Shown piece after piece: positions 1 through 64,000 of a stretch of 64,000 bases of DNA. The notes below the pieces were generated by a model. That model did not search any database. It was not told the origin of the DNA and saw only the letters and a list, made by a program, of their open reading frames with translations. The stretch is from an uncultured Bacteroidia bacterium (lineage in GTDB: Bacteria > Bacteroidota > Bacteroidia > Bacteroidales > Prolixibacteraceae). The first letter of the stretch is position 1. Each line of letters begins with the position of its first letter. The translations under genes were made by a program, and so were the position numbers. The DNA is taken from NCBI GenBank assembly GCA_903927965.1, contig CAIYPA010000348.1, positions 1-64,000 on the forward strand. Direction: 5' to 3'.

Positions 1-1119
1 AACAGCATAAGCCGTACTCAGATCTTTCTTTGCAATTAAAATATTGATTGAAATCTGAGATGTTAGAACAGAACTGATATTGATTCCTGCAACATGAAGC
101 GCAGTGGTCACTTTTGCAAGAATTCCAGGTTTAGCTCCCACACCGGATCCTTTAAGTTTAAGAATCCCAAAATCTTCGCTATAGGTCACACTTTTTACTA
201 TTCCCTTTGTGACAATCTTTTCTGCACTAATAACAGAAAGTGGATTGTTTACATCCAATACACCATAAATATTAAAAATCCTAATGGGTATGTGAGGATC
301 GCTTAAAGGTTCAACAGTCCGCGGGTGAAGGATCTTCGCACCAAAATAGGCCAACTCCGCAGCCTCATTATAGGTAAGCTTCTGTATCTGAATAGGATGT
401 TCAACAATTTTAGGATCAGCACTTAAAAAACCATTCACATCTTTCCATATATCCAAAGATGACGCACCGATACAACGGGCAATGGCAGCAGCAGAATAAT
501 CACTACCGCCACGACCGAGCAACGTTGTTTTCCCTTCAGACGATATACCATAAAATCCGGGAACAACATAAATGATTTCTCCTGATAGTGATTCCCTCAC
601 CCGATTGGTTGATTTCACAAAATCAACAGATGCTGTTCCAAACTCCCCGTCAGTAATCAGACCAATGGTTTCTGGAAAAGCAACCTTAGCCTCAATTCCT
701 TCATTATTGAGAATTCCGTTAAGAAAAACAGCGGAGATGCGCTCTCCAAAAGCCAAAACCTGGTCTTCGAGTGCCGGTGAAGCATCACCCGTAAGGGCAA
801 TTCCTTGAAGTAATTTACCCAGATCTTCCAATAAATGGTTGATCTCTGAAAGAATTTTATTCCTCAACTCGGAATCCTGAATATGCAATTCAAGTGTTTC
901 CTTTTTTAAGCTATACAAATAGTTTATGGTTTTCGCAGAAACATGCTCATCATGACGTGCTTTTTCCAATGCTTCTATGAGGTAATTTGTTACACCAAAG
1001 AATGCTGATACAACAATTACGATGGGTTTATTATAATTTTTGACGACCTGAATTACCCGTCCGATATCTTCCTTACATTTAAGGTTTGATCCGCCGAATT
1101 TTACGACAGTTTTAGACAT
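1..1119 (-). CDS. Aspartate kinase (3' end truncated by window edge)
   Basis: Reverse-strand translation from 1119 reads MSKTVVKFGGSNLKCKEDIGRVIQVV...; also GRGGSDYSAAAIARCIGA and an ACT-like C-terminal region. Not in the ORF track because it runs off the window. Confidence 0.93.
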   Translation of the reverse strand, partial: MSKTVVKFGGSNLKCKEDIGRVIQVVKNYNKPIVIVVSAFFGVTNYLIEALEKARHDEHVSAKTINYLYSLKKETLELHIQDSELRNKILSEINHLLEDLGKLLQGIALTGDASPALEDQVLAFGERISAVFLNGILNNEGIEAKVAFPETIGLITDGEFGTASVDFVKSTNRVRESLSGEIIYVVPGFYGISSEGKTTLLGRGGSDYSAAAIARCIGASSLDIWKDVNGFLSADPKIVEHPIQIQKLTYNEAAELAYFGAKILHPRTVEPLSDPHIPIRIFNIYGVLDVNNPLSVISAEKIVTKGIVKSVTYSEDFGILKLKGSGVGAKPGILAKVTTALHVAGINISSVLTSQISINILIAKKDLSTAYAV

Positions 1120-1173
1120 AATAAATTGATTAAATATTTGCAACTACTGAATTGTCCGATAGGACGTTGTTTT

Positions 1174-1272
1174 TTATGCCTCCAAACAGGTTTCAACCCG
1201 AATGAAGGCTATCGCATGAACATAGAAGTGGAAAGCATGAAAATTATAGAGCATAGCTGAACAGAAAAACAT
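1174..1272 (-). CDS. Possible leader peptide / uORF upstream of aspartate kinase (MFFCSAMLYNFHAFHFYVHAIAFIRVETCLEA)
   Basis: 32-codon ORF with a strong purine-rich SD-like stretch (AAGGGGGA) about 7 nt before ATG, in the 5' region of the aspartate kinase gene. Confidence 0.3.
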   Translation of the reverse strand: MFFCSAMLYNFHAFHFYVHAIAFIRVETCLEA

Positions 1273-1376
1273 GGCTGTTCCCCCTTACCTTTTAGTCCGC
1301 TATAAAAACTCTTGTTGTTCATCCTGTAAAAATAATAAAATGAATTTTAAACCGATGCAAACATAGTATTCTGAAC

Positions 1377-1802
1377 TTAAATTTCCAAATTTGAAGCTCT
1401 ATTTATCTTTGACAAAAATGCCCTGGCCATTGTATTTCCGCGAAATTTGGCCCTTTCTGCAATCATCCCTTCAAAATAATCATCTACTGTTTGAGACCAA
1501 ATGATCAACCATTGATCAAAATGGCTCTGGTTGATATTCAAACTAAAATGCATGGGAACTGGGTCACCAAAATAATCGGGACGACGTAGCAACACAGTAT
1601 GCCAGAAACGGTAAAGTTTGCGATGGTGCATATCCCATTTTCCAGCAAGTCTTTTATTAAATATGGGTCCCAGATAAGGATCTTCCTGAACCTGAGCATA
1701 AAATTTATCGACAAGGAACTGCACATCTTTCAGTGTTGATATATCATTTTTCATTTGAAAACTATTTTTTCCAAATTTGACAATTTCTTGTAAAGCAATC
1801 AA
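1377..1802 (-). CDS. Group III truncated hemoglobin-like protein (true start probably at 1754, MKNDIST...)
   Basis: FYAQVQEDPYLGPIFNKRL...W..H..KLYRFWHTVLL pattern typical of group III truncated globins. Confidence 0.82.
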   Translation of the reverse strand: MIALQEIVKFGKNSFQMKNDISTLKDVQFLVDKFYAQVQEDPYLGPIFNKRLAGKWDMHHRKLYRFWHTVLLRRPDYFGDPVPMHFSLNINQSHFDQWLIIWSQTVDDYFEGMIAERAKFRGNTMARAFLSKINRASNLEI

Positions 1803-1884
1803 GTTTTGAACAACTATATTTGAGCAATATTTAGATTAGTTTTAAAATTGCATATCAGACAAGGCCAAAATTGAATGAATTATC

Positions 1885-2718
1885 ATGATAATAACTGACT
1901 TACAAGGAACTGTCAAATTATCCAACTCGGTTGAAATGCCCTATTTCGGGTTGGGAGTATTTAAAACCAAAGAAGGTACAGAAGTTGAAAATTCTGTTAA
2001 ATGGGCCCTGGAAGCTGGTTACAGGCACATTGATACAGCTGCAATTTACCAAAATGAAAAAGGTGTTGGGAATGCGGTTAAGGCGAGTGGGATTCCTCGT
2101 AATGAGCTATTTATTACGACTAAAGCATGGAACGAGAACCAACGGCAGGGAACAGTCTTAAAAGGGTTTGAAGAGAGCCTGGATCTTTTACAAACGGAAT
2201 ATATTGACCTGTACCTCATTCACTGGCCAGTAAAAGGGAATTATGAGGTAACCTGGAAAATTATGGAGGAAATCTTCCGGTCAGGTCGAGCCCGTGCAAT
2301 AGGTGTCAGTAATTTTCTTCAGCACCATCTTGAAGATATCTTTAAAATCTGCGACATTAAACCAATGGTCAACCAGGTGGAGTGCCACCCCTACCTTGTG
2401 CAACAATCATTGATCGATTTCTGTGACTTACACAATATCGTTTACGAAGCATGGAGCCCTATTATGCGTGGTGCAGTCAATGATATACCCCTTTTCCAGG
2501 AACTCTCAAAAAAGTATAAAAAGAATCCTGTTCAAATTGCACTTAGATGGGATCTGCAAAAAGGAATCGTCACAATTCCCAAATCAGTCCACAAAGAGCG
2601 GATTGTTTCCAACGCTGAACTATTTGATTTTGAAATCACAAATGAAGATATTCTGAGAATTGACAAACTTGACCGGAATGAGCGTTTCGGGTCTCATCCT
2701 GATACTTTTACATTCTGA
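1885..2718 (+). CDS. Aldo/keto reductase
   Basis: GYRHIDTAAIYQNEKGVG, LYLIHWP, AIGVSNF, NQVECHPYL motifs. Confidence 0.95.
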   Translation: MIITDLQGTVKLSNSVEMPYFGLGVFKTKEGTEVENSVKWALEAGYRHIDTAAIYQNEKGVGNAVKASGIPRNELFITTKAWNENQRQGTVLKGFEESLDLLQTEYIDLYLIHWPVKGNYEVTWKIMEEIFRSGRARAIGVSNFLQHHLEDIFKICDIKPMVNQVECHPYLVQQSLIDFCDLHNIVYEAWSPIMRGAVNDIPLFQELSKKYKKNPVQIALRWDLQKGIVTIPKSVHKERIVSNAELFDFEITNEDILRIDKLDRNERFGSHPDTFTF

Positions 2719-2726
2719 TTATAAGC

Positions 2727-5700
2727 CTATTTTGTGGTTCCACTTTCTTTTCTAGTTAATAGCCCCGTCAGATTAGTAATTAGAACTGTTCCTCCCCCCA
2801 GTACAATGAAGAGCTTATTCAAATTATCCAGTATCGATCTGTTTGCTATAAAAAGGAAAGACAACAATCCTACCATAAAAAGCACCAGAAAAAGCTTGTA
2901 TCCTTGCCAGCTAGCACCTGTATCTCCAAGCTTCGCTTTAATCCGCAACTTTTCTTCAGGCGTAAACTTTAACAAAATATACTTCCTGAAGCTTTCATTC
3001 ATAAAACGGATACTGCAACCTTTTACAACAAACAATCCTCTATTTATCAGCATGTTGACGACTCCTTTATTCTTTATATTAATGACCATGTCCTGGGCCA
3101 TATCACTCATTACAAAAAGCTCCATGGGCGTACACGAATCCAGAATACTTTCATAGTACAGGCTGCCCAACTCCAATATTTTCTGACTTATCCGGTTTTT
3201 AAGGATAGCATGTGAGAGTTCCTTTGAGACCAGATACTCATAGAATTCCACTATTTCCGCAGAAAACCTTAAGAGATAAGTACTTGAATTCAGCTCATTA
3301 CTGATAAAATCCGATATGTCTCCATTTTGATTTTTGATGAAATCAATGTCATTGTTTTTTCCCAAAGAAATGGGTTGATTTCTATTTTCAAGGTTAGAAC
3401 CATCATAATTTTGAGGAACAAAAAACACATTTACTTTTGAAAGGATGGTTTTAAACTGTATAAACACCTGTTCCCAAGTTACAGGAGTTGTATCTGACTT
3501 AATACTCGCATTTTCGCTACTATTCGTATTGGCCTTGCCTTCAAGATAATCAAGAATTTTATAAGGAGAGATAGTGCAGTATATAAGGATCTGCTCTTTA
3601 AATTGGATTTTATCACAAATTAGGTTCATTTGTAAAATCCAGTCAGATGAAAAATAATAATTTTCGGCAAAATTTTCAATTAGAATCAATTCCTTTTTAT
3701 CAAGCAAAGCATCCCTGTCACTTTTCATTTCCTGACCCACAACACCTATGATATGTGTTTCAAATTTTTGATCAAGCAGTTTTCTAATCAATCCGAACTT
3801 ATTTTCAAATGAGGAGCCAATGACCATAAGTGACTGTCCTGAATTGATCTGAGCACAAATCCTGTTCCCAAAATTACATTCAGTGTGCATTTCAAGAATT
3901 GAAATACCAAACATCCGCCTAATGCCGAATCGAACAAGAAGGTATATGCAATAAAAAACAACAAATAAAAGTAACATGAAAAGGAGGTCAAACATTTGAA
4001 ATAATGCCAATTGATTGATTTCCCTTTCAGAACCAAATGGATTGAAGATATGTGGCTGATGATAAATTGAATTTACCCTATATGTATTAATCATCTTTGA
4101 ATCTGTTAAAGAAGGTGATAAGTAATCAAAAACGATAGTATCATTTTTTGATTGCCAGACTTGATTTTTATTCCGAAAACTTTCTTCCTCCAGGTATTTG
4201 GTTTCGACTGAAATATCATCATACATCGGTCTGAAAAAGTCGACAATGCCCTCAAAGTCATTGTTAAAATTAACAGAATAATTTTCCGACAGGTTCAATT
4301 TGGAATCAACTTTTGGGATAATTTGTGGTCCAACAAAACTTTTGAAAGTTGTACCTGTGAATTGTGAATATATACCCAGTGCAACTCTTTCGTCATAAAT
4401 ACGGCTAACAGACGGATTAAGTTTGTGATTGTGCTCCATAAGTTTGTAATAATTCCGAAGTTGCAGGTTTCGTTTATCATATTGTCTTACCAATTCCAAT
4501 TGATCGTGTTTGATTCCCCTGATCAATTCATGGTTGATCGATGCCTCAAAAATCTTTACTGAAGGCACAACGCTGAAAGTAAAAATCAATCCCGACAAAT
4601 ACAAAAGATAAAAAGTGACAGTATATGGTTTGTAAATTAGGGTAAACCCTCTTTTAAGTATAAAAAAGCATATCATTGATAACGCAATAATGAAGCTTTC
4701 AAATATTAATAGTCTATTGAAATCCGTATGATCAACTATTCCCAATGAGCTAAAATTCAACCCAATAAGTAAAATTATATTAATTAAAGCAAAGAGATTG
4801 CGGCTTTGGGATTTTATGGAGAATCCGTTTATTGCATAAATTGAATAAGGGATAACGAATAAAGTCATAACAATTCCAAAGAGAAGAGGATTCATCATAT
4901 TGATTGGACTTACAACCATTAGATAGAATATGGCAATCAATAACAGCCAAATACTCAGCACTAAATATACCTTATTGTATTTTTCCCGAACATTAAAAAA
5001 CTCCAATACCTGGTTTTTCAATGTCGATTTCCGAAACAGCCGTTTACAAAAAATAAAAGTGAAAATCAAACCAATTAAGAAAGTAGTTAGTGACGTAGCA
5101 ACCAGGAGCGTACTTACAAGAGATTGTATTTGATAAGCATATTCCCTTTTCTTATCAAACATTGTCACAAGGTACAAGGGAATAGGAGAAAGGGGGACGA
5201 TGCGGATCCGGTATGGATCATCATAATAATTTACATCCAATGTCTTTACTGCATTTGAAAAAATAGCTGCCGAAATAGCTTTATCCTGATTGCATTCGCT
5301 GATTAGATTCTCCTGCATATTCCGTTGTTTGTCAGAATGAAACCACACTGTACCATTTTCATCAATAATACAAAATTTATAATCATGAGGTAATAGTGGT
5401 TCGATTATAGAATAAAACCTGCCGGTTATTGCGATGACAGTATTGTTCAGTTCAGACTTTTTAGACAAAGCAACTTTGCTAACCCCACTTGTCACAGATA
5501 CGATTGATTCCATCCTAAATCTGCGCTTTTCGTCTTTAGGAAGTTGCCAATCATCTGGTGTCTTAAAATAATCACGGTTTGCCAACTTTGAAGCTTTCTC
5601 CTTAACCGAAAATGGTGATAATATTCCAATCTGATACCCTGTTGAATCCAACCAGAATGAATAGTCAAAATAGGGGTAATAGGAGGGCTTATGTGGATTC

Positions 5701-6893
5701 GCCATTAAAATATCGGCGCTCGAAGGAATTGGGGCTCCAGATCTATAGGCTATTGAATCATAATAACATAGTTGATTATATACACTGTTTATCTCCGCAT
5801 TAAGCGAATTATTTATTTCATTTGACAAATCTTGCAATCTCGTTTCATTTTGCCGGTCATACCAAAAAGCATTTGACACAAATAGAATAAACCAAAAAGT
5901 AAATCCCGTAATCAAATATAGCGAAATCCCGAAATTGATCAAAGTACTGGAGGACAATTGCTCAGTTGGTGACATCACCTTAAGTTTAATAAACGGTAAT
6001 CCAAGGATGATCATGCCAAGGATCATCAACATTAAAATAACGATCCAGGGTGCCATAGCCCTTTTTGCTTGATTTATCTTTTCTTTCTCTACCAGGCCAC
6101 ATACATACCATGTTTTATTTTCAACTTGCACCTGGCATACAAACATCTTGTATTGGTTGCTGGAAATATTTATTTCATAAGAAGTAACACCATTGATTGA
6201 ACCGAGTCCCGCCTTTGATATTGTTGAAAGATTAATGATACCATTTAAGTTCTCATTTGTAATGGTGTTTTCGCTTCCTGTCGGCTGGCTTTTTTCAGAA
6301 TTAATAAATGTCAGGACCGGTTTTCCAGGAAGTGTTGTAAAGACGACATTATTATCGATAATAAGAATATACTGGCTGAAAATTTCACGTTGCACAAAAC
6401 CAGACATCAATGAGTTATATTGTGCTTTAAATTCGATAGCCATATTCTTCCCGGTATCGGCTTTATTTGCAATATTCAGATTAAAGGTTAAAAAATCTGG
6501 TTTAGCTTCGGATTTGACGTTATTAATTAAATCCGCCTTGTATATTTTCCCATTTGGTCTAATTTCGGATTTAACAAATTCAAGGTCAGTATTAAAATAG
6601 CTAAGGTCCTTTTTATCCTCCAGCATCTTACTAATATCTTCTATGGTTGAATTCTTCCGATTTTGGGACAAGTCCAAAAGATGCCTGACATATTCCTTTG
6701 AATTTGTCTCCATAGATTGAACTTTCAGATTTAAGTCTTTGCTCAATTGTTCAAGTATCCGGGATTTCGTTCGAATAATATGAGCTTCCTTGCTATTCGT
6801 ATATACCTCAATATAAATGTAATAACCGATCGCAAAAAGGAGCAGGGTGGCAAAAACTATAAACAAATTAAGGTTCAATTGTTTGCTCTTCAT
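2727..6893 (-). CDS. Large multi-pass membrane sensor-like protein (cache-like extracellular regions, degenerate NTPase-like and winged-helix-like C-terminal part)
   Basis: 1388 aa; N-terminal TM plus large exported regions, a dCache-like segment (RDYFKTPDDW...CIIDENGTVWFHSDKQRNMQENLI), many TM segments, then a cytoplasmic region with Walker-B-like LILIENF. Confidence 0.6.
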   Translation of the reverse strand: MKSKQLNLNLFIVFATLLLFAIGYYIYIEVYTNSKEAHIIRTKSRILEQLSKDLNLKVQSMETNSKEYVRHLLDLSQNRKNSTIEDISKMLEDKKDLSYFNTDLEFVKSEIRPNGKIYKADLINNVKSEAKPDFLTFNLNIANKADTGKNMAIEFKAQYNSLMSGFVQREIFSQYILIIDNNVVFTTLPGKPVLTFINSEKSQPTGSENTITNENLNGIINLSTISKAGLGSINGVTSYEINISSNQYKMFVCQVQVENKTWYVCGLVEKEKINQAKRAMAPWIVILMLMILGMIILGLPFIKLKVMSPTEQLSSSTLINFGISLYLITGFTFWFILFVSNAFWYDRQNETRLQDLSNEINNSLNAEINSVYNQLCYYDSIAYRSGAPIPSSADILMANPHKPSYYPYFDYSFWLDSTGYQIGILSPFSVKEKASKLANRDYFKTPDDWQLPKDEKRRFRMESIVSVTSGVSKVALSKKSELNNTVIAITGRFYSIIEPLLPHDYKFCIIDENGTVWFHSDKQRNMQENLISECNQDKAISAAIFSNAVKTLDVNYYDDPYRIRIVPLSPIPLYLVTMFDKKREYAYQIQSLVSTLLVATSLTTFLIGLIFTFIFCKRLFRKSTLKNQVLEFFNVREKYNKVYLVLSIWLLLIAIFYLMVVSPINMMNPLLFGIVMTLFVIPYSIYAINGFSIKSQSRNLFALINIILLIGLNFSSLGIVDHTDFNRLLIFESFIIALSMICFFILKRGFTLIYKPYTVTFYLLYLSGLIFTFSVVPSVKIFEASINHELIRGIKHDQLELVRQYDKRNLQLRNYYKLMEHNHKLNPSVSRIYDERVALGIYSQFTGTTFKSFVGPQIIPKVDSKLNLSENYSVNFNNDFEGIVDFFRPMYDDISVETKYLEEESFRNKNQVWQSKNDTIVFDYLSPSLTDSKMINTYRVNSIYHQPHIFNPFGSEREINQLALFQMFDLLFMLLLFVVFYCIYLLVRFGIRRMFGISILEMHTECNFGNRICAQINSGQSLMVIGSSFENKFGLIRKLLDQKFETHIIGVVGQEMKSDRDALLDKKELILIENFAENYYFSSDWILQMNLICDKIQFKEQILIYCTISPYKILDYLEGKANTNSSENASIKSDTTPVTWEQVFIQFKTILSKVNVFFVPQNYDGSNLENRNQPISLGKNNDIDFIKNQNGDISDFISNELNSSTYLLRFSAEIVEFYEYLVSKELSHAILKNRISQKILELGSLYYESILDSCTPMELFVMSDMAQDMVINIKNKGVVNMLINRGLFVVKGCSIRFMNESFRKYILLKFTPEEKLRIKAKLGDTGASWQGYKLFLVLFMVGLLSFLFIANRSILDNLNKLFIVLGGGTVLITNLTGLLTRKESGTTK

Positions 6894-7093
6894 ATTATGA
6901 GGTATTAGAATACTTTTAAACTTTCATTATTGAACAAAGGAAAATACTGCATAAAGAATCCAATCGATATTATGCTTAATTTCAAGCAAATATAACGATT
7001 TTCGTAAATTCCCAAGTATCCGGGAAAAATCATTCGTGAAATGATTCAAAAAAGATATTTTTAGCAAAAATAATTAAATCAAATTTTGCATTT

Positions 7094-9016
7094 ATGAAAA
7101 GAATTTTGACAGTAAGCCTATTCATCTTTTTTGCAGTCTCTGTTTCAGCGCAAAAAGAGAGGAAAGATATTGGAGATCAATACAAATGGGACTTAACCCA
7201 CTTATTTTTAAATGACAAATCCTGGGAGGAAGCTAAAAATAAAGTAGTAGCTGAAATGCCCGGAATTGATAAGTTCAAGGGCAAACTTACCAAGTCCTCA
7301 GCCGATCTTCTTGCCTGCCTTGAGTTTTCAACCAAACTGGATAAAGAGGCTTCCCTGCTATTTATTTATGCGAGCTTGAATAGCGACCAGGATACCCGTG
7401 ACATGAAATACATGGCGATGCAACAAAGCCTTCAACAAATTTTCACGGCTTATGCGACAAAAACTGCATTCATTGAACCTGAACTTTTATCAGTTGATTG
7501 GAAAACAATTGAAACTTTTATTAAAGCTGAAAAAGGTCTCAAAGTTTATGAAAAGGATTTGTATGATTTGTTTAAAAAGAAAGAACATACTTTATCAGAA
7601 CCAGAGGAGCGGATCATTGCCAGGTCATCAATGATTTCGGGTGTGGCGAATACCATTTATGGAACGTTTAAAGATGCTGAGATGCCTTCTCCTGAGATTA
7701 CCCTAAGCAATGGAGAAAAAATAAAATTAACAATATCTGCCTTTAATAAGTTAAGGACTTCCCCTGTCAGGGCAGATCGCCAAATCGCATTTGAAGCTTA
7801 TTGCAACAATTTCAATAATTTCAAAGCAACCTATGGGCAAATGCTATATGGAAATGTCAAGGAGCATATCTTTAGGGCACAAACCCGTAAATACAGCTCT
7901 GCGATTGAAGCTTCCTTATCACCGAAGGACATACCTGTAGCTGTATATCAAAGCCTGATTGACAATGTCAATAAAAACCTCCCCTCCTTTCATCGTTACC
8001 TCAATATCAAGAAAAGAATGTTGGGAGTAGACACATTAAAATACCTTGATTTGTACACATCGGTTGTAAAAGATGTCGATTTAAAATACAATTACGAAGA
8101 GGCAGGCAAAATTATTTTGGAAGCTCTTGCCCCCCTCGGCTCTGATTATACAAAAACGATAAAGAAAGCAATTGAAGAACGGTGGATAGATGTTTTCCCA
8201 GCCCAGGGTAAACGTTCGGGAGCGTACTCAAATGGAGGAGCTTTTGATATTCATCCATATATTCTTTTGAATTTCAATGAGTCCTATTCAGATGTAAGCA
8301 CATTGGCCCATGAATTGGGACACACCATGCAAAGTTATTTGTCCAATAAGAATCAACCCTATCCAAAAGCCCAATACACTACTTTTGTTGCTGAAGTTGC
8401 TTCGACATTTAACGAGGTTTTATTGTTCAATTATATGATCAAGAATGTCAAAAATGAAGACGTAAAACTCTCATTGTTAATGAATTGGCTGGATGGTTTT
8501 AAAGGGACCCTATTCCGTCAGACTCAGTTCGCCGAGTTTGAGAAAAAAATCCACGAGGAGGTAGAAAATGGGAAACCGCTCACTGGAGACCATCTTTCGG
8601 AACTTTATAAGGATATCCTTATAAAATATTACGGTCACGATCAAAACGTTTGTTATATTGATGATTACCTCAAAATCGAATGGGCTACTATTCCCCATTT
8701 CTATATGAATTATTATGTATATCAGTATAGTACGTCGTTTACTGCTTCAATTTCCCTTGCAGAAAGAGTACTGAACAAGGAACCGGGGGCACTTGATAAG
8801 TATATTAAATTCCTCTCCTCCGGTGGATCCGAATACCCCATCGAACTTCTTAAAAGTGCCGGTGTCGATATGACCACATCATCGCCCTTTGAGAAAACGA
8901 TGCAGGCAATGAATAAGGTAATGGATGAAATTGAAACAATATTGAATAAGAGCGATAAGGAAAAAAGAAATAAAGAAATGAAAAGAGCGGTTACCAAAGA
9001 AAACCGCTCTTTTTAA
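7094..9016 (+). CDS. pepF: Oligoendopeptidase F (M3 family metallopeptidase) with signal peptide
   Basis: HELGH zinc motif in STLAHELGHTMQSYLS, M3B-type architecture, N-terminal signal MKRILTVSLFIFFAVSVSAQ. Confidence 0.93.
   Translation: MKRILTVSLFIFFAVSVSAQKERKDIGDQYKWDLTHLFLNDKSWEEAKNKVVAEMPGIDKFKGKLTKSSADLLACLEFSTKLDKEASLLFIYASLNSDQDTRDMKYMAMQQSLQQIFTAYATKTAFIEPELLSVDWKTIETFIKAEKGLKVYEKDLYDLFKKKEHTLSEPEERIIARSSMISGVANTIYGTFKDAEMPSPEITLSNGEKIKLTISAFNKLRTSPVRADRQIAFEAYCNNFNNFKATYGQMLYGNVKEHIFRAQTRKYSSAIEASLSPKDIPVAVYQSLIDNVNKNLPSFHRYLNIKKRMLGVDTLKYLDLYTSVVKDVDLKYNYEEAGKIILEALAPLGSDYTKTIKKAIEERWIDVFPAQGKRSGAYSNGGAFDIHPYILLNFNESYSDVSTLAHELGHTMQSYLSNKNQPYPKAQYTTFVAEVASTFNEVLLFNYMIKNVKNEDVKLSLLMNWLDGFKGTLFRQTQFAEFEKKIHEEVENGKPLTGDHLSELYKDILIKYYGHDQNVCYIDDYLKIEWATIPHFYMNYYVYQYSTSFTASISLAERVLNKEPGALDKYIKFLSSGGSEYPIELLKSAGVDMTTSSPFEKTMQAMNKVMDEIETILNKSDKEKRNKEMKRAVTKENRSF
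8981..9014 (+). terminator. Rho-independent terminator overlapping the 3' coding end of pepF
   Basis: AAAAGAGCGGTT-(9 nt)-AACCGCTCTTTT perfect 12-bp stem followed by T; overlaps the last codons and stop. Confidence 0.85.
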
Positions 9017-9047
9017 ATGTTATTACTTTAAAAACTGAATAATTCAG

Positions 9048-10148
9048 TTAAACATTAAACCTGAAATGCATGATATCGCTATCCTGCACAACATATTCTT
9101 TGCCTTCAACAAATACCTTTCCAACTTCGCGACAAGCAGCCTCTGAACCGAGTTTGACGTAATCATCGTATTTGATCACTTCGGCACGAATGAAACCTTT
9201 TTCAAAATCGCTATGAATGATTCCTGCCGCTTTTGGCGCTTTTATTCCCTTGACGAATGTCCAAGCCCGGCTTTCGTCGGCACCTGTAGTAAAATAAGTC
9301 TGAAGATTAAGTAGTTTATAAGCTGAATGAATCAGTTTATTAACACCAGGTTCGTCTAGTCCCAGGTCCTCAAGGAACATTTGTTTTTCCTCATAACTTT
9401 CCAAACCGGCAATATCGGCTTCAGTTGCAGCAGCAATGATCAATATTTCAGCCTTTTCACCTAATACAGACTTTTTAAATTGCTCGGTATATTTATTTCC
9501 TTTAGCGGCAGAAGCCTCCTCAACATTGCAAACGTACAAGACTGGTTTCTTTGTCAATAGAAAAAAATCGTGGATGAGTGACTCTTCGTCATCGGTAAGT
9601 TCCAATGTCCTGGCACTTTTCCCAGTTACCAATACAGATTTAAGGCGTTCTGCAATGGCAACTGTTTTTTGTGCTATTTTGTCATTTCCAACCTTGGCTT
9701 GTTTTTGAAGTTTGGCAATCCGGTTTTCGACGGTTTCAAGATCCTTCAATTGTAGTTCTATATCAATCACCTCTTTGTCCCTGACAGGATTGATCGACCC
9801 ATCAACATGGATAATGTTGTCATTATCGAAACAACGGATAACATGAATAATGGCATCAACCTCACGAATATTAGCAAGAAACTGATTTCCAAGCCCTTCA
9901 CCCTTACTAGCCCCTTTTACCAAACCAGCAATATCCACAATTTCCACGGTTGTAGGGACAACCCTTTTCGGTTTATCGATTTCTGCCAGTTTGATCAATC
10001 TTTTGTCGGGAACTGTAATCACACCTACATTGGGTTCGATTGTGCAAAAAGGAAAATTCGCAGCCTGAGCTTTTGCATTCGACAGGCAATTAAAAAGCGT
10101 CGATTTTCCAACATTTGGAAGCCCAACTATTCCACACTGTAAAGCCAT
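9048..10148 (-). CDS. ychF: Redox-regulated ATPase / GTP-binding protein YchF
   Basis: MALQCGIVGLPNVGKSTLFNCLSNAKAQAANFPFCTIEPNVGVI. Confidence 0.98.
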   Translation of the reverse strand: MALQCGIVGLPNVGKSTLFNCLSNAKAQAANFPFCTIEPNVGVITVPDKRLIKLAEIDKPKRVVPTTVEIVDIAGLVKGASKGEGLGNQFLANIREVDAIIHVIRCFDNDNIIHVDGSINPVRDKEVIDIELQLKDLETVENRIAKLQKQAKVGNDKIAQKTVAIAERLKSVLVTGKSARTLELTDDEESLIHDFFLLTKKPVLYVCNVEEASAAKGNKYTEQFKKSVLGEKAEILIIAAATEADIAGLESYEEKQMFLEDLGLDEPGVNKLIHSAYKLLNLQTYFTTGADESRAWTFVKGIKAPKAAGIIHSDFEKGFIRAEVIKYDDYVKLGSEAACREVGKVFVEGKEYVVQDSDIMHFRFNV

Positions 10149-10281
10149 TATAAATTCAATTTATTTTTGTGTCGCAAAATTACTAATTTAGCTGAGAAAA
10201 TAAGGCTACGGATCTTCGGATGAACACTTGTTTTATTTTGGTATTTAACGGATTAATTAATCAAGAAAAATTATTTACAAC

Positions 10282-11094
10282 ATGAGAAAAATTTTATTGG
10301 TTATACTGGTTATAAATGGTTTATACTTTAATGGCTACACCCAGGACTTGATTATCAAGACAACTAAAGACACGATCGTTTGCCTGATCAAAGAAATCGG
10401 GGATGATGAAATAAAATATACACAGCAAGGTTTTCGTGGGGATGTCATCTTTGGTATTGATAAAAACAAAGTCAGCAAGATAATATTCAGTGATAAAAAG
10501 GAACTCTCCTTTCAGAATTCAATGGAAGACCCATCAAAATACATGGTACAGCATAAAAATGCCATAAAGTTTGGGTTTTTATCGCCTCTAATGGGTGCGA
10601 CTAGTTTTTCATATGAACACTCCCTGAAACCGGGTAGCAGTATTGAGGGTACCTTAGGTATAATTGGTCTAGGAGTGGATATGACTGGGAACAATGCAAG
10701 TGGCATTTACATGAAATTTGGATATAAATTTATTAAAAGCCCCGATTTTTACCTCAAAGGTATGCAATATGCCCATTTATTAAAAGGATCCTATATTAGG
10801 CCTGAAATTTCATTTGTGACTTATAAATCAGAATCCGGCAATAGATACGATTACAACGGTGTGCTTATGACTAACAGTAAATCCGTAGGAAGTAGCACGA
10901 TGTTTGCGGTTATGATAAACCTGGGAAAACAATGGGTCTTTCAGGACAGATTTTTATTTGATTGGTTTGTTGGATTTGGATATGGGTTTGGGAATAGCCA
11001 TAATGATGATATTTACCACTTTGCATTTGAGGGAGGGTCATCAGGCTCTTCATTTGCTGCAACATCAGGCTTCAGAATCGGAATTCTTTTTTAA
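10282..11094 (+). CDS. Secreted/outer-membrane beta-barrel-like hypothetical protein
   Basis: N-terminal signal sequence; Gly/aromatic-rich alternating strands in the C-terminal half ending in F (RIGILF). Confidence 0.5.
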   Translation: MRKILLVILVINGLYFNGYTQDLIIKTTKDTIVCLIKEIGDDEIKYTQQGFRGDVIFGIDKNKVSKIIFSDKKELSFQNSMEDPSKYMVQHKNAIKFGFLSPLMGATSFSYEHSLKPGSSIEGTLGIIGLGVDMTGNNASGIYMKFGYKFIKSPDFYLKGMQYAHLLKGSYIRPEISFVTYKSESGNRYDYNGVLMTNSKSVGSSTMFAVMINLGKQWVFQDRFLFDWFVGFGYGFGNSHNDDIYHFAFEGGSSGSSFAATSGFRIGILF

Positions 11095-11170
11095 AATTTA
11101 TTGGATATTTAAACTATTTTTTGATTATCACGTCTGAAATGCAAAATATCTTTAATTGCTTGTCACATTA

Positions 11171-11725
11171 ATGGATTTAAACGAAAAGGAGCTAATTGCC
11201 AATCTAAAATCTTCTGGGAAAAAAGAGGGTGCATTTCAGGTTCTGGTAAAGACTTATCAGGAACGATTGTATTGGCATATCCGAAAAATCGTTATGAACC
11301 ATGATGATACCGATGATATATTACAGAACGTTTATATTAAGGTGTGGAAAAATGTTGAGGGATTCAGGGAGGATTCCACCCTTTTTACATGGCTTTTCAG
11401 GATTGCGACAAATGAGTCGTTAAGTTTTTTACAAAAGCAGAGGAGGCATTCTGTTTTTTCGATGAACGAGATAAGCGAATACCTTGCAGATTCACTGGAG
11501 TCGGATGTCTATTTTGATGGAGATGAAATACAAAAGAAACTTCAGTTGGCGATTACAAAACTACCTGAAAAACAAAGAATTGTGTTTAATATGAAATATT
11601 TTGATGAAATGAAATATGAACAAATGTCGCAAATACTACAAACATCTGTAGGGGCCTTAAAAGCTTCCTTTCACTTTGCGGTAAAGAAAATAGAGGAATT
11701 TCTTGAGGAAGATCATAAAAAGTGA
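11171..11725 (+). CDS. RNA polymerase sigma-70 factor, ECF subfamily
   Basis: DDTDDILQNVYIKVWKNVEGFREDSTLFTWLFRIATNESLSFLQKQRR; region 4 LPEKQRIVFNMKYFDEMKYEQMSQIL. Confidence 0.93.
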   Translation: MDLNEKELIANLKSSGKKEGAFQVLVKTYQERLYWHIRKIVMNHDDTDDILQNVYIKVWKNVEGFREDSTLFTWLFRIATNESLSFLQKQRRHSVFSMNEISEYLADSLESDVYFDGDEIQKKLQLAITKLPEKQRIVFNMKYFDEMKYEQMSQILQTSVGALKASFHFAVKKIEEFLEEDHKK

Positions 11726-11753
11726 TTAAACTATTTTCAATCATGAATGTCAA

Positions 11754-12224
11754 ATGAAAGCGATGAAAGAACAAGACGAAAATATAGAAAATCCGTTGGG
11801 AAAACTTAATAAGGAACATCCATTTTACGTTCCTGAAAATTACTTTGAAACTTTTGCTGACCGGCTAAAGTCCAGAATAGAGGATGAAGAAAAGTCGGGT
11901 AGAAAAAAAACATTGTACTTTTACTTGAAACCAGCATTGTCAATAGCAGCGAGTATCGCTCTTATTGTGCTTTTGATAAATGTTCCACTCACGAAATTTC
12001 CCCCTTCAAATCAAGGTTATCTTTCTCAAAACCAGCCAAGTAAAGATTCAGTAGATTCTGATGGGGTCATTCCGGTAGAATTGATCACATATTTTACAGA
12101 AGGACAATTCCTTTCTGCAGTTTCCGAAATGAACGAACTTGATAAACGGAAATTGTCACCTGATTCCCTCGGTGATTATATTGCGGCTAATTACAATGAT
12201 TATGAGATAATTGCAAATAATTAA
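11754..12224 (+). CDS. Membrane protein with one TM, putative anti-sigma partner of the upstream ECF sigma
   Basis: Position directly after the sigma gene; HPFYVPENYFETFADRLKSRI N-terminus; single TM. Confidence 0.5.
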   Translation: MKAMKEQDENIENPLGKLNKEHPFYVPENYFETFADRLKSRIEDEEKSGRKKTLYFYLKPALSIAASIALIVLLINVPLTKFPPSNQGYLSQNQPSKDSVDSDGVIPVELITYFTEGQFLSAVSEMNELDKRKLSPDSLGDYIAANYNDYEIIANN

Positions 12225-12231
12225 TTTAGAT

Positions 12232-12696
12232 ATGAAAACCCTATTAATTTTAATCGTTTTGAGCCTCGTTTCAATTACGGGTATAGCTCAACGACAATTC
12301 GACCCTCAAACGATCGAGTTGATAAAGACTAAAAAGATTGCTTTTTTGACGGAAGCCATCGGGTTGAGTTCACAAGAAGCCCAGAAATTCTGGCCAGTTT
12401 ACAATGAACTCGAAAAAGAACGTTTCGCGATTATTGACAAGAAAAGGGAGCTTGAAGAGAAAAGTGCGACACCAAAACCAGGAATGACAGAGGCTGACTA
12501 CAGGAAATTGGCCAATGAGATTGCTGCAACCCATGCTAAGGAAGGTCACCTGATCGAGGATTACAATTTGAAATTTTTAAATATCCTTCCTGCTGAAAAG
12601 GTTGTAAAATTGTATGTGGCAGAAGGAAAATTCAGGGGATATTTAATGCACGAATATCGGAAAGAACAAGAAAATAAAGAAAAAGACAAAAAATAG
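12232..12696 (+). CDS. Periplasmic Spy/CpxP-like or sensor of ECF-response small protein
   Basis: Signal peptide, then a charged helical region (FLTEAIGLSSQEAQKFWPVYNELEKERFAIIDKKRELEEK). Confidence 0.5.
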   Translation: MKTLLILIVLSLVSITGIAQRQFDPQTIELIKTKKIAFLTEAIGLSSQEAQKFWPVYNELEKERFAIIDKKRELEEKSATPKPGMTEADYRKLANEIAATHAKEGHLIEDYNLKFLNILPAEKVVKLYVAEGKFRGYLMHEYRKEQENKEKDKK

Positions 12697-12728
12697 GTTC
12701 GTTTTAGGTTAGTAAATGTAGTTTTGGT

Positions 12729-12771
12729 AAGAGGTTGTCCTAAACATCTGTTTAATGACAACCTCTTTTTT
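12729..12771 (+). terminator. Rho-independent terminator
   Basis: AAGAGGTTGTC ... GACAACCTCTT plus T-run downstream of the sigma operon. Confidence 0.88.
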
Positions 12772-13110
12772 AGTTCTCAATATTAATTTGAAATTCAACG
12801 ATAACTTATTTCATGAATCCATTTTTTTTGTGTTTACTTTGATCATCTTGTTTTCAACAAATACCAGGAGATATTTATTTTGTTTCAACCAGCTATTAAA
12901 GAAATTTCAAAATTGGCTATTGCAATAAAAATCAACCTGATCAGAGAACACTTAAAAAATTGCCGTCATTAAAATATTCCGTGAAAAATTGCCTTTCACT
13001 CTTCGTTTGCACCTTGGCAATTCCAACACTATACGAATTCAACATAAGTTATTGTATTTGTAATTGTATAAACATTTTAGTGCCTATATTTGAGGCTTTA
13101 AGAATCAAAA

Positions 13111-13154
13111 AAAGCAGTAAAGTACAAGGTTTTCAACCTGTATTTTACTGCTTT
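13111..13154 (-). terminator. Long hairpin terminator downstream of the TonB receptor (minus strand)
   Basis: AAAGCAGTAAAgTACAaGGTT / AACCTGTATTTTACTGCTTT near-perfect stem, followed by a T-run in the minus-strand reading. Confidence 0.75.
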
Positions 13155-13239
13155 AAATTTAATGACCTTAACCACAAGGCACTTTTTCAATGCCCTTAAC
13201 AAATGATGAAGATTATTTTAAACTAAATATTCCAAACTA

Positions 13240-16200
13240 TCAATTGAATAGGTATTTAATACCAAACATCATTTGCCATCTTGACCCAAGACCTGTTGAG
13301 TTTTGGTATGGTTGAGTAAATGGAGTTGTACCTGTTTGGAATGGAAATGAGAATGAAGGAGTTTTACCATCAGCAGCTAAACCTTCATATTTAAGGATGT
13401 TTGTTGCTGTTGGAATTTTAACTACACCCCAATCCCTATTGATAAAGTTTCCAGCATTAATCAAGTCTAATGAAAATTTAACAGCGTGAGATTCTTTACC
13501 AAATTTAAGTTTTACATCTTGTGTTATATTTAAATCCAATTTACTAAAGTAGGGTGTTACAGCTGCATTTCTTTTTGCGTATTCTCCTCTATGTGTATTT
13601 AAGTAAGTTGAATTAGAAATCAAAGCATCAACCTGTGACCAGATTTGAGCTGCTGTTCTTGTGTCAGTTACACCGGTTGTGCCTGTTCCTAAACCGCCTG
13701 AACCAACTTTTACCAAGTTAATATCAGATTGAGTTTTTGGAATGTAAATCAAGTCATTACCACTATTACCATCACCATTCAAGTCACCATTGTAAACATA
13801 AGAACTCACACCGTTATTTGCCAATTCATAGATTGCTCCGAATGTTGTTGAAAGATATTTCCCTTCATTTAATTTATAAGCAAAGTTGGCAATAATTCTG
13901 TTTGGTTGATAATAAGATGCATAGCCCAAATTAGCGGCATTGGGATCCTGATTGGCAACTGTAGCCGCACTCCATAATGAAGATGCTGTTGAACCACCCT
14001 CTGCAGTATTCTTAGATACAGAACGAGTGTAAGCTACACCATATGATAAATTTTCAGTATTTCGTTGAATTTTAAAAGTTAAAGTGTAAACAAAACCCTG
14101 ATTCGTATTGCTCATTAATATTGCATTGCCAATATTAGGATTTGCCAATGTTGAACCATAATAGTATTTATTGGTATTTGCAACAGAAGTTAAGAAACGT
14201 GTTCTGGCATCAACACCACCTAAACTAAACCCATTTGATTCATTTAAGTTTACATTGGAATAATAAACTGCATTAATATCCTTTGTATAAGTATATTCTG
14301 CTCCAAAAAGCCATCCACCATTTAATCTCTTATCAATTGCCAAAGATGACTTCCATGCTGTAGGATATTTAAAATTATTCGCAACCAAAGCAGTACTGTA
14401 TGAAGTGTTTGGCGCACCTGCTGTTGGTCTGTAAACATTAGGATCAGCATTAAATGCTTTGTTGGCGACAGTAAAGGATCCAAATTGAATACCATTATTC
14501 GAAGCCTGGTTAGAAATCCAAACAAAAGGTGGAGGTCCTGCAAAAATTCCTGTACCACCTCTAACTTGCAATGTTTTATCACCTTTGGGATTCCAGTTGA
14601 AGCCTAACCTCGGTGAAATAATAACATTGTTCATTGGTGCGTCACCAATATTATAGGTTACGCCATCTTTGAATGTTAATGCGTCAAAGTAAGGATTATC
14701 AGTCATTGCTTGTTTGTAGAAAGTCTCATCAATTCTCAAGCCATAAGTAAAAGTAAAGTTATTTGTCACTTTCCATTTATCTTGTACGAATTGGGACAAC
14801 TCTGTTGAACCAGCATACGCCCAAGGAAAGTCCCCGCCAGGTAATGCTGAATACTGCAAGTAATATGATTTTGCATTTGCAAGCCCATTTTTGGCTGAAT
14901 TATAGAAATCGGTTAAACTATTGAATTGGTAGACTCCTTGATAGCCAGGTGCAAATGCGTTTTGATATTTTTTAAGTGAATTTTGAGTTCCAACAGTAAT
15001 TTCATGCGCTCCTTTATAGAAAGTTAAGATGTCATTCAATTGGTAAACATTGGTATTCAATTTATTGTTGTAGGTGTACATCTCATAACCAAAAGATGTA
15101 TAAATGTTGCCATTGTTTAAAATATCAACCAACGGTAATGCATCATTGGTAGAGTGAGGTGAACGGAAGTCTCTTAATGCCGTAAACCCAATTTGTAATT
15201 TGTTTGACAACTTATTGCTGAAACGGGTATTCAACTCAGCAATTAAAATGTTAAAATTGTTGTTAATTACATAACCACTACCGTAGAAAGGCATCGAATA
15301 AGTACCTGGTTGCCCGCCTGTTACTTGTCCACTGCCAGGTCTTGATGTTGATGCAAACTGGTCAGCAAACGATTTTAAGTAATTGTACTTTAATGTAAAA
15401 GTGTTCTTGGCATTGATATTCCAATCCAATTTTGCAGTAATCTTGTCGGAATAAGTTTTGAAGGTGTAACCTTGAAATGCTCCGGGGTCATATCCAAATT
15501 TTGTATTTAAGAAACTAGACAAAGCAGTTAGCGTATCTGCATTTGCTTGAGAATAGTTTCCTCCGGCAGCGTGAGAAGCGTCAGACGGCAGCATTGAAGT
15601 TGCAGGGGCGTCTTGCCTTACCTGTTCGGCACTTACAAAAAAGAACAATTTGTTTTCAATAATTGGTCCGCCAATACTAAATCCTTTAATCTTATAATTA
15701 AAAGGTGTTTTTACAACTGTCGTAGGTCCAACTTTATAACCTAAATAATTTTCATTTCTTGAATATTGATAAATGCTACCTTTAAAGGTATTTGTACCAC
15801 TTTTGGTTACGGTATTAATACCTGCTCCGGCAAACCCACCTTGCTTAACATCGTATGGCGATACGTTAACTTGAATTTCTTCAATAGCGTCCAATGAAAT
15901 TGGTTGTGCTGCTGTTTGTCCTCCGAGGATAGATGATAATCCAAATGAATTATTAAAATTGGCACCATCGACTGTCATGTTATTGTATTGGTTACTTCTA
16001 CCCCCTACATTCAATCCGTTTGAGGTTGGCTCCAATTTTACAAAATCCTGAATTGAACGGTTAATTGTTGGTAAACGATCAACTTGGGTTCTGGTAATCA
16101 ACTCCTGCGAACCCATTCTTGAACTATTGAAATTCTTGTCATTTGAAGACTTGACAACAATTTCACCCAATAGTGTATTTGCATCACTTAGTGAAAAGTC

Positions 16201-16563
16201 TTCTTTGAACGTCTGACCCAAATTCAAAAATATATCGCTTCTTGTTTCTGGTTTGTACCCTACAAAAGTAGTTGTCAAAGTATATGGTCCACCAATTTTC
16301 AAGTTTGGCAAATTGTAACGACCATCACTTCGAGTGGTAGTCATGTACTTGGTGCCGGTTGGAACATGAACAGCAGTTATGATAACATTTGGCATCGGAG
16401 ATTTACCCTCTGTTATTGTGCCTGAAATTTCAGAGGTGGTTTCCTGAGCTTTTGCTACAAAGGAATACGATAGTAAAATAGCCATCACAAGAAATAATAC
16501 TTTCTTAAATTTAAAAAGTGGGGGCCACATGAACCTGTTAAAGTTGATTTTCATAAAAGACAT
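13240..16563 (-). CDS. TonB-dependent receptor, Oar-like, with N-terminal carboxypeptidase-regulatory-like domain
   Basis: ISGTITEGKSPMPNVIITAVHVPTGT..., plug region (IQDFVKLEPTSNGLNVGGRSNQYNNMTVDGANFNNSFG), C-terminal barrel ending GIKYLFN. Confidence 0.92.
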   Translation of the reverse strand: MSFMKINFNRFMWPPLFKFKKVLFLVMAILLSYSFVAKAQETTSEISGTITEGKSPMPNVIITAVHVPTGTKYMTTTRSDGRYNLPNLKIGGPYTLTTTFVGYKPETRSDIFLNLGQTFKEDFSLSDANTLLGEIVVKSSNDKNFNSSRMGSQELITRTQVDRLPTINRSIQDFVKLEPTSNGLNVGGRSNQYNNMTVDGANFNNSFGLSSILGGQTAAQPISLDAIEEIQVNVSPYDVKQGGFAGAGINTVTKSGTNTFKGSIYQYSRNENYLGYKVGPTTVVKTPFNYKIKGFSIGGPIIENKLFFFVSAEQVRQDAPATSMLPSDASHAAGGNYSQANADTLTALSSFLNTKFGYDPGAFQGYTFKTYSDKITAKLDWNINAKNTFTLKYNYLKSFADQFASTSRPGSGQVTGGQPGTYSMPFYGSGYVINNNFNILIAELNTRFSNKLSNKLQIGFTALRDFRSPHSTNDALPLVDILNNGNIYTSFGYEMYTYNNKLNTNVYQLNDILTFYKGAHEITVGTQNSLKKYQNAFAPGYQGVYQFNSLTDFYNSAKNGLANAKSYYLQYSALPGGDFPWAYAGSTELSQFVQDKWKVTNNFTFTYGLRIDETFYKQAMTDNPYFDALTFKDGVTYNIGDAPMNNVIISPRLGFNWNPKGDKTLQVRGGTGIFAGPPPFVWISNQASNNGIQFGSFTVANKAFNADPNVYRPTAGAPNTSYSTALVANNFKYPTAWKSSLAIDKRLNGGWLFGAEYTYTKDINAVYYSNVNLNESNGFSLGGVDARTRFLTSVANTNKYYYGSTLANPNIGNAILMSNTNQGFVYTLTFKIQRNTENLSYGVAYTRSVSKNTAEGGSTASSLWSAATVANQDPNAANLGYASYYQPNRIIANFAYKLNEGKYLSTTFGAIYELANNGVSSYVYNGDLNGDGNSGNDLIYIPKTQSDINLVKVGSGGLGTGTTGVTDTRTAAQIWSQVDALISNSTYLNTHRGEYAKRNAAVTPYFSKLDLNITQDVKLKFGKESHAVKFSLDLINAGNFINRDWGVVKIPTATNILKYEGLAADGKTPSFSFPFQTGTTPFTQPYQNSTGLGSRWQMMFGIKYLFN

Positions 16564-16827
16564 TTTTAATTATTACTAAATTGACAATAAGATTTCTTTT
16601 TTTGCAACTGTTTAATTTAACATTTTTTAAACAGTTTTAATAATCGCTAAAAATAGAATTTCTTTATTCTTATTTTCCGATTTTCATATTACAATAACAT
16701 TAAATTTTTGTTTCGAGTTCCATTTAATTGATATTTGCCGTATAACTCTGAAGCTCTCTTCAGAAAATCGAGAAAGAGCCTCAGTGTCAAGAATCCGATA
16801 TGATTTTGCTCAGAAGACAATAACTTT

Positions 16828-18189
16828 TTAATTAAATAGCGAATTTAGTCCATTTGAATTAACCATTTTCTGTTCCCCTGTTTCCATGTTTTTAATTGTG
16901 ACCTTTCCGTTATTCATCTCATTTTCACCAATTATGGCTACATATTTTACACCTTTCCTGTTTGCATAATTCATCTGCTTTTTAATTTTATCTGCATCAG
17001 GGTACATCTCACAACTTATACCTGCAGACCTCAGTTGAGAAAGGATTGGAAGACAATACAATTGCTCCTTTTCTCCGAAATTTACAAATAACAACTGTGT
17101 AGTTGTTGTTGCATCTTCCGGAAAAAGATTAAGTTGCGACATTACATCATAAATCCTGTCGGCACCAAATGAGATTCCAACTCCAGAAACTCCTTGTAAA
17201 CCAAAAATCCCGGTAAGGTCATCATAACGACCTCCACCTGTAATTGAACCGATTTGAACCTCTTTCGATTTTACTTCAAAAATTGCACCTGTGTAGTAAT
17301 TCAGTCCACGCGCAAGGGTTAGGTCAAGTTCAATTTCAGTTTCAAGCGACAAGGCTTTTAATATGCCCAAAACATAACGCATTTCGGAGATCCCTTTCAT
17401 TCCGATAGATGAATTCGCAATTACGTTTTCAATCTGCATGAGTTTTTCATCATTATTTCCACTCAATTGAAGGATCGGCTGAAGCTGATTTACTGCATCA
17501 ACCGGAATGCCATTCTGAAGTAACTCTTCGTTGACTTTCTCCAATCCAATTTTATCCAGTTTGTCTATTGCAACAGTAATATCCACAATCCTTTCCGCCT
17601 CTCCAATCGTTTCAGCAATCCCAGCCAGAATTTTGCGGTTATTTATTTTTACAACTACTTTAATCCCAAGTTTCTGGTAAACCTGATCTACGATCTGGAT
17701 CAATTCAACCTCATTCATGAGCGAATCGGAACCGATGACATCCACATCACATTGATAAAATTCACGATACCTTCCCTTTTGGGGCCGGTCGGCACGCCAA
17801 ACCGGCTGTATCTGATACCTTTTGAAAGGGAAAACTATATCATTCTGATATTGAACTACATACCTGGCAAATGGAACGGTAAGATCGTATCTCAAGCCCT
17901 TTTCGGAAATTTTTGACGTGAGCTTTGAACTATTCGACTGATTTATTTCTACAGGATTTATATTCGATAGATAATCACCTGAATTTAAAATTTTGAAAAG
18001 AAGCTTATCCCCCTCTTCGCCATATTTTCCCATAAGGGTGGAAAGGTTTTCCATTGCCGGGGTTTCAATTTGCTGAAATCCGAAGAGCTTAAAAACGCCC
18101 TTTATGGTATCGAAAATATAATTTCGCTTCGCCATCTCGGAGGGTGAGAAGTCGCGGGTCCCTTTGGGGATTGAGGGTTTTTGTGCCAT
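16828..18189 (-). CDS. hisS: Histidyl-tRNA synthetase
   Basis: [45 protein letters not shown], class II motifs. Confidence 0.98.
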
Positions 18190-18243
18190 AGTCAAAATTC
18201 CTTTTTATAAGAGTCGCAAAAATAGGGAAATAATCAATAAAGA

Positions 18244-18271
18244 AAGGCTGCCATTTTGAAGCGGCAGCCTT
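18244..18271 (-). terminator. Rho-independent terminator downstream of second TonB receptor
   Basis: AAGGCTGCC-N10-GGCAGCCTT with minus-strand T-rich flank. Confidence 0.8.
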
Positions 18272-18293
18272 AGATTAAAGTTAACAATTCTTT

Positions 18294-21200
18294 TTAGTTG
18301 AATATGTAACGGAGTCCAATCTGAATCCCGTAAGTTCCGGCAACAGATGTCGGATCTTTGAAAGATGATTTTACATATTCTCCATTTATTTTCTGCATAG
18401 AAACCTTTAACATTCCTGTAGTAGCATCCTTTCCAACAACGGTCAAAGGCGAACCGGATACAAGGCTCTGCGAAAGGCCCCAACTTGAGTTCAACAGGTT
18501 AGAAAAGTTGACCACATCAACTGAGAATTGCAATTTATTGGTACTGGCACCAAATTTCATTTTAAATTCCTGCATTAACCTTACGTCAAAACGACTGTTC
18601 CAGGGAAGATATGCACCATAACGCTTCATGAATTCACCAGCATGTTTGGAAAGATAGGGATCCTGTTGGGCAAATGCGAAATACGCATCGGCATCAGCTT
18701 GTGTACTCCATAAAAGTTCGTTCTGGTTCTTAGGAATATACATTAACTCATGAGTTGAACTACCATCTTTGTTCATATCACCAAAATAAAGGTATGAATA
18801 CGCACCCCCTTTATAACCTGTATAAAATACTGAGATAGTTGTTGATGCCAAATGATTTGCATAATCAAGTGAGTAATTCACTTCACCAATTACCCTGTGA
18901 GGAGTGTTATTGGAAGTTAATCCTGTTTCCTCATCATTCAAGGAATTTGTAATCTGACGATATTGCCATGCTGAAAAAGGGTCAGAACCTGTTTTACCTG
19001 TAACCTCATGTCCCATACTGCGGGAATAGCCAACCATTCCTGTAAAGCCGGCAATTTTAGGCAAATCCAATTGTGCCGACAGTGTCAAACCATCACCTTT
19101 TTTGGTGTTGCGCATGATCACAACATTCTGGAAAGTAGTATTGTAATATTTGGTTGCATTTGTACTATTTGACCAATAAGGCCGGTTGTAAGGGCCTTCC
19201 TTAATTGTAGAGGCAGCATCATTCATATTGATGTTATCAAACCAGATGGAATTGATATCTTTAGTATAGATAGCATCCACTGACAATCGCATATCCTTGG
19301 GAAGTTTGATATCAGCACCAATGCTTGTACGCCAAACCTGAGGTAATTTGAAATTTTTATCGATTGCTGCAATTTTTCCTCCAATTACGTTTTTCTGCGG
19401 GAAAATATCGGCAATGGCTGTATTTGACAATAATTTTGAAGCATCTGCTTCAAATGGGATCCTGGCCAATTGCGCCTGACTAGCAGTCCCACCATTCTGG
19501 CTAACGACAAACTGATATTGTAACATACCACTATTGGTTGGTTGATTTGTAAACCATACAAAAGGAATCCGCCCGGTGAAAACACCAGTACCACCACGAA
19601 TTTTCAGCGATTTATCGCCATAAACATCCCAGTTAAATCCCAATCTCGGTGACCATAAAACCTTAACGGTTGGCCAGGAAGATAAATCAACTTTTTCGGG
19701 TACCAATGCCGATTCCCATGACCTGAACTTCTGTCCATCAAGTCCTGGATTAGCAACTGCTCCGCTCAAGTACATTGGAATGTCAATACGAAGACCCGCA
19801 GTCACTTTTAAATTGTCAAGTGCATTCCATTCATCCTGAATATATGAAGAAAATTGACCAAAAGACAGTTTAGCAGCAGGATCTGTATAGCCATTGATTG
19901 GATAAGTGTATGCAAAAGCGATTGGGTCATAACTTGTACTAAATGCTTTGTTTGAACCATCTGTATTCAAACCATCTCCATTGACGTAAGATTTAAAGGA
20001 GGCCATATCTTTAAATCTGTAATATCCAGAACCCTGACGAAGATAACTATTGGCAAAATATTGATTTTCATAGGATAAACCAAAAGTTAAAGTATGTTTA
20101 TCCATTGAGTAGGTAGCGTTATCAGTAAGAATAAGGGTATTGTTCTGTACGTTATTCATCCACGAAAACAATTCATAACCAGCAGACATATAGACAGTTC
20201 CAACTGTAGGGTCACCCGACATGATGTCGATAAACGGGAAAGTACTGCTCTTTGATGAACGTGGCTGACTATAGTTGGTATAAGCCACCAACAATTTATT
20301 CTGGATTCCCCTAAAATGACTGTTCAACTCCGCGGTTAAAGAGTTAAGCGTACTGGTATTGGAATACTGAGAATTTTCAAACGACATACCACCAAGTAAT
20401 GAATGTCGTCCATATCCTGTACTTGAGTTGATTGACGGAGAAGCATCGCCACTGTTGCTTGGTCTGAATATGGCAGAGCTTTTTGAATAGTTATAGCGAA
20501 TCGTAAATTTATTGTTCCTGTCAATGTTCCAGTCTAATTTAGCAAGAAATTTATCATTTTTCTCATTGTCCCCACCCCAATTTTCATACCTACCAGTCTC
20601 ATAACCGAACTTAGTTTTCAAAAAAGAAGAGAAATCCTGTAAATCAGATGCTGCAACTCTTGTATTTACATTTGGATCAGTTGAAGTTGTACCTGCAGCA
20701 TTAGGGTTGGCGAGAATTGTATTTCCAGGAGTAAGAGTGTTTTCTGATTCCCCACTCAGGAAAAAGAAAAGTTTGTTTTTAATAATAGGACCGCCTACAT
20801 TAAAACCAAAAACTTTCTTTGAAGACTGAGAAACAGTCAGTTCAGTGTCGCGAACTTTTTTGCCGTTAAAGCTCTGGTCGCGGTAATATGTATAACCCGA
20901 ACCCTTTATTGTATTTGTTCCACTCTTTGTAACTGCATTAATGCCTGCACCTGTAAAGTTAGATTGTGTAACATCATATGGGGCAACAGCAACCTGAATT
21001 TCTTCAATTGCGTCCATTGATATTGGTTCACCTGAAACGCCCGGCATGTTGCCACCCGAAAGGCCAAAGTTATTGTTGAAATTGGCACCATCAACGGTTA
21101 CATTGGTCATGTAGGATTCACGGCCAACAAAAGAACCACTCCCGGTCGCAAATGGAGATAGTTTGGTGTAATCATTTAAGCTTCTGTTCATGGAAGGAAT

Positions 21201-21644
21201 CAACTCCATATTGCGTGAATTGATATTGGTAGCAGCACCTGTCTTCTCAGTCGAGAAAGCAGATGGCTTCATTCCGACTACTGTTACTTCCGCAACTTCG
21301 GTCGTGCTTTCCTTGAGGTTCACATTAAGAATAAAAGTTTCACCCAGTGAAAGGTTGATTTCAGAGTAAGTTGATTTGGCGTAGCCCACAAATGAAATTT
21401 CCACCTTATAAGGCCCCCCGGTACGCATCCCTTGTAAAGAAAAGCGGCCATCTGAATTGGTTATCGTTCCATATTGTGTTCCGGATGGAACATGCACAAC
21501 AGAAATTGCTGCACCTGGAAGGCTTTCATTGTTCCCTGTGATCCTTCCACTAATTCCCGAAGTTGTCACTTGAGCAAGTGAGGAAAAAACCATTCCTGTG
21601 ATTAACAGGATGACGAGAAAGAATTTGCTTAAATTGTTTTTCAT
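18294..21644 (-). CDS. TonB-dependent receptor, Oar-like paralog of 13240..16563
   Basis: Same architecture: ISGRITGNNESLPGAAISVVHVPSGTQYGT, YMTNVTVDGANFNNNFGLSGG, EPISMDAIEEIQVAVAPYDV, ends GLRYIFN. Confidence 0.93.
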   Translation of the reverse strand: MKNNLSKFFLVILLITGMVFSSLAQVTTSGISGRITGNNESLPGAAISVVHVPSGTQYGTITNSDGRFSLQGMRTGGPYKVEISFVGYAKSTYSEINLSLGETFILNVNLKESTTEVAEVTVVGMKPSAFSTEKTGAATNINSRNMELIPSMNRSLNDYTKLSPFATGSGSFVGRESYMTNVTVDGANFNNNFGLSGGNMPGVSGEPISMDAIEEIQVAVAPYDVTQSNFTGAGINAVTKSGTNTIKGSGYTYYRDQSFNGKKVRDTELTVSQSSKKVFGFNVGGPIIKNKLFFFLSGESENTLTPGNTILANPNAAGTTSTDPNVNTRVAASDLQDFSSFLKTKFGYETGRYENWGGDNEKNDKFLAKLDWNIDRNNKFTIRYNYSKSSAIFRPSNSGDASPSINSSTGYGRHSLLGGMSFENSQYSNTSTLNSLTAELNSHFRGIQNKLLVAYTNYSQPRSSKSSTFPFIDIMSGDPTVGTVYMSAGYELFSWMNNVQNNTLILTDNATYSMDKHTLTFGLSYENQYFANSYLRQGSGYYRFKDMASFKSYVNGDGLNTDGSNKAFSTSYDPIAFAYTYPINGYTDPAAKLSFGQFSSYIQDEWNALDNLKVTAGLRIDIPMYLSGAVANPGLDGQKFRSWESALVPEKVDLSSWPTVKVLWSPRLGFNWDVYGDKSLKIRGGTGVFTGRIPFVWFTNQPTNSGMLQYQFVVSQNGGTASQAQLARIPFEADASKLLSNTAIADIFPQKNVIGGKIAAIDKNFKLPQVWRTSIGADIKLPKDMRLSVDAIYTKDINSIWFDNINMNDAASTIKEGPYNRPYWSNSTNATKYYNTTFQNVVIMRNTKKGDGLTLSAQLDLPKIAGFTGMVGYSRSMGHEVTGKTGSDPFSAWQYRQITNSLNDEETGLTSNNTPHRVIGEVNYSLDYANHLASTTISVFYTGYKGGAYSYLYFGDMNKDGSSTHELMYIPKNQNELLWSTQADADAYFAFAQQDPYLSKHAGEFMKRYGAYLPWNSRFDVRLMQEFKMKFGASTNKLQFSVDVVNFSNLLNSSWGLSQSLVSGSPLTVVGKDATTGMLKVSMQKINGEYVKSSFKDPTSVAGTYGIQIGLRYIFN

Positions 21645-22038
21645 TAATTAATCATTTTATGTTAATGGACAAATTTTGATTTTTTTTAAATCATATCACA
21701 ATTTTTCGTAACGGTTTTTAACTTCCTATGACAAACCGTGTAAACACAACATCAATAAATCGAATAATTGTATGTTATATTTCAAAAATCTTAAATTTCC
21801 GGTCAAAATTAAACATACAAAATCATTTCATACTTGATCTGAATCACCATAGGTATTCTATTTATTAACTTATCGGCGGATTTTTATTAACAATCTTTTA
21901 AAATAATTAACATTTCAAAAAATCGACTCATTAACATCCTGAATAATAACCAAATAGATCCTTTTTGTATATAAGTAACTAACAATGTGATGGTTACATA
22001 TTGAGAGAAATTTCTGCCGGATTTTTGATTTGAATTCG

Positions 22039-22046
22039 TACTTTTG
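22039..22046 (+). promoter_or_regulatory. Bacteroidota -7-like element (TACTTTTG) upstream of nadA
   Basis: Matches TANNTTTG; lies inside the longest ORF extension, supporting the downstream start at 22072. Confidence 0.45.
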
Positions 22047-22071
22047 CGCCTATAGTTACAACGTTATTCGC

Positions 22072-23064
22072 ATGGTAGAAAACAAATATCGCCAACTTGT
22101 ATTAAAGCATGGTTTTGTAAACGAACCGGTATCAGTTGATATTGATTTGTTGAAGGAGATCAACTTCTTAAAACGATCCAAAAATGCAGTGATCCTTGGA
22201 CATTACTATATTTCACCTGAACTTCAGGATATTTCTGATTTCTTAGGCGATTCGCTCGCACTTGCCCAAAAGGCACAAAAGACCGATGCCGATATAATCC
22301 TATTTGTAGGTGTTCATTTTATGGGTGAGACAGCTAAAATTCTAAATCCTGGGAAAAAAGTGATCGTTCCCGATCTGAATGCCGGATGCTCTTTGGCTGA
22401 ATCGGCCCCTGCAGGAGCATTTTTAACATTTAAAAACAACCATGCGGGACATAAGGTCATCTCTTATATCAATTGTTCTGCCGAAATTAAGGCCCTTTCC
22501 GATGTGATTGTTACATCATCTAATGCGATGAAGATTGTTGAATCATTTCCCAAACAACAACCATTGATTTTTGCACCTGATAAAAATCTGGGAAATTATA
22601 TCAACTCAGTTACTGGAAGGGAAATGGTTCTTTGGGATGGCGCCTGTATGGTCCATGAGAAATACTCGCTTGAGAAAATAATTGACTTAATGGATCAACA
22701 TCCTGATTCAGAATTTATTGCTCATCCAGAATGTACCCAACCGGTATTAATGGTAGCCAATTTTATTGGTTCTACGACCGCTTTGCTTAGTTACGTGACA
22801 AAAAGTATTGCTTCAAAATTTATTGTTGCTACCGAAAGTGGGATCCTTCATCAGATGCTGAAAGCGAATCCCGATAAAATCTTTATTCCTGCACCATCAA
22901 CAGATTCAACTTGTGGATGTAATGATTGCAGTTTTATGAAATTGAACACATTACAGAAATTATATCTTGCCCTAAAATATGAGCAACCCGAAATATTACT
23001 GGATCCTTCCCTACTCGAAAAAGCTAAAATTCCAATCCTACGGATGCTGGAACTTTCCAAATAA
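22072..23064 (+). CDS. nadA: Quinolinate synthase A (start refined to MVENKYRQ...; ORF track begins at 22030)
   Basis: ILGHYYISPELQDISDFLGDSLALAQKA, NCSAEIKALSDVIVTSSNAM, DSTCGCNDCSFMKLNTL. Confidence 0.96.
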   Translation: MVENKYRQLVLKHGFVNEPVSVDIDLLKEINFLKRSKNAVILGHYYISPELQDISDFLGDSLALAQKAQKTDADIILFVGVHFMGETAKILNPGKKVIVPDLNAGCSLAESAPAGAFLTFKNNHAGHKVISYINCSAEIKALSDVIVTSSNAMKIVESFPKQQPLIFAPDKNLGNYINSVTGREMVLWDGACMVHEKYSLEKIIDLMDQHPDSEFIAHPECTQPVLMVANFIGSTTALLSYVTKSIASKFIVATESGILHQMLKANPDKIFIPAPSTDSTCGCNDCSFMKLNTLQKLYLALKYEQPEILLDPSLLEKAKIPILRMLELSK

Positions 23065-23219
23065 TTATGAAAACACCAATACACAACTGTTTTCATTCAT
23101 TTAGCATCTTATATGGTATAAAATTATTTTCTTTGCGCTATGAAATTTACCGATTCATTTGCATTTTGAAAAGGGTTAAATTTACAATCGGGATTGGTAA
23201 AATCGAAAAATATTAAATA

Positions 23220-24569
23220 TTGATGAGAAAAATTAAACAGTTTTTATTCGTAACCATGCTCCTGTCGGGGATGATTTACAGTTCTTGTAAAAAGAGTAGT
23301 TCCTCCGATTCCAGCACAACAACCGTAGCCGGTGTAGGTGAGTATATTGGTTCTGTAGTTGTCCATTCCAAGACAGATACAATGCTGACCTATTTCCTGT
23401 CTAAAAATTACAACAGGATTACCGGATCGCTTGAGTTGTACACTTCGGATGATATTGATTTCGCGAAATACCTGGCAAATCTCAAATCGGTAACAGGTTC
23501 TGTTCAGCTTTATAAGATAAGAAATAGTGATCTCTCCTTCTTGTCAAATGTCACAAAGATAACAGGAGACCTTCAGATTTCTGCGTGTCCCAACCTTACA
23601 TCCCTATCGGGATTATATAAGCTCGATACGTTGACCACTGGACTGATTATTGAAAATAATCCCAAAATTAAGGATTTGCAAGGATTGGGACATGTCCTAA
23701 CAATGATGAATCTTACAATCACCAACAATGCGGCCCTTCAGTCTCTGGTTGGTCTGAACAGCCTGTCTTCAATAACGGGAAATATTTCCATTGGTGAAAA
23801 TCCGATTCTTACATCGGTCAATGGATTGGTAAGCCTTGAGACAGTAACATCGAATATCCTGATGTACAATAACCCACAGCAGCTCAACCTTTATGGCTTA
23901 AACAGTTTAAAGGGGATAACAGGAAACCTGACCCTTTCGGGTTTACCTTCACTTACTGATATTACCGCTTTAAGTTTACTTGATGACACAATTGCCTCAA
24001 TTGTTATTTCCGGTTGCAACCATTTGACCGATTTGAATGGACTAAATAACCTGCCCAAGATTTCAAAAGACCTAAGGTTGGTGAATTGCAATGAATTAAT
24101 TAATTTACAAGGACTTACTAAAATAGATACAATTGGCGGGACAATAGAACTAAGCAAACTTCCAGCTTTCAGGTCGTTTGCTGGACCGACAGCATTGAAA
24201 GGAATCAGAAAAGACCTTCGGATCGAAGAATGTAATGCATTAACATCGTTGGAAGGTTTAACGAAATTGGATAGCATTAATGGTAGTCTTGTCCTGGACG
24301 ACAATTTAAGTCTTACAAACCTCAAAGGGATTGATAAACTAAAGGTGGTCAGGGGAAATGTTGAGATCCTTAATAATGAGAATCTGGTATCACTTGATGG
24401 TATGGATAACATAACCACAATTTCAGGAAACCTTGATGTTTATTACAATCCCAAACTTACAAGTTATTGCGCAATTAAATCTTTGACCCTGACTAAATTT
24501 GCATACATTGGATTCAATGGTTATTCTCCGACTCTTACCCAAATAAAAGCTGGGAGTTGCTCGAAGTAA
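23220..24569 (+). CDS. Leucine-rich/receptor-L-domain-like repeat lipoprotein
   Basis: Lipobox-like SGMIYSSCKK; about 23-25-aa repeats of I.G.L.I..NP.LTSL.GL..L. Confidence 0.7.
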   Translation: MMRKIKQFLFVTMLLSGMIYSSCKKSSSSDSSTTTVAGVGEYIGSVVVHSKTDTMLTYFLSKNYNRITGSLELYTSDDIDFAKYLANLKSVTGSVQLYKIRNSDLSFLSNVTKITGDLQISACPNLTSLSGLYKLDTLTTGLIIENNPKIKDLQGLGHVLTMMNLTITNNAALQSLVGLNSLSSITGNISIGENPILTSVNGLVSLETVTSNILMYNNPQQLNLYGLNSLKGITGNLTLSGLPSLTDITALSLLDDTIASIVISGCNHLTDLNGLNNLPKISKDLRLVNCNELINLQGLTKIDTIGGTIELSKLPAFRSFAGPTALKGIRKDLRIEECNALTSLEGLTKLDSINGSLVLDDNLSLTNLKGIDKLKVVRGNVEILNNENLVSLDGMDNITTISGNLDVYYNPKLTSYCAIKSLTLTKFAYIGFNGYSPTLTQIKAGSCSK

Positions 24570-24580
24570 AAAAAATAGAG

Positions 24581-24620
24581 CAAATAAAAAAGCCACTTGA
24601 GAAGGTGGCTTTTTTATTTG
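24581..24620. terminator. Bidirectional rho-independent terminator
   Basis: CAAATAAAAAAGCCAC-(8 nt)-GTGGCTTTTTTATTTG perfect 16-bp stem between convergent genes. Confidence 0.93.
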
Positions 24621-24635
24621 TTAAATATCAGTAAC

Positions 24636-25649
24636 TTATTCGATCTCTTCTGTCCAATGATAAGGATCTGGTTCTAACCCATATTGAATTCCACGAAGTT
24701 TTTCATAAAGTTGAACACTAATTTTTCCCGGTTCATTTCCATAAAGATATTCAATGTCCTTGTCGGCATCATAGACCCTTTTAATTGGCGAAATAACGGC
24801 GGCAGTACCACAAGCTCCCACTTCGTCAAATTCAGCCAACTCCTCAACATCAATCCTACGTTCCTCAACCTTTAATCCCACATCGGAGGCAAGTTGCCTA
24901 AGGCTCATATTCGTTATTGAGGGCAAGATGGATTCAGATTTTGGTGTAACATAGGTATTGCCTTTAATGGCAAAAAAATTGGCAGGGCCACATTCATCAA
25001 TGTATTTCTTTTCTCTTGCATCAAGGTATAAAACAGCGGAAAATCCTTCGTCATGTGCACGATGACCCGCAACAAGACTGGCTGCATAATTTCCACCAAC
25101 TTTAATTTTCCCTGTTCCAAGCGGCGCCGCCCGGTCGTATTCACGGTAAATTACCAGATCCGTTGGTTTAAAACCTTCTTTAAAATAAGGACCAACAGGC
25201 ATTACCATTACCATAAAGAGATATTCATCAGAAGGTTTGACACCGATCTGGGGACCAGTGCCAATCAACAATGGGCGTACATACAACGAAGCACCAGAAT
25301 CATAAGGGGGAACGTAAGCCAGATTCAGCTTCACTACTTTCCTAACAGCTTCAGTAAACAACTCTGTGGGAACTTCCGCCATCATGATCCCCTGAGCAGA
25401 GTGCTGCATCCTTTTTGCATTCTCTTCCATCCTAAAGACCCTGATCTTTCCGTCTTTTCCCCTGAAGGCCTTCAAGCCTTCAAATGCTTCCTGACCGTAA
25501 TGAAAAGTAGTTGCTGCAATATGCAATGAGACATTTTCAGAATCAGAGATTTCCAAATCTCCCCATTGACCATTCCGATACCAGCAACGAATATTATAAT
25601 CTGCTTTACTATACCCAAATCCCAGGTTTTTCCAATCGATAGTTTTCAT
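24636..25649 (-). CDS. ilvE: Branched-chain amino acid aminotransferase
   Basis: HYGQEAFEGLKAFRGKDGKIRVFRMEENAKRM, GKIKVGGNYAASL, DECGPANFFAIKG. Confidence 0.96.
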   Translation of the reverse strand: MKTIDWKNLGFGYSKADYNIRCWYRNGQWGDLEISDSENVSLHIAATTFHYGQEAFEGLKAFRGKDGKIRVFRMEENAKRMQHSAQGIMMAEVPTELFTEAVRKVVKLNLAYVPPYDSGASLYVRPLLIGTGPQIGVKPSDEYLFMVMVMPVGPYFKEGFKPTDLVIYREYDRAAPLGTGKIKVGGNYAASLVAGHRAHDEGFSAVLYLDAREKKYIDECGPANFFAIKGNTYVTPKSESILPSITNMSLRQLASDVGLKVEERRIDVEELAEFDEVGACGTAAVISPIKRVYDADKDIEYLYGNEPGKISVQLYEKLRGIQYGLEPDPYHWTEEIE

Positions 25650-25965
25650 AGCTTAATTTTATTCTATTAAAATTCTGTTTGCTAAAATACAATTAATCTA
25701 CCAACAGGCAAAGAACAATTTTCAATCCCATTAAATCACCAATAAATTGAATTTCGATCAAAATTTTTATTAACCGAAATATCAACAATTCGAATGGGCA
25801 AGATAGGCCATATTTGCTTTTATATTACTAATTATCAAAATGTTATCCAACTCAATAAAACCATTGAAACAGTTTGGAAACTACAATAAATATCCAGCAC
25901 AAAAAAAAATTTTTTAATCCTTTTATTGGCTGAAAAATAAGCTTAAAAACTATTTAAATTTAATA

Positions 25966-25973
25966 TACATTTG
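25966..25973 (+). promoter_or_regulatory. Bacteroidota -7-like element (TACATTTG) upstream of the KamA cassette
   Basis: TANNTTTG match about 98 nt upstream of 26071. Confidence 0.35.
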
Positions 25974-26070
25974 CAAAGTTTTCTACACAGATTAGTTAGT
26001 GTAAAAGCCTGATATTCTGAATAATGTAATCATTTTTCTTAACTTGGAACGTAGAGTAGCATAATTTTAA

Positions 26071-27327
26071 ATGAAAACAGGAAATACAGTGATAGCGCCT
26101 TTAGTTTCGGAAGAGGCATCAACATCCGAATCCCCGGTTCCCATCGTACCGAGAGGGATATTCACACTATTTAATAATAACCTTCAAAATTCCATATCAT
26201 TTCCTTATGATGCTTCGGTAAGTAGTTTTATGAAAAAAAATTACCCTGAAACCACAAAAAAGGAATGGAACAACTGGATTTGGCAGGTTAAAAATAGCAT
26301 TCAAACTGATGAAAGGCTCAAAGAGATATTTGGAGAATCCTATGAAAATGTAATCGGTTCATTGCCTGACAACCATCTGCCTTTTCGGATCACACCCTAT
26401 TTTGCCTCCCTTTTAAACCGGTTTGATGCGGATCACCCACTTTTCAGAACAATGATCCCTGCAAAAGAGGAACTTACAACTGGAAGGGGCGAAAAAATTG
26501 ACCCACTCAATGAGGAATTCGATACACCTGTTCCACATATTGTCCATCGATATCCCGACAGGGTGTTATTTACCGTAACTGGTTTTTGTGCCGCATACTG
26601 TCGGTATTGTACCAGAAGCCATATGGTCGCAAAGGACAATAAAAGTCACGTATCATCACAAAGCTGGGATGTAGCCATTGACTATATTCGTAAACACAAA
26701 GAGATAAGGGATGTACTTATCTCAGGAGGTGACCCTCTTACATTATCGGATACCAGGCTGGAATATCTGTTATCACAATTAAGGGCTATTCCTCACGTCG
26801 AAATAATCAGGATTGGCACCAAAATCCCGGTTGTTCTGCCTATGAGAATTACCAATGCACTGGTTAAAATGATCAAGAAATACCATCCGGTAATGATGAG
26901 CCTTCATTTTTCCCACTTTGACGAATTGAGTATCGAAACAAAAGAGGCTTGTAACCGACTTGCGGATGGTGGAATTCCACTTGGGAGCCAGTGCGTACTT
27001 TTAAAAGGGGTTAATGATTCTGTCGAGACTTTCAAAAAATTGAATCACGAATTGTTAAAAGTACGGGTAAGGCCCTATTATATTTATCAATGCGACTTAA
27101 TTCCCGGTTCGGCCCATTTTCGCACCGAAATAAAAAAAGGTCTTGAAATAATCAAAGGTCTTCGTGGTTATACTACTGGATATGCAGTTCCACATTTTGT
27201 AATAGATGCCCCTGGTGGAGGAGGGAAAATCCCCCTTTTACCTGAATCAATTAAATGTGTAGACGAAAACGGTATCACATTAATCAATTATGAAGGAAAA
27301 GAATACTTTTATCCTGAAAAAACATAA
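26071..27327 (+). CDS. KamA-family radical SAM lysine 2,3-aminomutase-like protein
   Basis: CAAYCRYCTR (CxxxCxxC), SGGDPLT, YYIYQCDLIPGSAHFRT, GYAVPHFVIDAPGGGGK (PLP lysine motif). Confidence 0.93.
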   Translation: MKTGNTVIAPLVSEEASTSESPVPIVPRGIFTLFNNNLQNSISFPYDASVSSFMKKNYPETTKKEWNNWIWQVKNSIQTDERLKEIFGESYENVIGSLPDNHLPFRITPYFASLLNRFDADHPLFRTMIPAKEELTTGRGEKIDPLNEEFDTPVPHIVHRYPDRVLFTVTGFCAAYCRYCTRSHMVAKDNKSHVSSQSWDVAIDYIRKHKEIRDVLISGGDPLTLSDTRLEYLLSQLRAIPHVEIIRIGTKIPVVLPMRITNALVKMIKKYHPVMMSLHFSHFDELSIETKEACNRLADGGIPLGSQCVLLKGVNDSVETFKKLNHELLKVRVRPYYIYQCDLIPGSAHFRTEIKKGLEIIKGLRGYTTGYAVPHFVIDAPGGGGKIPLLPESIKCVDENGITLINYEGKEYFYPEKT

Positions 27328-27342
27328 CTTGAAACCCACAAC

Positions 27343-28335
27343 ATGATAAAAGTAGGCTTAACCTTCGACCTTAAGGAAGATTATCTAAAGCTCGGATATT
27401 CAAATGAGGAAGTCGCTGAGTTTGATTCACCCGATACGATTGATGCCCTTGATAACGCCATTACAACCTTGGGTTTTGAAGTTGTCCGGATTGGAAATAT
27501 TTTCAACCTTGTAAACTTCCTGAACTCAGGAAAAAAATGTGACCTTGTATTCAATATTTGTGAGGGAATGTTTGGCATTGCCCGGGAAGCCCAGGTTCCC
27601 TGCCTTCTTGATGCCTATCGAATTCCATATGTTTTCAGTGAACCGGACGTGTTAAACCTCACTCTAGATAAAGGACTTACCAAATTGGTTGCGGAACAGG
27701 CAGGAATACCTACAGCACGGTTCAAGGTAATCTCACATCGATCTGAAATACAATTAATTAATTTGCCATTCCCTTTGTTTGTAAAACCAGTGGCAGAAGG
27801 GACAAGTAAGGGAATTGATGGGTATTCACTTGTAAGTGATCGATCTCAACTAAATGAGTCGGTCAATTACCTGTTGGAAACCTTCCATCAACCTGTCCTG
27901 GTTGAAACTTTCCTTCCCGGAAGGGAGTTTACTGTGGGAATTACAGGAAGTGGTAACCATACAAAAGCATTGGGTACCATGGAAATCTTGTTGAACGATC
28001 AGGCTCCCCACCCTATCTATTCTTATTCGGTAAAGAAAGATTGGGAAAAATATGCAAGTTACCGAATTGCAACAGATCCGGTAGCAGTTCAATGCGCTGA
28101 ACTTGCAGTTGAGATTTGGAAACTGATCAAAGGTAAAGATGCAGGGCGCATTGACTTCAGGTTAGATGCAGACGGAAATCCCAACATGATTGAAGTTAAT
28201 CCGCTGGCAGGTCTCAATCCAACCTATTCCGATCTTCCCATCCTTGCCAGGTTAAACGGAATTACTTATGAGACTCTCATCGCTGAAATTATGAATTCTG
28301 CTGTCGAACGATTTCATTTAAAGATCCGCCAATGA
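27343..28335 (+). CDS. D-Ala-D-Ala ligase-like ATP-grasp protein (1)
   Basis: VFNICEGMFGIAREAQVPCLLDAYRIPYVFSEPDV, FVKPVAEGTSKGI, GRIDFRLDADGNPNMIEVNPLAGL. Confidence 0.88.
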   Translation: MIKVGLTFDLKEDYLKLGYSNEEVAEFDSPDTIDALDNAITTLGFEVVRIGNIFNLVNFLNSGKKCDLVFNICEGMFGIAREAQVPCLLDAYRIPYVFSEPDVLNLTLDKGLTKLVAEQAGIPTARFKVISHRSEIQLINLPFPLFVKPVAEGTSKGIDGYSLVSDRSQLNESVNYLLETFHQPVLVETFLPGREFTVGITGSGNHTKALGTMEILLNDQAPHPIYSYSVKKDWEKYASYRIATDPVAVQCAELAVEIWKLIKGKDAGRIDFRLDADGNPNMIEVNPLAGLNPTYSDLPILARLNGITYETLIAEIMNSAVERFHLKIRQ

Positions 28336-29273
28336 AAAATATCCACATACTGCATAATCCTGTTAACGATACATCAAACGAGGATGAACTTGATGTATTG
28401 GAACAGGCAGAACTGATCGAAAATGCACTGACGGAATTGGGCTATACCTTTCAAAGGGCTGCTTTTGATTTGAAAAGCAATACTTTAGCTGAGATTAACA
28501 AACTTCAACCTGTTGAAATGGTTTTCAATCTTGTTGAGGCTATCAACGATTCAGGGAAGTTCAGCTATGTTGTACCTGCCCTTCTTGAGTTACAAAAGAT
28601 ACCATTTTCCGGATCAGGCGCAGAAGCAATTTTTAAGACAACAGATAAGGTATTGTGCAAGACCATTCTCCGCTTTCATAAAATAAATACACCTGATTGG
28701 GCTGAAGATCCGGCAGATTTGGTCTCTGATAAATACTATATTGTAAAGCCCATTTCAGAAGATGGCTCTGTTGGAATAGATGATGCAACAATTATCCTTG
28801 GGGAAAAAATAAAAATGATTCCAAAAGATTTTTTTGCGGAGGAATATATTCATGGCCGTGAATTCAATATTTCGGTTCTCGGAGGACAAGAAGATTTTGA
28901 GATTATGCCTCCTGCTGAAATGTGTTTTTCTGAAGAATACTATGTTTCAAAACCCCGTATCCTTGGTTACAAAGCAAAGTGGGATGAAACCTCTCCCGAA
29001 TATCTCAATACAACCAGAAGTTTTCAGTTTGATTTTTCTGACAATGAATTACTTATTGGAATAAAAGAAATTGCTGCTAAATGCTGGGAAATATTCGGAC
29101 TGAATGGATATGCCAGGGTTGATATAAGAGTTGACAATCACAAAATTCCTCAGGTAATTGAAATAAATGCCAACCCATGTATTTCACCGGATAGTGGATT
29201 TATTGCAGCCTGTGAAAAAAAAGGATTGACGCACATTGAAGTGATTAACAGAATAATAAAAGCCTCAAAATAA
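28332..29273 (+). CDS. D-Ala-D-Ala ligase-like ATP-grasp protein (2)
   Basis: VFNLVEAINDSGKFSYVVPALLELQKIPFSGSGAEA, YIVKPISEDGSVGID, ARVDIRVDNHKIPQVIEINANPCI; 4-nt ATGA overlap with previous gene. Confidence 0.87.
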   Translation: MKNIHILHNPVNDTSNEDELDVLEQAELIENALTELGYTFQRAAFDLKSNTLAEINKLQPVEMVFNLVEAINDSGKFSYVVPALLELQKIPFSGSGAEAIFKTTDKVLCKTILRFHKINTPDWAEDPADLVSDKYYIVKPISEDGSVGIDDATIILGEKIKMIPKDFFAEEYIHGREFNISVLGGQEDFEIMPPAEMCFSEEYYVSKPRILGYKAKWDETSPEYLNTTRSFQFDFSDNELLIGIKEIAAKCWEIFGLNGYARVDIRVDNHKIPQVIEINANPCISPDSGFIAACEKKGLTHIEVINRIIKASK

Positions 29274-29274
29274 T

Positions 29275-29769
29275 ATGAAACAAGAATTCAAATCAGTCGG
29301 GTTTAGAAAGATGGTCGTACCAAGTGACGTCATGAATGTAACCCAGATTTTAAAATCCACTGGATATTTTAAGCCTTACGAAATTGATGTTGCCATCGAA
29401 CTGATTGAGGAACGATTAAAAAATGGGGAAGGGTGCGGTTACCTGTTTTATTTCCTTGAAATTGAAGGCCGTACGGTAGCATACGGCTGTTATGGCGAAA
29501 TCCCATGCACAGTAAAGAATTACGACCTTTATTGGTTGGCCGTTGACGGCAACCTGCGAGGAAAGGGACTTGGTACTCTTTTATTGGCTAAAATAGAGTC
29601 TGAAATTAAGTCACATTCCGGAAGGGGAATCTATATCGAAACCTCCAACAAGGAACAATACACTTCTACCATAGCATTTTATCAAAATTGTAACTATAGA
29701 CAAATTGCAGTTTTTGAAGATTTCTATGATCTCAACGACAACAAAGCGGTTTTTTATAAAAAACTCTGA
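29275..29769 (+). CDS. GNAT-family N-acetyltransferase
   Basis: LAVDGNLRGKGLGTLLLAKIESEI acetyl-CoA motif A; FYQNCNYRQIA. Confidence 0.9.
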   Translation: MKQEFKSVGFRKMVVPSDVMNVTQILKSTGYFKPYEIDVAIELIEERLKNGEGCGYLFYFLEIEGRTVAYGCYGEIPCTVKNYDLYWLAVDGNLRGKGLGTLLLAKIESEIKSHSGRGIYIETSNKEQYTSTIAFYQNCNYRQIAVFEDFYDLNDNKAVFYKKL

Positions 29770-29780
29770 TTATCTGTATT

Positions 29781-30359
29781 TTAAAGCTCCTCATAGGTGG
29801 TATCCTGAATAGGTGCCCCCCGATATGTCTCCTGGGCCCTTCCAGCTTTTTTCGTCATGAGCAGTTCCGAAATCCCATTCAGGATCAAAATTGCCCCAAG
29901 AAATGATAGAATTGTCTGGGCACTCTTGAAAGGATCGGTAAATAAATAGGCCCCTGCTGCCAATGTCAATAATGCGATCATTAGGAAAATCCAGGACCAG
30001 AACGATTTTGACAGTGTACTTAAAGATCCCATTAGTTGGGCAAATCCCATCATTAACAGTAAGATTCCTAAAAAGACGACAAACACTTTGATCATTGCTT
30101 CAGGTGATGAAATAAATATAATACCAAATATTATATTAAAAATTCCTTGCAAAGACCAAACCCCGCTTTGACTCCCTGTTTTTTTGAAATTTGACAATAT
30201 CATTGTAATCAACCCTTTAAGGCAAAGCATTGAACCAATTATAATTAGCACTGTTTGCATGGTAAGTCCAGGGACAAAAAGAAACACACATCCGATTGTA
30301 ATTGTCAGGATGCCCCGAAAAACTGAAGTACTTGAGTTTGGTGTAAAAATATTCTTCAT
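29781..30359 (-). CDS. HdeD/DUF308-like multi-pass membrane protein
   Basis: About 180 aa with six hydrophobic segments and internal repeats (FRGILTITIGCVFLFVPGLTMQTVLIIIGSMLCLKG). Confidence 0.75.
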   Translation of the reverse strand: MKNIFTPNSSTSVFRGILTITIGCVFLFVPGLTMQTVLIIIGSMLCLKGLITMILSNFKKTGSQSGVWSLQGIFNIIFGIIFISSPEAMIKVFVVFLGILLLMMGFAQLMGSLSTLSKSFWSWIFLMIALLTLAAGAYLFTDPFKSAQTILSFLGAILILNGISELLMTKKAGRAQETYRGAPIQDTTYEEL

Positions 30360-30483
30360 AACGAATTATTATTAATTAAGATCCCACTAAAGTACGAAGT
30401 TAGTCCAAAAAATTAATAATCTCAAAATTGCTTTTTATTTTCCATTAAATGCACTAATTTGTGACCCAATTTAAAGCAAACTA

Positions 30484-31503
30484 TTGGAACACTCTTTAAT
30501 TGTCAGATCAAGCGACCAGATTATTTTTACCAGCGACCAACACTGGCTTTATCCGCTTTTCGAACTTGAAGATTATCTGGAGCAGAAAAATTTAACTACT
30601 CAGGATCTGATACTTACAGACAAAATCGCCGGGAAAGCTGCTGCCTGCCTGATTGTAAGGCTTGGAATAAAACAATGTCATATCGAATTGTTAAGCGAGC
30701 GTGCAATTCCTGTGTTTAAGTTACACGGCATCAGCTTCACTTATGATCATCTTGTTGATCACATTCAATGTCGGACTGAAGACCTGATTTCAGATAAAAT
30801 GAGTATTGATGATGCATGGCTTTTTTTAAGGAAACGTGCTGGCAGGGTACAGGGATTATCAGTCAAAATTGATAAACTTTCGGTGAGGATCGAGGATAAA
30901 CTGGTCATCAATCAGCTTGATCTTGAAATGGGACGTGGGGAGCAATTGGTGATCCATGGTGCAAATGGAGTTGGTAAAACGACGTTCCTCAGGGCAATTT
31001 TAGGTCTTATTCCTGTATCAGAAGGAGTTATAAAGGTTGGGGATTATCTTGTTGGCAGCAATCTCTGGAAACAATTCAGGAGTGTGATTGGGTATGTCCA
31101 TCAGGAGACGATAAAGAATAACTTTCCGATTTCAGCAGGTGAAGTTGTGCAGATAGGGTTGGGAACAACTTCTGTTTCAAAAAGTGAGAATGAATATCGG
31201 ATTGAAGTCGCAATGCGTCGGACCGGATCGTTTCATTTGGTCAATCAACCCTACCTAACTTTATCGGGTGGCGAAAAACAGCGGGTCTCATTGGCAAGAT
31301 GTTTGTGTCAGAATGCCAGGGTATTTTTAATGGACGAACCCACATCTTTTCTTGATCCCCAGGGCCGCGAAGACTTGTTGCTGTTATTGCATGAATTAAG
31401 CAGAAATGAGGCTCCAACAATGATATTGGTTTCACACGAACAGAATTGGACAGGGCAATTGGACTGGCCACGCAAAGAGCTGAAAGGGGGAAAGTTGTGT
31501 TAG
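30484..31503 (+). CDS. Metal-type ABC transporter ATPase with N-terminal DUF1893-like domain
   Basis: N-term LILTDKIAGKAAACLIVRLGIKQCHIELLSERAIPVFKLHGISFTYDHLV; C-term GANGVGKTTFLRAILGL, LSGGEKQRVSLARCL, VFLMDEPTSFLD. Start codon at 30484 is TTG in sequence; track shows M. Confidence 0.88.
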   Translation: MEHSLIVRSSDQIIFTSDQHWLYPLFELEDYLEQKNLTTQDLILTDKIAGKAAACLIVRLGIKQCHIELLSERAIPVFKLHGISFTYDHLVDHIQCRTEDLISDKMSIDDAWLFLRKRAGRVQGLSVKIDKLSVRIEDKLVINQLDLEMGRGEQLVIHGANGVGKTTFLRAILGLIPVSEGVIKVGDYLVGSNLWKQFRSVIGYVHQETIKNNFPISAGEVVQIGLGTTSVSKSENEYRIEVAMRRTGSFHLVNQPYLTLSGGEKQRVSLARCLCQNARVFLMDEPTSFLDPQGREDLLLLLHELSRNEAPTMILVSHEQNWTGQLDWPRKELKGGKLC

Positions 31504-32294
31504 AACTACTTTCACTACCCCCAATCCTGAAGGGACTTATTGTCCTTGCAATCGCTGGCCTGACCTTTCCAATCACAGGTGTTTATCTTTTCCGTCTTAA
31601 CCTCCTGCCTTTGAGGTTTATGTTGATGCATGGGGCAATACTGGGTGGAGCAGTGGCTCTTGCATTTCAAATCAACCCATTCTGGACAACAATTGCCATC
31701 AACCTTCTGCTTGTTTTGTTTATGGCGAAAACATCACGGTCGATGAAAGCCGATGCAGGACAGATCAGTACTTTCTTCATGGTGATCTCCATTTCATTGG
31801 CCTTTATTTTTATTTATAAATTCAACGTGCCGGCAAAGGATACCCTGACACTGTTGTGGGGAAACTTGTTTACTCTAAGCTGGCCAGAAGTTATCGGAAT
31901 AGGTTTCTTTGCCCTTGTCCTGACCGGATTTCAATATTTCTTTCGTCAGCAATTAAGGGCACTTTTTTTTGATCGCGAAATAGCTTTCACATCCGGGATC
32001 GATGAAAGCCGTCTATATTATTCGGTCATTTTTCTTACAGCCATTACTGTGGCACTTGCAATGAAACTAATCGGCGCCCTGTTATTGGATGCCATTTTAC
32101 TCCTACCACCTATAATTGCCTCTTTTCAGGCGAAAAGTTTAAAACAGATGATTTTAGGTTCTGCCCTTTGGGGCGGGGCATTTGCGACCGGAGGTTTTCT
32201 GCTTTCAATCGCCATCGATATTCCTGCAAGCTCTTCCATTGCAGCACTGGCATCTTTGGCATTTATTATAATCTATCTCACTCAAAAAAAATGA
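31497..32294 (+). CDS. Metal ABC transporter permease (ZnuB/MntB-like), GTG start overlapping previous gene
   Basis: FPITGVYLFRLNLLPLRFMLMHGAILGGAVALAF...; multi-pass; in-frame GTG at 31497. Confidence 0.87.
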   Translation: MLELLSLPPILKGLIVLAIAGLTFPITGVYLFRLNLLPLRFMLMHGAILGGAVALAFQINPFWTTIAINLLLVLFMAKTSRSMKADAGQISTFFMVISISLAFIFIYKFNVPAKDTLTLLWGNLFTLSWPEVIGIGFFALVLTGFQYFFRQQLRALFFDREIAFTSGIDESRLYYSVIFLTAITVALAMKLIGALLLDAILLLPPIIASFQAKSLKQMILGSALWGGAFATGGFLLSIAIDIPASSSIAALASLAFIIIYLTQKK

Positions 32295-33043
32295 AACACA
32301 TCTTATTTATCCTTTTATTCTGGTTTTCAATAATATCGTGCAGCACAAAAAAAATAAATTCCGTGACAGTTGTAGCCACTACCAGTTGGACTGCAGCATA
32401 TGCAATGGCTGCAGGTGCTGCTGATGTCTCTGTACTTGCACCTTACGAAATGGTACATCCAAGTGAATACGAACTCCGTCCGGGTGATATTGCAAGATTA
32501 AATTCGTCAAGATTAATCGTTTATGCAGGTTATGAAGTCATTGTTTCACAACTTAAAACAGGACTAAACCTTCCAGATAACAAAATGGTGAAAATCGCCA
32601 CGAGCTATAACTACGAAGAGATCGAAAAATCGGTCCTTCTGATTGCTGCAAAGCTTGGTACTGAACAAATAGCCATTAAAAATCTGAAAGAAATCAAGGA
32701 TTTGCTATTAAAAGGCAAAGCCGAAGTACAAAAAATAGGCTTCGATAAGCAACCTGTATTGGTCCACTTTTTTCAGGATTCGTTTGCCAAAGAGATGGGA
32801 ATCACGGCTGCCGCTATTTTTGGACCAGCTCCGCCAGAGCCAAAGCAAATAATGGAAATGGCGCAGACAAAAGCAATATTGATTTTAGACAATGCCCACA
32901 GTCCGGTTGGAGGACCAATAAGTGAAATCCTAAAAAAAAGGGAGTACCGGCTTTTATTGAATTTTCCTGGCCTTTATAATACCCGCTCAATAGCAGATGT
33001 TATAAGGTACAATACATTACAGATTACTTCTGGCAATAAATAA
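32291..33043 (+). CDS. Metal ABC transporter substrate-binding lipoprotein (ZnuA-like)
   Basis: Lipobox-like FSIISCS; APYEMVHPSEYELRPGDIARLNSSRLIVYAGYE; ATGA overlap with permease. Confidence 0.83.
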   Translation: MKHILFILLFWFSIISCSTKKINSVTVVATTSWTAAYAMAAGAADVSVLAPYEMVHPSEYELRPGDIARLNSSRLIVYAGYEVIVSQLKTGLNLPDNKMVKIATSYNYEEIEKSVLLIAAKLGTEQIAIKNLKEIKDLLLKGKAEVQKIGFDKQPVLVHFFQDSFAKEMGITAAAIFGPAPPEPKQIMEMAQTKAILILDNAHSPVGGPISEILKKREYRLLLNFPGLYNTRSIADVIRYNTLQITSGNK

Positions 33044-33152
33044 CCGGAAACGGTTTTTGCAAATTTCATATTGGAATATTTTGATCCAATTCCCGTATAT
33101 TAGAAAATCAGTGTAAATTTGCAGCCTAATTAAAAGATTTTTAACAAATACT

Positions 33153-33866
33153 ATGGGACGCGCATTCGAATACAGAAAGGCTAGAAAAATGAAACGTTGG
33201 GGATCCATGGCCAGGACTTTCACAAAAATCGGAAAAGAGATCGCAATTGCAATAAAATCCGGGGGACCCGATCCTACATCCAACTCCAGGTTGCGTGTAT
33301 TGATGCAAAATGCGAAAGCTGCCAGTATGCCTAAGGAAAATGTTGAAAGGGCTATTAAGAAAGCGACATCCAAAGACCAGACAGATTACAAAGAGGTCGT
33401 TTATGAAGGATATGCACCTCATGGAATAGCAGTGCTTGTTGAAACGGCAACCGATAATACAACCCGGACAGTCGCCAATGTGAGAAGTTATTTTAACAAA
33501 TGCGGTGGATCACTCGGAACCTCAGGGTGTGTCGAGTATTTATTTGAACACAAATGCCTTTTCAAAATAAAGAGCAAAGAAGGGATTGATATTGAAGAAC
33601 TTGAATTAGAAATGATCGATTTCGGGATACAGGAAATATTTACAGAAGAGGACAATATCATCATATATGGCGATTTTGAAGCCTTTGGCCCGATTCAAAA
33701 ATACATTGAGGAAAACGGATTTGAAATTGTAAATGCAGAATTTGAAAGAATTCCATCCGAGACAAAAGAACTAACCGAAGAGCAAATTGCCGATGTTGAA
33801 AAACTACTTGAAAAGCTTGAAGATGACGAAGATGTAACAAATGTCTTCCATAATATGAAGGATTAG
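33153..33866 (+). CDS. YebC/PmpR-family regulator
   Basis: MGRAFEYRKARKMKRWGSMARTFTKIGKEIAIAIKSGGPDPTSNSRLRVLMQNAKAASMPKENVERAIKKA. Confidence 0.96.
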   Translation: MGRAFEYRKARKMKRWGSMARTFTKIGKEIAIAIKSGGPDPTSNSRLRVLMQNAKAASMPKENVERAIKKATSKDQTDYKEVVYEGYAPHGIAVLVETATDNTTRTVANVRSYFNKCGGSLGTSGCVEYLFEHKCLFKIKSKEGIDIEELELEMIDFGIQEIFTEEDNIIIYGDFEAFGPIQKYIEENGFEIVNAEFERIPSETKELTEEQIADVEKLLEKLEDDEDVTNVFHNMKD

Positions 33867-33995
33867 TCAAAATTCCGTTTGATTCTGGCAATATTTAGTT
33901 AGTCAATTTGTGCAGGAATGTATATTATTGTATTGTTAATTAAGAAATAAAACACTTAAAATATTAAAAGCATCCTTTCACACGCTGAAAGGTTA

Positions 33996-34032
33996 TTTAG
34001 GTTAGGTTTAGGTTAGGTTTAGGTTAGGTTAG
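33996..34032. repeat. Telomere-like tandem repeat (TTTAGGTTAGG)n
   Basis: TTTAGGTTAGGTTTAGGTTAGGTTTAGGTTAGGTTAG read directly. Confidence 0.9.
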
Positions 34033-34059
34033 CAAGGGGTCTCTCGACCCCTTGTTTTA
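34033..34059 (+). terminator. Rho-independent terminator
   Basis: CAAGGGGTC-TCTC-GACCCCTTG-TTTTAT. Confidence 0.85.
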
Positions 34060-34064
34060 TTGTA

Positions 34065-34943
34065 TCAATCCTCAGAAAGCAATAGTAGCCTTCCCTTCTC
34101 AAGATTTTCTGCTTGTCGGGCTGAAATTTTGGGATATTCGATACCCAAAGATTCCAATTTATCATTAATAATCTGAGAAACAGCTATTTGCATAAACCAC
34201 TTATGGTCGGCTGGAATGATATACCAAGGGGCTATATCTGTTGATGTATGGAAAAAAGCTTGCTCATATGCCATTTGGTAATCGTCCCAAAATTTTCGTT
34301 CTGCAACATCACGGTCAGAAAACTTCCAATTTTTTCCCGGATCCTCTATCCTTTTGAGAAAACGTTTTTTCTGTTCCTCTTTTGAAACGTTCAGGAAGAA
34401 TTTCAATACAATTGTCCCATTGTTTACAAGATATTTTTCGAAGTTGTTGATATCTTCATACCGTTGCAACCAGAAAGAATTATCAGGTCCGGTTTTACCA
34501 AAATCCAGAGGAAGGTTTTGGTTGTCAAGGATATCTGGATGAACCCTTGTTATCAGGACTTCTTCGTAATACGATCTGTTAAAAATCCCTATATCCCCTT
34601 TCGCAGGTGTCATTTTCATACACCGCCATAAGTAGGCATGGTCGAGTTCTTCAACCGATGGGGCTTTAAAACTTGTCACATTACAACCTTGTGGGTTAAT
34701 TCCCGTCATGACATGTTTGATGGTACTGTCTTTTCCGGCAGCATCCATTGCCTGAAAAATAATCAGCAACGCATATTTATCCTGGGCATATAAAATATCC
34801 TGAAATTTTGAAAGAGTTTTTACTCCCTTCGCCAATTCCTCATAAGTACCCTCCTGATTACTGAAAGGGCTGATGTCACTTGTAGGGAATTCAGATAATC
34901 TTCGGCTCTGATCCAATGGAAAAATAAACCTATTGTATTTCAT
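34065..34943 (-). CDS. Polyphosphate kinase 2 family protein
   Basis: LIIFQAMDAAGKDSTIKHVMTGINPQGCNVTSFKAPS, IGIFNRSYYEEVLITRVHP. Confidence 0.95.
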   Translation of the reverse strand: MKYNRFIFPLDQSRRLSEFPTSDISPFSNQEGTYEELAKGVKTLSKFQDILYAQDKYALLIIFQAMDAAGKDSTIKHVMTGINPQGCNVTSFKAPSVEELDHAYLWRCMKMTPAKGDIGIFNRSYYEEVLITRVHPDILDNQNLPLDFGKTGPDNSFWLQRYEDINNFEKYLVNNGTIVLKFFLNVSKEEQKKRFLKRIEDPGKNWKFSDRDVAERKFWDDYQMAYEQAFFHTSTDIAPWYIIPADHKWFMQIAVSQIINDKLESLGIEYPKISARQAENLEKGRLLLLSED

Positions 34944-35179
34944 AAACAATTGATTGAATATTAGACGTTAAATTTACGATTTTACTCTATTCCATTCAGA
35001 CATTAGCTTGAATATTTTAAAATTCAAGCTAAATTTTATCAACTCAACAGATTTCATGGCAAATTCTTTCATTGAGCACAACCAGTTGCCAGTTACCAAC
35101 AGACAGTTGCGATTTGAAATACCAAACGTTATAGGTCCATTTTAATTATCTTTGCAGACAGTCCATTAATACAACTACA

Positions 35180-36574
35180 ATGTTAGACCAATCGACCATA
35201 TGTGCAATTTCGACCCCGCCAGGAACAGGGGGAATTGCGGTAATCCGTTTATCCGGTGAAGATGCATTTTTAATTGCCGACAAGGTTTACAGATCACCAG
35301 CGGAAAAGAAAAGATTAATAGATCAACCAGCGAACTCGCTTCATTTTGGTACAATAGTTTCGGAAGAGACTTTAGTTGACGAAGTTGTTGTCGGTCTTTT
35401 TAAAGCACCACACTCTTTTACAGGCGAAGATATTGTAGAAATTTCCTGTCATGGGTCTGTTTATATACAGCAGCAGATCCTACAGTTGTTAATTTCACAA
35501 GGTGCCAGACTTGCGCGGCCTGGTGAATTCACGCAAAGGGCATTTTTAAATAGGAAAATGGACCTCTCACAGGCTGAAGCTGTTGCGGATCTTATTGCAT
35601 CCGGGAATGCCGCTTCGCATAAACTGGCAATGACGCAAATGCGCGGTGGGTTTTCAAAAGAGATCCATCAATTAAGGGAAGAATTGTTGCGGTTCGCTGC
35701 CCTGGTCGAACTTGAGCTTGACTTTAGCGAAGAGGATGTTGAATTTGCAGATCGGAAGGCCCTGATTGAACTATCGACCCGTATTGGTACATTGCTCAAA
35801 AAACTCACCGATTCCTTTAAACTTGGAAACGTCATCAAAAACGGGATTCCGGTTGCCATTATCGGGGAAACCAATGTTGGAAAATCGACACTGTTAAACG
35901 CGCTGCTAAATGAAGAAAAGGCAATTGTATCCGAAATCCATGGCACCACCCGAGATGTTATAGAAGATGTTGTTAACATCGATGGGACACTTTTCCGTTT
36001 TGCCGACACTGCCGGCCTCCGCGAAACCAAAGATACCATTGAAACCATTGGGATCGGGCGGAGTTATCACCAGCTTGGAAAAGCCGAAATTGTATTGCTT
36101 GTTACAGATATCAGCGGGGATGTCAAACACATCTTTAACAGGATCTTACAAATAAGACAGAAAATTACGGGTCAGAAAGTAATCATTGTTGCCAATAAAG
36201 TCGATGTTGCTACCCAGGAGGCAATTACTCAGTTGTCGGAATTTTCACTTTTGTCAAACGAATCCCTTGTATTTATTGCGGCCAAAAGCAAAACAAACAT
36301 TGACCAGTTGATCGGAATGATGAAGCAGGCCCTCGATTTTAAATCGATTGGCACACAGGATATTGTAGTCTCGAATGTCCGCCATTTTGAAGCTTTGACC
36401 ATGGCACTTCAGGCAATCGAACGGATAATTGAAGGTTTAGGCTCTGGTATATCAGGCGATTTCCTTGCCCAGGACATCCGCGAGTGTCTCCACTACCTTG
36501 GGGAGATAACAGGTGAAATATCCACAGATGAGATCCTTGGGCATATTTTTAAGAATTTTTGCATAGGAAAGTAA
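35180..36574 (+). CDS. mnmE: tRNA uridine-5-carboxymethylaminomethyl(34) GTPase MnmE
   Basis: TICAISTPPGTGGIAVIRLSG, GETNVGKSTLLNALL, C-terminal CIGK. Confidence 0.98.
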   Translation: MLDQSTICAISTPPGTGGIAVIRLSGEDAFLIADKVYRSPAEKKRLIDQPANSLHFGTIVSEETLVDEVVVGLFKAPHSFTGEDIVEISCHGSVYIQQQILQLLISQGARLARPGEFTQRAFLNRKMDLSQAEAVADLIASGNAASHKLAMTQMRGGFSKEIHQLREELLRFAALVELELDFSEEDVEFADRKALIELSTRIGTLLKKLTDSFKLGNVIKNGIPVAIIGETNVGKSTLLNALLNEEKAIVSEIHGTTRDVIEDVVNIDGTLFRFADTAGLRETKDTIETIGIGRSYHQLGKAEIVLLVTDISGDVKHIFNRILQIRQKITGQKVIIVANKVDVATQEAITQLSEFSLLSNESLVFIAAKSKTNIDQLIGMMKQALDFKSIGTQDIVVSNVRHFEALTMALQAIERIIEGLGSGISGDFLAQDIRECLHYLGEITGEISTDEILGHIFKNFCIGK

Positions 36575-36642
36575 GTTTCAGATTATTGAAATAAAGTTAT
36601 TAAATCTATAATAATTCAGCTTTATACAAAAAACTAAATCCT

Positions 36643-37137
36643 ATGTTCGAAGACGATGATGAAGACGAAATTGGCATAGATCCAAGGGAACTGCCAATAT
36701 TTAAAAAGGGGAGGGAGATTTACGACCTGGTTTACCAAATCTGTGAACTGATCCCTGACGACAATGACCATTTGGCTTTCGTGAAAAGTGAGATGCTCAG
36801 CGATGCGAGGTTATTGACTGTCAAGGTGGCCGGGGCAGAAGCTGGTGGTCTGTACGACATTAGAATGGAAGCTGCTGCCATTATCCGTAAGGCGGCCCAT
36901 GATTTGAAGCTTCAAAACCATTCGTTGGAAATGTTTGGATTTGAGCATGTTGAGTATTTTATGATCGTGCGGGATTTGATTGAGGAGTACAGGTTGTTGT
37001 TTATTGATTGGGTCGCCTCGTTCGACAAGTGGAACTACATCACCGACCGCTGGGGTCTTTTCAATCCTCCCGGTGTTGGCCCCTTCGACCATGATCCTGA
37101 TGATGATATTCCATTTAATGGGTTTGACGAAGAATAG
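36643..37137 (+). CDS. Conserved-looking acidic hypothetical protein
   Basis: 164-aa ORF with acidic ends and helical core; no recognised domain. Confidence 0.6.
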   Translation: MFEDDDEDEIGIDPRELPIFKKGREIYDLVYQICELIPDDNDHLAFVKSEMLSDARLLTVKVAGAEAGGLYDIRMEAAAIIRKAAHDLKLQNHSLEMFGFEHVEYFMIVRDLIEEYRLLFIDWVASFDKWNYITDRWGLFNPPGVGPFDHDPDDDIPFNGFDEE

Positions 37138-37154
37138 GCCTAATTCAATGAATC

Positions 37155-37268
37155 GCAATTCGCGAATTGCATATATTCCTAATCGGAATTCGGAATATTT
37201 AATAACCTGACCTCCGCGAAAATCTGCGAAATCTGTGGAAAAAAAGTTTCCCGCAGATTTCGCAGATT
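37155..37268. repeat. Cluster of palindromes/inverted repeats between convergent genes
   Basis: GCAATTCGCGAATTGC (37155-37170); ATATTCC/GGAATAT (37173-37198); AATCTGCGAAATCTG/CAGATTTCGCAGATT (37221-37268). Confidence 0.85.
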
Positions 37269-37300
37269 CTCGCAGATATTTAACAGGTTACAACTCTCCC

Positions 37301-38473
37301 TCATCCTTTGATTACCGCCAAAGGGCTCAATTCGACCAGTATATCCACAAGGTCACGCTGGTTTTCCATCACAACCTGAATATCCTTATAGGCTCCAGGG
37401 GCTTCGTCAAGATCTTTAAGGAAGCGGATGGAGTGGAGTATCCCCTGTTCATTGAGGTTGCAGATCTCCACTTCGAGATTAAGTTCACGCTGTGCCTGTT
37501 TCCGGCCAAGCGAACGCCCTGCCCCATGCGAACAGCTTTGGAAACTTTCAGCATTCCCTTTCCCACGGACAATATAGCTTTTTGTCCCTTGCGAACCAGG
37601 GATAATCCCGATCTCACCCTCCCTTGCACTTGTTGCACCCTTACGATGGACAATCACATTTGTCCAAAAATGGGATTCCCACCTGGCATAGTTATGGGCA
37701 ATATTGATAAAATCAATTTTTGTAAACTCCTCCCCCATCGCTTTTACAAACACCGATTTTATATTTTCCATCATCAGCTTACGGTTGGCAAAAGCAAAGT
37801 CAACGCAGTACTGCATTTCGGCAAAATAGTCCTTGGCCTCATGCGTTTCGATGGGCAAAAAGGCGAGGTCCATATTCTTTGTAACCGATGAATGCCACCT
37901 TTCGTTAAGCTGAGTGGCAATCCTGTTGTAATGGTCGGCTACCTTTAAGCCAATGTTCCGGCTGCCCGAATGGACCATCACCCAGATATGGCCATCGGAC
38001 CCTTTCTGGATTTCGATAAAATGGTTACCGCCACCCAATGTCCCGATCTGTTTTTTAGCAGCCGTATATTGCCTCTTGACTACCCCATTTTCAGGTACAT
38101 GTTCGAGAGAAGGCATCAGGTTTTCGTCCTGTGCCTTATCATGATGGTCGAATCCAAGTGGAACCAATTCCCTTATTCGGGACATGACCTGCTTAATTTC
38201 ATCAATGTTGATTCCTGTCAATGAAGTCTTTATGGCACACATGCCACAACCGATATCGACACCGACTGCATTAGGGACAATGACACCCTGAGTTGCCAGG
38301 ACACCGCCAATTGGCATTCCATAACCCTGATGGCAGTCTGGCATAAGGGCAACATGTTTGAATACAAACGGCAGGTTTGCAAGATTTCGGGCCTGCTGAA
38401 TTGCTGTAGGTTCCACATCGTTCAACCAAATTTTTATAGGGACTTTGCAACCCTCTGTAATTACCTGTATCAT
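37301..38473 (-). CDS. rtcB: RNA-splicing ligase RtcB
   Basis: ALMPDCHQGYGMPIGGVLAT, NAVGVDIGCGMCA, IGTLGGGNHFIEIQ, MVHSGSRNIG, SCSHGAGR. Confidence 0.97.
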   Translation of the reverse strand: MIQVITEGCKVPIKIWLNDVEPTAIQQARNLANLPFVFKHVALMPDCHQGYGMPIGGVLATQGVIVPNAVGVDIGCGMCAIKTSLTGINIDEIKQVMSRIRELVPLGFDHHDKAQDENLMPSLEHVPENGVVKRQYTAAKKQIGTLGGGNHFIEIQKGSDGHIWVMVHSGSRNIGLKVADHYNRIATQLNERWHSSVTKNMDLAFLPIETHEAKDYFAEMQYCVDFAFANRKLMMENIKSVFVKAMGEEFTKIDFINIAHNYARWESHFWTNVIVHRKGATSAREGEIGIIPGSQGTKSYIVRGKGNAESFQSCSHGAGRSLGRKQAQRELNLEVEICNLNEQGILHSIRFLKDLDEAPGAYKDIQVVMENQRDLVDILVELSPLAVIKG

Positions 38474-38586
38474 AATATATTAATGTATTCATAAATTCGA
38501 AGCCGAAAAAATAGTTTTTAGCAAAAGCTCAATATCTTTTAATTCCAGGAACTTCTTTGTAATTTATGCTGCAAAGATGAAATACT

Positions 38587-38609
38587 ACTGCGCAACCTTT
38601 TTGCGCAGT
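38587..38609. promoter_or_regulatory. Operator-like palindrome in rtcB/WYL divergent promoter region
   Basis: ACTGCGCAA-CCTTT-TTGCGCAGT, perfect 9-bp arms. Confidence 0.6.
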
Positions 38610-38643
38610 TACAAATATTTTTGTTTATTTTTGAAAAAAAACG

Positions 38644-39666
38644 ATGCCGGTCAACAGGAATGCTTTAATCAGGTACAAAACAATCGATTTATGCCTTCAG
38701 AACAGGTACAGAAAATGGACTTTGGACGACCTGGTCGAAGCCTGTTCTGAAAGTCTGTACGAATATGAAGGGATAAAGAAAGGGGTGAGCAGAAGAACTG
38801 TTCAACTCGACATCCAACTGATGAGGAGCGACAAACTGGGTTACAATGCCCCTATCGTTGTAAGGGATAAGAAATTCTATTCTTATGAAGATCAAAGATA
38901 CAGCATCATGAATATCCCGGTATCGGAAAATGACCTGAACAAATTGATGGAAACCGTTGATTTCCTCAAACAATTTAAGGGCTTCTCCTATTTCAGGGAG
39001 CTATACACAGTGGTCCAAAAGTTGGAAGACCACGTTTATTCAAAGAAGATCAAAAGGAAACCAGTTATTGATTTTGAGAGGAACGACAATCTGAAAGGGC
39101 TTGAATTCCTTGAAACCCTTTATCAATCTATCATCAGAAAGAATATCATCGATGTGACCTATCAATCATTTAATGCCAGGCAGGCGCATACTTTCCCATT
39201 TTATCCTTATTTACTCAAAGAATTCAGGAACAGGTGGTTTTTGATCGGGTCCAAAAACAATACCCGTCCCTTGCTGAATCTGGCCATTGACAGGATCTAT
39301 GATGTCAAAAGGACTGAAAAGACATTCACCGAAAACCAAGAATTTGATGCAGAATGTTATTTTAAAGATGTGATCGGTGTCACAGTCAGCCCGGATATCG
39401 AGGCTGAAACCATAATTTTGTTTGTTTACAGGAAACATGCACCCTATGTTTTGACGAAACCATTTCATCACTCACAAAAACTGATTTCCAGGGATGAACA
39501 AGGAATTACAATTTCGTTGATAGTGCAGCACAATTTTGAACTGGAGAAAGATATCCTTGGTTTGGGAGATGGTATTGTTGTCATTTCCCCGGAAAGGCTT
39601 AAAAGAAATATATTCAACAGGTTAAATAAAGCCACCGATCAATACCAATCAATAAATAAGCCTTAA
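38644..39666 (+). CDS. WYL-domain transcriptional regulator
   Basis: N-terminal HTH (VSRRTVQLDIQLMRS), WYL-like core (IIRKNIIDVTYQSF...FPFYPYLLKEFRNRWFLIGSKNN), C-terminal WCX-like region. Confidence 0.88.
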   Translation: MPVNRNALIRYKTIDLCLQNRYRKWTLDDLVEACSESLYEYEGIKKGVSRRTVQLDIQLMRSDKLGYNAPIVVRDKKFYSYEDQRYSIMNIPVSENDLNKLMETVDFLKQFKGFSYFRELYTVVQKLEDHVYSKKIKRKPVIDFERNDNLKGLEFLETLYQSIIRKNIIDVTYQSFNARQAHTFPFYPYLLKEFRNRWFLIGSKNNTRPLLNLAIDRIYDVKRTEKTFTENQEFDAECYFKDVIGVTVSPDIEAETIILFVYRKHAPYVLTKPFHHSQKLISRDEQGITISLIVQHNFELEKDILGLGDGIVVISPERLKRNIFNRLNKATDQYQSINKP

Positions 39667-42220
39667 TGATACCCGCGGGGAAAATGGGAGAGCCTCTGAA
39701 TAAATGTTTATCGAACTCGATTGGTCAACAGGTACCCTCTCAAAATTTGAATACCTGATATTCTGTGAATTAAAAAGGTTCAGGATAGACACACCTGTTT
39801 CACATGCCACCATTTTTAAATTAAACCGATAATTAACAGCCACATCCATCCGATTGTAATCAGGTTGAATATAGGTTGGATTGGAAAATGTTCCTGTACT
39901 CAATGGGAAACCGGAACCATAAACGTAGTTTGCGGAAAAATTGAATTTTTTAATATTAAACAAAACGGCAGCTTTTACTTCATGTCGTTGATCCTGGGGC
40001 GATATACGGTAATTGTTGTTCGGGTAATAGGAAAAACGTTCTTCTGTTTTGCTCAATGTATAAGAAACCCATGCAGAATGGCCCTTATAGTCTTTTTTTT
40101 ATGAAGAAGTCGAGCCCATAACTCCTACCTTCCCCTTTATATATCAAATCCTTAAACCGTTGGTTCCTATTGATGAAACGTGTCATTCCGTCGGTGTGCT
40201 TAAAATAAGCTTCAAGACTGATCGTTAAATCATTTTTGTGATAGGAACCTCCGGCAACCCAGTGAACTGCTTTAAGGACTGGTATATCTTTGTTGTTGCA
40301 TGACGTCCAGAAATAACGGTAATTTCCGAGGTCATCGACCACTGAACTTTTGGTGATAAACTGGTTGTAAATTCCCCAGGCTGCATTGAATTTTGTGGAT
40401 TCACTGAGATTCACACTTGTTGAAACCCGCGGCTGAAGATACAATTGACCCAGGTTAAAGGGGTAATCGGCACGAAATCCCAATTTAATATCAATACCTC
40501 CCGACAAAGTAAGATGATCCTGCAAATATCCATTAGCCCTGGAGACCAATGTTTTTAAATTTGTCTGGTTAATCCCGGCAGAATCGGCACGTAAAAGGAC
40601 ATCGTTCATTTCGTATCCAATCCCCACTTCAAGTAGATGTGACTTATTGATGGTTATATAATTATCTACGCGAGCTGTGGACTCCGCAATCCTGTTGTGG
40701 GTAAGATTATCGTGTTTGACAATCACATCACTGCTTGCATTATTATTAATATATTGCTGTATATCAGATAAATCTGTTTCAAGTGAAGACCAGGAAGTTG
40801 AAAAATTGGTTATGTTGCCATTTTTCCAGGTTCGGCCATAGAAACTTGAGGCCCCAAACTGATAATTATTCTCTGAATTGATTTTAAAAAGGCTTCTGGT
40901 CGTTCCCAAATGGTTAATTGTATATTTAAACCGGTCCTCCCCTCCCAATAAACTGATATAAAAAAGCTCCCCACTATCGGAACGGGCCGTGAACTTTAAA
41001 TTGGCATCGCGGTAATTGTAATCGGGAAAAACCGTATAGTCGATATTGGGTCTTGATTTACTGGTTATAGCCTCCTGATTTTGACTGTTGCCAATCCCCA
41101 TATTTTTGTTGTTGTAAAGATTGTAATAAGTCTGACGAAAAGACATCAACAGTGAGCTATTTTTCCAGAGGGGAACTTCCGCCATTCCATTCAATGTTAC
41201 ATTGTTAATGTTTAGGTTAATAGATGGTTTTGATGTACTGCCCGATTTCCCCGCAATTCGCACAATTCCACCGATACGGTCACCATAAGTTACGTCATAA
41301 CCTCCCTTAAAAACCTCTATTTCTTTGGCAATCAATGGATTTACTGCATCTATATCGTCATTGAAACTTTTTAAACCCCAGATTGTAAAACCATCGAGAA
41401 GTATTTGACTATGACCTTCGTAAGCACCCCAGATGATCAGTCCATTTGATTGTTCGCTTGCTGCAAGGATTCCTGGCATTAACCTCAAGAGCGTAAAAAC
41501 TGAATTGTCATCATTTCCAGATAAATATCTAGCTATCAAATGGTTGATCTTCATAGTGCCAGGTTTATTACCGATCTGGGTGGACCTGTCTGTGGTCTTG
41601 TCCTTTATTACAATTTCGCCAATACCAATTCTTGAAGGGGTTAAATACAATTGATGGTTTATTCCTGCCACCAGAACTGTATCGATTTTATAATATCCTA
41701 AATGTGAAACATTTACTTTAAAGATACTGTCGCCGGCACTAAAATAGGAGAAACTCCCTTTCTGATCAGAAAAGATGATTCGGTTATTTACAAAAATATG
41801 GGAAAAGGGAAGTGCTTCATTTGATTGGGCTTCCACAATCTGGCCAAACAAAATATAGTTCTTTGGTAAAACTTGTTTTTTTTCAGGAAGTATCATAAAA
41901 ACATCACCATGCTTCCTGTATGTTAGTGGTAATCCTGAAATCAAGGATTGGATCGCTTCCTCCGGAGAGTCATATTTATGGTTGATGGATCGGTTGAATT
42001 GTGAAAGTAAATGGTCATTAAAGGAAAATTGAAGCCTGTATTTGTCGCGCAAATCAATTAATATTTTATTTAAAGGCGTATTATTCGACACTATTTCAAC
42101 AGGTTCCGAAAAACAGGTCAAAACAGGAAGAAAAAAAAATATAATGGAAAGAAGATACCGCCGCTTCACGCTAAACCAAATATTAATTGACCAGAAATTC
42201 GCTTCCTGATTTGGCTTCAA
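39649..42220 (-). pseudogene. TonB-dependent receptor with STN-like and carboxypeptidase-like domains, split by frameshift into 40085..42220 and 39649..40056
   Basis: STN region (VEIVSNNTPLNKILIDLRDKYRLQFSFNDHLL), plug and barrel; removing one A from the A8 run at 40093-40100 restores ...FFIKKDYKGHSAWVSYTLSKTEERF... into the downstream ORF, which ends in a normal barrel terminus. Confidence 0.8.
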
Positions 42221-43040
42221 ATGTAAGACCTAAGGAGGTGCAAACCAAATCCAATACCTCTTTTTGTGATAATGTTTTTGAAAAATTTCCCGTATAGGTA
42301 AGTTTAGTATCGCCCCTAAAAACAACCTTAACATTGTATTGTCTTTCGATCTCCTGAATTACTGAAATGACCGACGATCCAGTAAAGATGAACATATTGT
42401 CACGCCACGATTTGACCAGAAGGGAATTTATGCCCTGGACAAATTGTAAAATTCCATCATCATTAATAAAAGCCTGTTCATCAGGACTTAACAATACCGC
42501 CTGTTTATTTTCACTTGAAACAACCCGAACTTTTCCTGTAAAACAGGTCACGTTATAATCATTGTTACGCGAATAGATATTAAAACTCGTCCCCAACACA
42601 GTTGTTTCACCTTTCTGAGAAAGAACAGAAAACCGGTTGCCACTTGTAACCTTGAAAAAAGCTTCGCCGTCCAACGAAATATTCCTGGCGATTTTATACC
42701 AGTAAGGATGATAAGTTACTTTAGTCTGTGCATTTAATTCGATGTATGAACTATCGGGCAAATAAAATGAAAAATGCTGTCCAGCCGGGCAATCAACAGT
42801 TTTGGTATATAACCTTAAAAAGGCGGTCAAGCTCATTAAAATAACGAGAGAAGCAGCAATGGATAAGCGGAAAAAATGGACAAGCACAACTCTTTTTAAT
42901 TGGGGTTGAGGACTTTGGATCTGAGCCATCAGCCTGTTCCATACTTCCTCTTTTGAGACCTGGTAATGCAGCTCAATCTCAGGGAATATCTGCCCATGAT
43001 CATTTTCAGAAAAATCAATTTTAAAATCTCTCTTATTCAT
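42183..43040 (-). CDS. FecR-family anti-sigma factor
   Basis: FSFYLPDSSYIELNAQTKVTYHPYW...ISLDGEAFFKVTSGNRFSVLSQKGETTVLGTSFNIYSRN; C-terminal STN-like domain. Confidence 0.93.
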   Translation of the reverse strand: MNKRDFKIDFSENDHGQIFPEIELHYQVSKEEVWNRLMAQIQSPQPQLKRVVLVHFFRLSIAASLVILMSLTAFLRLYTKTVDCPAGQHFSFYLPDSSYIELNAQTKVTYHPYWYKIARNISLDGEAFFKVTSGNRFSVLSQKGETTVLGTSFNIYSRNNDYNVTCFTGKVRVVSSENKQAVLLSPDEQAFINDDGILQFVQGINSLLVKSWRDNMFIFTGSSVISVIQEIERQYNVKVVFRGDTKLTYTGNFSKTLSQKEVLDLVCTSLGLTFEAKSGSEFLVN

Positions 43041-43526
43041 TTAGTTAGTTATTGCCTTTCTTAAGTATTCGAGTGCATTTTTCATTCGTTTTTCAACAGC
43101 TTTAATGCTTATTCCTACGTTATCAGCAATCTCGTAATATTTCAATCCATCCATCCTACTTAAAAGAAACACTGTCCTTTGCTTTTCTGGCAGGCTTTCA
43201 AGTGCGTTTTCATAGTTTTTCACCAGCTCTTTATAGTGCAATATGTCTGCCGGGCTTTCGCTTAATTCTTCAGAAATTATTCTAGCCTTGTAGTTTTTAA
43301 CAACCTTGTGCTTCCGTAAATTTGTAATCAAGATATCTCCCGCGATTTTATAAAGCAATGCTTTAATGTTTGAAGTCTCAAATTCGGCAACTTTTTCCCA
43401 CAATTTTAAAAAAGTCTCCTGTGCAACATCGGTCGCCAGGTCCTTATCCCCCGACCGATAATATATGTAGTTCCGAACACCCTCAAAATGACTGTCAAAT
43501 ATATTTTTAAATTCTTCCCGTGTCAA
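43041..43526 (-). CDS. RNA polymerase sigma-70 factor, ECF (FecI-like)
   Basis: DLATDVAQETFLKLWEKV, LPEKQRTVFLLSRMDGLKYYEIADNVGISIKAVEKRM. Confidence 0.94.
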   Translation of the reverse strand: MTREEFKNIFDSHFEGVRNYIYYRSGDKDLATDVAQETFLKLWEKVAEFETSNIKALLYKIAGDILITNLRKHKVVKNYKARIISEELSESPADILHYKELVKNYENALESLPEKQRTVFLLSRMDGLKYYEIADNVGISIKAVEKRMKNALEYLRKAITN

Positions 43527-43620
43527 AATTGTAATTGCTTTATAAGGACACGAATATATAAATATTTATTTATTTTCAAAGAACCTAAAATCCTAATTAA
43601 ACAACCATCAAAAAAAGATT

Positions 43621-44655
43621 TCAAGCACGATTATTCCTATGGTGAAAAATAGGAATAAATTTCCTTTCAGGATTGTTAACCGATTGATTTGTAAATTGAT
43701 ATTTTACAGACCTGGGACTCATCCAGGTATCCTGAACCAGTGCATTGGAATAATACTGAAGAAGCCGTCCATAAATTAATGTAGCAGTGGCCAGTCTTTT
43801 ATTGAAAAAGAAAATCAGCCCAAGAATTGCAGGTATTAATCCCGACAGAAGATTGTTCAATATCAGGAAGGTCTGCATAAATACCTGCCTTAAACCCTTC
43901 TCATGCATCGAAACATACTCGTGTTTTGAGATGTTCACTTCAGTTTTGGTGAGAGCCGTTACTTCAATGTTGGCACGTGAAGATCCTCCATGGTCGTGTA
44001 CAACAGAGACATTTTTAAGAAGATAAATTTGCCCACCCAATTCTTTGGCCCGATAACAGAAATCAATATCTTCGGAATACATCCAAAATCGCTCGTTCCA
44101 GCCACCAATTTTATTAAAACTTGATTTACTGATCATTAGCACAGAACCAGAAACCCATTCAGGAAATATGAAACGGTCGGTCTGATACGGTGCAAAATTT
44201 ATATTAAACAATTTTGCCAAAGCTCTTGACCATCCTGTTAAGGAAAAAGGGGATGGGAAAACACCATAAGGTTTGTCTTCTTTTCCATTTTCAGTAAACT
44301 GCCGACACGAAATAATTGAGTTTGCTTTACCAACCCTGGCTTGATCCAACATTGTGAACAGGGCTTTTTCAGTAACAACTGTATCTGGATTTAAAAATAA
44401 AAGATATTTGCCTTTGGCAAAGGCAGACCCTAAATTACAACCGTTGGCAAACCCATAGTTTCCCATATTTGCAATAAAACTGAATCCAGGGTATAACATC
44501 CGATATTCAGGCAATTTATTATCCCTGGAATCATTGTCCACAACAATCACCTCAAAAGCAAAATTGGTCTCCGGTATTGTAGCCAACGAATTGAGACAAG
44601 CTGAGAGCTTATCCCAGCAACGATAATTTACAATAACTATTGATAAGTCTTTCAC
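43621..44655 (-). CDS. Glycosyltransferase family 2
   Basis: MKDLSIVIVNYRCWDKLSACLNSL, VIVVDNDSRDN, YLLFLNPDTVV, WMYSEDIDFCYRAKELG. Confidence 0.95.
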   Translation of the reverse strand: MKDLSIVIVNYRCWDKLSACLNSLATIPETNFAFEVIVVDNDSRDNKLPEYRMLYPGFSFIANMGNYGFANGCNLGSAFAKGKYLLFLNPDTVVTEKALFTMLDQARVGKANSIISCRQFTENGKEDKPYGVFPSPFSLTGWSRALAKLFNINFAPYQTDRFIFPEWVSGSVLMISKSSFNKIGGWNERFWMYSEDIDFCYRAKELGGQIYLLKNVSVVHDHGGSSRANIEVTALTKTEVNISKHEYVSMHEKGLRQVFMQTFLILNNLLSGLIPAILGLIFFFNKRLATATLIYGRLLQYYSNALVQDTWMSPRSVKYQFTNQSVNNPERKFIPIFHHRNNRA

Positions 44656-44917
44656 AATATTCTTGTGTTTACTGGATTAATCAAGACACCCTGATAATTA
44701 AACTCAATTAATTGAAACTAAAATAACTTATTGAGTCCCTCTGGGTTTGTTGTCTTTATACCGCATCACAAGATTTGTACCCTACCGGAAAAATGGAAAT
44801 ATGTTGAAATAAATAGAAATAAGGAGGGTTACGAAATAAATAGAAGTATTTTGAAATAAATGAAAATAAGGGATATACCGATTTTCGATGGTATGATAAA
44901 ACCCTTGGGTTAAAAAC

Positions 44918-44961
44918 ACGAAATTCCACCGAAACTTGATGAGTTTTTGGTGGAATTTCGT
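44918..44961. repeat. Long intergenic hairpin (terminator-like)
   Basis: ACGAAATTCCACC / GGTGGAATTTCGT perfect 13-bp arms. Confidence 0.75.
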
Positions 44962-45019
44962 AATGCTATTTTTGGGCAAAGAAATAGCTGATAATCTATT
45001 GTTAATCAATTAAATGTAA

Positions 45020-46579
45020 TCAGTCAATTGTTTTTTGAATGAGTTCAATTCCGTTGTTTTTGCCAAGATTTTTACTGTATTTTTTCTCTTTAGCGTTGTT
45101 CCAATGTTCCATAATGCCCAGGCTCGCACACCGTGTACCATCCTTTTCGGGGTCATAAACAGTCTTCGAGGGAGGATTATCTGCCTGAGCGGCTTCAATC
45201 AGGTACTGGTCACTGAATTTAATATCCAACATATCAGGCCATTCAGACCTAAGAAAATCAAGTCCTACTGCATCGATAGCAATACCATCCTGTGAGGCAA
45301 ACAAGCTGCATGGCCACTTGTTGTTAAAGGGTTCCATCTGCCATTTTGGGGTTGGGATACCATTGACCAGTTTTGCACCGTACAAACCATCCATCAGGAA
45401 GAGCATCGTTTTTTCTCCCAGATCCTTATGACCCAAAAAATCGACGAACGTCATATATTTTGGCATTCCCTGCCTGTCTTGGTTGAAATTATCATGTGCG
45501 TTTTTATGCCAATCGTTATTGATACTTGTAACACCATAATAGTTTTTCCCACACAGGGTAACTCCTTGTCCCACATGCCCTTTCAACAAGGCAACATTGA
45601 TCAGGTAATCGGCTTCGACTGCACAGGTTGCCAAACCTGTTGCCAATTTACCATTATCGACCGAATAGGGTATTGCGTTGTCAACATAAGTTGATTTTAC
45701 CCTACCGTTACCACCCACATTATCTACAAAAATTACATCGGGAAACTCTTTGTGGCATTTATCAAAGATATTATCGGTAATAAAGCGGCTTGCATCAAAA
45801 ACGGTAATTTTTTTTTGAGGGATGTGTGCATCCCTGATCATAGTACGTAAAAGTGCCAGTGTTACCTGTGGAGAGGCATTTATTTCATTTGAATTGGCTT
45901 GAGAACTGTTGTTGTTTTCGTTTATTTTGATCGCAATCTTTTGATCCTTTTGATAATCAATAGACTTGCCCTTTTTTGACCGATTAAAATAAACAAATAG
46001 GGCCTTCCATGCTTTTGTCAGATTCTTTTCACCTGTAATGGTGGCAATTGTTTTGTCCATCATTTTGTCGGTTTCCTCCTGTGAAGTGTTGGCATCGTCC
46101 CACCAAAAACCATTTGTCCCGTCCCATTTGGCAACCTTGGGATTATGGACCCAAACTACACTTCCTGGATTGATCCCCCGCGCAATCCCAATCGGTTCGT
46201 TGGCCTTTATGACCCATTCAGGAGAATTGATAGCAAACAGGTTCTCAGGGTTCTGTACAAAAAATGCCAACGAACCAGCCAATGTGATCAATAGAAAAAT
46301 CGAACCATACAGGTATTTGGCATTTATAAAACTTAACCTGGCTTTCCGATAGGCAGCCATTGACCCGGTCAATGTCAACAGGTAAATCACAAAACCTGAC
46401 ATCAACGGAGCTGAAGCCTGCATACACGGATAAGTGGCCCTTGATGGTTTAGGAATTACCCTAAACAGGAACCAAACTGTCGAAGTGATTCCCAAACTGA
46501 TAAAGATAATTTTTGCTACAATTGGTTTGCCAATATTGCTCTTCCAGAAATTCTGTAAATTGTGGACAATTGTTTTCAT
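45020..46579 (-). CDS. DUF362-domain protein with N-terminal membrane region
   Basis: KIAIKINENNNSSQANSNEINASPQVTLALLRTMIRDA, VLKGHVGQGVTLCGKNYYGVT-type region, N-terminal TM segments. Confidence 0.8.
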   Translation of the reverse strand: MKTIVHNLQNFWKSNIGKPIVAKIIFISLGITSTVWFLFRVIPKPSRATYPCMQASAPLMSGFVIYLLTLTGSMAAYRKARLSFINAKYLYGSIFLLITLAGSLAFFVQNPENLFAINSPEWVIKANEPIGIARGINPGSVVWVHNPKVAKWDGTNGFWWDDANTSQEETDKMMDKTIATITGEKNLTKAWKALFVYFNRSKKGKSIDYQKDQKIAIKINENNNSSQANSNEINASPQVTLALLRTMIRDAHIPQKKITVFDASRFITDNIFDKCHKEFPDVIFVDNVGGNGRVKSTYVDNAIPYSVDNGKLATGLATCAVEADYLINVALLKGHVGQGVTLCGKNYYGVTSINNDWHKNAHDNFNQDRQGMPKYMTFVDFLGHKDLGEKTMLFLMDGLYGAKLVNGIPTPKWQMEPFNNKWPCSLFASQDGIAIDAVGLDFLRSEWPDMLDIKFSDQYLIEAAQADNPPSKTVYDPEKDGTRCASLGIMEHWNNAKEKKYSKNLGKNNGIELIQKTID

Positions 46580-46641
46580 AGTTGTAGTAATTTTATGACA
46601 AATGTACTCAATCCCAACAATCATGAATTTAACATGTTACA

Positions 46642-47382
46642 CTAAACTTCATGTGGCCTCCAATTTAGAACAGCTTTAAATAATAAAGAGCCTGACGAAA
46701 GTTCCAACGCGTCGATATCGGTCTTTTCCCCGAAGGTGCCCGTCCGAAGTTCGATCTCATCGCCCCAATGGGTTTCGGAAAGAAATTCGAGCGTAAACCC
46801 TGACAAAGTGTATTCATTGTATTGTTCCACCTTGAAACAATCGGTTGCCCAATCAAGATACCGGGTATTGTTGACGTGAAGGTTCTGATCTATTTCGTTA
46901 TAAGCCACAGTCTTACGGAAGACTGTCTGCTCAGTGATGGTTGTGATCCTTTCGGGAAAACTATCCAAAGCCCTCCTGCCTGTATTCTTCGGCAGGACAA
47001 TCCCGGGAATAACGGGTCTTTGTGGTCGCAGGTTGGTTACACCCACTAGCAACCAACCGGATACCCCTCGGACAATCTCCTGTTCTTTGCTGTCATAAAT
47101 AATAAAATCCCGACGGAAGAATAATCCCTCTGTACCACAGGGCCAGGTCTCAAAAAAAATGGTTTCCCCCCAGGAGGGCATCCTGATGATTTCAACCTTC
47201 AAACGTGACAAAGCCCAGAACAAACCCTTTTCGATCAGTGGGTCGTAGCCAACCCCTAAGGAGGCTGCATGGTTTGACGCGACTTCCTGAAAAAACTGCA
47301 TCAATGCCGATGGCTTAATTTTTTGTTGAAAATCAACGTTATAAGATTTAATTTCAAAATTCTCTTTCCAGATTGTGTGCAT
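46642..47382 (-). CDS. Acyl-ACP thioesterase-like hotdog protein
   Basis: W...F.I.SYNVDFQQKIKPSALMQFFQEVASNHAASLG, LDWATDCF, double hotdog layout. Confidence 0.88.
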   Translation of the reverse strand: MHTIWKENFEIKSYNVDFQQKIKPSALMQFFQEVASNHAASLGVGYDPLIEKGLFWALSRLKVEIIRMPSWGETIFFETWPCGTEGLFFRRDFIIYDSKEQEIVRGVSGWLLVGVTNLRPQRPVIPGIVLPKNTGRRALDSFPERITTITEQTVFRKTVAYNEIDQNLHVNNTRYLDWATDCFKVEQYNEYTLSGFTLEFLSETHWGDEIELRTGTFGEKTDIDALELSSGSLLFKAVLNWRPHEV

Positions 47383-47423
47383 GACTATTTAATATATATA
47401 AAGATGTTTACCTAAATAAAAGC

Positions 47424-47535
47424 TACTTGCGGCTGGCAACTGGCGGCTGGCGGCTAGCGGGATCAAACTGGCGGCTAGCGGGATCGTGCCGTAAAGCTAC
47501 AAGCGGCTGGCGGCTGGCGACTTGCGGCTAGCGGA
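47424..47535. repeat. Heptamer-periodic repeat cluster (CTGGCGG-type)
   Basis: ...CTGGCAA CTGGCGG CTGGCGG CTAGCGG GATCAAA CTGGCGG CTAGCGG... Confidence 0.85.
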
Positions 47536-47620
47536 ATACTAACTGAATTTGTACTTTATTTGATGAACAAAAACTCATATTTAAATGATTGTAAGATCAT
47601 TAACAGTCGTCTATCGCATA

Positions 47621-47706
47621 TTGCCAGTCATCTGTTCCCAGTTTTCTGAAGCCAGTTGCCAGTCGCCAGTTCCTAATTGCCAGTCGCCAGAAGCCAGTTG
47701 CATTCG
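47621..47706. repeat. Heptamer-periodic repeat cluster, opposite orientation (nnGCCAG-type)
   Basis: TTGCCAG TCATCTG TTCCCAG TTTTCTG AAGCCAG TTGCCAG TCGCCAG TTCCTAA TTGCCAG TCGCCAG AAGCCAG. Confidence 0.85.
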
Positions 47707-47738
47707 GAAAAAAACCCAAAATTTCTCCCAAAATCCAA

Positions 47739-49544
47739 TCAGTCAATTAAAATTCCCATTTTCTTCATCAGATAGGTCGCATTAAGATTTTGACAGACAC
47801 CCTCCCGCAATTTGTAATCGATGAACATTTCTTCATTAACGATCTGAATTTCAAAACAAAGATTGGTAATATTTTCAGGATAGTTTTTTATCAGGTCTCC
47901 CAAAACCAAATCATGGGTCGCGATTAATCCAACAGATTGATATTTAATCAATTGTTCAAGAAGTGCGATAGATCCTGCCTGTTTGTCGCGTGAATTGGTC
48001 CCTTTGAGGATTTCATCAAGCAAAATAAAAACATGCTGACTACTTTCAAGTTCGGAAATTATGTCCTTTAACCGCTTAAGTTCTGCATAAAAAAACGATT
48101 CCTTTTTTGCCAGTGAGTCGCTTGTGCGGATACTGCTGTGCAACAACACCGGGGAAAAGTCAAATTTTAAGGCAAAAACCGGTGCCCCTATCATTGCAAG
48201 AATATAATTCGTACCGACAGTCCGTAAAAATGTGCTTTTACCCGACATGTTGGCCCCGGTAATGATACAATATTGTTTCCATCCTGAAATTGAGATTGGA
48301 TTGGTCACACACTCCTCTTTTGCAATCAATGGATGGCCAAGACCGACGGCCTCCAGGTGGAATATGCCTTCTGATTTTGGATCCGGATAAATAAATTCAG
48401 GATTGTTATAAGCAAAATTGGCTAGAGACGAAAGTCCGTCAATTTCAGCCATTGTATTGAACCATTTTGGAACATCATCCCTGTATTTGTTTTTCCACTT
48501 GTCAACAGCTGCAAGCAATTGAAGATTAAACAAGAAGAGACCGTTTAAAAGTACGGCTGCAAGAATGTTCAGGTTCGTATCCATCCAATTCAGCAAACTT
48601 GAGAGCTTTTGGATAACTTTTGACGGTGGTTCAGTTCCATCATGCGCAAGCTTTTGCTTTAAATTTCCTAAAAGCTGTGACCTGAAATTGAAATTTTCGA
48701 TCAGCAAAAGGAATTGTGCATATTTTGACAATGTGTTCATCCTGGAAGAGAGGACCGATTGTGCTTTGATTGTCTTTCGCCCATACCACGATACAATCAA
48801 CAATTGCAGAATGACCATCATAACCGGGAAATGATAAACAACATGTCCGGTTAATGATAAAACAATCAGGATATTGGTAATCACTGGAAGCCATATCCGA
48901 AGGAAATTGACAGACCTGCCTTTTAAAAAGTCCTCTTCACTTTGAAGCCATCCTGTCAATTCGTAACGGTCCTTTTCTCCACATTTTTGATGATAAAAAA
49001 CCAATTGCATCTGTTGCCGGAAATCCCTTTCATCCGACAATTCCGCAATAGCCCGTTGTCTTTCTATGATTTTGTTACTAAAACAATGTGCATTGATAAA
49101 ATATTCGGCCAACCTGTTCTTTCCAAAAATTGTGACGCTACGGTTGATGCACTGAAAAAGAGAGTTATTCCCGAAAAGATCAAGGTCAAATGAGTAGGAA
49201 TGGTCCGGGTCTTTGAACTCATCACCCGGCTCAAAAGGAGAAAAATCGCCTTCAATTGCTTTAATTTCATTTTTACAAACCTGGATCAAGTGGTTTGCAC
49301 GTTCAATCCTTCGTTTCAAAACAAAATCCAACCAGCTTGAACCTACAAATACCAGAATCGAAGAAACTGCCAAGAAAATCAGAGTTATATCATTATGAAT
49401 CAAATAACTATAGATCAATATAACACCACTGACAAAAGAAACAAACCTTAATAACGGCAGGTATTTTTCTCTTTTTGAAAGTTCCTCCACATCCTTTTCA
49501 ATTTTCCCAATCTGTTTCTCGTATTCTTTCCTTATATCTGCCAT
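47739..49544 (-). CDS. MutS-family ATPase with transmembrane segments
   Basis: GANMSGKSTFLRTVGTNYILAMIGAPV Walker A, HVFILLDEILKGTNSRDKQAG Walker B region, hydrophobic segments near the N-terminus and middle. Confidence 0.9.
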   Translation of the reverse strand: MADIRKEYEKQIGKIEKDVEELSKREKYLPLLRFVSFVSGVILIYSYLIHNDITLIFLAVSSILVFVGSSWLDFVLKRRIERANHLIQVCKNEIKAIEGDFSPFEPGDEFKDPDHSYSFDLDLFGNNSLFQCINRSVTIFGKNRLAEYFINAHCFSNKIIERQRAIAELSDERDFRQQMQLVFYHQKCGEKDRYELTGWLQSEEDFLKGRSVNFLRIWLPVITNILIVLSLTGHVVYHFPVMMVILQLLIVSWYGRKTIKAQSVLSSRMNTLSKYAQFLLLIENFNFRSQLLGNLKQKLAHDGTEPPSKVIQKLSSLLNWMDTNLNILAAVLLNGLFLFNLQLLAAVDKWKNKYRDDVPKWFNTMAEIDGLSSLANFAYNNPEFIYPDPKSEGIFHLEAVGLGHPLIAKEECVTNPISISGWKQYCIITGANMSGKSTFLRTVGTNYILAMIGAPVFALKFDFSPVLLHSSIRTSDSLAKKESFFYAELKRLKDIISELESSQHVFILLDEILKGTNSRDKQAGSIALLEQLIKYQSVGLIATHDLVLGDLIKNYPENITNLCFEIQIVNEEMFIDYKLREGVCQNLNATYLMKKMGILID

Positions 49545-49664
49545 CTTTAAAACATCAAATTCTACTTTTGAATTGCACTTATGGAAATCGAATTTCCCTT
49601 ATACTAAATTTGCCAAAAATACAAAGGGAATCATTAATTTCGGGCTGTCAAAATTAATAAACAT

Positions 49665-50711
49665 ATGAAAGCAGCCGTATTGACCAAATATCGTGAGTTC
49701 GAGGTGAAAGAGGTGCCAGTTCCTGAATTCAAACCTGGGGAAGTATTGGTAAGAATAGAATATGCCTCAATTTGTGGAAGCGACATGCACATTTTCACTG
49801 GCGATTTTCACCCAAGGACCCCTATCCCCTTTATTCCGGGACATGAAATGGCAGGCATTATTGAAAAAGTTGGTGATGAAGTCGTTGATTACAAGGTAGG
49901 TGAAAAAGTTGCGATTGACCCTATCATCTGGTGCGGTAAATGTCCCGCCTGCCTTGCCGGGCATTATCCGGCTTGTACCTCGCTGAAATTGATCGGCATT
50001 GATCAGGATGGAGGTTTTTGTCAGTATGTGGCTGTTCCAGAGTCGATGCTTTACAAAGTTCCCTTTCACATTTCCTCAAAACACGCATCGTTGTTGGAGA
50101 TTTTGGCTATTGGTTTCCATGCAAACAAAAGGGCCGGTGTGAAAAGCGGTGACACGTTGGCAATCTGGGGTGCCGGAAGGGTTGGACAAGTCATCCTGCA
50201 AGCCGCAAGGACAAAAACAAGCAAACCCATTTATGTGATCGACATCATCGACAGCAGGTTAAAGATTGCAGCTTCATCGAATGACAATGTGATAACAATA
50301 AATGCATTAAATGAAAATCCTGTCGAGGCCATTAAAAGATATACAAATGGGAAAGGGGTTGACATAGCTTTTGAAGCTGTTGGGCACGCCCATCCTGTTG
50401 AGGGAGTGGTTCACCCCATCCGTGGCTGCATCCAAAGCATAAACGGTGGCGGTACCGTTTGCACCCTTGGTTTATCGGATGAAGAAGCACCCATTGTTTT
50501 CAAGGAATTGATCTGGAAAGAGGGTAAAATCCTGACTTCGAGGGTAAGCCATGGCGAATTTGCTGAAGCCATCGAACATCTTGCAAAAGGAAACCTGAAG
50601 CCTGAATCGTTGATTTCGGTAGTAATGCCAGCTGAAGATATCCAGAAAGCCTTTGAATTGTTGGAATCAAATCCTGAGAAATACCTTAAAATATTGATCG
50701 ACTTCCGGTAA
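49665..50711 (+). CDS. Zinc-dependent medium-chain alcohol/polyol dehydrogenase
   Basis: CGSDMHIFTGDFHPRTPIPFIPGHEMAGII, GAGRVGQVILQAA. Confidence 0.93.
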   Translation: MKAAVLTKYREFEVKEVPVPEFKPGEVLVRIEYASICGSDMHIFTGDFHPRTPIPFIPGHEMAGIIEKVGDEVVDYKVGEKVAIDPIIWCGKCPACLAGHYPACTSLKLIGIDQDGGFCQYVAVPESMLYKVPFHISSKHASLLEILAIGFHANKRAGVKSGDTLAIWGAGRVGQVILQAARTKTSKPIYVIDIIDSRLKIAASSNDNVITINALNENPVEAIKRYTNGKGVDIAFEAVGHAHPVEGVVHPIRGCIQSINGGGTVCTLGLSDEEAPIVFKELIWKEGKILTSRVSHGEFAEAIEHLAKGNLKPESLISVVMPAEDIQKAFELLESNPEKYLKILIDFR

Positions 50712-50849
50712 CGAGAAAAGAAAAGGAGAATTCAGGGAACTGGGAAGGGGTGAAATTTTGAGATTTTAAATTCAAATCTTATAAATATTTTTCATTTAAA
50801 TTTTACATTTTATATAATTAACTGAATCACATTTAATTAACACATCTCA

Positions 50850-52664
50850 ATGAAAAGAACCTTTATCGTATTGATTGGCTTAATCGTAGCAACAAACATG
50901 GTAAATGCCCAGTGGAAACCAGCCGGGGATCATATTAAAACTGTTTGGGCGGAAAAAATCGATGTACAGAATGTATTGCCAGAATACCCACGCCCGTTGA
51001 TGGAACGCACCGAGTGGCAGAACCTGAACGGACTTTGGGAATATTCCATTCAAAAGGCAGGTGCTGCAGAACCCTCCAAATTTGATGGCTCGATTCTTGT
51101 GCCATTCGCCATTGAATCAAGCCTTTCTGGTGTACAAAAGACTGTTGGCCAGGAAAATGAATTGTGGTATAAAAGGACATTTGCAGTTTCCCCAAAATGG
51201 AAAGGCAAACGGATTTTGCTCCAGTTTGGCGCTGTTGATTGGAAATCGGAGATCTGGTTGAACGACATCAAAATTGGTTCGCACAAAGGGGGTTATACAC
51301 CTATTAGCTTTGATATCACCCCATTTCTGAACAAAACACTAGATCAAAAATTGGTTGTCAGAGTTTGGGACCCGACCGATGCAAGTTTTCAACCGCGAGG
51401 AAAACAGACCAATGCGCCTAAAGGAATTTTTTATACTTCTGTGACAGGGATCTGGCAGACAGTCTGGATCGAAGCGGTTCCTGAAAAATACATTACTTCC
51501 GTTAAAACTGTCCCCAATGTTGACAAAGGACAATTGAACATCAAGGTTTCAGCAGAAGGCACTTCAAAAGCGGAATACTTTGAAGCAAAGGTCTTTGATG
51601 GTGGAAAACTCATTACTTCGGTAAAATCGGCAGTTGCGGAAGCCGCTGACATATCAATTTCAGAAGCAAAACTCTGGAGTCCGGAATTGCCTTTTCTTTA
51701 TGACTTGCAGGTCAGCCTGATCAGCAATGGTGTCGTAATTGACCAGGTAAAGAGCTATTTTGCGATGCGGAAAATCTCGACCAAACGCGACAATAACGGG
51801 ATTGTAAGGATACAGTTGAACAACAAGGACTATTTTGGCTTTGGCCCGTTGGATCAGGGTTGGTGGCCCGATGGTCTATATACCGCCCCAACTGATGAAG
51901 CCCTTAAGTACGACATTCAAAAAACCAAAGACCTTGGCTTTAACCTGATCCGCAAGCATGTCAAAGTGGAACCTGCCCGTTGGTATTCTCATTGCGACAA
52001 GTTGGGTATCCTTGTCTGGCAGGATATGCCAAGTGGAGGCGAATCGCCAAGATGGCAAAGTCAGCAGTATTTCAATGGGATCGAGTTCCTGCGTACCGAT
52101 GAATCGGAAGCCAACTACCGTCGGGAATGGAAAGATGAAATGGATTTGTTAAGTTCCAATCCATCAGTAATTTGCTGGGTTCCGTTCAATGAAGCATGGG
52201 GACAATTCAAAACCAAGGAGATTGTCGAATGGACCAAAGGTTATGATCCAAGCCGTCTTGTTAACCCTGCCAGTGGGGGCAACCATTATCCGATAGGCGA
52301 TATGCTCGATTTGCACAATTATCCGATGCCAAAACTGTATCTCTATGATGGACAAAGACCTACAGTTCTGGGTGAATATGGTGGGATCGGTTTCCCTATG
52401 GAAGGGCACCTATGGGCATCCGACAAAAACTGGGGCTATGTCCAATTTAAAGATTCAAAAGCAGTTACCGACGAGTATGTTAAATATGGCGAAATGTTGC
52501 TGAAAATGGTCAAAACCGGTTTCTCCGCAGCAATTTATACGCAGACTACCGATGTTGAAGGTGAGGTAAACGGATTAATGACCTATGATCGAAAGGTTGT
52601 CAAAATGGAAGAAAACCGTGTAAAAGAGATCAACCAGAAGATTTGCAATTCGTTGAATAAGTAA
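50850..52664 (+). CDS. Glycoside hydrolase family 2 protein with signal peptide
   Basis: ENELWYKRTFAVSPKWKGKRILLQFGAVDWKSEIWLND, FNLIRKHVKVEPARWYSHCDKLGILVWQDMPS, WVPFNEAWGQF. Confidence 0.94.
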   Translation: MKRTFIVLIGLIVATNMVNAQWKPAGDHIKTVWAEKIDVQNVLPEYPRPLMERTEWQNLNGLWEYSIQKAGAAEPSKFDGSILVPFAIESSLSGVQKTVGQENELWYKRTFAVSPKWKGKRILLQFGAVDWKSEIWLNDIKIGSHKGGYTPISFDITPFLNKTLDQKLVVRVWDPTDASFQPRGKQTNAPKGIFYTSVTGIWQTVWIEAVPEKYITSVKTVPNVDKGQLNIKVSAEGTSKAEYFEAKVFDGGKLITSVKSAVAEAADISISEAKLWSPELPFLYDLQVSLISNGVVIDQVKSYFAMRKISTKRDNNGIVRIQLNNKDYFGFGPLDQGWWPDGLYTAPTDEALKYDIQKTKDLGFNLIRKHVKVEPARWYSHCDKLGILVWQDMPSGGESPRWQSQQYFNGIEFLRTDESEANYRREWKDEMDLLSSNPSVICWVPFNEAWGQFKTKEIVEWTKGYDPSRLVNPASGGNHYPIGDMLDLHNYPMPKLYLYDGQRPTVLGEYGGIGFPMEGHLWASDKNWGYVQFKDSKAVTDEYVKYGEMLLKMVKTGFSAAIYTQTTDVEGEVNGLMTYDRKVVKMEENRVKEINQKICNSLNK

Positions 52665-52673
52665 GCATTAGAA

Positions 52674-52746
52674 GGATGGTGGCTAGCAACTGGCAGCTGG
52701 CGTTTGGCTACTGGCAACTGGCGGCTGGCGGCTGGCCGCTGGCTAT
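52674..52746. repeat. Heptamer-periodic CTGGC repeat cluster
   Basis: CTGGCAG CTGGCGT TTGGCTA CTGGCAA CTGGCGG CTGGCGG CTGGCCG CTGGCTA. Confidence 0.85.
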
Positions 52747-52823
52747 CTTTTAAAAGTGTATTTACATTCCAAAAAATAAAAAACCATTAAGGTTAAATAG
52801 ATCAATGATACAACTATTTTCTC

Positions 52824-53020
52824 GATGTATATCGTCCCTAAAGGGACTTCGGCAATAATTTACTTTGTGTTCTACCGATATTATATCCCTAGCGGGACAT
52901 TCTGATTGGAGAATAATATTGATATAATGCCTATTCAATTTAAACGATTGTCCCGATAGGGACTGGATATTGGTAGAAGGTTGTTAACAGGGCAAAAGAG
53001 TCCTTTAAGGACGATACATC
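52824..53020. repeat. About 197-bp imperfect palindromic element (MITE-like or intergenic repeat)
   Basis: GATGTATATCGTCCCTAAAGGGACT ... AGTCCTTTAAGGACGATACATC ends; nested TTCTACCGATATTATATCCCTAGCGGGACA / TGTCCCGATAGGGACTGGATATTGGTAGAA. Confidence 0.75.
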
Positions 53021-53110
53021 ATTCACCGGAAAACAAGATTAAAATACAAGAATCCCCGTAGAGATTAATACAAATTACTGTATATTAATCCACTACTGGG
53101 CTTTTTGTGT

Positions 53111-53170
53111 GGGTCATGCGATTTCCAATCGCATCAGAAAATAATAACGCGATTGGAAATCGCGCGACCC
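53111..53170. repeat. 22-bp near-perfect inverted repeat containing GCGATT(T/G)..AATCGC
   Basis: GGGTCATGCGATTTCCAATCGC / GCGATTGGAAATCGCGCGACCC. Confidence 0.85.
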
Positions 53171-53204
53171 GATCGTTAAAACCATGTAATTTCAAATGGG
53201 CTTT

Positions 53205-54815
53205 CTATACCTTCAACGTGGGTAAAAACTGGGGCTGCTTCCTGTTTTTGGAAATTTGTTCATAGGCGTAACCGATGGCAATGATTTCGGATTCCCCAAA
53301 GGCTTTACCGATAAACGAAAGTCCCACAGGCAGTTCGCTTATAAATCCCATCGGCACGGTAATGGACGGATAACCTGCAACAGCGGCAGGGGTATAGGTT
53401 CCATAACCTGTCCAGAAATCACCATTGATCAGGTCGTTGCACCACGAAGTGCCGGTAGCTGGGCCACAAAGCACGTCGAGCTTTTGCTCAATGAATAATT
53501 TATTGATGAATTTCCGGTAAGTTTCAATTTTAACCAAAGCAGCCTGATATACCTTACTTTCAATTCCACCAAGAGCTTCAGATTTCACCAAGATTTCCTG
53601 TTTAAAAAAGGGCATCGCTTTCGGCTCGTTCTGGACATTATAATCGATGATGTCTTTTAAAGATTTCATTTTAGTTGTAGCCGTTGCAAGATAACGGTTT
53701 AATCCATCCTTAAATTCATAATGCAATATATCCGATTCGGCTTTCCCAAATTCTTCGGTCTTGTGCATAAACTCTACCTCAACTATAGTCGCCCCATTTC
53801 GCTCCATTTGGGACAGGGCTTCTTTCAATATTTTGTCGATCCCTTCATGCCGTTTGAGCATCGATTTTTCAACTCCGATTCGCTTGCCTTTTAATCCATT
53901 AATATCCAAATATTTGGTATAGTCCTTTGCAGGTTGTGCATTCTTCACGGTAGCCTCATCTTTTGGATCACTTCCTGAAATTACAGAAAGAAGAACAGCA
54001 GCATCGGTAACAGTCCTGGTCAATGGACCCGCTGTGTCCTGCGATTTGGATATTGGGATAATCCCTGCACGGCTAACCAAGCCAATTGTAGGTTTTATCC
54101 CAACGACCCCATTCATCGAAGCCGGACAAGCAATTGAGCCATCTGTTTCGGTACCAATGGCCACGGCACAAAGATTGGCCGAAACAGCAACACCGGAGCC
54201 TGAACTGGAGCCACATGGGGAGCGGTCGAGCAGGTAAGGATTTTTGGTTTGTCCACCACGGCTGCTCCAACCACTCGATGAACGCGTTGACCGGAAATTG
54301 GCCCATTCGCTCAGATTTGTTTTGCCAAGGATGACTGCACCTGCCTCCCGAAGTTTCTGAACAATCATGGCATCAACAGTTGACTTGTTGTCGAGCAAAG
54401 CAAGAGAACCAGCGGTGGTCAGCATTTTATCAGCAGTGTCGATGTTGTCCTTGATCAAAACAGGGATTCCATGCATCGGGCCACGCCATTTCCCTGATTT
54501 TAGCTCGTCGTCCATTTTTCCTGCAATAGCCAGGGCATCGGGATTGAGTTCGATGATGGCGTTCAATGCAGGTCCGCTCTTGTCCAAATCTTTAATCCGG
54601 TCGAGGTACATTTGGGCAAGTTTGGAATAAGTCAGTTTACATCTTTTAACCAAATCCTGCAACTCATTAATTGTTAATTCTTTAATATCCAAACTATTTT
54701 GAGGATTATCCTTTTCGTTTTTTGAATTTTGGGAAGTATTGCACGAAACAATCGTTAAGGTTGTCAACGAAATAGCTGCCAATGAGCCATTTTTGAGAAA
54801 TTTCCGTCTGTTCAT
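53205..54815 (-). CDS. Amidase (amidase-signature family), exported
   Basis: DRSPCGSSSGSGVAVSANLCAVAIGTETDGSIACPASMNGVVGIKPT; N-terminal signal/lipobox. Confidence 0.95.
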   Translation of the reverse strand: MNRRKFLKNGSLAAISLTTLTIVSCNTSQNSKNEKDNPQNSLDIKELTINELQDLVKRCKLTYSKLAQMYLDRIKDLDKSGPALNAIIELNPDALAIAGKMDDELKSGKWRGPMHGIPVLIKDNIDTADKMLTTAGSLALLDNKSTVDAMIVQKLREAGAVILGKTNLSEWANFRSTRSSSGWSSRGGQTKNPYLLDRSPCGSSSGSGVAVSANLCAVAIGTETDGSIACPASMNGVVGIKPTIGLVSRAGIIPISKSQDTAGPLTRTVTDAAVLLSVISGSDPKDEATVKNAQPAKDYTKYLDINGLKGKRIGVEKSMLKRHEGIDKILKEALSQMERNGATIVEVEFMHKTEEFGKAESDILHYEFKDGLNRYLATATTKMKSLKDIIDYNVQNEPKAMPFFKQEILVKSEALGGIESKVYQAALVKIETYRKFINKLFIEQKLDVLCGPATGTSWCNDLINGDFWTGYGTYTPAAVAGYPSITVPMGFISELPVGLSFIGKAFGESEIIAIGYAYEQISKNRKQPQFLPTLKV

Positions 54816-54890
54816 ATCTTAATATTTTAATTGATCGTATTTTGCTGCTAAGACACTAAGGTACAACTTGTCCCGATTCCCAGGAAAGTT

Positions 54891-55997
54891 TCAATACCAT
54901 TTAAACACTTTTAAACCTGAAACAAAGGTAACCATTCCGATTGTCGAAAGGATCAAGATTGGCTTGACCAATTCAGCCCATCCTGCACCTTCGAGGAAAA
55001 CTCCACGAATCCCATCGGCGATCATGGTCAATGGCAATGCCTGAATATAAGGGATAACTGCATCAGGAAAATTGTGGTAACTGAAATAGATCCCTGAAAG
55101 AAGCATCATCGGCATCACGACCACGTTGATGATACCATTCCCTACAAAGGTGTTCGAAGTCCGTGATGCCAATAAAAGGGCAATTCCACAGAAAGCAAAA
55201 AATCCGGCACAAAAAAGGGTGATCAAGGCTGGTATATTCCCCTCGATCGTCATGTCGAAGAAATACTTTGCAAAAAGGTACAAGACCAATGCTTCGATTG
55301 CACAAAGTACGAACCGAGCCACAAATTGTGAGACCATGAAACTGCTTTTGCTCATTGGCGTTGCGACCAACCTACGGAGCAATTTCTTTGACCGTTTTTC
55401 GATCAGCGAATAGCTTATCCCCCACATCGTGCTCATCATCAACCCCATCGCAATAAGCCCTGGAATCAGGAAGTCGATGTAACGCGTCCCTTTTTGGGAA
55501 AGTGGTTTGATCATCGCCTGTGCGAGATCGTCCTGTTTTCCTTTTAAGATACTCGAAAACTGGAGATAGGAAGCTTTGGCCTCGCCACTCTTGGGATCGA
55601 AATGAAATTGCAAACCTTCGGTTCTTTCTTCCAGGACAAGGTTAACGACCCCCCGTTTCAAAAGGACGTATGCTTGCTCCCAAGTGCCATCGATCACTTT
55701 ATAATGAGTGGTGCCTAGGCCCTGAATCGTCACATCACGCTCCTTCGCTTTTCCGTCCGGGGAATTGATATTTTTAATTTCTGTGGCCGTTTCCATAAAT
55801 TTACGGAAGGAAGGATCAGGATATTGGTCATTCTTTACCTGCATAATCGTGATCACCGACTCGTTTTCCTTGTTAAAGGCCATTCCTAACCCCCATGCCA
55901 TCAGGATAGGGAACAACAACGACCAGAATATAACTTCCGGTTCACGGGCAAAAGTTTTGAACTGAATTATAATTAATTGTAAAAGAGAGGATTGCAT
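54891..55997 (-). CDS. ABC-2 type transporter permease
   Basis: FIQFKTFAREPEVIFWSLLFPILMAW-like start, FLIPGLIAMGLMMSTMWGISYSLIEKRSKKLLRRLVATPMSKSSF. Confidence 0.92.
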   Translation of the reverse strand: MQSSLLQLIIIQFKTFAREPEVIFWSLLFPILMAWGLGMAFNKENESVITIMQVKNDQYPDPSFRKFMETATEIKNINSPDGKAKERDVTIQGLGTTHYKVIDGTWEQAYVLLKRGVVNLVLEERTEGLQFHFDPKSGEAKASYLQFSSILKGKQDDLAQAMIKPLSQKGTRYIDFLIPGLIAMGLMMSTMWGISYSLIEKRSKKLLRRLVATPMSKSSFMVSQFVARFVLCAIEALVLYLFAKYFFDMTIEGNIPALITLFCAGFFAFCGIALLLASRTSNTFVGNGIINVVVMPMMLLSGIYFSYHNFPDAVIPYIQALPLTMIADGIRGVFLEGAGWAELVKPILILSTIGMVTFVSGLKVFKWY

Positions 55998-56014
55998 AAC
56001 TAGTGATTGAATGG

Positions 56015-56944
56015 TTATTGATCTAAACGTCTTCCGGTCATTTCGATGAATAAATCATCAAGCGTCATCTTGTGACATTCGAGCGATTTCATACTAAATC
56101 CATTCAGTTTTACCAACGACAGAAGTGTTGGAAGCTGAACAACAATATCCGAAACGAACAGTTTATATTTTAAAGTTTTGTCATCCAGATCGATCCTACC
56201 CAAACCACTATTCCGGATAAAATCGACATTTACATCCTTCTCCTTGAATGAAAACTCAATGATTTCGTGGAAGTTATTGGCTGTTAAAATCTCGCTTAAA
56301 GTCCCCTGTGCCAGTATTTTGCCTTTGTCGAGGATAACGATCCTTTCACAAAGATATTCTGCTTCTTCCATGTAGTGCGAAGTAAGGATCAAGGAGATCT
56401 TGTGTTCCTCCCGAAGGCGCATCAGGATATTCCACATCTCGCGGCGGGCAGTTGGGTCAAGGCCTGTGGTTGGTTCGTCCAGCAACAACAGTTTAGCCTT
56501 ATTAAGCATGGCAATCCCCAATGCAAGGCGTTGCTTTTGTCCACCAGACAATTTATCGACAAATGCTTTTTGCTTTTCGCGAAGGTTGACCAACTCCAAA
56601 ACCTCCTCAACACGGGTCTTGGGCAGGTCATAAAAGCTTGCAAACAGCTTTAGAGTTTCCTTAACGGTCACTTTTTCGATAAAATGGGTCTCCTGCAAAG
56701 ATAGCCCGATCAGGTGGTGCAACTCTTTGGCATGGCCGGCCCAATGTTTTCCATCGATCAGGATTTCACCGCTGTCGGGTTGCTGTATCCCTTCGATCAT
56801 CTCTACAAGCGTAGTCTTGCCAGCACCATTGGGCCCAAGCAAAGCCAAAAATTCGCCTTGTTGCATCTCAAGGTCGATCCCATCAACAGCCTTTACATCT
56901 TTAAAATGCTTTATAACATTGGAAACCTTAACGATTGGGTGCAT
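56015..56944 (-). CDS. ABC transporter ATP-binding protein
   Basis: LLGPNGAGKTTLVEMIEG, LSGGQKQRLALGIAML, LLLLDEPTTGLDP. Confidence 0.97.
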   Translation of the reverse strand: MHPIVKVSNVIKHFKDVKAVDGIDLEMQQGEFLALLGPNGAGKTTLVEMIEGIQQPDSGEILIDGKHWAGHAKELHHLIGLSLQETHFIEKVTVKETLKLFASFYDLPKTRVEEVLELVNLREKQKAFVDKLSGGQKQRLALGIAMLNKAKLLLLDEPTTGLDPTARREMWNILMRLREEHKISLILTSHYMEEAEYLCERIVILDKGKILAQGTLSEILTANNFHEIIEFSFKEKDVNVDFIRNSGLGRIDLDDKTLKYKLFVSDIVVQLPTLLSLVKLNGFSMKSLECHKMTLDDLFIEMTGRRLDQ

Positions 56945-57146
56945 ATCAAATATATTTATCTATCAAATATAATCTTTGAAATCTTCTACTGGTTCATCAA
57001 AATCTGGTGAATTGATTTTAGAATATAAATTAAGTCTTTGCATATCATTACTTTTTTACAAATATACGATTCCATTGAAGAACTGTTAACTAAAAATTCT
57101 GGTTACTGGAAATCAAAATGTAAAAAACGGAACAATCCACACGGAA

Positions 57147-57626
57147 TCAAATATTTTCATAATATTGTTCCGTTAGTTTCAGCAAGTATTCCGCACAATC
57201 GGGATGACCTTCTTTTGGAGCCCATGTAGCAAAATTCTTGTCCGAAATCTGTATGTATGGCCCATCCTTGATCTCATAGACCACAGTTCCCGATTCGAGC
57301 GAAAAAACTGTATGCCATGTCCCAGCTGGAATTTCAATCCCATGGTTTCCATGGAGATGATTGAGCAAAATGAATTCCTGGGGATTTCCTGAATTGTCAA
57401 AAATAGCAACAACCAGACTTCCACGAAGGATGATGAAAACCTCCCTTTTATCAGGGTCTTCATGCTTATGTGGTTGAATATAAGTACTTGGTTCAAAAGC
57501 ATTCAGCATTCGATTGATGGGGTCTACCAGTTCTTCATGGAAATTGAAATTTAATCTATTGCGCGGTAATAAGGCAGCCTTTTGGCTTAGATCTGTGAGC
57601 AATTCATTTGTAATAATTTTAAGCAT
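57147..57626 (-). CDS. WbuC-like cupin-fold metalloprotein
   Basis: PRNRLNFNFHEELVDPINRMLNAFEPSTYIQPHKHEDPDKREVFIILRGSLVVAIFD; IEIPAGTWHTVFSLE. Confidence 0.85.
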   Translation of the reverse strand: MLKIITNELLTDLSQKAALLPRNRLNFNFHEELVDPINRMLNAFEPSTYIQPHKHEDPDKREVFIILRGSLVVAIFDNSGNPQEFILLNHLHGNHGIEIPAGTWHTVFSLESGTVVYEIKDGPYIQISDKNFATWAPKEGHPDCAEYLLKLTEQYYENI

Positions 57627-57696
57627 ATGTGATCGATTATAATAATTAGATTCATCCCCTTCACTTGAAAGTTGTATTCTTGTATTGATTATCAAT

Positions 57697-58689
57697 TTAT
57701 TCCAATTCGAGATTATTGTAAGCAATCCATTTCTTGATCGAAGCAATAAACCGTTTTAAATGATCTTCGTTTAGAAAAAGGTTAGACCAGGTATCAAACT
57801 TCTCACATTGAACACCAAGGTAAAAGAACCAAATACTAATTACAAGTAAAGGAATAATTTTTCGCTCTTCGTCACTGATCCCGACAATCGATTCATAACC
57901 TTCTAAAAACCGGTTTAATTTATCCTGATACTCCGTTTCAACCGGATTGGTATTGTAAAGTTGAACCATAAAATAAGCAATGTCGTAACACAACCACCCG
58001 TTTCCACAAAAGTCGAAATCAAAGATCGTAACCTCATCCCCGTTGAAATGCATATTGTCGAACCAAATATCAAAATGGATTGCCCCGATCCTTAGTCCAT
58101 CCATACCAATATTTTTATATTTGGCTAACAATGAATTGGTTGTATGGACAACAAAATTCATTTCATCTGAATCATGCTTATAAAATTGCTTTGCGCTTTC
58201 CAATGAATTGACCAACAACACTTCCGGAGTATAGGTAACCCGTTGCAAATCATAACCATCTGTTACTTTATGCATCCTACCCATTGCCAAACCGACCTGA
58301 TAACTGTTCTCTGGGGTAAACCGGCTTCTTTTCTCTCCCTTTGCAAAGGAAAACAAAACGCCATACCTAGTTCCTTCAGGTGCATCAAACTTCTGGATGA
58401 AGTTTTGATCCTGATCTGAAATTGGAAAGGAAACAGGTACGTTGTATGCCTTCAAATGGATAAGCAACCTGACTTCTTCGGCTATTTCCAATCTGGAACG
58501 CCAACCTAATGTATAAATGCGGAATACAAATTTCTCATCACCGTCTGTAATGGTATAAAGATGGTTGATCCCTGTCCTGAATAACTTACATTCGGTGGCC
58601 GAACTTAAGTGGTATTTCTTTTGGAGAAAATGTCCCAAATAATAAGCTGACAATGTCGATTCGGTAACAGGGAAATTCTGATTGTACAT
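57697..58689 (-). CDS. Aminoglycoside-phosphotransferase-fold kinase
   Basis: IGAIHFDIWFDNMHFNGDEVTIFDFDFCGNGWLCYDIAYFMVQL. Confidence 0.88.
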   Translation of the reverse strand: MYNQNFPVTESTLSAYYLGHFLQKKYHLSSATECKLFRTGINHLYTITDGDEKFVFRIYTLGWRSRLEIAEEVRLLIHLKAYNVPVSFPISDQDQNFIQKFDAPEGTRYGVLFSFAKGEKRSRFTPENSYQVGLAMGRMHKVTDGYDLQRVTYTPEVLLVNSLESAKQFYKHDSDEMNFVVHTTNSLLAKYKNIGMDGLRIGAIHFDIWFDNMHFNGDEVTIFDFDFCGNGWLCYDIAYFMVQLYNTNPVETEYQDKLNRFLEGYESIVGISDEERKIIPLLVISIWFFYLGVQCEKFDTWSNLFLNEDHLKRFIASIKKWIAYNNLELE

Positions 58690-58806
58690 TCAACTAAAAT
58701 TGTATTCCGATCCAGCTTCTTGAATCGAAAAAAATGAACCCAAAAATAGGTAAAAATTAAGATTGTCCCATATAAAGGAAATGTATAAATTTGCCTTATT
58801 GGAAGA

Positions 58807-59694
58807 CTATACGTTCATTAGAATGTTCAGGTCAAACTTTGTCATTTTCAGGAATGCCTCCATGACCCTTCCTGACTTTTCGGGATTGCCCATCAATTCC
58901 CCAAGGTTTGAAGGAACAATTTGCCACGAAACACCATATTTGTCCTTTAACCAACCACATCGATCTTCGCTTCCCCCTTCCGAAAGTTTGTCCCAAAAGA
59001 AATCAATCTCGTCCTGTGTGTCACAAAATACCTGGAACGAAATGGCTTCATTGAAATCAAACTGATGCTCCTTTGAATTGCCCATCAACATAAATGTTTG
59101 ATTTTGAAGCGTGAACTGCGCATGTTTGACAGATCCTTCTACTTCACCTTCATCTGCTCCATACCTTACAATATGTTGGATACCTGAACCAGGAAAAATC
59201 GAAATGTAAAATTGTACCGCCTGTTCAGACAATGAATGTTGGCTGCCCATAAACAAGAATGAAGGGGATATCTTGTTTTGGGATCCTTCAAGTTTGCCAA
59301 GTGAAATCTGCCACGAAAGTCCGTATCGGTCATTCAACCAGCCAAATTTATCGCTCCAGGGATACCGATCAAGTGGCATCATGACAGAACCGTTTTCGGA
59401 AAGTTTTTCCCATAGAAGGTCCACTTCCTCTTCAGTTTCACAGACCACATAGAAGGAGATTGATGGATTGAATTTAAAATGCGGGCCGCCATTTAACCCA
59501 TTGAATGATTGTCCACCAAGGCTAAACTCGACAGTTAGAGCCGTTCCTTCTTTTTTCCTATGGATCTCAAAACCCTCTTTCCCATAACGGCTGACGTTGG
59601 TGATTCCGGAGTTTTTAAACAAGGAGATATATAAACTGGCAGCTTCCTCTGCCTGGTCATCAAACCACAAACAAGGTGTAATAGGTTTTTTCAT
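58807..59694 (-). CDS. Tandem-duplicated PhnB-like VOC-fold protein
   Basis: Two repeats each with ...LYISLF.(N/G)SGI..(V/I).RYG.. and DRYGLSWQIS / DKYGVSWQIV. Confidence 0.9.
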   Translation of the reverse strand: MKKPITPCLWFDDQAEEAASLYISLFKNSGITNVSRYGKEGFEIHRKKEGTALTVEFSLGGQSFNGLNGGPHFKFNPSISFYVVCETEEEVDLLWEKLSENGSVMMPLDRYPWSDKFGWLNDRYGLSWQISLGKLEGSQNKISPSFLFMGSQHSLSEQAVQFYISIFPGSGIQHIVRYGADEGEVEGSVKHAQFTLQNQTFMLMGNSKEHQFDFNEAISFQVFCDTQDEIDFFWDKLSEGGSEDRCGWLKDKYGVSWQIVPSNLGELMGNPEKSGRVMEAFLKMTKFDLNILMNV

Positions 59695-59781
59695 GTGTTT
59701 ATAATTTGTTTTTTAGCGGCCACATGGAACTCGCCATGAGATAATCATGCTTCTGTGTGTGATTGGCTCCCATGTCTCGTT

Positions 59782-60201
59782 TCATTCTGAAATTATTTCG
59801 GCATATTTTTTAAAGTTATCCATAATCGCCTGCCAGCCATTTTTCTGAAGCTCAACAGGGTTTGTACTTTCAGCTTCAAAAGATTCGGTAACAAGGGTGC
59901 TGCCCCCCTCCTCTTTAAATTCTATTTTGACCTTTCTATCGTCCCCAAGGGTATATTCAATCCGTTGGTTTTCCTCCACAACATCATAAACACCTCCAAA
60001 GTCGAAGCCAAAACTTCCATCGCGGGCTTCCATCCTCGACCTGAATTTACCTCCTACCTGTAAATCGTTTTCAGCCCATGGCGTAAACCAATCGTCAGAG
60101 GCATGGTTCCAATGTGTAATGTGTACCGGATTCGTCCACAATTCCCATACTTTTCCGACCGGACAGTTTACCTGCACTTCCACCGTAATTATTGTATTCA
60201 T
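59782..60201 (-). CDS. SRPBCC/AHSA1-domain protein
   Basis: VEVQVNCPVGKVWELWTNPVHITHWNHASDDWFTP, WQAIMDNFKKY. Confidence 0.9.
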   Translation of the reverse strand: MNTIITVEVQVNCPVGKVWELWTNPVHITHWNHASDDWFTPWAENDLQVGGKFRSRMEARDGSFGFDFGGVYDVVEENQRIEYTLGDDRKVKIEFKEEGGSTLVTESFEAESTNPVELQKNGWQAIMDNFKKYAEIISE

Positions 60202-60366
60202 AGCATTTTACTGAATTAATGTTGTTTGTATTTTAAGTCCGTTTGCTATCCAAATAGCAAATTCCTTACCTTAACAGATAAATCCATCAATTGTTGAAAT
60301 AAAAAATCATGAAAGTATTTATTGAACACGTTCATTAACTTTACCGCTTAATAAAAATCATGATCA

Positions 60367-60888
60367 ATGACAAAGTCCGAAGATAGTCCATTCGCCAAAT
60401 ACGACCGCTTACGTAAAAAAATTGACAAGATCGGCAAGTCAATGGAAAAAGTTCATGGGCAGCACCTGACCTGTAAAAAGGGTTGCGACCTGTGCTGCAT
60501 GTCCATTTCCGTATTCCCCATCGAATTTTATGCCATCAAAGCTGAACTTGACCTTTCAAATTTATCGGAATTGCCTTTACCAGGAAACGACATTGATTGC
60601 AGGTATTTGGTTGACCATAATTGTGCGATCTATCCTTCCCGACCTGTGATCTGCCGGACACATGGTCTGCCATTGCTCTACATGAGCTTCGATGCCGATG
60701 ATTATGAGTTGTCGTGTTGCGAACTGAACTTTACCGATTTTGATTTCGATGATTTTAATGAGGAGAACACCTTTCCGATGGACCGGATCAACAGTCAGCT
60801 TTACGCGATCAACAAAGAATTTGTAGCGACCTACGAAGGTGGGAAGTACTACGAAACAGATAGGATATCGCTGGCGGAGTTGGTGTAG
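60367..60888 (+). CDS. YkgJ-family cysteine cluster protein
   Basis: CKKGCDLCCMSISVFPIEF...CRYLVDHNCAIYPSRPVICRTHGLP. Confidence 0.9.
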   Translation: MTKSEDSPFAKYDRLRKKIDKIGKSMEKVHGQHLTCKKGCDLCCMSISVFPIEFYAIKAELDLSNLSELPLPGNDIDCRYLVDHNCAIYPSRPVICRTHGLPLLYMSFDADDYELSCCELNFTDFDFDDFNEENTFPMDRINSQLYAINKEFVATYEGGKYYETDRISLAELV

Positions 60889-60891
60889 GGG

Positions 60892-60936
60892 AAGGCGGCT
60901 CGCGGTTGGTGGCTGTTGGCTGGCATTGGCTGCAAG
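60892..60936. repeat. Degenerate heptamer-periodic repeat
   Basis: CTCGCGG TTGGTGG CTGTTGG CTGGCAT TGGCTGC immediately after the YkgJ stop codon. Confidence 0.55.
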
Positions 60937-61195
60937 TGCTCAAGTATAGATTTGAATTTTGGTATCCAATCCAATCAGTCAACAAAAAAGGGCCAACTAC
61001 CATACATTATTTCGAAATCATTTTTAGCAGGAATCCAATCTTTTCATGCAAAATTCATTAACATTATTAGACCGTTAAATTCCGACTTAAATTCCTTGCT
61101 TTCCCCTGTTTTATGTATTTTTGCCAATGGTTGCTGAATAGGCAACATTAATTATGCAGTTTTTATCGTATTGTTAATCAAATAGATATTAGATC

Positions 61196-62803
61196 ATGTC
61201 AGAATTTATTTATCAAAAACCTTTCCCTGTTGGTAAAGACACCACAAAGTACAGGCTGTTGACCAAGGAATTTGTTTCTACCATCAAAGTTGAAGGGCGC
61301 AAAATATTAAAGGTCGCTCCCGAAGGGCTTGAACTGCTTGCCCGTGAAGGATTTGCAGATGTCTCTTTCTATTTAAGGGAAGCACACCTCGAAAAAGTGG
61401 CAGCCATCCTTCAGGACAAGGAAGCCAGCGACAACGATATCTTCGTGGCTTACACGATGTTGCTGAACCAGGTCGTTTCTGCCGAGGGCGAATTGCCAAC
61501 CTGTCAGGACACGGGCACTGCAATCGTAATGGGAAAGAAAGGCGAAAATGTCTGGACCGGTGGCGACGATGCCAAATCGCTTTCCAAAGGGATTTTTGAT
61601 ACATATCAGGACCGCAACCTTCGTTATTCCCAGGTCGTGCCATTCACCATGTTCGACGAGAAAAATACAGGGACCAACCTTCCTGCACAAATCGATATCT
61701 ATGCCACAGAAGGGAACAGCTACGAATTTCTCTTTGTAACAAAGGGTGGCGGTTCGGGTAACAAAACTTACCTTTATCAGCAGACCAAATCGTTGCTCAA
61801 TGAGGAGAGCCTTACCAAGTTTATCAAGGAGAAGATCAAAGATCTTGGGACTTCTGCTTGTCCTCCCTACCATCTTGCTGTTGTGATCGGTGGAACATCA
61901 GCCGAAGCCAACCTTACCACTGTTAAGAAAGCCTCTGCCGGTTATTTCGACCACCTTCCAACTCAGGGCAACATCGGCGGCCAGGCTTTCCGCGACCTCG
62001 AATGGGAAGAGAAGATCACAAAGATTTGTCAGGAATGTGGTTTAGGTGCGCAGTTTGGCGGCAAATATTTTGTCCACGATGTTAAGGTGGTCAGGTTGCC
62101 ACGTCATGCAGCATCTTGCCCTGTAGGTATTGGCGTAAGCTGTAGTGCCGACCGTAACATCAAAGCGAAGATTACCGAAGACGGGATTTTCCTTGAAGAG
62201 CTGGAACGCAATCCTGCAAGGTTCCTTCCCAAAGAAGCACCTTTTATGCAACCTGCTGTTGACATCGACCTTGACCAGCCAATGGATGAAGTCAGAAAAG
62301 AACTTTCAAAATATCCGGTAAAAACAAGGCTTAACCTAAAAGGGACCCTGATCGTTGCCCGGGATATTGCCCATGCTCAGATCAAAGAGATGATCGATGC
62401 AGGAAAACCAATGCCCGAATATTTCAAGAACCACCCGGTTTACTATGCAGGTCCTGCTAAAACACCTAAAGGGATGGCTTCCGGTAGTTTCGGACCTACA
62501 ACAGCAGGGCGCATGGACAGTTATGTTGATTTGTTCCAGGATCTTGGTGGCTCGATGATCATGCTTGCAAAAGGGAACCGCTCCAAACAGGTGACCGATG
62601 CCTGCAAGAAACATGGTGGGTTCTACCTTGGCTCCATCGGGGGACCTGCTGCAATCCTTGCCAAAGACAGTATCAAATCGGTCAAAGTGGTTGACTTTGA
62701 GGAGTTGGGGATGGAAGCCGTCAGGGAGATTTATGTGGAGAACTTCCCGGCGTTTATTATTGTGGATGACAAGGGGAATGATTTCTTTGAGCAGATAAAA
62801 TAG
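61196..62803 (+). CDS. Class I fumarate hydratase (iron-sulfur type)
   Basis: [58 protein letters not shown]. Confidence 0.95.
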
Positions 62804-62836
62804 CAGGGAGCATGGGGCTTGGGGCTGGGCTGCCAG
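62803..62836. repeat. Degenerate heptamer-periodic repeat
   Basis: GCAGGGA GCATGGG GCTTGGG GCTGGGC TGCCAG overlapping/abutting the fumarase stop codon. Confidence 0.45.
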
Positions 62837-62863
62837 ATAATAACCTTTGTGCCTTTATCAAAA

Positions 62864-62910
62864 ACCTATGTGCCTATGTGTTTAAAAATCTAACACATAG
62901 GTACATAGGT
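62864..62910. repeat. Inverted repeat between convergent fumarase and argS
   Basis: ACCTATGTGCCTATGTGTT / AACACATAGGTACATAGGT, one mismatch; weaker extension outward. Confidence 0.85.
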
Positions 62911-62997
62911 AAAATATGAGGGCACATAAAAGTTCAAAATCATCTATTTGCTATTGTCAGGTATTCCGCCTCTTTTTAAAAATTCATTAGTAAATTC

Positions 62998-64000
62998 CTA
63001 CATCCTCTCCGGAACCTCAATTCCCAATAACGAAAATCCATTCTTGATCGTACTGCCTATTGTTTTGGCGAGCAGTAACCTGAACTTGCGGATTTGTTCG
63101 TCGGGTTCGTTCATAATCGATATGTCGTGGTAAAACTGGTTGAACTCTTTTACAAGGTCATAAACAAAATTGGCAACCAATGCAGGACTGTGGTTTTGAC
63201 CGGCATCTTCGACAACAGAAGGAAATGAACTTAGTATTTTGATCAAAGCACATTCCTTTTCGTTGATCTCTATTGCAGGAACCTCAAGCGGAATTTCAAT
63301 CCCGGCATCGGCGGCTTTGCGAAGAACGCTTTGGATACGGGCATAGGTATATTGAATAAACGGGCCGGTATTCCCATTAAAATCAATCGATTCCTCGGGA
63401 TTGAACATCATCGTCTTTTTCGGATCGACTTTCAAAATAAAATATTTCAACGCCCCAAGCGCAACCGTGTGGTAAATTCTCTCCTTCTCTTCGTCAGAGT
63501 AACCATCCAGTTTGCCAAGTTCTTCCGAAACTTTGCGGGCTACATCGATCATTCCGGCAACCAAATCATCGGCATCGACAACAGTCCCTTCACGAGATTT
63601 CATTTTTCCCTGCGGCAGCTCCACCATCCCATAAGAGAAATGGTAAAGGTCTTTGCCCCATTTGTAGCCAAGTTTGTCGAGCAACAATGAAAGTACCTGG
63701 AAATGATAGATCTGCTCATTCCCTACCACATAGATCATATGGTCGATCGGATAATCGGAGTAACGGATCTTTGCAGTGCCAATGTCCTGGGTCATGTAAA
63801 CAGAGGTGCCATCCGAACGCAACAAAATTTTCCGGTCGAGGCCATCCTTTGAAAGGTCGGCCCAAACGGATGTATCGTCCATCTGCTCAAAGATTCCCTC
63901 TTTTACCCCGCGAAGCACCTCATCACGGCCAACTGTGTATGTGTTTGATTCATAGTATATCTTATCGAAGTCAACACCCAAAGTTTTGTAGGTCTCGGCA
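62998..64000 (-). CDS. argS: Arginyl-tRNA synthetase (5' part beyond window end)
   Basis: RSDGTSVYMTQDIGTAKIRYSDYPIDHMIYVVGNEQIYHFQVL, MKSREGTVVDADDL, C-terminal anticodon-binding region ending EVPERM. Confidence 0.96.
   Translation of the reverse strand, partial: AETYKTLGVDFDKIYYESNTYTVGRDEVLRGVKEGIFEQMDDTSVWADLSKDGLDRKILLRSDGTSVYMTQDIGTAKIRYSDYPIDHMIYVVGNEQIYHFQVLSLLLDKLGYKWGKDLYHFSYGMVELPQGKMKSREGTVVDADDLVAGMIDVARKVSEELGKLDGYSDEEKERIYHTVALGALKYFILKVDPKKTMMFNPEESIDFNGNTGPFIQYTYARIQSVLRKAADAGIEIPLEVPAIEINEKECALIKILSSFPSVVEDAGQNHSPALVANFVYDLVKEFNQFYHDISIMNEPDEQIRKFRLLLAKTIGSTIKNGFSLLGIEVPERM

Follow-up and report, generated by a model that had tools for sequence, protein, structure and literature searches.

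A contig from an uncultured bacterium of the Prolixibacteraceae (GenBank assembly GCA_903927965.1, contig CAIYPA010000348.1), the first 64,000 nucleotides of which are referred to here as the window, carries in immediate succession the genes for a KamA-family aminomutase, for two ATP-grasp ligases (AG1 and AG2) and for a GNAT acetyltransferase, and the question raised by this locus is what product such a combination of enzymes might be dedicated to making. The original prediction, drawn from the letters of the DNA and a list of its open reading frames, was that beta-lysine (or another beta-amino acid) is joined through amide bonds to one or two partners before being acetylated.

Organization of the locus

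In the ORF list of the window, KamA, AG1, AG2 and GNAT are four head-to-tail ORFs on the forward strand between positions 26071 and 29769 (Table 1), separated by a 15-bp gap (KamA/AG1), a 4-bp overlap (AG1/AG2) and a 1-bp gap (AG2/GNAT), an arrangement that had been described correctly to the base. The genes on either side, as judged from their translations, are unrelated to the cassette and lie on the opposite strand, and the unit is therefore taken to comprise four genes. A ATACATTTG box upstream of KamA, which three of the four nearest relatives share without a change, resembles TAnnTTTG, the Bacteroidota -7 element, and may mark a promoter. Promoter and terminator scans of the locus gave results near chance, and neither a lysine riboswitch nor any other Rfam RNA was found at gathering score in the window.

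Table 1. Positions in the window of the cassette genes, the putative promoter region and nearby genes
Feature	Positions	Strand	Remarks
Secreted repeat protein	23220..24569		Many leucine-rich-like repeats
Branched-chain aminotransferase-like gene	24636..25649	-	Flanking gene
Putative promoter region	25950..26070	+	ATACATTTG box (~25963), ~100 bp before KamA
KamA-family radical SAM/PLP aminomutase, predicted lysine 2,3-aminomutase	26071..27327	+	418 aa; zinc-site-less, tail-less subgroup
AG1, Ddl-fold ATP-grasp amidoligase	27343..28335	+	330 aa; clade distinct from Ddl
AG2, second Ddl-fold ATP-grasp amidoligase	28332..29273	+	313 aa; clade distinct from Ddl and AG1
GNAT N-acetyltransferase	29275..29769	+	164 aa; PDB 2r7h family, not AblB
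Small membrane protein gene	29781..30359	-	Flanking gene
ABC transporter genes (ATPase, permease, periplasmic binding protein)	30484..33043		Just downstream of the cassette; zinc/manganese uptake-like (ORF translations)

Distribution and conservation of the cassette

A scan of named genomes returned at least 583 confirmed relatives, from which 80 loci were kept. The order KamA-AG1-AG2-GNAT was found in 42 of these, and the same order with an additional gene inserted (a GNAT-deacetylase fusion, described below) in 12 more; most of the remaining loci are cut by a contig end or are one gene short. Going by MAG labels, some of them attached to single contigs, the hosts belong to about ten phyla, among them Bacteroidota, Thermodesulfobacteriota, Myxococcota, Fidelibacterota, Pseudomonadota and Acidobacteriota, with further representatives labelled (again from MAGs and in part from single contigs) as Planctomycetota, Ignavibacteriota, Calditrichota, Kiritimatiellota, Verrucomicrobiota and Spirochaetota. 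The four genes thus keep together far beyond Bacteroidota, as the original prediction requires. Many of the hosts are MAGs from freshwater lakes or bioreactors, and the cultured ones include Prolixibacter denitrificans and an Ancylomarina strain.

Within the window's own order, AG2 is present in 32 of 198 genomes, mostly beside AG1, GNAT and KamA, and in the window's own genus the ligase pair has a patchy distribution (5 of 10 genomes). Among named genomes, the nearest relatives of the KamA and of both ligases of the window come from Bacteroidia MAGs, Mariniphaga and Prolixibacter, which points to a probable origin of the window in a Prolixibacteraceae-like member of Bacteroidota. Across 33 complete cassettes and the window, the divergence of the four genes is correlated (pairwise r 0.75-0.83, Mantel p 0.001), a value of r to which shared organismal ancestry contributes. 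Dozens of genomes repeat the adjacency, with divergence that matches from gene to gene, and the four-gene grouping has therefore not arisen by chance.

A second arrangement of the cassette, diverged from the first and with the order AG1-AG2-GNAT-KamA, is seen in a different class of the same phylum; there, 79 of 119 genomes carry a relative of AG1. Among four loci of this type (L154, L155, L156 and L158), recG adjoins the cassette in three; it was judged to be a fixed genomic neighbour. Some genomes with this arrangement also carry a third AG-like gene elsewhere (for example at G329:C1:1668329).

Departures from the complete set indicate that not all four steps are always needed: three loci (L107, L075 and L200) have AG2-GNAT, with or without KamA, but lack AG1, and a few loci apparently lack GNAT. 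Since those three lack AG1, AG2-GNAT may be the minimal core. One cassette (L074) contains two adjacent AG1-like ORFs, representing either a duplication or a split gene.

The aminomutase

Membership of the window's enzyme in the KamA family is established by its score against TIGR00238 (350.9 bits, cut-off 199.2), its CxxxCxxC cluster and its PLP lysine; at the same time it falls below the cut-off of every equivalog model, the best of these being TIGR03820 for lysine 2,3-aminomutase (AblA), at 446.7 bits against 525.4. Glutamate and arginine 2,3-aminomutase are matched still further below threshold (TIGR04368, 401.8 versus 650 bits; TIGR04468, 363.2 versus 600 bits).

In clostridial lysine 2,3-aminomutase (LAM), C125, C129 and C132 hold the radical cluster, K337 binds PLP, R134 contacts the substrate carboxylate, and D293 and D330 contact the lysine epsilon-amine; in glutamate 2,3-aminomutase both of these Asp residues are replaced. 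The window's KamA aligns with the clostridial structure (2a5h) over 357 residues (E 1e-116), and in that alignment C173, C177 and C180 of its CAAYCRYC motif correspond to the cluster cysteines, and R182, D342, D379 and K386 to R134, D293, D330 and K337. The intact radical cluster and PLP lysine, and the two lysine-contacting Asp residues that had been picked out by motif, are accordingly borne out by the alignment to clostridial LAM that was proposed as a check, and no complete cassette KamA in the alignment (70-odd) has lost the equivalent of any of the seven residues. The window's enzyme thus has the lysine 2,3-aminomutase substrate residues R134, D293 and D330.

The cassette enzymes nonetheless differ from classical ones. 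They have neither a Cys at position 268 nor a Cys-containing C-terminal tail, both of which are mostly retained by classical LAMs of the same order, and KamA scores in that order are bimodal, with cassette copies at 447-524 bits versus 606-785 for the classical enzymes. Cassette and classical copies also split from one another in the KamA tree, the deepest forks of which are weakly supported owing to the very long branch of the EpmB outgroup. On these sequence grounds, the cassette KamA is a separate subgroup from classical lysine 2,3-aminomutase, lacking the zinc site and the C-terminal tail.

The window's own genome contains no second KamA. In two other genomes, the loci carry AG1-AG2-GNAT without a cassette KamA (L198 in G080 and L199 in G115), and a classical lysine 2,3-aminomutase is encoded elsewhere in each; within the same sample, no genome that carries a cassette KamA also has a lysine 2,3-aminomutase above cut-off. 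This pattern, which involves two genomes only, fits beta-lysine as a needed input to the remaining steps.

The two ligases

Both AG1 and AG2 match PF07478, the C-terminal Pfam domain of D-alanine--D-alanine ligase (Ddl). Assignment to Ddl itself was taken to demand a score above cut-off against NF002378 / TIGR01205 together with placement in the Ddl clade; against NF002378 the two proteins score 141 and 94 bits versus 243, and both are far under every Ddl cut-off. AlphaFold models of AG1 and AG2 (pLDDT 94 and 93) have Ddl enzymes as their nearest PDB folds, at 16-26% identity, and the modelled fold, together with the catalytic ATP/Mg residues seen in the alignment, identifies both as Ddl-fold ATP-grasp enzymes. 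In particular, the residues equivalent to K97, K144, E180, K215, R255, D257, E270 and N272 of DdlB are retained in both ligases, with one AG2 having Asp at position 270.

The substrate pocket, compared with that of DdlB, is altered: H63 is replaced by Glu in both ligases, Y216 by a gap or Trp, and G276, in AG2, by Cys or Asp. We infer that an extra acidic residue in the pocket would suit a diamino acid substrate.

In the ligase tree, AG1, AG2 and Ddl form three separate groups, and the AG1 and AG2 of the second arrangement are orthologous to the cassette ligases (SH-aLRT 90 and 99) and stand apart from Ddl (100). A housekeeping Ddl is encoded elsewhere in the window's own genome, in a PASTA-RluD-Ddl context in which the PASTA-domain-like and RluD-like neighbours were named from their sequence. 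The reading of AG1 and AG2 as housekeeping Ddl, a doubt raised at the outset, was rejected on account of their separate clades.

The acetyltransferase and an associated deacetylase fusion

The cassette GNAT matches PF00583, and its clear relative in the PDB is 2r7h (E 3e-35), which was deposited as a putative D-alanine N-acetyltransferase; a literature search on the locus tags of 2r7h returned nothing relevant. The AblB profile (TIGR03827) gives no match to this protein. The link to ablA/ablB that had been drawn at first is consequently sound as regards the presence of a KamA and a GNAT, and fails as regards the acetyltransferase, which belongs to another family. The window's own genome has no ablB, and the seven genomes of the order that do (of 198) include none of the 32 with AG2, an overlap for which about one genome would be expected, so that its absence is not significant. 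Taken at the level of profiles and gene content, the comparison shows the ablB route and the predicted cassette route to be distinct.

A fifth gene is found in or beside 17 of the 80 cassette loci (for example L064:5257-6999, L066, L093 and L159). Its product fuses an N-terminal GNAT-like domain, recognised by a weak Pfam match at cut-off, to a domain of the histone-deacetylase/acetylpolyamine-amidohydrolase type, in which alignment shows the HDAC-family motifs RPPGHH, DxDYHHGNG, LGLDT and EGGY; no NCBIfam model covers the fusion. Within the window's order it occurs in six of 198 genomes, all of them among the 32 with AG2 (hypergeometric p 1.2e-5), and in at least three of the six it is placed apart from the cassette, on another contig in G026, G110 and G138. 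The window's own genome lacks it. The tie between the fusion and the cassette suggests that the acetylation is reversible or protective.

A proposed pathway and its alternatives

We propose, with a probability of roughly 0.55, that the cassette is a dedicated operon for making an N-acetylated beta-lysine pseudopeptide. KamA would convert L-lysine to beta-lysine; AG1 and AG2, acting as ATP-dependent carboxylate-amine ligases derived from the Ddl fold, would join beta-lysine through one or two amide bonds to partner amino acids, which might also be further lysine or beta-lysine; GNAT would place an acetyl group on a free amine, with a neutral zwitterion as the most likely result; and the fusion, in those hosts that have one, would remove or exchange acetyl groups. 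In this scheme we infer the identity of the substrate, the number of bonds, the order of the steps, the site of acetylation and the role of the pathway. Taken as a whole, the original prediction is upheld in its synteny, in the lysine-specific residues of KamA and in the non-Ddl nature of the ligases, and is corrected in its attribution of the GNAT to the ablB family.

The most likely role for the product is that of an intracellular stress or compatible solute, by analogy with the N-epsilon-acetyl-beta-lysine of methanogens, which is a precedent for a KamA-GNAT route to a zwitterionic solute (PMC1224877). That role is favoured by the abl precedent, by how common the cassette is in one class and by the absence of nearby exporters and regulators; it is weakened by the many hosts from freshwater lakes or bioreactors and by the failure of any osmotic transporter, sensor or regulator to recur among the neighbours of the cassette. 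The broader claim is more tentative, and we place its chances a little short of even: it holds that the two-ligase cassette, spread over some ten phyla and retained by much of a second class, makes a new class of bacterial metabolite, a beta-lysyl pseudopeptide that is ligated twice and acetylated reversibly.

Four other explanations were weighed. The one that survives best, and which we consider unlikely, has the same chemistry yielding a small secreted metabolite, such as an antibiotic, a metallophore or a signal. Ddl-like ATP-grasps accompanied by enzymes that modify amino acids are a typical feature of small peptide natural-product clusters, and the patchy occurrence of the cassette in the window's genus would agree with such a role; however, no exporter, regulator or self-resistance gene recurs beside it, and a compact four-gene unit with so wide a phyletic span, and with a ligase in some two thirds of the genomes of one class, looks more like core physiology. 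An envelope function, in which the ligases would join beta-lysine units to peptidoglycan precursors or to an envelope polymer and GNAT would cap the amine, is prompted by the Ddl fold of both ligases; it appears quite improbable in view of their separation from the Ddl clade, the presence of a normal Ddl in its usual context and the absence of recurring Mur, glycosyltransferase or flippase genes nearby.

If the cassette made N-acetyl-beta-lysine alone, and the ligases acted on something unrelated, KamA and GNAT would be chemically sufficient and the pathway would end in a known osmolyte (PMC1224877). This is rendered very improbable by the observations that the ligases nearly always adjoin GNAT and KamA and diverge together with both, that the GNAT is not AblB and genomes with ablB are a separate set, and that two genomes retain the ligases and GNAT where KamA has been lost. 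A protein- or tRNA-directed modification is scarcely credible: the KamA-family enzyme EpmB serves in the beta-lysylation of EF-P, and pyrrolysine synthesis pairs a radical SAM mutase with the ATP-grasp enzyme PylC, but the window's KamA scores 253.5 bits against the EpmB model (TIGR03821, cut-off 369.3), AG2 scores 19.1 against that for PylC (TIGR03909, cut-off 248.3), and the recurring neighbours include no gene recognised as EpmA-, PylD- or PylS-like.

Should the proposed pseudopeptide operon prove correct, uncultured sediment, lake and syntrophic bacteria would share an unrecognised beta-amino-acid peptide metabolite, and a new solute or stress metabolite would join the short list of beta-amino-acid osmolytes. 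The cassette ligases would easily be mistaken for D-alanine ligases, and the GNAT looks generic. The compactness of the four-gene operon, and its presence in cultured hosts, make the product directly testable.

Relationship to known systems

A search of open-access papers that combined ATP-grasp with aminomutase, KamA, beta-lysine or acetylpolyamine amidohydrolase did not find a description of the cassette. Predicted neighbourhoods in which ATP-grasp amidoligases stand beside amino-acid-modifying enzymes were reportedly described by Iyer et al. in Mol Biosyst in 2009. An acetylated dipeptide that acts as a compatible solute, N-acetylglutaminylglutamine amide, is made by a GNAT and an ATP-grasp enzyme together with an asparagine-synthetase-like amidotransferase, and its pathway has no KamA.

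Three further systems invite comparison. D-alanine--D-alanine ligase and other Ddl-fold dipeptide ligases share with AG1 and AG2 their fold and their ATP/Mg catalytic residues, whereas the cassette enzymes form separate clades, have changed pocket residues and occur as a tandem pair in a KamA operon. The PylB-PylC-PylD pathway resembles the cassette in that a radical SAM lysine mutase is followed by an ATP-grasp ligase; in the cassette, however, KamA is an aminomutase of the PLP type, the ligases resemble Ddl and are not PylC, and neither PylD nor PylS is present. The N-epsilon-acetyl-beta-lysine pathway (ablA/ablB, yodO/yodP) likewise couples a lysine 2,3-aminomutase to a GNAT and would have in common with the cassette a product that is likely a neutral acetylated beta-amino acid; the cassette differs from it in having a KamA of another subgroup (447 versus a cut-off of 525 bits), a GNAT of another family and two additional ATP-grasp ligases.
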